A stretch of DNA of 36,390 nucleotides from Methanobacteriota archaeon (lineage in GTDB: Archaea; Thermoplasmatota; Poseidoniia; MGIII; CG-Epi1). Every line of letters begins with the position of its first letter. Positions within the stretch are counted from its first letter, which is position 1. Positions 1 to 36,390 of this stretch are shown in pieces. A model generated the notes under the pieces. That model had not been told where the DNA came from, did no database searches, and was given only the letters and a program-made list of their open reading frames with translations. The stretch covers positions 15,153 to 51,542 of the forward strand of contig PBGF01000015.1 in assembly GCA_002718915.1 (NCBI GenBank), in the 5' to 3' direction. A program made the position numbers and the translations under genes.

Positions 1-1856
1 CTTTAACTGGTTTGAAACCAGGAGAATCTGGCGAATTATCATTTACAATAACTAATGAAGGTAACGGTCTTGATACTTACACCATAGGATATAACGGAAT
101 ATGGGCTACAGGAGTATCATCAACTACAGAAACTCTAGGTTCAGGTAGTTCTATTACATTAACAGTAGATGTAGCAATTCCAGCAAATGTAGCTAGTGGA
201 GCATCTTCAGTTGTTGGATTGTCAGCTTCAGGTTCAATGGACACTGGCGCTAGTGATTCATATGATGTAGTAGTTGCTTCAACAACTCGTTCATTAACAA
301 TTACTGGACCGGATGCATATACTTTCAATGAAGGCACAGTAGGTCAAGGAACAGCTACAATTCAAAACAATGGAGTTTCTACAACTTTTATCGTGACATC
401 AATGTCAGATTCAGTTAATTTTGAAACATCATCATATGTAGTTGTTGGAGGTGCAACTCAAGAAATCAGTTTCAGTATAATGGCCTCAGCTAGTGGAGAT
501 CAATCATTTACCATTTCAGATAATGTTGATTTCAACTCTGCTACACACACTTTTACCTTAACAGCTAGGACTTTCAGCACAGATATGAGCTCTTGGGGTC
601 TTGCAGAATGTAGCAATGATGGTGTTACTTGTACATATGATGAAGACTCATGGGATGGTTCAGCATACACTAACGCAGGTACATGGACTACAAGTATGGT
701 ATATGTCGATGAGAATGCTCAAAGTGGTACACACTCATTTGATACTACAATAGCTAATACTAATCCAACAGTTGCAACACCGTCATTGAGTAATCCAGTA
801 CAAGGTACAAAACATTTCTTTTCCTTTACAATACCAACAGATTCAGACGGTACAGTTACTCATTTTGTTGTTAAGTTTGGTGATGGGGAAGAACAAACTT
901 TCCAAGCTTCAGATTTCAGTGGACAGACAGTTACAGCAACACATACTTATTCAGAATCAGGTAACTTTAATGTTGTTGCAACAGCATATGACAATTCAGG
1001 AGGCAGTACTGAACAAACAGTAGCAGTTTCCGTTGGCGACGAAATGGTAACATTGGAGAAAGGTTATACTTACAACCTAGTTGCTTTACTTGGATTTTTC
1101 TTGTTAGGAACAATCTTATCAGGAACAGCATTCAAGATGCAACAAGGTGAAATAGCAGGTGACGAAGAAATGAACGAAAGAGACCGACAAAGACTAGAGA
1201 GTGTAGAGCGCCGCATGGAAAGTTTATCAGAGCGTGAAGAACTTATGGAAGTCTCCGCTTATGATGCATCCCGTGCAGCGACAAAATTGGAAGAGCACAT
1301 TACAGCTTTCAATAGCATACTGGTAAAAGCCCAGGAAATAGCTGCAGAAGATAAACTCAAAGAGCTAGAGGCTGCTGAAGAAGCACGCCAAAAGAAGGAT
1401 GAGGAAATGCAACTTGACTTGGAAGATCCAGATATAGAAATGGTTGCAGAAAGATTCCATGAATCTTTAGCACGCTTAGTTGCAGCACGTGATGACTTAT
1501 CAAAAATTGAAAAGCATCTTGCACGTATTCTAAAAATGGAACGTGATGAGCAATTAGAGAAGCTAACTGAAATGACAGAATCTTATGAAACAACTAAACG
1601 TAAAATTGATGCTTTAGAATCATCAAAGGAAGCCAGAGATGCAGCAGCAGTTGAGAATAACATTATGAATATGTTGAGTGCAGCAGCATCAGGCGGTTCA
1701 ATGAACGACGCAGATTTCGGAGATTTCGGAGACTTTGGCGGAGATGATGATGAATACGAAGTTGAGATTTATGAAGATGAAGATGGTTCATTCTATTACA
1801 TAGATCCAGACACAGGTGAAGAAGTTCCTTGTGACGAAGACGGCAATGCCTTATAG
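1..1856 (+). CDS. Surface-anchored PKD/NEW3-type protein with cytoplasmic coiled coil (5' partial)
   Basis: The reading frame is open to the left edge of the window, so the N-terminus is missing; the TTG at 12 is probably internal. The visible protein begins with beta-rich domains (about residues 1-190) of the kind called NEW3/CARDB, with motifs such as 'FTITNEGNGLDTY'. A PKD-like domain follows at about 250-343, with 'VVKFGDGEEQTF' and 'ATHTYSESGNFNVVATAYD'. One membrane helix lies at about 352-375. After it comes a charged coiled coil of roughly 180 residues, then a 'FGDFGDFGG' repeat and a very acidic tail containing 'FYYIDPDTGEEV'. The beta domains should be outside the cell and the coiled coil inside. 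The exact role is unknown; a link between envelope and cytoplasm is inference. The downstream MptE gene starts 28 nt later on the same strand. Confidence 0.8.
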   Translation, partial: LTGLKPGESGELSFTITNEGNGLDTYTIGYNGIWATGVSSTTETLGSGSSITLTVDVAIPANVASGASSVVGLSASGSMDTGASDSYDVVVASTTRSLTITGPDAYTFNEGTVGQGTATIQNNGVSTTFIVTSMSDSVNFETSSYVVVGGATQEISFSIMASASGDQSFTISDNVDFNSATHTFTLTARTFSTDMSSWGLAECSNDGVTCTYDEDSWDGSAYTNAGTWTTSMVYVDENAQSGTHSFDTTIANTNPTVATPSLSNPVQGTKHFFSFTIPTDSDGTVTHFVVKFGDGEEQTFQASDFSGQTVTATHTYSESGNFNVVATAYDNSGGSTEQTVAVSVGDEMVTLEKGYTYNLVALLGFFLLGTILSGTAFKMQQGEIAGDEEMNERDRQRLESVERRMESLSEREELMEVSAYDASRAATKLEEHITAFNSILVKAQEIAAEDKLKELEAAEEARQKKDEEMQLDLEDPDIEMVAERFHESLARLVAARDDLSKIEKHLARILKMERDEQLEKLTEMTESYETTKRKIDALESSKEARDAAAVENNIMNMLSAAASGGSMNDADFGDFGDFGGDDDEYEVEIYEDEDGSFYYIDPDTGEEVPCDEDGNAL

Positions 1857-1884
1857 GCGCGATTCTAAGATTAATTAGATTCAG

Positions 1885-2526
1885 TTGTCTTTCCGCATAG
1901 ACTGGTGGTGGCCTTTCCAAGAGGAAATAAACTCCCAGTTTGGTTTTTCAAAATCTAGAGAGAAAGTTTCGTCACGTTTGATTTCTAGGTTGTATAAGCC
2001 TAAAGGAAATTTATCAAAGTTATTACTAAATAATACAGTAACCATAGTTGGTGCTGGAATAACAGAAAATGAAATAATTCCTGAAGGTGTATTAATTGCC
2101 GCAGATGGGGCTGTTTCAGCATGTCTTAAAAGAAACTTAATTCCAGATGTAGTAGTTACCGATTTAGATGGCTACTTGCCAGATATAGTCATGGCAAATA
2201 AAAAGGGTTCAGAAGTAATAGTACATGGACATGGTGATAATTTATCTAGGTTGTTTGAGTTTTCTACTAAGATTCATCCGATAAGTTTGACAACTACTTA
2301 TCCTTCAAATAATACTGACTGCTGGGGAGGATTTACAGATGGAGACAGATCACTTATGATGTCTCTTAGCTTAGGTGCAGATTTTGTTAATTTGGTAGGC
2401 TTTAATTTTGAAAAACTTGGAGAATACACCGGTAATTTTAGTTTTAAGAAACTTCAGAAATTATCATGGGCACGCAAAATAGTCAATAAATGTAAAGAAG
2501 AAACGGATAAAGTTAAGATTCTTTAA
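1885..2526 (+). CDS. mptE: 6-hydroxymethylpterin diphosphokinase, MptE-like (DUF115)
   Basis: This 213-aa protein matches the archaeal DUF115/MptE family, which transfers diphosphate from ATP to 6-hydroxymethyl-7,8-dihydropterin in archaeal pterin (folate or tetrahydromethanopterin) synthesis. Family motifs are visible: 'VTIVGAGITENE', 'AADGAVSACL' followed by 'PDVVVTDLDG', 'VIVHGHGDN', and 'GGFTDGDRSLMMSLSLGAD' with 'LVGFNFEKLGEYTG'. Length is normal. The start is a TTG with no obvious ribosome binding site, and no TATA box sits at the usual distance, so co-transcription with the upstream surface protein is likely. Its stop codon overlaps that of the convergent ABC ATPase in the shared bases TTAA. 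Confidence 0.8.
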   Translation: MSFRIDWWWPFQEEINSQFGFSKSREKVSSRLISRLYKPKGNLSKLLLNNTVTIVGAGITENEIIPEGVLIAADGAVSACLKRNLIPDVVVTDLDGYLPDIVMANKKGSEVIVHGHGDNLSRLFEFSTKIHPISLTTTYPSNNTDCWGGFTDGDRSLMMSLSLGADFVNLVGFNFEKLGEYTGNFSFKKLQKLSWARKIVNKCKEETDKVKIL

Positions 2527-3239
2527 TCACCAATAAGTCTAATGAATGCATCTTCTAGATTATTGGTTCTAGTACTAGCCAGTACTTCTTGTATTGTGCC
2601 TACAGCTAATAATTGTCCATTATCTATGATTGCAATTTTTGTACACAAACTTTCAGCCATTTCAATAATATGTGTTGAAAGTAAGACAGTTCTACCATTA
2701 GCTGCAAGATTCTTAATCCAATCTTTGAGTAATTTAGTATACCTTGGATCTAATCCGCTTGCAGGTTCATCCAGCAATACCATTTCAGGATCATGAATCA
2801 AGGTCATGGCAATAGCTATTTTTTGTCTCATACCTTTAGAGTATGTTCCCACTTCTTGGTAAATTTGTTCATCTAAACCTAATGTTTTAGCATAATAAGA
2901 TACTCTTTGCTTGATCATGTCAGCAGATAATTTTCTTAATTTCCCAATTAATTCTAAGCATTCAGCTCCAGTGAGTTTATCATAAAGTAGTGGATTTTCA
3001 GGAAGATAACCCATTATTGACTTTGCTTTTAATGGAGTTCTTTGCAAATCTATGCCACCTATAGTTATACTTCCTTTACTTGGCTTTAGCAATCCACAAA
3101 GCATCTTTATTGTTGTAGATTTTCCAGCACCATTTGTTCCTAATAATCCAAAGACTTCACCTTTTTCTACACTGAAAGTAATTTCTTTTGCCGCAGGTTT
3201 ACCACTGTAATATTTTGTTAGCCCTGCAACTCTAATCAT
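2523..3239 (-). CDS. ABC transporter ATP-binding protein
   Basis: A 238-aa ABC-type ATPase. Walker A is 'GTNGAGKST' (about residues 34-42), the signature motif is 'YSKGMRQKIAIAMTL', Walker B is 'MVLLDEPASGLDP', and the H-loop is 'LLSTHIIEMAE'. It resembles the CcmA/DrrA/NatA branch, whose members pair with a separate ABC-2 type permease. No permease gene lies nearby, so the substrate is unknown. A longer frame runs to 3347, but the first 36 codons do not look like ABC sequence. The ATG at 3239 opens directly into 'MIRVAGLTKYYSG' and has a TATA-like TTAATTTTTAA about 26 nt upstream, so I chose it. Confidence 0.85.
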   Translation of the reverse strand: MIRVAGLTKYYSGKPAAKEITFSVEKGEVFGLLGTNGAGKSTTIKMLCGLLKPSKGSITIGGIDLQRTPLKAKSIMGYLPENPLLYDKLTGAECLELIGKLRKLSADMIKQRVSYYAKTLGLDEQIYQEVGTYSKGMRQKIAIAMTLIHDPEMVLLDEPASGLDPRYTKLLKDWIKNLAANGRTVLLSTHIIEMAESLCTKIAIIDNGQLLAVGTIQEVLASTRTNNLEDAFIRLIGD

Positions 3240-3253
3240 TACCCGTGAAAGAC

Positions 3254-3275
3254 ACCTTAACTTAAAAATTAAGGT
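3254..3275 (-). promoter_or_regulatory. TATA-like box inside an inverted repeat (ABC ATPase promoter)
   Basis: ACCTTAA (3254-3260) and TTAAGGT (3269-3275) form a perfect 7-bp inverted repeat with an 8-nt spacer. The AT-rich centre (3262-3272) lies about 26 nt from the ATG at 3239, the expected TATA position for a leaderless archaeal mRNA. The repeat could be an operator for a dimeric regulator; that is inference. Confidence 0.45.
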
Positions 3276-3283
3276 AAGATGCG

Positions 3284-3298
3284 TTTTAATTATATATG
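3284..3298 (+). promoter_or_regulatory. TATA-like box upstream of the Toprim gene
   Basis: TTTTAATTATATATG is a strong TATA-like stretch about 43 nt before the ATG at 3334. If used, it implies a short leader of roughly 15-20 nt rather than a leaderless mRNA. Confidence 0.4.
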
Positions 3299-3333
3299 AC
3301 ATCATAGTGTGAAAAAAGTAAGGTATTGCAATA

Positions 3334-3729
3334 ATGAAGCTCAGCAAAGATAAACGTTTTATTGATTTTCAGAATCTTTTGAGTGCTTTGCGATTAGATA
3401 ATTTTCCTATAGTAGTTGAGGGGAAAAGAGATACTATAGCTTTACGAAAATTACAAATTAGAAATCCAATTATAGAGCTTAATGATGGTACATCAGTATT
3501 GACTACAGTTGAGCGTATTTTCCAAGATTCTGGGGCCTCAAGTGAATTTATTATTATGACAGATTGGGACAAAACAGGAAATAAATTAGCTAAGCAATTA
3601 ATTTTGTATGGCGAAGCTTCAGATCTAAAGCCAAACGATGACTTTAGACGTAAGCTTTCAAAATTTACAGATAAAGAGATATCATGTGTAGAAGAACTTG
3701 CTACATTTGCGCATAGTCTTGGTAAGTAG
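3334..3729 (+). CDS. Small Toprim-domain protein
   Basis: A 131-aa protein consisting almost entirely of one Toprim fold, the metal-dependent nucleotidyl-transfer or hydrolysis domain found in DnaG primase, topoisomerases and RNase M5. The conserved glutamate is in 'VVEGKRDTIAL' (about residues 27-37) and the DxD metal motif is in 'IIMTDWDKTGN' (about 72-82). Stand-alone small Toprim proteins are common in archaea. The sequence does not reveal whether this one acts on RNA or DNA. It is divergent from the ABC ATPase and is followed by the aminotransferase, which has its own TATA-like box after the Toprim stop. Confidence 0.75.
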   Translation: MKLSKDKRFIDFQNLLSALRLDNFPIVVEGKRDTIALRKLQIRNPIIELNDGTSVLTTVERIFQDSGASSEFIIMTDWDKTGNKLAKQLILYGEASDLKPNDDFRRKLSKFTDKEISCVEELATFAHSLGK

Positions 3730-3739
3730 GCCCTCTCCC

Positions 3740-3748
3740 TTTAATAAT
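3740..3748 (+). promoter_or_regulatory. TATA-like box for the aminotransferase
   Basis: TTTAATAAT is centred 26 nt before the ATG at 3770. It supports a leaderless mRNA and supports 3770, rather than the upstream in-frame ATG at 3698, as the start. Confidence 0.5.
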
Positions 3749-3769
3749 CCATATCTGTTCAGAAAGATA

Positions 3770-5302
3770 ATGCAAGTTCTAAGCAATAAAAAGGAAGATA
3801 GCAAGGATGACAATTCAAGTTATCTTTCTAAGCTACAAGAAATAAGAGAGAATAGTGGAAAAGCTGATACTACTGGCCTTTTGGACTCTGAAATATTGTT
3901 TTTCCTTGCATCAGATTCAAGCCTTAAGAAAGCAATTACACAAGCCTTCGATTATCATTTATCACTTAGGCAATTAGTAGGCGACGAGATAATCATGAAA
4001 TCGGAAGCGTCATTGGTAGAATATGTACAGGAAGGTTTTGTAAATTTTTATGCTCCAGCTACCATTAACCCTTATATTGCTATTGGAGCTCAAGGTCCTT
4101 GGATAATTTCATCTCATGGAGCTGTAATACATGACAATGGTGGTTACGGTATGTTGGGTTCAGGACATAGCCCAGAAAATGTTATTTCTTCTATGTCTAA
4201 AAATTGGGTTATGGCCAATGTAATGACGCCTTCATTTTCACAACAAAGATTTGTAGATGCATTAAATAGGGAGTTAGGGCACACAAGAGGTTCTTGTCCA
4301 TTTGATAGATATATCTGCGTTAACAGTGGTTCTGAATCTGTGTCAGTTAGTCTTAGAATTGCAGATGTTAATTCCAATGTTCATACTTCTCCAGGAGGAA
4401 AGCATGAAGGAAAAGAAATAAAATTATTGGCAATTGAACAGGGTTTTCATGGACGAACGGATAGGCCGGCTCAATTATCACACTCATGTAAAGACGGCTA
4501 TGATAAAAATTTAGCATCATTTAGAGATAGAGATAATTTGTATTTAGTTCCTCCAAATGATATAGATGCTTTAAGAAAGATATATGACCATGCTGAGAAA
4601 AGTAATGTTTTTATTGAGCTAATGGCAATTGAGCCCGTTCAAGGAGAAGGCAATCCTGGTCAATGCATTACTAGAGAATTTTATGATGAAGCAAGAAAAT
4701 TGACTAATGCACATGATTCATTACTACTAATAGACTCAATTCAAGCTGGCTTTAGAGGTCAAGGTTGTCTTTCAATTATTGATTACGAAGGTTTTGAGGA
4801 CTGTGAGGCACCAGATCTTGAAACTTGGTCCAAAGCACTTAATGCAGGTCAGTATCCGCTATCCGTTCTCGGAATGAATTCAAGAGCTTCAAAATTATAT
4901 GTCAATGGAATTTATGGAAATACAATGACAACCAATCCTCGTGCACTCGAGACTGCAGTAAGTGTGTTAGAAAGTATCACTCCTGAATTGCGGTCAAACA
5001 TTAAGGAGAGGGGGAAAGAATTTGTTTTTAAATTGAATGAACTTATGGCTGAGTTTCCTAATGAAGTTCTTAAAGTTCAAGGAACTGGATTGTTGTGTAG
5101 TGCAGAATTAAGGCCTGAAATCCCAGTTGTTGGTTTTACAGGTATGGAACCTTGGTGCCGTAGAAGAGGACTTGGAGTGATTCATGGTGGAACAAATGCT
5201 TTAAGGTTTACATCACATTTTAGTATAACTTCCGAGGAAATTGACTTAATAATTAAAATAGTAAGAGAAGGAATTATTGATTTTCGAGATTCCTTAAATT
5301 AA
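3770..5302 (+). CDS. Class III (PLP-dependent) aminotransferase
   Basis: A 510-aa fold-type I aminotransferase of class III, the group that includes GABA, lysine-epsilon and ornithine aminotransferases. Visible landmarks are the glycine-rich cofactor segment 'YICVNSGSESVSVSLRIAD', 'GFHGRTDRPAQLSH', 'AIEPVQGEGNPGQ', the pyridine-N aspartate in 'LLIDSIQAGFRGQG', and the Schiff-base lysine in 'ETWSKALNAGQYPLSVLG'. The usual 'DE.Q.G' reads 'DSIQAG' here. The protein is longer than a typical 430-450-aa member because of an N-terminal extension of about 60 residues. The substrate cannot be assigned from sequence. Its stop directly abuts the stop of the convergent hutH gene. A frame continuing upstream to 3698 overlaps the Toprim gene and was rejected. 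Confidence 0.8.
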   Translation: MQVLSNKKEDSKDDNSSYLSKLQEIRENSGKADTTGLLDSEILFFLASDSSLKKAITQAFDYHLSLRQLVGDEIIMKSEASLVEYVQEGFVNFYAPATINPYIAIGAQGPWIISSHGAVIHDNGGYGMLGSGHSPENVISSMSKNWVMANVMTPSFSQQRFVDALNRELGHTRGSCPFDRYICVNSGSESVSVSLRIADVNSNVHTSPGGKHEGKEIKLLAIEQGFHGRTDRPAQLSHSCKDGYDKNLASFRDRDNLYLVPPNDIDALRKIYDHAEKSNVFIELMAIEPVQGEGNPGQCITREFYDEARKLTNAHDSLLLIDSIQAGFRGQGCLSIIDYEGFEDCEAPDLETWSKALNAGQYPLSVLGMNSRASKLYVNGIYGNTMTTNPRALETAVSVLESITPELRSNIKERGKEFVFKLNELMAEFPNEVLKVQGTGLLCSAELRPEIPVVGFTGMEPWCRRRGLGVIHGGTNALRFTSHFSITSEEIDLIIKIVREGIIDFRDSLN

Positions 5303-6823
5303 TTATAAATCAATATTTAATTTGTTTTCAATTTCGTTAATTATTCGTTCAGATTTCAAAATTTCAACCATTTTATTGTGATCGTTATAAAGTGGCCGGT
5401 CTTCATCTAAATAGGCTATATTTTCTCTTATAATTTTATGTGCAATAGAAGTGCCTTTTCCCATACCTTTCTTTCTCATATCAAGTGCTTGGGCAGCGGC
5501 CATCATTTCAATAGCTAAAACTCCATAACAATTATCCAATATTTGTCTTGTTTTTTGAGAGGTGGTTAATCCCATTGAAACAAAATCTTCTTGATCTGCT
5601 GCAGCAGGAATAGATTGATTAGCTGCAGGATGAGACAAAATTCTAGTTTCAGCAATTAATGCATCGGCAGTATATTGAGAAAGCATCATGCCTGAATGCA
5701 ACCCTGGCTTTTCAGCCAAAAACGGAGGTAGCCCTACAGATAATGCAGGATTTGTTAACCGATTCATTCTTCTTTCAGATAAAACTGCAACCATACTTAG
5801 TCCAGTTCCTATCATTTCCATTGGAAGCGCGATAGGACTTCCTTGAAAGTTAGCGCCAGTTAGAACATCTTTTTCTTTTGTTAAGAAAATAGGATTGTCT
5901 CCAACACCATTTAGTTCAATTTCTACTTGACTTACTGCATAATCAATAGAATCTCTCAAAGTTCCAGCCACTTGTGGAGTTGATCTCATAGAATAAGCAT
6001 CTTGTACTTTTTTTCCTCCACTAAATAATATTTCAGATTCTTCTGTTAATAAATTCAAATTATTAGCTATTTTTTGAGAACCATTAAATCCTCTCAATTC
6101 ATGTATTCTTTTATCATAAGGTTTCATATTTGCCATTAGAGCTTCTAAAGTCATAGCTGCAGCAATATCATGTAATTTCATCCATTTTTTTGCATCATAT
6201 AATGTAATTGCAGCTAGTGCGGTCAGAACATTGCTTCCGTTAATTAGAGCTAGACCATCTCTAGCTTCAAGTTCAAGTGGTTCTAATCCAATTTTCTTTA
6301 AGGCATCCTTTGAATCTACAATTTCATCATCAACAATCATTTCGCCTTCTCCCATGAGTGATAAAGCAATTTGTGACATTGGAGATAAATCACCACAAGC
6401 ACCTACTGAACCTTTCTCACATACTACGGGTGTCAAATCGTGATTAAGTACTTCAATTAAGTATTCAGTTATTTCTTTTCTTCCTCCAGAGTGTCCTTTT
6501 GAGTGTACATTAATTCGTCCGCACATAGCTCCTCTAACTATCTCTCTAGCCATCGGTTTTCCGATTCCAGCAGCATGTGAATAGATTAATAATTTTTGAA
6601 ATTCTTTAGTTTGATTAGGGTTTAGAGTTACTTCGGAAAATTCTCCAATACCGGTAGTTATTCCGTACATAATTTCATGATTATCTATTTTTTCTTCAAG
6701 CATCCTTCTGCAAGAATTAATTTTTTCCCATGATTTCTTAGATACTGAAATACTAGTTTTTTTTCTAGCCACTTCAACTACCTTATCAATCGTTAAAGAT
6801 TTGCCATCAATTACTACGGACAT
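5303..6823 (-). CDS. hutH: Histidine ammonia-lyase (aromatic amino acid lyase family)
   Basis: A 506-aa enzyme expected to remove ammonia from L-histidine to give urocanate, using an MIO prosthetic group. HAL-type motifs are present: 'YGITTGIGEF' with the catalytic tyrosine, 'SHAAGIGKPM' with the His of the HAL selectivity pair, 'ALINGSNVLTALAA', 'QDAYSMRSTPQVAG', 'GANFQGSPIALP' and 'QEDFVSMG' with the HAL glutamate. The MIO triad reads Ala-Cys-Gly ('GSVGACGDLSP', Cys143) instead of Ala-Ser-Gly. No hutU, hutI or hutG is in the window, so a full degradation pathway is not shown. I chose the ATG at 6823 over a TTG at 6832 because a TATA-like box lies 25 nt upstream of the ATG. Confidence 0.87.
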   Translation of the reverse strand: MSVVIDGKSLTIDKVVEVARKKTSISVSKKSWEKINSCRRMLEEKIDNHEIMYGITTGIGEFSEVTLNPNQTKEFQKLLIYSHAAGIGKPMAREIVRGAMCGRINVHSKGHSGGRKEITEYLIEVLNHDLTPVVCEKGSVGACGDLSPMSQIALSLMGEGEMIVDDEIVDSKDALKKIGLEPLELEARDGLALINGSNVLTALAAITLYDAKKWMKLHDIAAAMTLEALMANMKPYDKRIHELRGFNGSQKIANNLNLLTEESEILFSGGKKVQDAYSMRSTPQVAGTLRDSIDYAVSQVEIELNGVGDNPIFLTKEKDVLTGANFQGSPIALPMEMIGTGLSMVAVLSERRMNRLTNPALSVGLPPFLAEKPGLHSGMMLSQYTADALIAETRILSHPAANQSIPAAADQEDFVSMGLTTSQKTRQILDNCYGVLAIEMMAAAQALDMRKKGMGKGTSIAHKIIRENIAYLDEDRPLYNDHNKMVEILKSERIINEIENKLNIDL

Positions 6824-6843
6824 TCTTGACAAGATATTAGTAC

Positions 6844-6853
6844 TTAAATAAAA
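6844..6853 (-). promoter_or_regulatory. TATA-like box for hutH
   Basis: TTTTATTTAA (minus strand) is centred about 25.5 nt upstream of the hutH ATG, as expected for leaderless transcription. Confidence 0.5.
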
Positions 6854-6897
6854 TTCACTGTCCCTCTACTTTTTTTACAACCGGCTTATGCTAAATT

Positions 6898-8022
6898 GTG
6901 AGTAACAGTATAAAATCACAGCTTAAAACGTTGAAATTAGAAGCAAATTCGTACAAAAAATTGGGAGATTTTGCTAAAGCTGAAAAAAATATCTTAAAAG
7001 GATTGGAACTAAGACCAGACGATAATAGTTTTAATCATGAACTAGCTAAGATTTATTTTAAAAACAAAAGATATAATAAATGCCTTCAATTATTATTGAC
7101 CCTATCTAAGAGGATAAAGCATCGCCAAATTCTTTTCAAGGATATTGCGATGTGTTATTATAAAATGAATAAATTAGAAGAGTCTCTAGAGGCAGTGCAA
7201 GTTTCATTGTCTGATAATCCAGACAATATTTCTTCACTGTACGTGGAAGGATTGATTTACAAAGAATTAGGAGATTTTGAAAAATCAATTTCATCATTTA
7301 CCAAGTTATTAAGTTTAGATTCAAATAATAGAGATGCATTATATCAATTAGGTAAACTTCACCATCAAAAAGGGAAATATAGAGAAGCTTTAGAATCGTT
7401 TGACAAAGTTTTAGAATTTAGACCTAGAGACAATGAAGTTTTGAAGGCAAAGGGTATTTCACATGATGAGTTAGATGAATATAAAGAAGCTTCAGAAGCC
7501 TTGAAGAAAAGTATAGATGTAGACGATGAAATTATTTTTAATGATAGAGGTGTTGCACTTAGTAGATTAGGATATAATCACAAAGCCATTGATAGCTATC
7601 GCAGAGCACTTGCTTCTAATCCAAAATATTCCATTTGTTGGTTCAATCTTGGCAAAGCACTTTTTAGAGTTGGAGATCTAAAAGATGCCCTTACAGCATT
7701 TCAAACATCAACAGAACTTAATCCAAATAATAGAAGTGCTTGGAACAATAGAGGAGTTACTTTGAGACAATTAAATAGATTAGAAGAATCTCTTGATTGT
7801 TACGAAAGAGCTTTAGCTTTAAAGAAGGAATATGCTTGGGCTTGGCACAACAAAGGTTATGCGTTGGAATTGTTAGATAGGCCACGTGAAGCGCTTGAAA
7901 GCTATGAAACTACATTAAATTACAAACCATCCTCAAATGAACATGGGGGGACAGAATGGGAAAAATTAAAAAAAGATACAGAAGACGCTATTGAAAGATT
8001 AAACAAAGTTATTGGTGAATAA
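6898..8022 (+). CDS. TPR-repeat protein
   Basis: A 374-aa soluble protein built almost wholly of tetratricopeptide repeats, about ten 34-residue units. The clearest are from about residue 200 on, for example 'AWNNRGVTLRQLNRLEESL' and 'AWHNKGYALELLDRPREAL'. There is no signal peptide or membrane helix, so it should be cytoplasmic. TPR arrays bind other proteins and no enzymatic domain is seen. The start is GTG; the DNA 26 nt upstream is a T-run rather than a clean TATA box. Its TAA overlaps the ATG of the next TPR gene by one base (TAATG), so the two are almost certainly translated together. Partners are unknown. Confidence 0.8.
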   Translation: MSNSIKSQLKTLKLEANSYKKLGDFAKAEKNILKGLELRPDDNSFNHELAKIYFKNKRYNKCLQLLLTLSKRIKHRQILFKDIAMCYYKMNKLEESLEAVQVSLSDNPDNISSLYVEGLIYKELGDFEKSISSFTKLLSLDSNNRDALYQLGKLHHQKGKYREALESFDKVLEFRPRDNEVLKAKGISHDELDEYKEASEALKKSIDVDDEIIFNDRGVALSRLGYNHKAIDSYRRALASNPKYSICWFNLGKALFRVGDLKDALTAFQTSTELNPNNRSAWNNRGVTLRQLNRLEESLDCYERALALKKEYAWAWHNKGYALELLDRPREALESYETTLNYKPSSNEHGGTEWEKLKKDTEDAIERLNKVIGE

Positions 8023-9749
8023 TGGACGTTATAGATCTTATTAAAAAAGGCGAATCCTTTTATGAAAAAGGTGATTCATCATCAGCGAAAGAAAAATTTT
8101 TGCAAGCAGCTTCACTTGCACCAGAAGATCCACAGATTTACAATAGATTAGGTATGCTTGAAATGTCTAGATCATCACCAGAAGCGGCTAAAGAATTTTA
8201 TGAAAAAGCATGCACTTTAGCTCCAGAAGTTGCCAGATATCATATGCGTTTAGGAGATTCTTTACAAAGATTATCAAGATATGAGGAAGCAATAGGTGCT
8301 TATGCAACATCTTTGGATTTGGAACCAAGGAATGCTCCAGCGTGGAATAACAGAGGCTTTGCAAATTTCAATATTAATCGTTGGAATGAAGCTTTGAGAT
8401 GCTATGATGAATCAATGAAGTCTGATCCAACATATGCTGTAGCCTGGTACAATTATGGTTACACACTTCAATTGTCAGGAAGATTAAATGATTCAAAGGA
8501 TTATTATCAAAGGGCCGTTGAGTTAGATCCAAATGATAAAATCGCATGGAATAATCTAGCTAATGTTCATTATAATCAAGGCCTTTATGAAAGAAGTATT
8601 GAGCTCTACAAAGAATCACTAAAATTGGATGAAGAATATGTAATCGCAGTCAATAATATAGGAAATGCCTTAGATCACTTGCATAGATATGAGGAATCAA
8701 TATATTATCATGAAAAGGCAATAGAATTGGATTCAACATTTCATTATGCATGGATGGCAAAGGGACGTGCCCTCACACGCCTTAATCGTCCCGAAGAGGG
8801 TTTAGAATTCATTGAAACTTCAATAGAATTGGAATCTGGAGATCCAGATTATCATGAAGCACTAGGTCGTTGCTTTCAAGAGTTGAAATTATATGATAAG
8901 GCGAGACAAATAATCAATCTAGGTTTATCTGTAGATGGGCAACATGTGCCATGTTGGGTTGCCTTAGGAGACATAAATATGGAAATAGGAAATACTTTGC
9001 AAGCGATGCAATGCTTTGATGAGGCCGTCAGGGCTCAGGATGTATTGTCTCGTAATAGGATGAGAGATTTGGATTGGATTGAGAAAGGTCGTATTTTGCA
9101 GAATGCAGGAGTAGTCCACGAAGGCTTTCGTCAATACATTAATGCTATTTCGGTTGCTCCAGGGACAGGCAGACCTTATTTTAGAAATGCACAAGTTTTA
9201 ATTGATTTTAATAAATTGACAGAAGCACGAGAATTAATAGACAAAGGTTTAGAGATAGATCCCAATTCGATTACAGGTCAAATTTTGTTATTAAAAACAT
9301 TGTCAGGTGATGAAATTAAAAACAGAATAAATGATTTTTTGATATTTAAGGACAATTTTTCCACAGCTCAGCAAATTATAGCTAATAAGCTGATGCCAAT
9401 TGATCCAGAATTAGGTTTAGATTTTCTTGATTTTAATAATCCAAAACATTTCTTTTTAATAAGTCAATGTTTTTTTGAATTAGGAAAGTTTTCAGACTCT
9501 TTAATATTTGCAAATAAATTTATTAATTTTAAACCTAGAGAGATTAAAGGATTCTTAAACGCAGGTTCAATATCAATTGAAATGGAAAATTTTGATGAAG
9601 CTAGCAACTTTTTTGATATGGCCTTAGGTATTGATAATCTATCAGCTGAAGCAATATATGGGAAAGGTTTAGTTTTAAAAAGGAAAGGTGAAAAATATGA
9701 TGATTATCAACTCATACTTTCACAGATAGATAAAGAATTAGTTATTTAG
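8022..9749 (+). CDS. TPR-repeat protein, larger partner
   Basis: A 575-aa soluble TPR protein with about fifteen repeats. The canonical ones lie in the first 300 residues ('AWNNRGFANFNINRWNEAL', 'AWNNLANVHYNQGLYERSI', 'AWMAKGRALTRLNRPEEGL') and are more degenerate toward the C-terminus. The W-N-N/Y-N-x-G signature resembles the superhelical TPR arrays of OGT-like and archaeal MGII proteins, but no glycosyltransferase domain is attached. It is translationally coupled to the preceding TPR gene. It ends convergently, overlapping the GT4 gene by 8 nt. A role as a scaffold is inferred only from the repeat type. Confidence 0.8.
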   Translation: MDVIDLIKKGESFYEKGDSSSAKEKFLQAASLAPEDPQIYNRLGMLEMSRSSPEAAKEFYEKACTLAPEVARYHMRLGDSLQRLSRYEEAIGAYATSLDLEPRNAPAWNNRGFANFNINRWNEALRCYDESMKSDPTYAVAWYNYGYTLQLSGRLNDSKDYYQRAVELDPNDKIAWNNLANVHYNQGLYERSIELYKESLKLDEEYVIAVNNIGNALDHLHRYEESIYYHEKAIELDSTFHYAWMAKGRALTRLNRPEEGLEFIETSIELESGDPDYHEALGRCFQELKLYDKARQIINLGLSVDGQHVPCWVALGDINMEIGNTLQAMQCFDEAVRAQDVLSRNRMRDLDWIEKGRILQNAGVVHEGFRQYINAISVAPGTGRPYFRNAQVLIDFNKLTEARELIDKGLEIDPNSITGQILLLKTLSGDEIKNRINDFLIFKDNFSTAQQIIANKLMPIDPELGLDFLDFNNPKHFFLISQCFFELGKFSDSLIFANKFINFKPREIKGFLNAGSISIEMENFDEASNFFDMALGIDNLSAEAIYGKGLVLKRKGEKYDDYQLILSQIDKELVI

Positions 9750-10863
9750 TTAAAATTTCAGTGAATACATTTTCTACATCTTTAGAAACTTTTTCCCAAG
9801 AAAATAATTCTTCAACTCTCTTTCTTCCTCTATTTCCCATTTCGCGAGCCATTTCCGGTGCATTCCAAATTTTTTCGAGAGCTTCTGTAATTGCAGATGG
9901 ATCCAATGGTTCTACGATATATCCTTCCTTCTCAGAGATAACGTCTCTAACGCCAGGTATATCGCTTAAGATAAGTGGCTTTCCAGAAGCCATCCCTTCA
10001 AGTCCAACAATTCCAAAGGCTTCTAATCTTGATGTTGATGGTAAAATAACTACATCTGTAGCTGCATAATATGCTGGCAACCAATAATCATCAACAGGAC
10101 CAACAAATATAACTCTCTCATTTAAATCTAGTTTTTTTACCAAATTTTCTAACCATTTTTTGTAAGGTCCATCTCCGACAATCAGTAATTTTCCTTTTTC
10201 GATATAATTTAAACTTCGTATTAAAATTCCAATGCCCTTGTGTGGTACAAGTCTTCCAACAAAAAGTGCCAAAGGTTCATCATCAGTAGAATATTTATCT
10301 TTGATAATTTTACCATCATTATCAGGCTTAAATCGATTTATGTCTACAGCATTAGGAATAACTGTGACATCAATATCCCATAAAGTACGAGAGGTAGTAG
10401 CATAACTTTCAGTTGTTGAAATAACTCTGTCAGCTACTCGTAAAGGGTAATTCCCTAGATAATTTTGATAAATATTTACAGCAGTATTTCCAAAAAATCC
10501 CCTTAATTCTAAATCACAGTGGTGAGTTACAACAAAAGGTTTACCAGCTTCTTTAGCTCCTTTTGCAGCAAATCTTTCAGTAAATGGAGGAGGTGAATGC
10601 ACATGTACTATATCTGCATGTGTCCTTCGGACAAATTCCTTTATTGAAGTTACAATAGGAGTATTGTACATGTTTATCCACTGAGGTAAACGAGTTATTT
10701 TTATTCCATTAAGATTTTCAGTTTCAGGCATTCGGCTATATCTTGATGTGACAACTTCCACTTCATGACCTAATTTTATTAAATTCTCAGAGAGTCCTAG
10801 TACATGTGATTCTACACCTCCAAAATGTGGAAAGAAATATGGAGTTACTTGAAGAATGTGCAT
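9742..10863 (-). CDS. Glycosyltransferase, GT4 family (GT-B fold)
   Basis: A 373-aa GT4-type retaining glycosyltransferase that should move a sugar from a nucleotide donor to a lipid-linked or other acceptor on the cytoplasmic face of the membrane. The N-terminal acceptor domain begins with 'ILQVTPYFFPHFGGVESHV' and contains 'IVHVHSPPPF'. The donor domain has 'LFVGRLVPHKGIGILIRSL', 'LLIVGDGPYK' and the E-x7-E motif region 'EAFGIVGLEGMASGKPLI'. There is no membrane span. The gene is the last of the minus-strand run; its ATG overlaps the stop of the nucleotidyltransferase gene (TAATG). The coupling suggests that both work on the same surface glycan. Confidence 0.85.
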   Translation of the reverse strand: MHILQVTPYFFPHFGGVESHVLGLSENLIKLGHEVEVVTSRYSRMPETENLNGIKITRLPQWINMYNTPIVTSIKEFVRRTHADIVHVHSPPPFTERFAAKGAKEAGKPFVVTHHCDLELRGFFGNTAVNIYQNYLGNYPLRVADRVISTTESYATTSRTLWDIDVTVIPNAVDINRFKPDNDGKIIKDKYSTDDEPLALFVGRLVPHKGIGILIRSLNYIEKGKLLIVGDGPYKKWLENLVKKLDLNERVIFVGPVDDYWLPAYYAATDVVILPSTSRLEAFGIVGLEGMASGKPLILSDIPGVRDVISEKEGYIVEPLDPSAITEALEKIWNAPEMAREMGNRGRKRVEELFSWEKVSKDVENVFTEILTK

Positions 10864-12071
10864 TATATTATCAAACTTTTTGATTCATAGGTCCCAGATA
10901 CGAGAGCATGAGGTCCAATATTAGTATCATTTCCAATAATTGTTCCTGAGTTAATCGATGCATTTATTCCAGTTGAAACGTTATCTCCCATAATAACTCC
11001 CAATTTTCTTCTGCCGGTGTTAATAATTTTGCCTTTGTGAGTAACTTTTATTTCTTTTTTGTCTAATCTTAAATTTGCTATCTTAGTACCAGATCCTAAA
11101 TTACATTTTTTCCCAATAATAGAATCACCTACATAATTATGATGTGGGGCTTTTGAACCTTCTAAAAATATTGAATTCTTAATTTCACTAGCAGCACCTA
11201 TTTTATTATCTCCACACAAAATAGTTCCCTTTCTAAGATAAGCATTTGGTCCAATAATACAATTATCTCCAATCCAAAGAGGCCCCTCAATATATGTCCC
11301 AGATTTTATTATTGAATTTTTTCCTAAATGAATATCTCCATTTATATTGACATTATCTTCTATATGGCCCTTAATCTCTTTTTTAATTAAATCAATACAT
11401 TTCTCGTTAGCAGTTAACAAGTCCCAGGGAGAACCGATATCTTTCCAAAAACCTAAATAGTTTATAGTATAAATTTTATTTAATACAAGAGCATCAGTTA
11501 ACTCTAATTCACCTCTGATAGATTTTTTAATAGACTTTAAAGACTTAAATATTTTCTTGTTGAATAAATATGTTCCAGCATTTATAGACGATTTACCGTT
11601 AAATCCTTTTTCTATAATGTTAGTCAGTACGCCATTTTCACTTTTTACAACTCCAAAATTACTTCCATCATCGACAGTAGTTACCATCATGGCCATTTCA
11701 TCATTTTTTTTAGCCAATAAGTCAAGATTTTTTTCATCAATTAAAGTATCGCCGTTTAAGCAGAAAAAAGAATTATTAATGTGTTTTTCAGCCAATGATA
11801 CCGCATGCCCAGTACCTTTTTGTTCACTTTGAACTATGTAATTAATTTCGACTTCATAATTTTTTCCATTGCCGATTAAATCAGAGATCTCTTTCATTCG
11901 ATGTCCAATTAATATGTTGATTCTTTTAACTCCTACTTTTTTTAATGCTATAATTTGTTGTTCAATAATAGATTTTCCACACAATGGTAACAAAGGTTTA
12001 GGAATATTTTCAGTTAATGGCCACATTCTAGTGCCTTTTCCAGCAGCTAAAATTAGAGCTTCAGTAATCAT
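10863..12071 (-). CDS. Sugar-1-phosphate nucleotidylyltransferase with left-handed beta-helix domain
   Basis: A 402-aa protein with an N-terminal nucleotidyltransferase domain that makes NDP-sugars. It carries the signature 'LILAAGKGTRMWPLTENIPK' near residue 6, the metal-site region 'FFCLNGDTLID', and 'FWKDIGSPWDLLTANEKCI' as in the Glc-1-P thymidylyltransferase/GlmU-like archaeal family. From about residue 240, hexapeptide repeats ('GDIHLGKNSIIKSGTYI', 'GDNVSTGINASINSGTIIG') form a left-handed beta helix, often an acetyltransferase. It may be the bifunctional UDP-GlcNAc-forming type known from archaea, but the sugar is not certain. The gene is translationally coupled on both sides: 4 nt with gatE and 1 nt with GT4. 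Confidence 0.82.
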   Translation of the reverse strand: MITEALILAAGKGTRMWPLTENIPKPLLPLCGKSIIEQQIIALKKVGVKRINILIGHRMKEISDLIGNGKNYEVEINYIVQSEQKGTGHAVSLAEKHINNSFFCLNGDTLIDEKNLDLLAKKNDEMAMMVTTVDDGSNFGVVKSENGVLTNIIEKGFNGKSSINAGTYLFNKKIFKSLKSIKKSIRGELELTDALVLNKIYTINYLGFWKDIGSPWDLLTANEKCIDLIKKEIKGHIEDNVNINGDIHLGKNSIIKSGTYIEGPLWIGDNCIIGPNAYLRKGTILCGDNKIGAASEIKNSIFLEGSKAPHHNYVGDSIIGKKCNLGSGTKIANLRLDKKEIKVTHKGKIINTGRRKLGVIMGDNVSTGINASINSGTIIGNDTNIGPHALVSGTYESKSLII

Positions 12072-13786
12072 ACAATCTCCTTAATTTTTTCTATTAATAG
12101 TTTGTTTATAGCTCCGCCGTCCATTTTCCCTCTATATTCAGACATTACAGGACCCATTAAAGCACCAACAGCTCCTATTCCTCTTTCTTTTATGAATGTT
12201 TCTTTTTCTTTTACTAACTTGTTGATAAATTCTCTAACGTCATTTTCTATGTTTTCATTGTTTATTTCGATGTCTTCATTATTGCTTGATTGAACAAGAG
12301 CATTAGGTATTCCCTCTTTTACAATATTTCCTTTTTTGAACAGGCCTAAAACTTTTTCAATATCATATTTACTAATATTTTTACCTTCCTCTTTTAATTG
12401 AGGAAGTGTATGTAGTAACATACGCGATATTAATTTTGGCGTATCATATTTTTTGTTTAAAATATTAAAGAGCTTGTCCAAATTACTATTAACTAACTGT
12501 TTCGATTCTTCATCATTTAGTGGTAAGTCATCCTCTCTTTCATCCAAAGTTTTAGGCTTAAAGATTTTTATATTATTAATTTTTAATGGAGAAATATCAG
12601 TTTCAGGATACATTCTTGATGCACCAGGCATTGGCCTTAGATATCTAGTAAAATTATCCGGAGTAACTTTTCTCACTTCTTTGGGCACGCCTACTGTTTT
12701 CACTCTTTTAATTATAATCTCCATAGCATTTCGGACTTTACTTTCACTTCCAAAGATTAATATAAATGCATCATTTTTATCACAATTAAGTTTATTCTTA
12801 ATATTATTTGTTTCGCTTCGTGTAATTCCGTAATCTGGAAGTTCATCACTATGCATAATTCCTTTCATTCCAGCTCGTTTTGCATAATCAGATAATTCTC
12901 TTCCCATACGTATGTGTTCTGGGAGTGATTTTTTATTTCCCATAAGCCCATTCCATTTTTCAATTTTTAAAGCAAGAGCAAAATCCTTCTTTTTAGCAAA
13001 ACAATCATTAACAACTATAGTTTCACCAACATTTGCTTTCTCAACATTATTTAGATTAGTTTGTCTTTTAATCTCATTTTCTACTACTTTTGGCATTGAA
13101 GTTAAATCTTGGAATCCTTTCAGTTCAACTCTTTGTCCATTATTTATTGAAACATTAACATCTTGCCTTATTGTACCAAGACCTCTTTTAACATTGCATG
13201 CTCTAAGAAGTCTTCCTATTGCTTTAGCTGCCTTTTGTACATCTTTACTATCATTTAATTGCGGTTTTGTAGTAATTTCCAAGAGAGGTATTCCTAGTCT
13301 ATCTAACAAATACTCATGATTTTCTTCACCATGCCTGCAAGAATCTTCTTCAAGGCATAATTGATCTAATTCAAGTATTTTTCCATCGTATTTAATTTCC
13401 CCTCCTGTTGCAATAAGTCCTGTTCGCTGAAATCCGCTAGTATTAGATCCGTCAACAACAACTTTTCTCATAAAATGCATTTCTTCTACAACTTTTGCAT
13501 CAACCAGTTTTGCAAATTGTAAGGCAATTTTTACCGCCTCCTCATTCGGTCCACGCGGTGGCTCTTCATCAGTATAAACAAGACAATTACAACTTTTATT
13601 GTAATAAGTAAATAGTTTAATTTGTTCGGTTTTTGCAGCAATGTCAACGTCACCTAATTCACTTGATGTAGCATGAAGTTTTCTTTTGAATTGTAAATCT
13701 TTTCCGCTTTCATTAGAATCACAATTGCAAAATAATTTTCCACTATTCAACTGTTGGTGAATTTCTAAACCTGCTTTTAGTGTCAC
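12068..13786 (-). CDS. gatE: Glu-tRNA(Gln) amidotransferase subunit E
   Basis: A 572-aa archaeal GatE, which with GatD converts Glu-tRNA(Gln) to Gln-tRNA(Gln). It shows the GatB/GatE kinase core with 'GLEIHQQL', 'LHATSSELGDVDIAAKTE', 'LVYTDEEPPRGPNEEA' and 'GSNTSGFQRTGLIATGG', and paired cysteines ('LFCNCD', 'SCNCLVYTDEEPP') of the zinc region. An AspRS-like GAD insertion lies at about residues 320-405 ('RYLRPMPGASRMYPETDI'). A YqeY-like tail ends the protein ('GAVGALMGPVMSEYRGKMDG'). It is slightly short for the family. The start is GTG, with a TATA-like box 26 nt upstream inside the end of the preceding gene. GatD is not in the window. Confidence 0.92.
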   Translation of the reverse strand: MTLKAGLEIHQQLNSGKLFCNCDSNESGKDLQFKRKLHATSSELGDVDIAAKTEQIKLFTYYNKSCNCLVYTDEEPPRGPNEEAVKIALQFAKLVDAKVVEEMHFMRKVVVDGSNTSGFQRTGLIATGGEIKYDGKILELDQLCLEEDSCRHGEENHEYLLDRLGIPLLEITTKPQLNDSKDVQKAAKAIGRLLRACNVKRGLGTIRQDVNVSINNGQRVELKGFQDLTSMPKVVENEIKRQTNLNNVEKANVGETIVVNDCFAKKKDFALALKIEKWNGLMGNKKSLPEHIRMGRELSDYAKRAGMKGIMHSDELPDYGITRSETNNIKNKLNCDKNDAFILIFGSESKVRNAMEIIIKRVKTVGVPKEVRKVTPDNFTRYLRPMPGASRMYPETDISPLKINNIKIFKPKTLDEREDDLPLNDEESKQLVNSNLDKLFNILNKKYDTPKLISRMLLHTLPQLKEEGKNISKYDIEKVLGLFKKGNIVKEGIPNALVQSSNNEDIEINNENIENDVREFINKLVKEKETFIKERGIGAVGALMGPVMSEYRGKMDGGAINKLLIEKIKEIV

Positions 13787-13803
13787 TTTCTTAATTTAAA
13801 TCT

Positions 13804-14700
13804 CTACTTTTTAAAATGACCGGTGAAATTTTTCTTGATCTTTGGTAGTAGTATTAACGCAATAATTCCTAGTAAAGGTCCAATTATCAAAAAGCCCATA
13901 GCCATTATTGAAAAAAAGGCCCCAATTTGGGCATTTTTATATGATTGTAAAGTGTAAGTTACCCATGACCCCCATATACCTATCAGTGAAAATAATAAAA
14001 TTAGAGGGGGGCACCAGTTTAACATCTTAAGATAAGTATTTTCTTCTTGAGATATGCTTCCATCGCCTTTTTCTAATAAAAATGTAAAACGATTTACACC
14101 TTCAAGGCCTGCACTATAATCAATCAAACTTAGATCAGGTTCTTGTGGAGGAATGTATAGATTCATAATTGAGGTTTTATGTTCCTCAGCATTAATTTTA
14201 ATGTTATATTTTCCTGGTTTCAGATATATAATATAGGTTCCATTTCCAGAATATGTTTGATTAACATTCTTTTCATCTACTACAATTTTAGCATAATCTA
14301 TGTAATCTGTTTTATTTTCTATGATAATGTATATTTTTATTTCTTCAGAATCACTAAATTCATCTGGCGCATAATAGAGAGATATTCCTGTCATCAGGCC
14401 CATAACAGAAGCTGTCAATATCATGAATGAAATAGTTTTAACCCAAAATTGGTTTTCTGTTTTTTTCTGTTTTTTCTCTTGAAAGTTATATTTTTTGTAA
14501 TCCGTAGGAACTTTTTTTGAGTGTTTCTTTTCAATATTTTCTTTTGTATTTGTATTGATTACTTTGTTGTCATCTATATCTATTTCTATCATAGCCTTGC
14601 ATTTTCTACATTTTTTTTCAAAATTACCTTGGGTTTCTCCCATTAATGTAATTTTATTTTTTGTTTCACATTTAGGGCAAACAAAGCTTATAGTTGTCAT
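13804..14700 (-). CDS. Zinc-ribbon membrane protein with extracytoplasmic beta domain
   Basis: A 298-aa protein of unknown function. The N-terminus is a zinc ribbon with two CxxC knuckles ('FVCPKCETKN' and 'KKCRKCKAMI'). A lysine-rich linker leads to a membrane helix at about residues 88-110. A beta-rich domain of roughly 100 residues follows ('NGTYIIYLKPGKYNIKINA' is PEGA/CarboxypepD_reg-like), and then three C-terminal helices ending in 'GFLIIGPLLGIIALILLPK'. The same order of parts occurs in the 31569-32774 protein, including a 'GDG' just before the last helices, so the two appear to be paralogs. It starts 2 nt after the stop of the upstream gene, so the two are probably co-transcribed. 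Confidence 0.7.
   Translation of the reverse strand: MTTISFVCPKCETKNKITLMGETQGNFEKKCRKCKAMIEIDIDDNKVINTNTKENIEKKHSKKVPTDYKKYNFQEKKQKKTENQFWVKTISFMILTASVMGLMTGISLYYAPDEFSDSEEIKIYIIIENKTDYIDYAKIVVDEKNVNQTYSGNGTYIIYLKPGKYNIKINAEEHKTSIMNLYIPPQEPDLSLIDYSAGLEGVNRFTFLLEKGDGSISQEENTYLKMLNWCPPLILLFSLIGIWGSWVTYTLQSYKNAQIGAFFSIMAMGFLIIGPLLGIIALILLPKIKKNFTGHFKK
13808..13816 (-). promoter_or_regulatory. TATA-like box for gatE inside upstream coding sequence
   Basis: TTTTTAAAA is centred at 13812, exactly 26 nt from the gatE GTG at 13786. It lies in the last codons (Phe-Lys-Lys) of the upstream membrane protein gene. Confidence 0.5.
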
Positions 14701-14702
14701 TA

Positions 14703-15149
14703 TTAGGCAATTTCAGGACTATTTGAAATAGGTTTAGCATTATTTTTGTTTACACCCATTTTGACTTGAGGCACTTCCATTTTAAATGGAGGTGGCAATC
14801 CTAATTTTCTAGCAATATTTAGAACTTCAAATGAACCTTCTCCTAGAACTCGATTGTAAACTTCACCAGTTATCTTTTCAGGTAATTTATGTTCTTTTTC
14901 CCATTTTTGTTGCGATGACTTGATTATATTTTTATCATCATCTGAATATATCACTTCACAATCTAATTGAACCATTCCTAAAAGCCCATATGAAACAGAA
15001 TATCTTATTTCTACACTTAATTGAGTGTCTGATTTTGTTCTTGATGATAAAATAGTGGTACTATGATTGATCTGTAATTCTTTTTGTCTTGCAGCTTTGC
15101 GATGACTTTTTGCTTCGATAGAAATCAATCTAAATGCAGTAGTAGGCAT
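14703..15149 (-). CDS. Conserved hypothetical protein, possibly SecB-like
   Basis: A 148-aa soluble protein that I do not firmly recognise. The central part alternates in a beta-strand pattern ('DTQLSVEIRYSVSYG', 'MVQLDCEVIYSD'), followed by an amphipathic helix and a proline-rich end ('KLGLPPPFKMEVPQVKMG'). This order of strands, helix and a 'LPPP...P' tail resembles archaeal SecB-like chaperone proteins, but only distantly, and that assignment is a guess. It is the first gene of the minus-strand run that continues through the zinc-ribbon protein, gatE, the nucleotidyltransferase and GT4. Confidence 0.6.
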   Translation of the reverse strand: MPTTAFRLISIEAKSHRKAARQKELQINHSTTILSSRTKSDTQLSVEIRYSVSYGLLGMVQLDCEVIYSDDDKNIIKSSQQKWEKEHKLPEKITGEVYNRVLGEGSFEVLNIARKLGLPPPFKMEVPQVKMGVNKNNAKPISNSPEIA

Positions 15150-15183
15150 GCATGTCTTACGAATGCCCCTTATTGAGAGTATC

Positions 15184-15193
15184 CTTATTATCC
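15184..15193 (+). promoter_or_regulatory. TATA-like box for the lipoprotein operon
   Basis: CTTATTATCC is centred about 25 nt before the ATG at 15213. Confidence 0.35.
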
Positions 15194-15212
15194 CCTTTTT
15201 CTAAAGAAGGTT

Positions 15213-15662
15213 ATGTTTCGTAGTATTGCATTTGTGATAATGTTGGTCACGCTCTCGTTCACCGGCTGTACAGATTCAACACCTAATCGAACAATAGTAA
15301 CTTTTCAAATTGATTCAGATGGTGAGGAGTTTTGGATTTATCTTTATACAATTCCTAGAACTAAAATGGGTAATTTTACAATATCTTCTACGCATGATAA
15401 CGATACAGCGTCTTTGGTTTTTAGCCATCAAAAGAAAATTTTGTTAGATGATATGGTTGAGGATAATGAGGGTTACATCTTTTTTTCTTTTAAAGCAGAT
15501 TTATCTGAAGTTTTTTGGGAATTAAATTGTAAGCTTCGTTTAAGCGAAGTTTCTACAGAAGAAGAAATAATTTTAGAAGCAATTGTTCTAATAGATGATT
15601 CGGAAGAAGAAGAAATAAAAGAATGGAAACTGCCTTATAGTACTCCTCTGAATTATAAATAA
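15213..15662 (+). CDS. Putative lipoprotein
   Basis: A 149-aa protein with a short hydrophobic signal and a lipobox ending at Cys19 ('MLVTLSFTGC'), so it should be exported and lipid-anchored. The rest is a single acidic beta-rich domain of about 125 residues with no recognised family. Its TAA overlaps the ATG of the next gene by one base (TAATG), indicating an operon with the small membrane protein downstream. Function is unknown. Confidence 0.65.
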   Translation: MFRSIAFVIMLVTLSFTGCTDSTPNRTIVTFQIDSDGEEFWIYLYTIPRTKMGNFTISSTHDNDTASLVFSHQKKILLDDMVEDNEGYIFFSFKADLSEVFWELNCKLRLSEVSTEEEIILEAIVLIDDSEEEEIKEWKLPYSTPLNYK

Positions 15663-16000
15663 TGAATATAACCCAAGCACCACTAGCATATCAAGCAACA
15701 GTTGGTATAGTAGTTGCATTTTTACTTTATTTAATTTTATTTTTAACAGGCTATATTCAATTTGATGTAAGTTCGTTATTAACATTTTACGCATTTTCAG
15801 TTTATACTGTGTCTCTAGCGGCAGTTATGGGAGGCATTCTGCTTGGAATGTTTATAGCTACGAGAACACTATCCACTCAAGGCTTCACACCCTTTGAAGT
15901 GTCAATGCTTAGGCTTAAGGACGATATTAACAGTCTTCAAAAAGAAGTTAAAATCATTACAAAATATTTGGAAAAAGAGCAAGAAGAAGATAGTGAGTAA
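15662..16000 (+). CDS. Small two-helix membrane protein with C-terminal coiled coil
   Basis: A 112-aa protein with two membrane helices (about residues 13-34 and 44-67) and a C-terminal heptad-like coiled coil ('LRLKDDINSLQKEVKIITKY') with an acidic end. It is translationally coupled to the upstream lipoprotein gene. No family is recognised. The coiled coil probably faces the cytoplasm and could oligomerise or bind a partner; this is inference. Confidence 0.65.
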   Translation: MNITQAPLAYQATVGIVVAFLLYLILFLTGYIQFDVSSLLTFYAFSVYTVSLAAVMGGILLGMFIATRTLSTQGFTPFEVSMLRLKDDINSLQKEVKIITKYLEKEQEEDSE

Positions 16001-16010
16001 TTATATAAAC
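16001..16010 (+). promoter_or_regulatory. TATA box for the large surface protein
   Basis: TTATATAAAC is a near-ideal archaeal TATA box centred about 26 nt before the ATG at 16032. It fits strong leaderless transcription of an abundant envelope protein. Confidence 0.6.
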
Positions 16011-16031
16011 TTTCTACTTTAATGTCATATT

Positions 16032-18968
16032 ATGAAGAAAGGTATCAATTCTTTTTTTGTTTCGTTCATTGCCTTGATTTTGGCAACACCAATTGCTGGA
16101 GTAACCAGTACATTTACTTTTAGTGAATCTCTTCTTTCATCAAATGAAATAGAAGATTATTCACGTTCTAGCTATGCAGTAGATATAGATTTTGCAGGTG
16201 AGAATACAGGATATGAATCAATTACGCGTAATGAAATTGTAACTTTTGCATTTTTAGTTTCTAATTTAGGGACTATGGATGATACTTATGATTTAGAGAT
16301 ATCTTGGGAAGAAGATGGAGCTGGCTGGTCTGGAGAATCAGAATATGAAACAGTTTCTGTTGTATCGCAAGGTCAAGAAAATGTTAATTTTAGTTTTCAA
16401 GCACCAGTACAAAATGTGTATGATAATTCTCAGATGCAATACACCTTAGAAGTTACTTCACAGAATGATTCAGCTAGCGATTCCTTGAACCAAGTTATAG
16501 ATATAGATATGATTTATGCCATAGATGTTGAATTAAAGCAAGGAGATTTTAAACAAGCTAAAAGAGGAGAATCAGCTTCCTATGTTGTAACTTTAACGAA
16601 TAGAGGAGATAATGCAGATACTTTTGGTGTTGAAGTAGGAGATTTACCTAAAGATTGGTCCGCCTCCGCCAGTGTATCAGAAATTTATCTAGAACCGAAT
16701 GATTACCAAGATCTTACAATGGAAGTTATAGTTCCAGATACTGCTGCAGTTGATGAATATGCAATAATTCAAATAATCGCTAGAGTTCAGGAAGAGGATT
16801 ATGATTATATCTATGGTTATGGAAACACAAATACTACCGCTGAAGATGGCCGTACATATGGCGTAGATATTGTATCAGATGCTGAAGCTAAACAAATTAT
16901 TCCTGGCGGAATGATAATTTACGATATTTCAGTCACAAATGATGGTGATGAATCAGATTCTTTTAAGCTACATTTTGAAGATGTTTCTGAAGAGGGTTGG
17001 GTATCTAATTTGAGTCAATATGAAATAGATAATTTAGGCCCAGGAGAATCCTTCAGTTTAGTTCTGGCAATTTTTTCACCGGAAGATGCCAAAGAAGATG
17101 ATTGGTCTTTAACAAAAATTCATATTTATTCAACAAATAGAGAACAATTTGGTGATGATTTAGTAGTAAATACATCAGTAAGATTACCAGTAAGAGATGT
17201 GTCCTTATCAACATCAGAAGATAGTATGAGTGGCAATCCAGGTTCAATTTTAACATATATAGTTTCAGTTACAAATACAGGTTCAGATCCTGACGACATT
17301 TATCTGGGTTTTGAAATTTGTGAATCGTGTAATGCATGGGTAGTTTCACTGAGCAAATATATTATCGAAGATCTTAATGATGGAGATTCAGAAGATGTAC
17401 AATTTATTGTGGAAATTCCTTCTTCAGCAAGAGATACTGATGAAGCTATTTTTTCTGTAACTGCAGAATCACATGATGATTCTTCAGCTAGTGCAGAGTT
17501 GGCCGTTACTTCAACAGTTAATACAGTTTTTGATCAATATGTAATGGCTTCAGTAGTACCAATAATGTATCCTGGAGACAGTAATCAATTTAATATTTCT
17601 ATAACTAACCAAGGCAATAGTTATGAGAGTTATAAATTTAGTAAAGGTTCAGGAGTTCCAGAGAATTGGAAGTTTGAAGATACCTTAATTTACGAAACCG
17701 AATCCTTAGAACCATATGGTGGTAATGAGATGTTTGTTCTTCCTTTTGAGATTCCAGATGATGAAAATCCAGGATATTATAATTTCACAATATATGTCAA
17801 ATTATCTTCATCAGGCATTAAAGTAGAGACCATTGATTTATCTGTTAAAGTTGAATATTATGCAGATTTCACAATAGTTATAGATTCTACACAATTAGTA
17901 GGAGATCCTGGAGTTACACATCAATTACCAGTTACAATAATTAATAGTGCAAATGCCGATGAAGAAATTGATTTTATTGTTGAAGGCCTTCCATCAACTT
18001 GGACATACTGTGTCTCGTTCAGTGGAAACTGCCTGAACTCATTGAACGTTGCTAAGGGAGCTACATCTGATTTTATTTTGGAGATTACAACTGCAGAAAA
18101 TGAACCTGCAAATGCTAATGGAGTTTATCTAAGTTTAGTGGGCACTTCATCTTTGAATAATAAATTTGAAGTTCGTCAGAGTTTTAAGATATTGACAAAT
18201 CCAACATACCTTCTTTCTGTTACTACTCCCTCAGATACTAAAACAGGTTCATCTGGAGATACGATTCCTTTCCAATTAGTTATAGAGAATTTAGGTAATG
18301 ATGTAGATCATGTTAACTTACCATTTCCACAATTACCCTCAGGTTGGATTGCAACATATACTGAGTCTTCCTTTAGTTTACAACCTATGGAATCTAAAAC
18401 AGTTTATCTGAATGTTGATGTTCCAACGAATGTCTTTGGAGGTAACAATACAATTACTTCGAAAGTATCATCAGATCAATCTGGAGAAACAAGTACGTTA
18501 GTTTTCACGGTTTTCGTTGAAGAAAAAGCAGATATAGATGTTGAATTGAAAACAACAGCAGGCGATGTTACAGCAGGCACACAAGGTAATTTTAAAATTT
18601 TAATTACAAATAATGGAAATACAGTTGAAACTTTAACCTTAGTAATGGAAGGCAAGAGATCCTCTTGGTTTACTTTGCCAAAAGAAACAATTTATTTAGA
18701 ACCTGGAAGTTATGAGGAAATAATGGTTGAAGTTCGCCCACCAGTTACTCAAGCAGCTTCAGATACCTCTGCTACACTTAATGTTACTTTGAGTAGTGAT
18801 TCATCTAAATCAGTAAAGCTTAGTTTGCCATTTTCAGTTTTAAAATCTGATTTAATTACTGAAGAAGTAGTAGAAGAGGAGGAGGAATCACTTTTACCTT
18901 CATTAAGCTTAGTTAGTACCATACTAATCTTATCACTTATTTCATTTATTCGTAAAAAGAAATTATAG
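16032..18968 (+). CDS. Large cell-surface protein with eight NEW3/CARDB-like repeats
   Basis: A 978-aa protein with an N-terminal signal peptide ('FFVSFIALILATPIAGVTS'). About eight beta-sandwich repeats of roughly 100 residues follow. Each has a core like 'VTNTGSDPDDIYL', then a Trp-containing turn ('PKDWSASAS', 'PENWKFED', 'PSGWIATY'), and then a strand with 'LEPG' or 'LGPGES'. The end is an acidic stretch, a helix ('SLSLVSTILILSLISFI') and a basic RKKK tail, the arrangement of archaeal membrane anchors or of archaeosortase-type sorting signals. Several N-x-S/T sites are present. It is probably a major envelope component and a candidate target of surface glycosylation. The strong TATA box supports high expression. 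Confidence 0.8.
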   Translation: MKKGINSFFVSFIALILATPIAGVTSTFTFSESLLSSNEIEDYSRSSYAVDIDFAGENTGYESITRNEIVTFAFLVSNLGTMDDTYDLEISWEEDGAGWSGESEYETVSVVSQGQENVNFSFQAPVQNVYDNSQMQYTLEVTSQNDSASDSLNQVIDIDMIYAIDVELKQGDFKQAKRGESASYVVTLTNRGDNADTFGVEVGDLPKDWSASASVSEIYLEPNDYQDLTMEVIVPDTAAVDEYAIIQIIARVQEEDYDYIYGYGNTNTTAEDGRTYGVDIVSDAEAKQIIPGGMIIYDISVTNDGDESDSFKLHFEDVSEEGWVSNLSQYEIDNLGPGESFSLVLAIFSPEDAKEDDWSLTKIHIYSTNREQFGDDLVVNTSVRLPVRDVSLSTSEDSMSGNPGSILTYIVSVTNTGSDPDDIYLGFEICESCNAWVVSLSKYIIEDLNDGDSEDVQFIVEIPSSARDTDEAIFSVTAESHDDSSASAELAVTSTVNTVFDQYVMASVVPIMYPGDSNQFNISITNQGNSYESYKFSKGSGVPENWKFEDTLIYETESLEPYGGNEMFVLPFEIPDDENPGYYNFTIYVKLSSSGIKVETIDLSVKVEYYADFTIVIDSTQLVGDPGVTHQLPVTIINSANADEEIDFIVEGLPSTWTYCVSFSGNCLNSLNVAKGATSDFILEITTAENEPANANGVYLSLVGTSSLNNKFEVRQSFKILTNPTYLLSVTTPSDTKTGSSGDTIPFQLVIENLGNDVDHVNLPFPQLPSGWIATYTESSFSLQPMESKTVYLNVDVPTNVFGGNNTITSKVSSDQSGETSTLVFTVFVEEKADIDVELKTTAGDVTAGTQGNFKILITNNGNTVETLTLVMEGKRSSWFTLPKETIYLEPGSYEEIMVEVRPPVTQAASDTSATLNVTLSSDSSKSVKLSLPFSVLKSDLITEEVVEEEEESLLPSLSLVSTILILSLISFIRKKKL

Positions 18969-18971
18969 GAG
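18967..18971 (+). promoter_or_regulatory. Shine-Dalgarno-like AGGAG before the Nop5-type gene
   Basis: AGGAG overlaps the stop of the surface protein gene and ends 10 nt before the TTG at 18982. It is one of the few clear ribosome binding sites in this window. An in-frame TAA at 18973 blocks any upstream extension, so the TTG is the first usable start. Confidence 0.5.
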
Positions 18972-18981
18972 TTAATTAATT

Positions 18982-19692
18982 TTGAAATCTGTAACTGCAG
19001 ATGACGAAGAGGAGATAAATAATGTAATTTCCATACTCAGAAAATCTGAGGAAGATAATTCTGAGAAAGAATTTCCTGAAATAGAAATCAAATATTTAAG
19101 AGAAGCCAGCATTATACAAACACAACAAAAAATTTTGGATTCTTTAACTCTAGATAAGCATCTAATTCAAACTATTCAAGCTTTAGATGACGCTCATACG
19201 AGTCTCAACTTAATTTCGGAACGATTATGTACTTGGCAGGCCCATACAACTGGAGAATCTAGATTAGTTATTGATGAATTATTGAATAAGAAATCATTAC
19301 AGCCGCCGATTTCTAATCTCAAACAAACATATCTTCAAATCGAAGAATTGATAAAAATTTTATCTAATCACATTGATGAAGAAGCTCCTAAAATTTTCCC
19401 ATCCATGGTAGAATTACTAGATTCACAATTAACTGTTAGGCTAGTTTCTTGTGCAGGTTCATTAGCAAAACTTGCACGTCTTCCTTCATCAACAATACAA
19501 TTACTAGGTGCAGAAAAGGCATTGTTTAGACATATGTCTGATGGTTCACTTCCACCAAAACATGGGATATTGTATCAGCATCCTTCTGTAAAGAGGGCTC
19601 AAAGGAAAAATAAGGGAAAGGTGACTCGCTCATTAGCTTCTAAGATAGCAATAGCGGCAAAGATAGATTATTATCGGGAGAGAAATGAGTAA
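18982..19692 (+). CDS. nop5: Nop5/Nop56-type RNP core protein, N-domain missing
   Basis: A 236-aa protein of the Nop family, which in archaea forms the scaffold of C/D box sRNPs that guide 2'-O-methylation of rRNA and tRNA. The coiled-coil part is recognisable ('LIQTIQALDDAHTSLNLISE', residues 61-80). The Nop domain is clear at about 140-232: 'LPSSTIQLLGAEKALFRH' (167-184), 'PPKHGILYQHPSV' (191-203) and 'GKVTRSLASKIAIAAKIDYY' (212-231). Normally about 100 residues that bind fibrillarin precede the coiled coil; here there are about 35 acidic residues. The 'HFPEL' segment usual after the coil is replaced by 'HTTGES'. The lysine-rich tail is also absent. Fibrillarin, often adjacent, is not here. 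The gene overlaps DUF368 by 8 nt. Confidence 0.82.
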   Translation: MKSVTADDEEEINNVISILRKSEEDNSEKEFPEIEIKYLREASIIQTQQKILDSLTLDKHLIQTIQALDDAHTSLNLISERLCTWQAHTTGESRLVIDELLNKKSLQPPISNLKQTYLQIEELIKILSNHIDEEAPKIFPSMVELLDSQLTVRLVSCAGSLAKLARLPSSTIQLLGAEKALFRHMSDGSLPPKHGILYQHPSVKRAQRKNKGKVTRSLASKIAIAAKIDYYRERNE

Positions 19693-20602
19693 TAGTACCA
19701 AATTTGATTTTTCTACTTTTCGTAATGGTTTACTAATGGGAATGGCTGATGCGGTTCCAGGAGTAAGTGGTGGAACTATAGCATTAATATTAGGAATTTA
19801 CAATAAATTAATATTCTCCCTATCCCATTTTTTGAATTATCTTAAGAAAAAGTTTCCTTCAAAATCATATAATCAATTTGTGAAATCTTTCCAATTCCTT
19901 TTTACATTAGGATTAGGTATGCTTGTTTCTTATTATGTTATTACCAAAATATTAGTAGGTTCCGAAAATCAACCAGGATTATTACTAAAATCCTCAACAG
20001 CACCTTTTATTTTTTCACTTTTTTTTGGTTTAGTATTGTCAAGTGTTAAAGAACCATGGCAAAGAGTTAAGGAACGAACAGTTAGTCGTTATGTTCTTTG
20101 CTTTACAGGTTTTTCCTTAGTTTTACTTTATACTAATTTATCATTAAATAATGAGGGAGGTAATTTTATTTTAGTAATTAGTGGAGCACTTGCACTTACA
20201 GCAATGTTATTGCCAGGAATTAGTGGTGCTCTCGTACTTTTGACACTTGGTCAATATACAGTGGTAGCAAATGCAGTTCATGATTATAATTTTAGTCTTC
20301 TTTTCTATTTTTTGAGTGGGGGGCTAATTGGTTTGTTTACCTTTGTACCATTTATGAATTTTATGCTAATAAATTTTAAAGAAGATGTAATGTCAGTATT
20401 AACTGGTTTAATGCTTGGATCATTAGCAACACTTTGGCCTTGGAAAGAAGCCTATGATTCTAAAGGCGTATCTCCCAATTTAGGAATAGGGCAAGTATTT
20501 GATAATTTTGAATTAGTATCAATAATAGTAACAATTTGCTTTGGATTCCTTGGTTTTACCTTATATTTAGCTTTGAAAAATCTAGAAAAAGAGATAAATT
20601 AG
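19685..20602 (+). CDS. DUF368 membrane protein, polyprenyl-phosphate transporter family
   Basis: A 305-aa integral membrane protein with about eight helices. It carries the two related DUF368 motifs, 'ADAVPGVSGGTIALILGIY' near residue 20 and 'AMLLPGISGALVLLTLGQY' near residue 180. Bacterial DUF368 proteins (PopT) have been linked to returning undecaprenyl phosphate from the outer to the inner leaflet. In this archaeon the substrate would be a dolichol-type carrier phosphate; that is inference. UppP (32823-33629), a flippase and two GT4 genes in the same window fit a lipid-carrier cycle. The ATG overlaps the end of nop5 by 8 nt. Confidence 0.85.
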   Translation: MSNSTKFDFSTFRNGLLMGMADAVPGVSGGTIALILGIYNKLIFSLSHFLNYLKKKFPSKSYNQFVKSFQFLFTLGLGMLVSYYVITKILVGSENQPGLLLKSSTAPFIFSLFFGLVLSSVKEPWQRVKERTVSRYVLCFTGFSLVLLYTNLSLNNEGGNFILVISGALALTAMLLPGISGALVLLTLGQYTVVANAVHDYNFSLLFYFLSGGLIGLFTFVPFMNFMLINFKEDVMSVLTGLMLGSLATLWPWKEAYDSKGVSPNLGIGQVFDNFELVSIIVTICFGFLGFTLYLALKNLEKEIN

Positions 20603-20614
20603 TCTAACGAGAGC

Positions 20615-20623
20615 TTTTAAAAA
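20615..20623 (+). promoter_or_regulatory. TATA-like box for trkA
   Basis: TTTTAAAAA is centred 26 nt before the trkA ATG at 20645. Confidence 0.5.
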
Positions 20624-20644
20624 CCCTAGCTGTCAACAGAATAT

Positions 20645-22015
20645 ATGCGAGTTCTAATTGCAGGAGCTGGTGAAGTTGGATTTCGAGTTGGACGTGACCT
20701 TGTTTATCGAGGGCATGAAGTAACACTTATTGATTCTAATCCTTCTTCAGTCAAAAGGGCCCAGACACTGGATGCACAGGTATTCAAGGGCAATGCCGCT
20801 TCGGCTAAATTTTTGATGGAGGTTGCTTTTATCAAAGAGGCTGATCTTTTCATTGGAGTTACTGGAAAAGATGTAGTAAATTTAGTAGGATGTTCTCTAG
20901 CGAAGAAAATGGGATGCAGTACTATTGCTAGATTGAATAATCCTGAAATAATTGATTTGCCTGCAGATTATGATCATCAACAATTATTTGGAGTAGATGC
21001 ATTTGTTAGTCCCGACGAATTGTCTATGCATAGAATATGGCAAATATTATCGAGACCTGCATTGACTAGATTAGAACATTTTTCGGTAGGGAAACTTCGA
21101 ATTTTAGAAATTAGATTAAACGACAGTTCACCTTCAGTAGGCCGTCCACTTTCAAACATTAAATTGCCGCCACACTGCCGTATTGCTTTAATTGCTAGAG
21201 AAGAAGGAGTTACAATCCCTTCGGAAAAAGATATTTTGATGCCTAGAGATAGAATATTGATACTTCTTAGTGAGCATAGTGAACTTGAAGAACTTTCAGA
21301 TTCACTAGGAATTCCAAAGGAAATAACAAGTGAAAGAAATATCAAGAGATTGATGATTGCAGGAACTAGTAGAATTGCTTTGAATTTAGCTAAACAGGTT
21401 CATGAGGATTCTAGATATAAGGATGTAGAGGTATACGTAACAGAACCAGACCCAGTTTTAGCTGAAAAGGCAAGTTCAGTTCTTCCAGAGAGTGTAAGAG
21501 TTCTCGTTGGTTCTTCTACAGATCGCCATTTTCTCAGAGAAGAAGGAATACGCTATGAAGATTTATTTGTTGCAGCAACAGATCGTGAAGATTGGAATGT
21601 TCTAAGTTGTTTATTGGCTAAAAAAGAAGGTGCAAAACGCACAGTGGCTTTAGTTTACCAAACAGAATTAGAATATGTAGTACAAGATACTGGAATTGAT
21701 ACGTTAATAAATCCAAAAAGAGTTACAGTTAATGCAATTGTTAACAGAGCTACATCTACCGATAAAATCGAAGGAATGGAAGAATTAGAGGGAGGAGAAG
21801 CTTCTGTACGTGAATTCTTGATAAAAAGCAACAGCAAGAATGTAGGCACCCCAATAAGTAAGCTAGGAGTTCCAGATCAAACACTAATAGCGATGGTTAA
21901 CAGGGAAGGTGAAGCTTTGTTCCCAGATGATGAATTTATATTTAATGAAGGAGATCATGTTCTTGTTTTCACTCTTAAAGGTAAATTGCCAGAAGTGGAG
22001 AAATTCTTCTATTAA
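20645..22015 (+). CDS. trkA: Trk potassium uptake system, regulatory subunit TrkA
   Basis: A 456-aa peripheral membrane protein with tandem RCK modules that gates TrkH. The first Rossmann domain opens with 'MRVLIAGAGEVGFRVGRDL' and has the acidic ribose-binding 'TLIDSNPSSVK', typical of NAD(H) binding. A RCK-C domain follows. The second Rossmann domain (about residues 232-355) has the altered glycine motif 'LMIAGTSRIALNLAK'. A second RCK-C domain is at about 370-456 ('NREGEALFPDDEFIFNEGDH'). Length matches the family. TrkH begins 5 nt after the stop, so the two form one operon, which has its own TATA-like box. Confidence 0.92.
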   Translation: MRVLIAGAGEVGFRVGRDLVYRGHEVTLIDSNPSSVKRAQTLDAQVFKGNAASAKFLMEVAFIKEADLFIGVTGKDVVNLVGCSLAKKMGCSTIARLNNPEIIDLPADYDHQQLFGVDAFVSPDELSMHRIWQILSRPALTRLEHFSVGKLRILEIRLNDSSPSVGRPLSNIKLPPHCRIALIAREEGVTIPSEKDILMPRDRILILLSEHSELEELSDSLGIPKEITSERNIKRLMIAGTSRIALNLAKQVHEDSRYKDVEVYVTEPDPVLAEKASSVLPESVRVLVGSSTDRHFLREEGIRYEDLFVAATDREDWNVLSCLLAKKEGAKRTVALVYQTELEYVVQDTGIDTLINPKRVTVNAIVNRATSTDKIEGMEELEGGEASVREFLIKSNSKNVGTPISKLGVPDQTLIAMVNREGEALFPDDEFIFNEGDHVLVFTLKGKLPEVEKFFY

Positions 22016-22020
22016 ATTTA

Positions 22021-23589
22021 ATGCGCTTTAGTCTAATCTTTAGTTTAACAGGTACTTTGATTGCTTTTTTTGGTTTATCTTTTTTATTTCCAATATTTAC
22101 AGGAATAATATTAGGAGAGAATATTACCGATATTTTTTATATGTTTATGATACCTATGTTATTTTGTTTAATTTTTGGGTTTACTTTTAGTTCCTATTTT
22201 CATATCGAAGAAGATATTAGAAATCGTGAAGCTTTTGCACTCGTAAGTATTGCTTGGATAATTATGGTCCTAGTTGGAGCTCTTCCGTATTATGCTGCAG
22301 AAAGATTTGACTTAATGTCATATCAAATAGGTATTGCAGGCGCTATTTTTGAATCAATGTCTGGATTTACTACAACTGGTGCGACAATATTAGAAATTAC
22401 AGATGAAAGTCAATTAGTTAATTCTGAACAATATTCTAATGGCTATTTTGATGCTCCAAAATCACTATTACTCTGGAGATCACAGACACAATGGCTAGGT
22501 GGAATGGGAATTATCGTTTTAGCTACTATTATATTTTCTAGATTATTCGGAGGCGGTATTCAAGTTTTACAAGCCGAGATGCCGGGAACTGGAGTTACGC
22601 GTCTTAAACCTCAAATGGCACAAACGGCAAAACTCCTTTGGACATTGTATTTCTTTTTGACATTAGCTGAAATTATTTTGTTATATTTAGCAGGCCTTTC
22701 ATTATATGATGCAATATGTAATTCTTTTTCTACAGTATCTACTGGAGGATTTTCTCCAAAAATAGACTCAATTGGTTCTTACAATAGTGCTTCAGTTGAT
22801 ATTATTGTGACTTTTTTTATGTTAATATCTGGCGTTAATTTTGTTATTTTGTATTACATATTTAACCATATTAAAGATAATTCAAAGTCAATTCAATCTC
22901 GTTTTAGAAATATTTACATTTTACTTCGAGATAATGAAGAATTGAAAGTTTATTTATTTTTGATTATTTCTTGTTCAAGTCTTATTTTAATTAATTTAGT
23001 TTTAGAATTTAATGAGGATCAATCTTTCAATTCGAACTTCAGTTATACTATTTTTCAAACAGTCTCTTTATTGACTGGGACTGGATTTACTACAACAAAT
23101 TATGCTTTGTGGCCTAAGATGTCAATATTTGTTTTATTATTAATTATGTTTATGGGCGGATGTGCAGGTTCAACTACAGGAGGATTGAAGACTGTAAGAA
23201 TTATGCTTCTGTTTAAAGCATTAAAGAGAGAATTACTTTTAGTAATTCACCCTCGTGCAATAATAAAATTAAGAATTGGTAAGAAAGTATTGGATGAATC
23301 CTTATTCCGAAATGTGGGTGTATTTTTCTTTATTTTTATAATAATCTTCCTTTTTGGTTCTTTAGTTACTTTGTATCTAGAGCCTTCATTAGCATTAATA
23401 GATGGAATTTCTATTTCATTGTCATGCTTAGCAAATATAGGGCCAGGTGTAGGCGCTATAGGTCCATCAACAACATATTATGGATTTAGCGATCCCACAT
23501 TATTGATTTTATCTATATTAATGATGTTAGGTCGTTTAGAAATAATTACAGTTTTACTTTTATTCTTCCCAGATACATATAGAGATTAA
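22021..23589 (+). CDS. trkH: Trk potassium uptake system, membrane subunit TrkH
   Basis: A 522-aa potassium transporter of the TrkH/KtrB superfamily. Four pore-loop repeats with selectivity-filter glycines can be read in order: 'ESMSGFTTTGATI', 'NSFSTVSTGGFSP', 'TVSLLTGTGFTTTNY' and 'SCLANIGPGVGAIGP'. The intramembrane gating segment 'MFMGGCAGSTTGGLKTVRI', rich in small residues, lies between the third and fourth loops. It is hydrophobic throughout, as expected. It sits directly downstream of trkA and together they import K+. Confidence 0.92.
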   Translation: MRFSLIFSLTGTLIAFFGLSFLFPIFTGIILGENITDIFYMFMIPMLFCLIFGFTFSSYFHIEEDIRNREAFALVSIAWIIMVLVGALPYYAAERFDLMSYQIGIAGAIFESMSGFTTTGATILEITDESQLVNSEQYSNGYFDAPKSLLLWRSQTQWLGGMGIIVLATIIFSRLFGGGIQVLQAEMPGTGVTRLKPQMAQTAKLLWTLYFFLTLAEIILLYLAGLSLYDAICNSFSTVSTGGFSPKIDSIGSYNSASVDIIVTFFMLISGVNFVILYYIFNHIKDNSKSIQSRFRNIYILLRDNEELKVYLFLIISCSSLILINLVLEFNEDQSFNSNFSYTIFQTVSLLTGTGFTTTNYALWPKMSIFVLLLIMFMGGCAGSTTGGLKTVRIMLLFKALKRELLLVIHPRAIIKLRIGKKVLDESLFRNVGVFFFIFIIIFLFGSLVTLYLEPSLALIDGISISLSCLANIGPGVGAIGPSTTYYGFSDPTLLILSILMMLGRLEIITVLLLFFPDTYRD

Positions 23590-23625
23590 GGTTAAGTTTC
23601 TTTACAGAGACTTTATAGACGCTTT

Positions 23626-24042
23626 ATGTCGGATGAAGACTTAGCTTCTGAAATTCCAGATTTTGTTAAAAAATATGTTCCTGGAATAACAAGAGGTTTG
23701 TCTTGGGCTAAATATAGCAAAGATAAAGCAAAAGGTACAGAAATGAAGGCAGATGCCTATAACGAATCTAAAAAAGAGGGTTATCAAAAAGCAATAACAG
23801 TATCGGCAGGAGATGAGAAAGAAGTTTTTGAAGAAACAAAAACAGAGTTGTGGGCTGAGGCTCAGAAATTAACAGATAGAGCTAAGGAGATTGCTAGTAA
23901 GGTTAATTCTCAGGAATCTAAAGAAGAGAGAGAAAAGATACTTAATCGGGCCAAAGAAGCGGCCCGTAATGCAGGTTTACAGGGAGCAATTGCAGCAGGT
24001 TGGGAAAAAGGATGGAATGAAGGACTTTCAAATAAATCTTAG
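23626..24042 (+). CDS. Small alpha-helical charged protein, unknown
   Basis: A 138-aa soluble protein, almost entirely helical and rich in Lys, Glu and Ala ('AKYSKDKAKGTEMKADAYNE', 'REKILNRAKEAARNAGLQGA'). It ends in an Ala/Gly-rich piece, 'IAAGWEKGWNEGLSNKS'. There is no signal peptide, membrane helix or known motif. It lies 36 nt after trkH, but a TATA-like CTTTATAG lies in that gap, so it may or may not belong to the trk operon. Its TAG overlaps the stop of convergent orc1/cdc6 (shared TTAG). Confidence 0.55.
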   Translation: MSDEDLASEIPDFVKKYVPGITRGLSWAKYSKDKAKGTEMKADAYNESKKEGYQKAITVSAGDEKEVFEETKTELWAEAQKLTDRAKEIASKVNSQESKEEREKILNRAKEAARNAGLQGAIAAGWEKGWNEGLSNKS

Positions 24043-25328
24043 ATTAATCTGGATTGCATACTTTTTGTAAATATTTGTTGTTTTGTCATTGATTCAATCA
24101 AATCAGATAAAAAATGATCATTTTTTATTATATTCAATAACTGTTCTTTATCTACTGCTAAGTCAATATATTTAGTTCGTCCATGACGTCCTAAATTAAC
24201 AACTTTTGCATTAATCAATCCTTGCATATCTAATTCAGAGATAATATGTCCAATTCTTCGTTGTGTCAATTCATCTAGATTATAGCTATTGCAAAGTTTG
24301 CTATAGGTGCCGTATACTTCTCCAGTAGTTTGCTGACTATTATTTTTATTCCCTTGATTTAGAATTATACTTGCCAGTGTTGCTTTATGCTGTATTGGCA
24401 AGGTAATAACAATACTATTAACTTGATCTCTTTCCATTACATTTTGCGCTTTATTCACATGATCCATGGTAACAATTTCCCTTTCTTCCCTTTCAGCTAA
24501 TTCAGCAGCTATCCTTAGCAAATCAATAGCCTTTCTCGCATCTCCATGTTCTTGAGCAGCTTTACTGGCGCAATATGTCATTACCATAGGGTCAACAGTA
24601 TTCTCATTGAAAGCCATCCTTGCTCTCTGAACTAAGATGTCTTCAATTTGAGGTGCATTGTATGGGGAAAAAGTTAGAGATTCTTCACCTAGGCGCGACT
24701 TTACTCTAGGATCTAACCATGAAGTAAATTTGGCATCATTAGAAATTCCAATGATTGATATTTTGGAATTATCTAAATCAGAATTTAATCCAGTTAAGTG
24801 ATATAGTATTTCGTCACCATTTTTTGAAACAAGGGAATCTATTTCATCTAAAATAACAATTGCAATTCCTCCGTTTTCATCAGCTTTTTCTTTTAATGAG
24901 GAATAGACTTTATCTATTCTCCATCCTGCACTAGGTATTTGTTTTTCCCATTCGTTAGAGTAGGTTTTACCTATATTTGTCAAAACTCCATAGGGAGTGT
25001 TAGTTTGCTTACAATTTATGTATGCCGTATGTATCTTTACATTTTCATTTTCAGCTTTTTCTTTTAATTGTTTACATATGAATTTTGCTATAGCAGTTTT
25101 TCCAGTTCCTGTTTGCCCATATACTAAAATGTTAGAAGGCCTAGATCCGTAAAATGCAGTTTTTAAAATATTGGCAATCTGATTAATTTCCCTAAGTCTA
25201 TGTGGAAATTCAGAAGGCACATATGATGTAGAAAGAGATTCCCGGTTTCTGAAAATTAGTTCCTCGTGTATAAGTTTATCGAAAACGTTGCGATTTGCTG
25301 TGTTTAACTCCTTATCCATATTAATCAA
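24039..25328 (-). CDS. cdc6: Orc1/Cdc6 replication initiator
   Basis: A 429-aa AAA+ ATPase of the archaeal Orc1/Cdc6 family that binds origins and loads MCM helicase. It has 'PSNILVYGQTGTGKTAIAKF' (Walker A), 'GGIAIVILDEIDSLVSKNG' (Walker B), sensor 1 in 'ISIIGISNDAKFT', and the sensor 2 region 'GDARKAIDLLRIAAELAE'. A C-terminal winged helix lies at about residues 310-400 ('QRRIGHIISELDMQGLINAK'). The start could be the TTG at 25328 or the ATG at 25319. A TATA-like box lies 26 nt upstream of the TTG, which favours 25328. The gene is divergent from DP1 across an AT-rich gap. Confidence 0.9.
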   Translation of the reverse strand: MINMDKELNTANRNVFDKLIHEELIFRNRESLSTSYVPSEFPHRLREINQIANILKTAFYGSRPSNILVYGQTGTGKTAIAKFICKQLKEKAENENVKIHTAYINCKQTNTPYGVLTNIGKTYSNEWEKQIPSAGWRIDKVYSSLKEKADENGGIAIVILDEIDSLVSKNGDEILYHLTGLNSDLDNSKISIIGISNDAKFTSWLDPRVKSRLGEESLTFSPYNAPQIEDILVQRARMAFNENTVDPMVMTYCASKAAQEHGDARKAIDLLRIAAELAEREEREIVTMDHVNKAQNVMERDQVNSIVITLPIQHKATLASIILNQGNKNNSQQTTGEVYGTYSKLCNSYNLDELTQRRIGHIISELDMQGLINAKVVNLGRHGRTKYIDLAVDKEQLLNIIKNDHFLSDLIESMTKQQIFTKSMQSRLI

Positions 25329-25350
25329 ATTTACAATTAGTGGAACTTAG

Positions 25351-25370
25351 CATATAGCCAACTAGCTATA
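25351..25370. promoter_or_regulatory. TATA-like box and inverted repeat upstream of orc1/cdc6
   Basis: TATAGC (25353-25358) and GCTATA (25365-25370) form a perfect 6-bp inverted repeat with a 6-nt spacer. The minus-strand TATATG centred at 25354 is 26 nt from the TTG at 25328. The repeat could be an operator, or it could simply be two TATA-like boxes facing each other. Confidence 0.4.
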
Positions 25371-25480
25371 AACTTGCGGGGTGTCCAACAAAAAAAAATA
25401 CTTTTTATACCCTTTTTTTCCGTTTGTTTTTTATTAAAATATAATCGTTTTAGATATACATTAAATTTCTACCAAAAGGG

Positions 25481-25488
25481 TTTATTTG
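25481..25488 (+). promoter_or_regulatory. TATA-like box for DP1
   Basis: TTTATTTG is centred about 24-25 nt before the TTG at 25509. It supports that codon as the start rather than the ATG at 25374. Confidence 0.4.
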
Positions 25489-25508
25489 ATACTCTATTTC
25501 TATATTTC

Positions 25509-26942
25509 TTGTCTGTAAAAGAAAAAGAAGTAATTGCTTGGCTTTCAGAACGTAAGTTGATGCCTTCTCCTGAATTAGTAAGTCATATTTCCAATCACCC
25601 CGATGGATTAATTTTATTAGAAAGAACAGTTACTTCTTTAACTGAACCTAAATTATTCTTAGGTATTTCAGATTTAATTGAAGAAGAAAATGTTGAAGCT
25701 CCCAAACCGATAGAAAGAAAAAAAGTTGCAGAAATCCCTCCAGTAATTATTGAAAGACAAATACAGAAAAGCATGTCTGATGGGAAATTAGAAAGTTATG
25801 TTTCCTTGTTTAATGATAGATTTAACAATTTATCTAAATTAGTACGTAGAGATCCATCAATGCGTGATGCAATTAGAGATACATCCAATTTAAGCCCAGA
25901 TGAAGAAAATAAAATTATTGGAATGATTGCAGATATTCAAACATTTAACAATGGACGTACACGGGTAACACTTGAAGATAAAAGTGGCAGAATCAATGTA
26001 ATGCTTCAGGAATCAAGTGATGAAAATCTTAATTTATTAATGGATGAAGTTATCGGCGTATCTGGAAAACTTAGTAGACAGGGGAATGTGTTATTCGTAA
26101 ATTCACCAATAATAAGGCCTCATTTAGGTAGATATCGTGAAGTTTCAAGAGCTGAGGAACCTCACATTGCATTGTTTATTTCCGATGTCCATTTAGGCAG
26201 TGGAACATTTCAGGAAAGAGAGTGGGATAAATTTATTTCTTGGCTTAATGGAGATGTTGATTATCACAAAGAATGGATACCTAATCCAGGATATTTGATA
26301 ATCGCGGGAGATGCTGTGGATGGTATTGATTCATATCCTGGGCAGGAAGCAGATTTATCTATAACTGATGTTTGGGAACAGTATGCAGAATTATCTAAAT
26401 CAGTGAATCGAATACCTAATGAAATACAGACAGTTATCATGCCAGGAAACCATGATGCGGTTCGTTTGATGGAGCCACAATTACCACTTCCTGACAAAGT
26501 AGTTAAAAATTTTGGAGATAATCTGACATTTACAGCTAATCCCGTTCTTTTAGATTTAGCTGGGGTAAAAACAATGTGTTATCATGGCAAATCTTTAGAT
26601 GATTTGGTAAGTCTTAGAGATTTATCATATGATAACCCAATGGGTATGATGAAGGAATTGCTCAAAAGAAGACATTTAGCGCCTATATATGGAGCAAAAA
26701 CGCCCTTGGCGCCTGAGAAGCAAGATTATCTTTTGATACATGATATTCCTGATATCTTTGTGACAGGGCATGTTCATTCTTTTGGTGTTGAGAAATATAA
26801 TGGAGTATTGATGATAAATCCAGGAACGTGGCAATCACAAACTGATTATCAGAAAATGATGGGCTTTCAACCAGATCCATGTAGGGCAGTTGCAGTTAAT
26901 TTACAAACTTTTGAGACACAAGTCTTGGATTTTAATTTTTAA
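25509..26942 (+). CDS. polB: DNA polymerase D (PolII) small subunit DP1
   Basis: A 477-aa small subunit of the archaeal family D replicative polymerase, with the Mre11-like 3'-5' exonuclease fold. An OB-fold region lies at about residues 138-205 ('VTLEDKSGRINVMLQ'). The phosphoesterase metal motifs are all present: 'ISDVHLGSG', 'IIAGDAVDGID', 'MPGNHDAVR', 'CYHGKSLDD' and 'VTGHVHSFGV', so the nuclease should be active. The frame extends upstream to an ATG at 25374, but those 45 residues are hydrophobic, AT-biased and unlike DP1; the TTG at 25509 has a TATA-like box at the right distance. The large subunit DP2 is not in the window. Confidence 0.9.
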   Translation: MSVKEKEVIAWLSERKLMPSPELVSHISNHPDGLILLERTVTSLTEPKLFLGISDLIEEENVEAPKPIERKKVAEIPPVIIERQIQKSMSDGKLESYVSLFNDRFNNLSKLVRRDPSMRDAIRDTSNLSPDEENKIIGMIADIQTFNNGRTRVTLEDKSGRINVMLQESSDENLNLLMDEVIGVSGKLSRQGNVLFVNSPIIRPHLGRYREVSRAEEPHIALFISDVHLGSGTFQEREWDKFISWLNGDVDYHKEWIPNPGYLIIAGDAVDGIDSYPGQEADLSITDVWEQYAELSKSVNRIPNEIQTVIMPGNHDAVRLMEPQLPLPDKVVKNFGDNLTFTANPVLLDLAGVKTMCYHGKSLDDLVSLRDLSYDNPMGMMKELLKRRHLAPIYGAKTPLAPEKQDYLLIHDIPDIFVTGHVHSFGVEKYNGVLMINPGTWQSQTDYQKMMGFQPDPCRAVAVNLQTFETQVLDFNF

Positions 26943-26947
26943 CGAGA

Positions 26948-28189
26948 TTAATTTGTATTTAATTTAACATAACGATACAAAGATTCAATTCTTTCTTCAC
27001 ATTTTTCCCAATTATGAGTTTTTTCAGCAAGTTTTCTTCCTCTTCGCCCCATTTTGGCCTGCAATTCTTTATCATAAATTAATTTCATCAATGTTGCTTT
27101 TAGCCTATCCCATTTTCCCCATTCAAAGGTAAGTCCAATTTCTTCATTTTCTACAAATTGCCCCATAAGCAATTCCTTACAAGTAATTATTGGAACTCCA
27201 GCAGACATGGCTTCAAATAATTTATTTGGGGCACTCATACGATTATTGTCATTCTTAGGATCCAATGCCATAATAACAGCATCAGAATTTATAGTTTGTA
27301 AAGGCACATTGTCTGGATGAATAGAACCAATGTAATTTACATTTTCCATTTTCCCACAAATTTTCTTTATAGCAGGAACTAATGTTCCAAATCCACCTAT
27401 ATCGAATTGTATGCCTTTCATTTTATTTACAGTTATTGCAGTTTCAAGAATACCTCTTGAGGGGTGTTTTTCTAGAACGCCAATATACAAGAGTCTAAAA
27501 TTTTCATTTTGTTCTCTTTTTTCAATTCTACTAGAGGGATATGCATCTAATCTTTTTGCATTTCCTACGCGCGTTAATTTTGAATTTAGGAATTCACTTT
27601 GGGGAGTATTAAATATCTTCAATGCTTCATCTTCGGATGCAGTAAATGGTGCGTTACCTCCTAGCTTTATCATATCTTTTAATCGGACATAACATGCTGG
27701 CGTAGCTGCCATAATTCCAGCACAATAATTTAGTAGATAAGCTTCTATTTTATGTAAAAGTATAGCACTTCTCGATGAAATTGCACCTTTAACTAAACCG
27801 GGATAATTTTCATGCGAATCATAAACTAATGGCAATTTAGTTAATTTTGAGGTAAATACACCTCCAATTAAGGTGTCTAAATCATGATAATGTAGTATTA
27901 TATCTTTTTCTATATTTTGGAAAGCTAGAATTTGCCAAGTACTCCATCTTAAAAATCCGGGAAGTTTTCTTGCAAATGCCAATGGACTGTTAAGTGAGCA
28001 CTCTTCTTGGTATTTCCAGATTGTTCCCCAATCAGTGCTAATTGTTTCTTCACCTTTAGCAGACCTGTCCCATGCTAACAATATTACGCGGTGTCCCATT
28101 TTAGACAAACTTTTTGCCGTATCTGCCACAACAGGTTCTGCTAAACCGCCTGTAGTTAGCCTTGTTCTGACCATAATTACTAGGGACAC
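26948..28189 (-). CDS. Glycosyltransferase, GT4-like (GT-B fold)
   Basis: A 413-aa GT-B glycosyltransferase. The N-terminal strand and loop read 'MVRTRLTTGGLAEPVVADTA', then 'GHRVILLAWDRSAKG' and 'LPLVYDSHENYPGL'. The donor domain has 'FRLLYIGVLEKHPSRGILET', 'IQFDIGGFGTLVP' and 'KLFEAMSAGVPIITCKELLM'. No membrane span is seen. It should transfer a sugar in the cytoplasm, perhaps to a lipid-linked glycan, given the flippase 1.2 kb away. The GTG at 28189 keeps the first beta strand intact and has a TATA-like TATTTA about 25 nt upstream; the ATG at 28174 is an alternative. It is convergent with DP1, 5 nt apart. Confidence 0.82.
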   Translation of the reverse strand: MSLVIMVRTRLTTGGLAEPVVADTAKSLSKMGHRVILLAWDRSAKGEETISTDWGTIWKYQEECSLNSPLAFARKLPGFLRWSTWQILAFQNIEKDIILHYHDLDTLIGGVFTSKLTKLPLVYDSHENYPGLVKGAISSRSAILLHKIEAYLLNYCAGIMAATPACYVRLKDMIKLGGNAPFTASEDEALKIFNTPQSEFLNSKLTRVGNAKRLDAYPSSRIEKREQNENFRLLYIGVLEKHPSRGILETAITVNKMKGIQFDIGGFGTLVPAIKKICGKMENVNYIGSIHPDNVPLQTINSDAVIMALDPKNDNNRMSAPNKLFEAMSAGVPIITCKELLMGQFVENEEIGLTFEWGKWDRLKATLMKLIYDKELQAKMGRRGRKLAEKTHNWEKCEERIESLYRYVKLNTN

Positions 28190-28210
28190 TGAGGTGTATT
28201 AACGGCTCCA

Positions 28211-28216
28211 TAAATA
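28211..28216 (-). promoter_or_regulatory. TATA-like box for the GT4 gene
   Basis: Minus-strand TATTTA is centred about 24.5 nt upstream of the GTG at 28189. Confidence 0.4.
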
Positions 28217-28238
28217 CATTCTCGGTCCATAGCAGAAG

Positions 28239-28245
28239 TTTTAAA
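28239..28245 (+). promoter_or_regulatory. TATA-like box for the tRNA pair
   Basis: TTTTAAA is centred about 29 nt before the first base of tRNA-Asn, placing the transcription start within a few bases of the tRNA 5' end. Confidence 0.45.
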
Positions 28246-28270
28246 CCATACTTTAGTGGAACAATTCCAT

Positions 28271-28347
28271 GCCGCTGTAGCTCAGTAGGTCAGAGCATCC
28301 GGCTGTTAACCGGACGGTCATCGGTTCGAATCCGATCAGCGGCGCCA
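28271..28347 (+). tRNA. tRNA-Asn (GTT), CCA encoded
   Basis: A complete cloverleaf can be drawn. The acceptor GCCGCTG pairs with CAGCGGC, the discriminator is G, and CCA is encoded at 28345-28347. The anticodon stem TCCGG/CCGGA encloses the loop CTGTTAA with anticodon GTT. The T arm is ATCGG-TTCGAAT-CCGAT. No intron is present. The next tRNA starts only 2 nt after the CCA. Confidence 0.96.
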
Positions 28348-28349
28348 TG

Positions 28350-28426
28350 GGGCCCGTAGCTTAGTCTGGTGGAGCTCCCGGCTCATAACCGGGCGGTCGT
28401 CGGTTCAAATCCGGCCGGGCCCACCA
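28350..28426 (+). tRNA. tRNA with CAT anticodon (elongator Met or Ile2), CCA encoded
   Basis: The acceptor GGGCCCG pairs with CGGGCCC, the discriminator is A, and CCA is at 28424-28426. The anticodon stem CCCGG/CCGGG encloses CTCATAA, giving anticodon CAT. The T arm is GTCGG-TTCAAAT-CCGGC. The first pair is G-C and there are no three consecutive G-C pairs of initiator type next to the anticodon loop, so it is not the initiator. Elongator Met and the modified-C Ile2 cannot be separated from the sequence alone. Its last 22 nt overlap the PfkB kinase gene on the opposite strand. Confidence 0.94.
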
Positions 28427-29310
28427 ACTAATTTATTGAATCGTTTATCTACATCAGTTGATGTTGCATCCATAATTGCTTCGGTTCCAAATCCTTCTAC
28501 AGTAATTGATGCAGCAGCAGATCCATAGTACATTCCTTTGACTAGATTTTCATAATTATATTGGCCTTTTTCAGCAAGATAACCCATAGCAGCACCAGCA
28601 AAGGTATCTCCAGCACCCGTAGGATCGACAAAATTACTTATTTTATAACTAGGTATCTCTTTTTTTGTATTTTTGTCATACAATGTTGCACCTTTTGCAC
28701 CACGCTTAATGATAATATATTCAGGCCCTTTCTTTAGCAATATTTGAGCGGCCGAATCTAAGTTATCTTCATTTGAATACATTTGAGCTTCAGCATCATT
28801 TAAAAATAGAAGTTGAATTTTTGATACAGCTCTATCTAATTCATCCTTTTGTATCTCAATCCATAAGTTCATAGTATCTAATGCAATAATCTTTGAATTT
28901 AATTGTCTAAGAACTTTGTTTTGAATTACAGGATCATTGTTGCATAGAAGTGTAAAATTTGTTTTTTTGTAAGAATCCTTTATTTCCCAATTATAATGAT
29001 CATTAATTTGAAAATCTGTTTCATGTGTTATTGCTTGAGACATGTCTCCTACATATTCTCCAGACCAATGAAACGTAGGATAGTCTAATTTTTTAACACA
29101 ATCTAAATTAATTTTCTTTTTCTTTAATGCTTCAATGAGGTTATTTGGAAAATCATTGCCTATTGCAGCAATAAGTGCAGTATTTGTAAAAAACCTAGAA
29201 GCGACACTAGAATAGACTCCAGCACCTCCTACAATTCCTTTTTCACTCCTTTTTGGAGTTTTCAGGTCATCCAGTGCCAAAACACCAGCTACAATTAGTT
29301 TTGAGTCCAC
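28405..29310 (-). CDS. PfkB-family carbohydrate/nucleoside kinase
   Basis: A 301-aa kinase of the ribokinase/PfkB superfamily. It has 'LIVAGVLALDDLKT' at the start, the glycine pair 'EKGIVGGAGVYSSVASRF', and PfkB signature 2 'FVDPTGAGDTFAGAAMGYLA', which holds the catalytic Asp and anion hole. The substrate (a sugar or nucleoside) is not determined. The last seven codons ('VGGPGRI') and the TGA are read from the antisense strand of the CAT-anticodon tRNA. An ATG at 29343 would add 11 residues, but a TATA-like box 24.5 nt upstream of the GTG at 29310 favours the shorter form. Confidence 0.85.
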   Translation of the reverse strand: MDSKLIVAGVLALDDLKTPKRSEKGIVGGAGVYSSVASRFFTNTALIAAIGNDFPNNLIEALKKKKINLDCVKKLDYPTFHWSGEYVGDMSQAITHETDFQINDHYNWEIKDSYKKTNFTLLCNNDPVIQNKVLRQLNSKIIALDTMNLWIEIQKDELDRAVSKIQLLFLNDAEAQMYSNEDNLDSAAQILLKKGPEYIIIKRGAKGATLYDKNTKKEIPSYKISNFVDPTGAGDTFAGAAMGYLAEKGQYNYENLVKGMYYGSAAASITVEGFGTEAIMDATSTDVDKRFNKLVGGPGRI

Positions 29311-29331
29311 AAACACCTGAAGAGGTCTTGC

Positions 29332-29337
29332 TTTAAA
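29332..29337. promoter_or_regulatory. Palindromic TATA-like box shared by two divergent genes
   Basis: TTTAAA (palindromic) is centred 24.5 nt from the kinase GTG (29310, minus strand) and 25.5 nt from the flippase ATG (29360, plus strand). No other TATA-like sequence lies at the right distance for either gene. Confidence 0.45.
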
Positions 29338-29359
29338 TCCCATCTACTGTGCAGTATTA

Positions 29360-30883
29360 ATGGCTACATCCCGCAAGATAGCTTTGCTCTTTGCTGCAGA
29401 AAATATAAATGCAATAATTGGCTGGATTGCATTATTGTTTGTGGCAAGAAAAATGGGAGCTTCTGCTCTTGGTGAATTTAGTTATGCATTAAGTTTAGTG
29501 GGCTCATTTACCTTCATAGCTTTTTTTGGTTTTCGGATGGCTCATGTTAAAAGGATTAGTGAGGGTCTTGATCTAGGAAAGTGTATTGGTACATTTTTAT
29601 CAATTAGACTTTTTTTAATTTCATTAATGTTAATAGCTTTTATTTCTTCTTACTGGGTTTGGACCGATTTACTTGGTAAAGAATTATATGATATTCAGAC
29701 GCCAAGTTTGTTGTTAACAGTAGTATTGTACTATATTGTATTTTTGCTTGTTGGAATTATGCCAGCTACATTCAGCGGTTTAGAGCAAAGTGCTAGAGTA
29801 GCTATACCTAATATTATAGGAACAACTATTCGTTCATTTATTTTCATTGCAGCTGCCTTAATGGGATTAGGTGTTATTTGGTTAGCACGAGCTTATCTTA
29901 TAGGAATCATAGTTATCGGATTTCTTTCATTTTGGTATTTTAGAGATTTTCCTATATCTAAACCAGATTCTAAAACCTTTAATTCCTACAAAGTTTATGC
30001 ATTACCAGTTGCAGCAGCTTCTATATTTGGAGTTTTAAAGCAATATATGGATAAAATATTTATTGGTATTTTCTGGACAGAATACCAAGTTGGGCTTTAT
30101 TTTGGCGTTCAAAGAATAGCTCTATTTATTGGCACAATGGCTTTAGCAATTGAAGGAATGCTTTTACCAGCAATATCTAATTTGCATACTAATAAAAAAG
30201 ATAGTGAGATTAGAACCTTGGTTCATGATGCAGAAAGATATGTAGCTATGGTTTGTATTCCCCTTGTACTAATGACAATTGTTTGGTCTAGTGAGATTAT
30301 TTTAGTATTTATTAGCCGAGAATTTTTGCAAGCTTCTAATATTTTAAAAATTTTAGCCCTAGTAGCCTTAATTGGCGTATTAAATCGACCTTGGTCTGTC
30401 GCACTAAGGGGGTCTGATAGGCCAGATTTAACTTCTATATTAAGTATAATGTCCTCTATATTAAGTATAATATTGATGCTCATTTTAGTTCCTAAAAGAA
30501 TTCCCCAATTAGGTTTAGAGAATTTATTTGGATTAGGAGGGGAAGGGGCCGCTTATGCAGTACTAATCTCAGAAATAATGGTAGGCATTTCCTTACGAAT
30601 TATGTGCTATAAATATCTAGATATCTTACCAAAATCTAATTTCTTTGTTCAAATCCTAGTTGCAGCCCTTGTAGGTATTATTATGTGGCAAGTTCAAGAA
30701 ACAATTACAGTAGATAAATGGTTTGAGTTGTTATTCCTTTCAGGACTTGGAGGGTTATTATTTTTATCTATTTTATCTATGATAGGATCTTTTACACAGA
30801 AAGATTTTAATTTCTTTTGGAATACACTAAATCCTAAATCTATGAAAAAATATGTGGGAGAGGAACTTAAGCGAGAAACATGA
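29360..30883 (+). CDS. Polysaccharide/lipid-linked oligosaccharide flippase (Wzx-like)
   Basis: A 507-aa integral membrane protein of the MOP superfamily (Wzx/RfbX-like), with about 12-14 helices and the typical opening 'WIALLFVARKMGASALGEFS'. These proteins flip lipid-linked sugars across the membrane. A conserved middle region reads 'KQYMDKIFIGIFWTEYQVGL'. It contains an in-frame 21-nt tandem duplication near 30434-30471 giving 'SILSIMSSILSIIL' in a predicted helix. Nearby GT4, UppP and DUF368 genes fit a surface-glycan role. The stop overlaps the ATG of a 54-aa zinc-ribbon gene (ATGA). Confidence 0.85.
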   Translation: MATSRKIALLFAAENINAIIGWIALLFVARKMGASALGEFSYALSLVGSFTFIAFFGFRMAHVKRISEGLDLGKCIGTFLSIRLFLISLMLIAFISSYWVWTDLLGKELYDIQTPSLLLTVVLYYIVFLLVGIMPATFSGLEQSARVAIPNIIGTTIRSFIFIAAALMGLGVIWLARAYLIGIIVIGFLSFWYFRDFPISKPDSKTFNSYKVYALPVAAASIFGVLKQYMDKIFIGIFWTEYQVGLYFGVQRIALFIGTMALAIEGMLLPAISNLHTNKKDSEIRTLVHDAERYVAMVCIPLVLMTIVWSSEIILVFISREFLQASNILKILALVALIGVLNRPWSVALRGSDRPDLTSILSIMSSILSIILMLILVPKRIPQLGLENLFGLGGEGAAYAVLISEIMVGISLRIMCYKYLDILPKSNFFVQILVAALVGIIMWQVQETITVDKWFELLFLSGLGGLLFLSILSMIGSFTQKDFNFFWNTLNPKSMKKYVGEELKRET

Positions 30884-31044
30884 TTTTTACTGTAGTTCTA
30901 GTATTATTGTTTGTATTAGCAGTTGTAGGTATTTTTGCTTACCAAAAAATATACAATCCTGGGCGCCTTTGCAAAACATGTTATAGAGTAGTTCCAGATA
31001 AAATACCTAAATGTCCTTTTTGCGATACTGAAGTAGAATGGTAA
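30880..31044 (+). CDS. Very small membrane protein with a zinc ribbon (54 aa)
   Basis: A 54-codon gene starts at the ATGA overlap with the flippase and stops one base before the convergent DUF2085 gene. The protein is one membrane helix ('IFTVVLVLLFVLAVVGIFAY', residues 2-21) followed by a zinc ribbon with two CxxC knuckles ('LCKTCYRVVPDKIPKCPFC'). The overlap, the compact helix-plus-knuckle design and the exact fill of the space between two genes argue that it is real. The ribbon probably faces the cytoplasm. Function is unknown; co-translation hints at a partnership with the flippase. Confidence 0.72.
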   Translation: MIFTVVLVLLFVLAVVGIFAYQKIYNPGRLCKTCYRVVPDKIPKCPFCDTEVEW

Positions 31045-31572
31045 TTATTTTTTATCTAAAGAATCGGCTATGATTTTGACTGCAATCCCAGTTGCTATTC
31101 CAGCTATTAAACCCGTGACTAATCTTTTAGGGTTTGTCGATTCATAATCAGTGAGTAATTGTATAGTTCCATCAAGTCCAATAGGGAGTAGTGCAGCAAT
31201 GATAAGAGGTAGTGTTAGTATTATTTTTTTTCTAGAAGCATACATAAATCCTAAAACTAATCCTACAAAAATCCCAGTATCTCTAGCACAAAATGACATT
31301 TGGTTATCATTGTAAGAATATGATCTATGAGATAATTGGTGACAATTCAAGTCTCCAATATAATAAATGCTTCTAGCTATAATATTCATGTCATCAATAA
31401 CTTCTTTGTTATCATATTTTCCTACGACGCCACTTAAATCTCCAGTAGTTCCATTATCAATCATATAGGGGCTAAGTAATAGTAAAGCTAACCAACCCCA
31501 CAATAAGACAAAACTGCACTTGTTCCATTTTCCCATATGGGACCATTCCTTATTTATTTTCCAAGAGGTCAT
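31045..31572 (-). CDS. DUF2085 membrane protein
   Basis: A 175-aa membrane protein with about four helices and the conserved DUF2085 motifs 'NCHQLSHRSYSY', 'FCARDTGIFVGLVLGF' and 'GLDGTIQLL' with 'ESTNPKRLVTGLIAG'. The conserved Cys, His, Arg and Asp residues near the membrane suggest a catalytic or metal-binding site, but the family has no established function that I know of. The gene overlaps the upstream zinc-ribbon membrane gene by 4 nt (ATGA), so the two are co-translated. Confidence 0.8.
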   Translation of the reverse strand: MTSWKINKEWSHMGKWNKCSFVLLWGWLALLLLSPYMIDNGTTGDLSGVVGKYDNKEVIDDMNIIARSIYYIGDLNCHQLSHRSYSYNDNQMSFCARDTGIFVGLVLGFMYASRKKIILTLPLIIAALLPIGLDGTIQLLTDYESTNPKRLVTGLIAGIATGIAVKIIADSLDKK

Positions 31573-32774
31573 TTGTTGTTGAATTTTTGATAATCAATAA
31601 GTAAAAGGGCTAAAGCAATCACAGACAAAATACTGCCTATTAGAAAACCATAACTAATAATTCCAAACAAGCAACCAGTAACTGCAATTTTGAAATTCTC
31701 TTGTAGTAGTGCAGCAGCACTTCCCATTAGTGTAATAAGTGCTGAAATCATAAATATTGGTGCAAGTGCATAATTTGGAGGCCAAGGTTCTGCAATTTGC
31801 TTTCTATGATCAAGTTGTACATTTCCATCACCCTCCTGCATTTCTATTTCTAAAATATTTGCCCCTCCAGATCGGATATCTATCCATACGCTGACATCCT
31901 TGTATCCGCCAACAGAAAAAAGAATACTAACTTCTTCTCCTTGAATATCATATAGGTAATATTGGCCTTGTTTGTTAGTAGTAGTTTGTTTATTTCCACC
32001 ATATACTGCAACACCTTCCATGGCGTTTCCGTTTTCATCAATTACAGATCCGTGAACTGATGAGAGTCCATTATTATCCCATTGATCTTCTTGATTATTC
32101 CATTTTAGTCCGTACATTACTCCAGACAATAATCCAAGAACAAAGACAATTGAAAGAAGGATTCCGGCCCACTGGGCATTAGTTTTCGGTTTTTCACTTA
32201 GATTATTGATATTTTCCCAGGTATACGCATCTTTTATGTTAGTAAATACCATTTTGATAGGAGTATCATCTTTGAATTCTTCATTAGTAGGGTCTTTAGC
32301 ACGTTTTTCTTTGATTCTTGTTGCAGCTTCTTTCCGTATTTCAGCTCTTAACCATTTATTTGCTTCAGCAGTAAATTTATATTTTTTGCGGATATATGCA
32401 ATTGTTTGTTTTTCAATTTTTGTATAATCATTATAATCACTAATTCTTGAAAATATCTTTTTACTATCTTCAAGATTTATTTCTTTTTTATCTTTGGTAA
32501 TATTAATTACTAAATTCATTAACTCTCTATCATATTTTTTGCCATCGACACTTAATGTTGCTTTCTCTTTAGTTTTTCCCGTAATCGCCTTTTTAACTTC
32601 ATTACCAATTTTTCCAGTTAAGTCAGTAATCTGTTTTTTAATATTTCCAACTATATTTTTTTCATTTATAGCTACAGCTGAATCGCACATAGGACATGTT
32701 GCTTTTGCACCAATCACCTTAGTAGTATTGAAAACGTTGTAGCAAGTTGTACAGCGTATTTTGGATTCAACCAT
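31569..32774 (-). CDS. Zinc-ribbon membrane protein with CarboxypepD_reg-like domain
   Basis: A 401-aa protein of unknown function. The N-terminal zinc ribbon is 'IRCTTCYNVF' with 'ATCPMCDSAV'. A charged helical cytoplasmic region follows (about residues 45-200; 'KQTIAYIRKKYKFTAEANKW'), then a membrane helix at about 206-228. Next is a carboxypeptidase-regulatory-like beta domain ('VHGSVIDENGNAMEGVAVYG', 'GQYYLYDIQG') that should be outside the cell, a 'EGDG' motif, and three C-terminal helices ending 'GFLIGSILSVIALALLLID'. Its order of parts matches the protein at 13804-14700. It is the first gene of a two-gene operon with DUF2085. Confidence 0.72.
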   Translation of the reverse strand: MVESKIRCTTCYNVFNTTKVIGAKATCPMCDSAVAINEKNIVGNIKKQITDLTGKIGNEVKKAITGKTKEKATLSVDGKKYDRELMNLVINITKDKKEINLEDSKKIFSRISDYNDYTKIEKQTIAYIRKKYKFTAEANKWLRAEIRKEAATRIKEKRAKDPTNEEFKDDTPIKMVFTNIKDAYTWENINNLSEKPKTNAQWAGILLSIVFVLGLLSGVMYGLKWNNQEDQWDNNGLSSVHGSVIDENGNAMEGVAVYGGNKQTTTNKQGQYYLYDIQGEEVSILFSVGGYKDVSVWIDIRSGGANILEIEMQEGDGNVQLDHRKQIAEPWPPNYALAPIFMISALITLMGSAAALLQENFKIAVTGCLFGIISYGFLIGSILSVIALALLLIDYQKFNNK

Positions 32775-32795
32775 TAGAACATATTCAACCGTTGG

Positions 32796-32804
32796 TTAAA
32801 TAAA
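32796..32804. promoter_or_regulatory. TATA-like box between divergent zinc-ribbon and uppP genes
   Basis: TTAAATAAA is centred at 32800, 26 nt from the minus-strand ATG at 32774 and 23 nt from the plus-strand ATG at 32823. The start codons are 49 nt apart, so one box could serve both directions. Confidence 0.42.
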
Positions 32805-32822
32805 CATGACGATTGGGCAGTT

Positions 32823-33629
32823 ATGGATTGGTGGATGGCAATAATTCTCGGAATACTGCAAGGAATCACAGAGTGGTTGCCGATAAGTAGTAGCGGCCAT
32901 TTGGCAATATTCCAGTATTATTTTGATGAAGAACCGCCTATACTTTTTGATGTAATTCTGCATTTAGGTTCTTTATTTGTGGTCTCATACATTTTAAGAA
33001 ATGAGTTAAAGGAATTTTTACGAGCTATTCCTTCTACTTTGATAAAAATTAAAGGACGCAGCACTCTTAATGATGATGAAAGATTAGTTTTATTAGTAAT
33101 TTTAGCTTGCATACCTACTGCAATTATTGGACTATTATTTGATGGTGAAATTATTGAAAATTTTTATGATAAAATGTATTTAGTAGGTATTTGCTTGATT
33201 ATAACTGGAATTGTAATCTGGTATTCCAAGGAATATAATAATAGCTTAGATTTTGTGCATTTATCCTATTCAAAAACATTTTGCATAGGTATTGTTCAAG
33301 GATTAGCTATTCTTCCGGGCATTTCACGTTCAGGTACTACAATTGCATTTCTTCGGATATTTGGATTAGAACCAATAAAGGCAGCTAAATTTTCATTTCT
33401 TATTTTTATTCCAGCAATAATTGGAGCAACTATTCTCAAATTAAATGAGGCTGGAGAAACATTAGAAGAAGTTGGTTTAATATCTATAGGATTAGGTTTC
33501 TCAGCTTCAGTAATTTCTAGTTTTTTATCCATTAAATTCCTTTTCGAAGTGATTAATAATGAAAAATTCCACTATTTTACTCCTTATTGCATAATGGTAG
33601 GTATTTTTTTAATATTCAACAATTATTAA
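32823..33629 (+). CDS. uppP: Undecaprenyl/polyprenyl-diphosphatase (UppP/BacA family)
   Basis: A 268-aa membrane enzyme that removes one phosphate from a polyprenyl diphosphate, so the lipid carrier can be reused. Both signature regions are present: 'LQGITEWLPISSSGHLAIF' near the start and 'GIVQGLAILPGISRSGTTIA' at about residues 155-174, including the catalytic Glu, the Ser-rich loop and the Arg. Length and hydrophobicity match the family. In an archaeon the substrate is likely dolichyl diphosphate (inference). It begins 49 nt from the divergent zinc-ribbon gene. Confidence 0.92.
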   Translation: MDWWMAIILGILQGITEWLPISSSGHLAIFQYYFDEEPPILFDVILHLGSLFVVSYILRNELKEFLRAIPSTLIKIKGRSTLNDDERLVLLVILACIPTAIIGLLFDGEIIENFYDKMYLVGICLIITGIVIWYSKEYNNSLDFVHLSYSKTFCIGIVQGLAILPGISRSGTTIAFLRIFGLEPIKAAKFSFLIFIPAIIGATILKLNEAGETLEEVGLISIGLGFSASVISSFLSIKFLFEVINNEKFHYFTPYCIMVGIFLIFNNY

Positions 33630-33631
33630 GT

Positions 33632-34219
33632 CTAGTTTAATTGTTCACTTTCGACTTTAATATCATATTTACCGGAATAAATAAGTCCACCGGCACCGTC
33701 AAAACCTGATCCCGAAATTTTAATTCTCCATTCACCATATATTGGCGGTAAAACCAATAGTCGTTCATCTACAGGATTATTCCAAGTTACAATTTCATAT
33801 CCTTCCCCATGCTCTCCTCCAGTGGGATCTATTAAGCTAAAATCTAAAGTTCCAGCAGGACCTTCATCTAGTTGGTTTCCCCCAACAAGTTCGTAAACTA
33901 CACTCAATGTTAGTTCAACATATTTCGCTTCCCATTCACTTTCAATGTAAAATGCGTGTTCATTTATTTCCCAAGAAAGGTTTTGCAAAGGTTTTTGAAA
34001 TTGTAAGGGGTCTTCTAAAATATCAGCTATTGCTTCGTTTATGCTTTCTTGATCTTGTTCCGGATCGGGGGCAAAATCCCCCTCTATACTCCAGACTTCA
34101 AAGCTAGAATAAGTTTTTTCTTTTTCAGGTACGATTCTGTCCATTAACCCATTCATTGCAGGTATGTCAATACATCCTATTGACAAAAACATTACAGCTA
34201 CAGCTAAGGCTAACCTCAC
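33632..34219 (-). CDS. Putative lipoprotein
   Basis: A 195-aa protein with a hydrophobic signal and a lipobox ('LAVAVMFLSIGC'), followed by an acidic beta-rich domain ending 'WRIKISGSGFDGAGGLIYSG'. No family is recognised; the C-terminal half resembles small beta-sandwich modules on archaeal surface lipoproteins. The frame opens at a TTG (34234), but the GTG at 34219 has a TATA-like TTTTATTTA 26 nt upstream and gives a more typical short signal, so I chose it. It is convergent with uppP, 2 nt apart. Confidence 0.65.
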   Translation of the reverse strand: MRLALAVAVMFLSIGCIDIPAMNGLMDRIVPEKEKTYSSFEVWSIEGDFAPDPEQDQESINEAIADILEDPLQFQKPLQNLSWEINEHAFYIESEWEAKYVELTLSVVYELVGGNQLDEGPAGTLDFSLIDPTGGEHGEGYEIVTWNNPVDERLLVLPPIYGEWRIKISGSGFDGAGGLIYSGKYDIKVESEQLN

Positions 34220-34240
34220 AAACTTTGGATTCAAAAGGAC

Positions 34241-34249
34241 TAAATAAAA
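34241..34249 (-). promoter_or_regulatory. TATA-like box for the lipoprotein gene
   Basis: Minus-strand TTTTATTTA is centred 26 nt upstream of the GTG at 34219. Confidence 0.42.
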
Positions 34250-34297
34250 GATTTTGTAGTTAGTAAAAGGCCTAAACCCCCCCTTCTTTCAGTAATT

Positions 34298-35917
34298 GTG
34301 TCAGATGTCAAAGACAAGCTTTTGGAATTAGCTAAAATTGAAGCTGCTCAATACGGAGAGGCTAAAGCTAAAAGTGTAATTGGGAAGGCGATGGGAAAAT
34401 ATCCTGCTTTTCGTAGCCAAGCCAAAGATTTGATGTCAATTATTGACGAGGTCATTGATGAAGTAAATTCATTAGATGTTAACGATTTAAAATCATATTT
34501 ACCAAAGAAGAAGAAACAGGCTAAAGCTGAACCTAAAGAATTACCTCCTTTGGATAAAAATGAAAAAGTAGTTCTACGTTTTGCTCCAGGCCCAAGTGGC
34601 CCTCTTCATTTGGGACACACTAGAGCTTTAGCGTTAAACAATTATTACAAAAAGCGCTACAATGGAAAATTAATATTGCGATTAGAAGATACAAATCCTA
34701 ATGCAATAGATCCGGAGGCATATGTTTTGATTTCAGAAGATTTAGATTGGTTAGGAATCGAAGCTGATGAAGTAATAACTCAATCAGAGAGAATAGAAAC
34801 ATATTACGAAGACATCCGAAAAATTATTCTGAAAGGTGGCGCATATGTGACTAAATCAGATGCTGAGGAATGGAGAGAGTTAAAGCGTCAGAAGAAAGCA
34901 CACCCTGATAGAGAGAGAGATCCAGAAAGGCAAATTGCAGAATTTGATTCTCTTTTATCAGGCGATAATGGAATTGTAGTGATTAAAACTAATTTAGATG
35001 ATCCTAATCCTGCATTAAGGGATTTTGTTGCATTTAGAGTAGTAGAGGACCCTCATCCTTTGCAAAAAACTAAATATCGACTTTGGCCACTTTACAATTT
35101 TGCAGTAGCCATCGATGATTATCGTTTAGGAATTACACATGTGCTTAGAGGAAAAGATCATCTTAATAATACAGAAAAGCAAAAATGGATTTACAAATAT
35201 ATGGATTGGAAAGAACCTGAATTTATTCATTATGGTTTAGTATCAATACCAAAAACAAATCTTAAAACAAGTAAAATTCGTCAATCAATTTCAGATGGCG
35301 AATATAGTGGCTGGGATGATTGTCGAATAGCAACAATAAGAGCTTTGGCAAGAAGAGGTTATTCTTCTGAGACTTTTAGTAAATACTGGGAAGCTTCAGG
35401 CGTTAAAGAAGTAGATATCAAATTTTCTTGGCAAAATTTTGATGCGATGAATAAGGATTTAATTGATGCAAAAAGTAAAAGATTATTTTTTGTTTCTGAA
35501 CCTTGTGAATATATATTCTCATCAAAAAAAACAATTACCAAAGAAGCTCCATGGCATCCGGACAACAAAAAATTAGGTAATAGAGTAGAAGATATAATCT
35601 CAGGTTCTAAGATATATTTGCCAAATGCAGATTTGAGTAAAATTCAAGATACTTCAGAGATACGTTTAAAGAATCTTTGCAATGTTAAGATCAACGGAAA
35701 TACGTTAGAATTTTCAGGTTTTGAGCACAAAAAGGGCATTCCGATATTTCAATGGTGTTCAGGAAATAGGAAAATAGAATTATATTATCCAGATGGAACA
35801 ATATCTCAAGGTTTAGTTGAAGATAATATTGATAAATTAGATAATACTGTAGTTCAATTTGAAAGAACAGGTTTTGTTAGATTGGAGGGAGACAAAGCGT
35901 TTTTCTTACACCGCTAA
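34298..35917 (+). CDS. gltX: Glutamyl-tRNA synthetase, archaeal type
   Basis: A 539-aa class I synthetase that charges tRNA(Glu). In organisms using GatDE it normally does not charge tRNA(Gln) with Glu unless non-discriminating; GatE in this window fits that scheme. An N-terminal archaeal helical domain (residues 1-85) precedes the catalytic core: the HIGH motif is in 'APGPSGPLHLGHTRALAL' (HLGH), 'LRLEDTNP' follows, and the KMSKS-equivalent is 'NLKTSKIRQSI'. The C-terminus is the beta-barrel anticodon-binding type shared with GlnRS. The start is GTG; no clean TATA box lies at 26 nt, although TTAGTAAAAGG lies about 34 nt away. Confidence 0.92.
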   Translation: MSDVKDKLLELAKIEAAQYGEAKAKSVIGKAMGKYPAFRSQAKDLMSIIDEVIDEVNSLDVNDLKSYLPKKKKQAKAEPKELPPLDKNEKVVLRFAPGPSGPLHLGHTRALALNNYYKKRYNGKLILRLEDTNPNAIDPEAYVLISEDLDWLGIEADEVITQSERIETYYEDIRKIILKGGAYVTKSDAEEWRELKRQKKAHPDRERDPERQIAEFDSLLSGDNGIVVIKTNLDDPNPALRDFVAFRVVEDPHPLQKTKYRLWPLYNFAVAIDDYRLGITHVLRGKDHLNNTEKQKWIYKYMDWKEPEFIHYGLVSIPKTNLKTSKIRQSISDGEYSGWDDCRIATIRALARRGYSSETFSKYWEASGVKEVDIKFSWQNFDAMNKDLIDAKSKRLFFVSEPCEYIFSSKKTITKEAPWHPDNKKLGNRVEDIISGSKIYLPNADLSKIQDTSEIRLKNLCNVKINGNTLEFSGFEHKKGIPIFQWCSGNRKIELYYPDGTISQGLVEDNIDKLDNTVVQFERTGFVRLEGDKAFFLHR

Positions 35918-35926
35918 TAGGTTTCT

Positions 35927-36390
35927 ATGTCAGTAGGTCATCACCATCATCATCATCACGAAATAGATGATGAAGAATCTGAGCGAAAGACACGTATTGT
36001 TGTAATAATCACCTTGATTACAATGGTGATAGAAATTTATACAGGGATAGTAACAAAATCGATGGGTTTGCTAGCAGATGGATGGCACATGGGTACTCAT
36101 GCGGGCGCATTATCAATAACTCTTTATGCTTACTATTATGCTAGAACTGAAAAATCGGTTAAAGACAAGAGAGAAGCAGTGATGGCGTTAGCAGGCTTTA
36201 CTTCAGGAATTATTTTAGCTTTAGTTGCAATATATATTGGCCTAGAATCTATCGATAAAGTTGTTAATCCCCCAGAAATACAGTATAGAGAAGCCATAGC
36301 AGTTGCATTTTTTGGATTATTAGTAAACATTGGGTGCGCTTATATTCTTGGAATTGAGGGGCGCCATCATGATCATGACCACGACCATGA
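35927..36390 (+). CDS. Cation diffusion facilitator metal transporter, His-rich (3' partial)
   Basis: 154 codons are visible before the window ends. The protein starts 'MSVGHHHHHHHEIDDEE' with seven consecutive histidines. Membrane helices follow, with the CDF metal-site motif 'KSMGLLADGWHMGTHAGALS', in which D, H and H line the transport site, and two further helices. A second histidine-rich loop, 'GRHHDHDHDH', begins at the edge. The pattern matches CDF exporters of the DmeF/ZitB kind (Zn2+ or Co2+ out of the cytoplasm). The gene follows gltX by 9 nt and is probably co-transcribed with it. Confidence 0.87.
   Translation, partial: MSVGHHHHHHHEIDDEESERKTRIVVIITLITMVIEIYTGIVTKSMGLLADGWHMGTHAGALSITLYAYYYARTEKSVKDKREAVMALAGFTSGIILALVAIYIGLESIDKVVNPPEIQYREAIAVAFFGLLVNIGCAYILGIEGRHHDHDHDH

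Follow-up and report, generated by a model that had tools for sequence, protein, structure and literature searches.

A lineage-wide Nop5 without the fibrillarin-binding N-domain in MGIII archaea, alongside an altered fibrillarin and a tRNA-Trp intron guide

The window (i.e., the whole 36,390-nt stretch of DNA analysed, G000:C15:15153-51542, from an 881 kb, 55% complete MAG) carries a nop5 gene whose product lacks the fibrillarin-binding N-domain, as stated in the original prediction, and this trait is common to all 18 nop5 genes found in Marine Group III (MGIII), a group of marine archaea. Since MGIII also has L7Ae, a conserved guide RNA with compensatory changes, and a fibrillarin whose catalytic tetrad is intact, methylation has probably not simply been lost in this lineage. 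We give about an even chance to the reading that MGIII operates a stripped-down yet selected box C/D RNP, in which fibrillarin has come off the N-domain arm and gains access to the guide-target duplex through a different contact. Of the two outcomes originally proposed, plain loss of methylation is thus disfavoured, while a new way of docking (or an uncoupling of fibrillarin) still appears likely.

The window nop5 gene and its product

The features of the nop5 locus are as follows (the equivalence of both codons was derived from an offset of 123 in the structure-match residue ranges):

18968..18971, + strand: GGAG, Shine-Dalgarno-like site, 10 nt 5′ of the nop5 TTG (from the sequence)
18973..18975, + strand: TAA in the nop5 frame, closing that frame upstream (from the sequence)
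18982..19692, + strand: nop5 (TTG start), encoding a 236-aa Nop5 without the fibrillarin-binding N-domain (from the ORF, PF01798, structure matches, and tree)
18982..19092, + strand: residues 1–37, weakly conserved N-terminal tail in place of the N-domain
19093..19392, + strand: residues 38–137, coiled-coil (dimerisation) region with shortened tip
19393..19689, + strand: residues 138–236, strongly conserved Nop (L7Ae/k-turn RNA binding) domain, without C-terminal helix and Lys tail
19498..19500, + strand: codon of Q173, equivalent to Q296 of Sulfolobus solfataricus Nop5
19627..19629, + strand: codon of R216, equivalent to R339 of S. solfataricus Nop5, in an invariant alignment column

The in-frame stop that had been noted at 18973 is the TAA listed above, and no upstream extension was missed. 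Moreover, the 978-aa ORF upstream of nop5 ends at 18968, 13 bp before the nop5 start, and thus leaves no space for a frameshifted N-domain, while the combination of TTG start, GGAG, and upstream stop recurs in three sister species.

Pfam PF01798 matched residues 11–234 (E 1.6e-35), and AlphaFold modelled the coil and Nop domain confidently (mean pLDDT of the model 87.5), in agreement with the conservation claimed for both, albeit that the coil region (conserved and predicted to be helical) has a shorter tip. The 37 residues preceding the coil, in contrast, were predicted to form a single helix (residues 6–24) with zero strands and no domain, so that no complete N-domain is predicted within the first 40 residues. 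In the alignment, the window Nop5 also lacks the coil end (i.e., the HFPEL equivalent), some 26 coil-tip columns, and the C-terminal helix and lysine tail; the losses of HFPEL and of the lysine tail had both been noted before. Foldseek ranked archaeal Nop5 first and an N-terminally truncated Nop56/58 (3nvi) third. The NCBIfam equivalog NF011121 was not discriminating, since it scored the window Nop5 at 159 bits (vs. a cut-off of 452) and an N-domain-bearing MGII Nop5 also below that cut-off (167).

Nop5 proteins of MGII have 100–105 residues before the DKxxIQ motif (vs. ca. 55–68 in MGIII genus g1), and the full-length ones carry at their N-terminus a conserved domain (WxDWRxAxVxDxxGxIxD...), of which the first half is absent from the window Nop5. 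However, the N-domain of roughly 100 residues assumed for archaeal sRNPs is not universal. In Archaeoglobus fulgidus Nop5p (1nt2), which resembles the window Nop5 in overall size and coil length, residue 53 of 1nt2_B aligns with window residue 38, leaving ca. 52 preceding residues where the window protein has 37. This A. fulgidus protein was crystallised with fibrillarin and, of the structurally characterised matches, is the one with the shortest Nop5 N-domain, whereas the window tail has no predicted domain.

The tail itself had been described as some 35 acidic residues. Its length (37 residues) and net charge (–7) support this for the window, but the acidity is not conserved in the near relatives L013 (+3) and L014 (0), and a role for an acidic tail is unsupported. 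With net charges spanning –9 to +3 across genus g1, an acidic tail serving as a conserved docking peptide was rejected as a general mechanism. More broadly, the tail varies in length, charge, and sequence, and is the least constrained part of MGIII Nop5. A first-strand-like TPIGTY motif is kept in two species, and in the sister-genus genes L016 and L019 the first start codon leaves only ca. 9 residues before the coil.

Despite these reductions, the protein is recognisably an archaeal Nop5 (aNop56/58; Pyrococcus furiosus 4by9/3nmu and S. solfataricus 3pla), with which it shares the coil and Nop domain, the GAEKALFRH and PPKHG motifs, and the RNA-contacting Gln and Arg. In S. solfataricus, Q296 and R339 contact stem II of the box C/D RNA (PMC5389607). 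Their equivalents Q173 and R216 are both invariant in the MGIII alignment and, since these k-turn-reading residues are kept, L7Ae, Nop5, and guide should still be able to assemble. This expectation is supported by 3nvi, which has the same architecture as the window Nop5 and, by its title, still binds L7Ae and box C/D RNA; the truncation in 3nvi was engineered in the laboratory, whereas that of MGIII is natural and lineage-wide. Prp31 of the U4 snRNP likewise combines a coil and Nop domain without a fibrillarin-docking domain, and binds the k-turn of the L7Ae-family protein 15.5K. However, Prp31 is spliceosomal and eukaryotic, and shares only 13–16% identity with the window Nop5, the archaeal Nop5 matches being far stronger. 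TasA of TIGR-Tas, finally, is a solo Nop protein (PMC12045711) that uses a guide RNA, but the protein of MGIII groups among the archaeal Nop5 sequences, and no TIGR repeat array was found near the window nop5.

Nop5 matches were obtained in 17 of the 21 MGIII family genomes, all of them MAGs, and every one of the 18 frames was short (193–281 aa), compared with mostly at least 329 aa for the MGII frames among the matches listed. The MGIII sequences are monophyletic (support 96/91) and joined to those of MGII as sisters (97/94). With dN at ca. 0.03 and dS at ca. 0.37 for the closest pair, MGIII nop5 is under purifying selection. An N-domain profile that at E <= 1e-14 recognised an N-domain in 36 of the 39 MGII genomes returned no separate or split N-domain and no second full-length Nop5 below E 0.02 in any of the 21 MGIII genomes, so that both are excluded within assembly completeness.

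Some further nop5 genes deserve mention. One MGIII genome (G017) carries two N-domain-less copies (L003 and L019), which could stem from two strains in the bin or from a real duplication. Outside MGIII, the Nop5 of four Woesearchaeota (L069, L081, L110, and L114) and one Micrarchaeota (L105) begins at the coil, with 24–29 residues before DKxxIQ, apparently as a result of independent losses. In Methanogenium (L067, L068, and L072), an intermediate state was observed, in which the N-domain of Nop5 is short (82 residues precede DKxxIQ) and the neighbouring fibrillarin frame is shortened (201–203 codons) but has kept its VYGE segment. An archaeal-type Nop5 on a contig labelled Nomurabacteria, a CPR bacterium (L074), groups with DPANN and is probably misbinned.

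Fibrillarin in MGIII

Fibrillarin was found in 15 of the 21 MGIII family genomes, including that of the window, where the gene is cut by the contig end. It retains the catalytic residues K31, D123, K150, and H188 as well as the SAM motif, and is confidently predicted to adopt the fibrillarin fold. The part ahead of the conserved Trp has nevertheless been trimmed to 24–29 residues (vs. 39–53 in MGII), three strands being predicted in this stretch, and the VYGE segment is lost. Moreover, none of the 11 complete MGIII sequences retains T17, E29, E38, R100, or R103 (L066 numbering), whereas these residues are near-invariant in 59 other archaea and kept in 8/8 MGII sequences (with Ser for T17 in one); R40 and R112 are mostly replaced in MGIII.

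In the RNPs studied so far, fibrillarin contacts only the N-domain of Nop5 (PMC7089733) and is positioned through Nop5 (PMC5389607). The sequence comparisons suggest that fibrillarin changed in step with the loss of the Nop5 N-domain in MGIII. Both losses are not strictly linked, however, since Woesearchaeota combine an N-domain-less Nop5 with an unaltered fibrillarin: at the four loci mentioned above, a canonical fibrillarin is encoded nearby that retains every residue lost from its MGIII counterpart. The gene order differs as well: nop5 and fib are adjacent in MGII, but in each of the 13 MGIII genomes that have both they lie on separate contigs. In the open-licence literature, no precedent was found for fibrillarin activity without the Nop5 N-domain, nor anything on MGIII fibrillarin or an archaeal Nop5 without N-domain that matches the present case.

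L7Ae and the tRNA-Trp intron guide

Like fibrillarin, L7Ae is encoded in the window's genome (G000:C20:4726-4995, 98 bits), and the MGIII lineage shares L7Ae, fibrillarin, and a C/D guide with the archaeal box C/D sRNP. A first guide search used a pattern taken from the known tRNA-Trp intron guide (i.e., box C′, a guide able to base-pair with the anticodon loop, and box D) and matched four sister-genus MGIII genomes with an identical 22 bases. These matches were tRNA-Trp genes with an intron containing boxes C, D′, C′, and D and a TGCAGG/CCTGCA closing stem. Of the 14 genomes in the window's genus, 10 were found to carry the guide with a covariance model built from the sister-genus MGIII and MGII tRNA-Trp introns; with this model it was unseen in G000 (the window's own, at 55% completeness), G001, G004, and G006. 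The search for C/D sRNAs that had been proposed for the window's genome was therefore positive for the genus, not for this genome itself.

The pairing of the guide is strictly placed: in 33/33 aligned sequences, C34 faces the nucleotide five positions upstream of box D (the D+5 register). Of the guide-target cells, 97.9% are paired, and compensatory changes occur both at nucleotide 37 and at one intron position, while the k-turn stem shows compensatory changes at three of its six pairs. By our reading, the D′ guide would put position 39 at the methylation site, and the predicted C34 and 39 match the known double target of the tRNA-Trp intron guide (PMC7994747). The host intron, the C34 register, and the predicted position 39 are common to the MGIII guide and the known tRNA-Trp intron guide (sR50 / Haloferax pre-tRNA-Trp; Rfam sR3). 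Alternatively, the conservation of the guide could reflect folding of the pre-tRNA instead of methylation.

The sister-genus intron scored above the gathering threshold of Rfam sR3, whereas the introns of the window's genus scored below it. The latter (L307–L311, L313, and L317) differ from sR50/sR3 by a terminal box C AUGAUUG and a box D AUGA, which by our reading would place U-A where the k-turn core otherwise has a G-C pair. Such boxes escape scans for the standard C/D consensus.

No other four-box C/D guides were found in full scans of G001 (1.18 Mb), an assembly without tRNA-Trp and rRNA, although these scans would overlook any guide with weak boxes. Canonical C/D patterns did yield matches in MGIII, but the repeated ones that were examined read as coding sequence (e.g., M-M-[CSA]-Y-P-D-K-N-D), and the remaining matches were regarded as uninformative. 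Six MGII genomes (G021, G027, G028, G032, G037, and G041) gave a best match to the tRNA-Trp intron model of only ca. 72 nt and may lack the Trp intron guide despite having an N-domain Nop5. G001 further contains a tRNA-Tyr gene with a 41-nt intron (L208:16860-16978).

Candidate arrangements of the MGIII box C/D RNP

In current models of the box C/D RNP, the Nop5 N-domain carries fibrillarin, which swings on it to the substrate. By analogy with known C/D RNPs, the MGIII Nop5 dimer would still clamp the k-turns that L7Ae binds in the intron guide, and this guide in turn would pair with pre-tRNA-Trp and present C34 (and position 39) for 2′-O-methylation. Fibrillarin, either tether-free or re-tethered, might then be captured on the duplex together with contacts to the coil or Nop domain of Nop5 or to L7Ae, this being the weakest step of the proposed scheme. 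That RNA-guided 2′-O-methylation can run without the Nop5 N-domain tether, the trimmed MGIII fibrillarin being recruited by a contact unlike that in any studied C/D RNP, is a tentative proposal to which we give slightly less than an even chance. MGIII is a natural experiment, combining a lineage-wide loss of the N-domain with a fibrillarin changed in step and a covarying guide that has been kept. This points either to a dispensable tether, with the enzyme being placed by another contact, or to a non-catalytic role of the guide RNP.

The latter corresponds to a less likely though serious alternative, in which fibrillarin became uncoupled (as a free or differently partnered 2′-O-methyltransferase) and the L7Ae-Nop5-guide RNP was kept for folding, protection, or splicing of pre-tRNA-Trp, in a Prp31-like manner. 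Such uncoupling would fit the loss of the N-domain next to a retained Nop domain, the Prp31-like architecture of the window Nop5 and its matches to Prp31, the separation of nop5 and fib onto different contigs, and the lack of other four-box guides in the G001 scans. However, it would not call for the exact D+5 register at C34 with its pairing restored by compensatory changes, nor for the retention of the catalytic tetrad and fold of fibrillarin.

We regard it as distinctly unlikely that the RNP works as usual, with a small and diverged protein (i.e., a split N-domain) that was missed by the searches providing the docking in trans. Nop5 N-domains diverge fast enough for a search model to miss one, and a good many of the small genes in MGIII lack a Pfam match (e.g., those of window proteins 1–4), but the profile that performed well on MGII gave nothing significant in the 21 MGIII genomes. 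The conserved N-terminal and helix residues lost from MGIII fibrillarin would, moreover, be unexpected if docking still relied on the original surface.

Quite improbable is a miniaturised docking, in which the Nop5 tail of 37–48 residues, as a vestigial domain or short peptide, would have kept its hold on fibrillarin. The predicted helix 6–24, the TPIGTY motif, and the A. fulgidus precedent (only ca. 52 residues in a Nop5 crystallised with fibrillarin) speak for it, yet the poor conservation of the tail in charge, length, and sequence, and its near absence from L016 and L019, argue against it.

An assembly or gene-calling artefact hiding the N-domain, or a TIGR-Tas-like protein, as might be suspected from a 55%-complete MAG and from TasA being a solo Nop protein too, is refuted in practice by the 18 concordant MGIII sequences, the 13 bp spacing to the upstream neighbour, the missing repeat array, and the tree and best matches to archaeal Nop5, and has a close to negligible probability.

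Finally, two observations concern the surroundings of nop5 in the window. The gene 3′ of nop5 (19685–20602) overlaps it by 8 bases and encodes a VCA0040-like undecaprenyl-phosphate translocase, which is an unusual gene to accompany that of an RNA scaffold. Further downstream, two tRNA genes (28271–28344 and 28350–28423; Rfam tRNA, 76.8 and 65 bits) lie in tandem, five bases apart.
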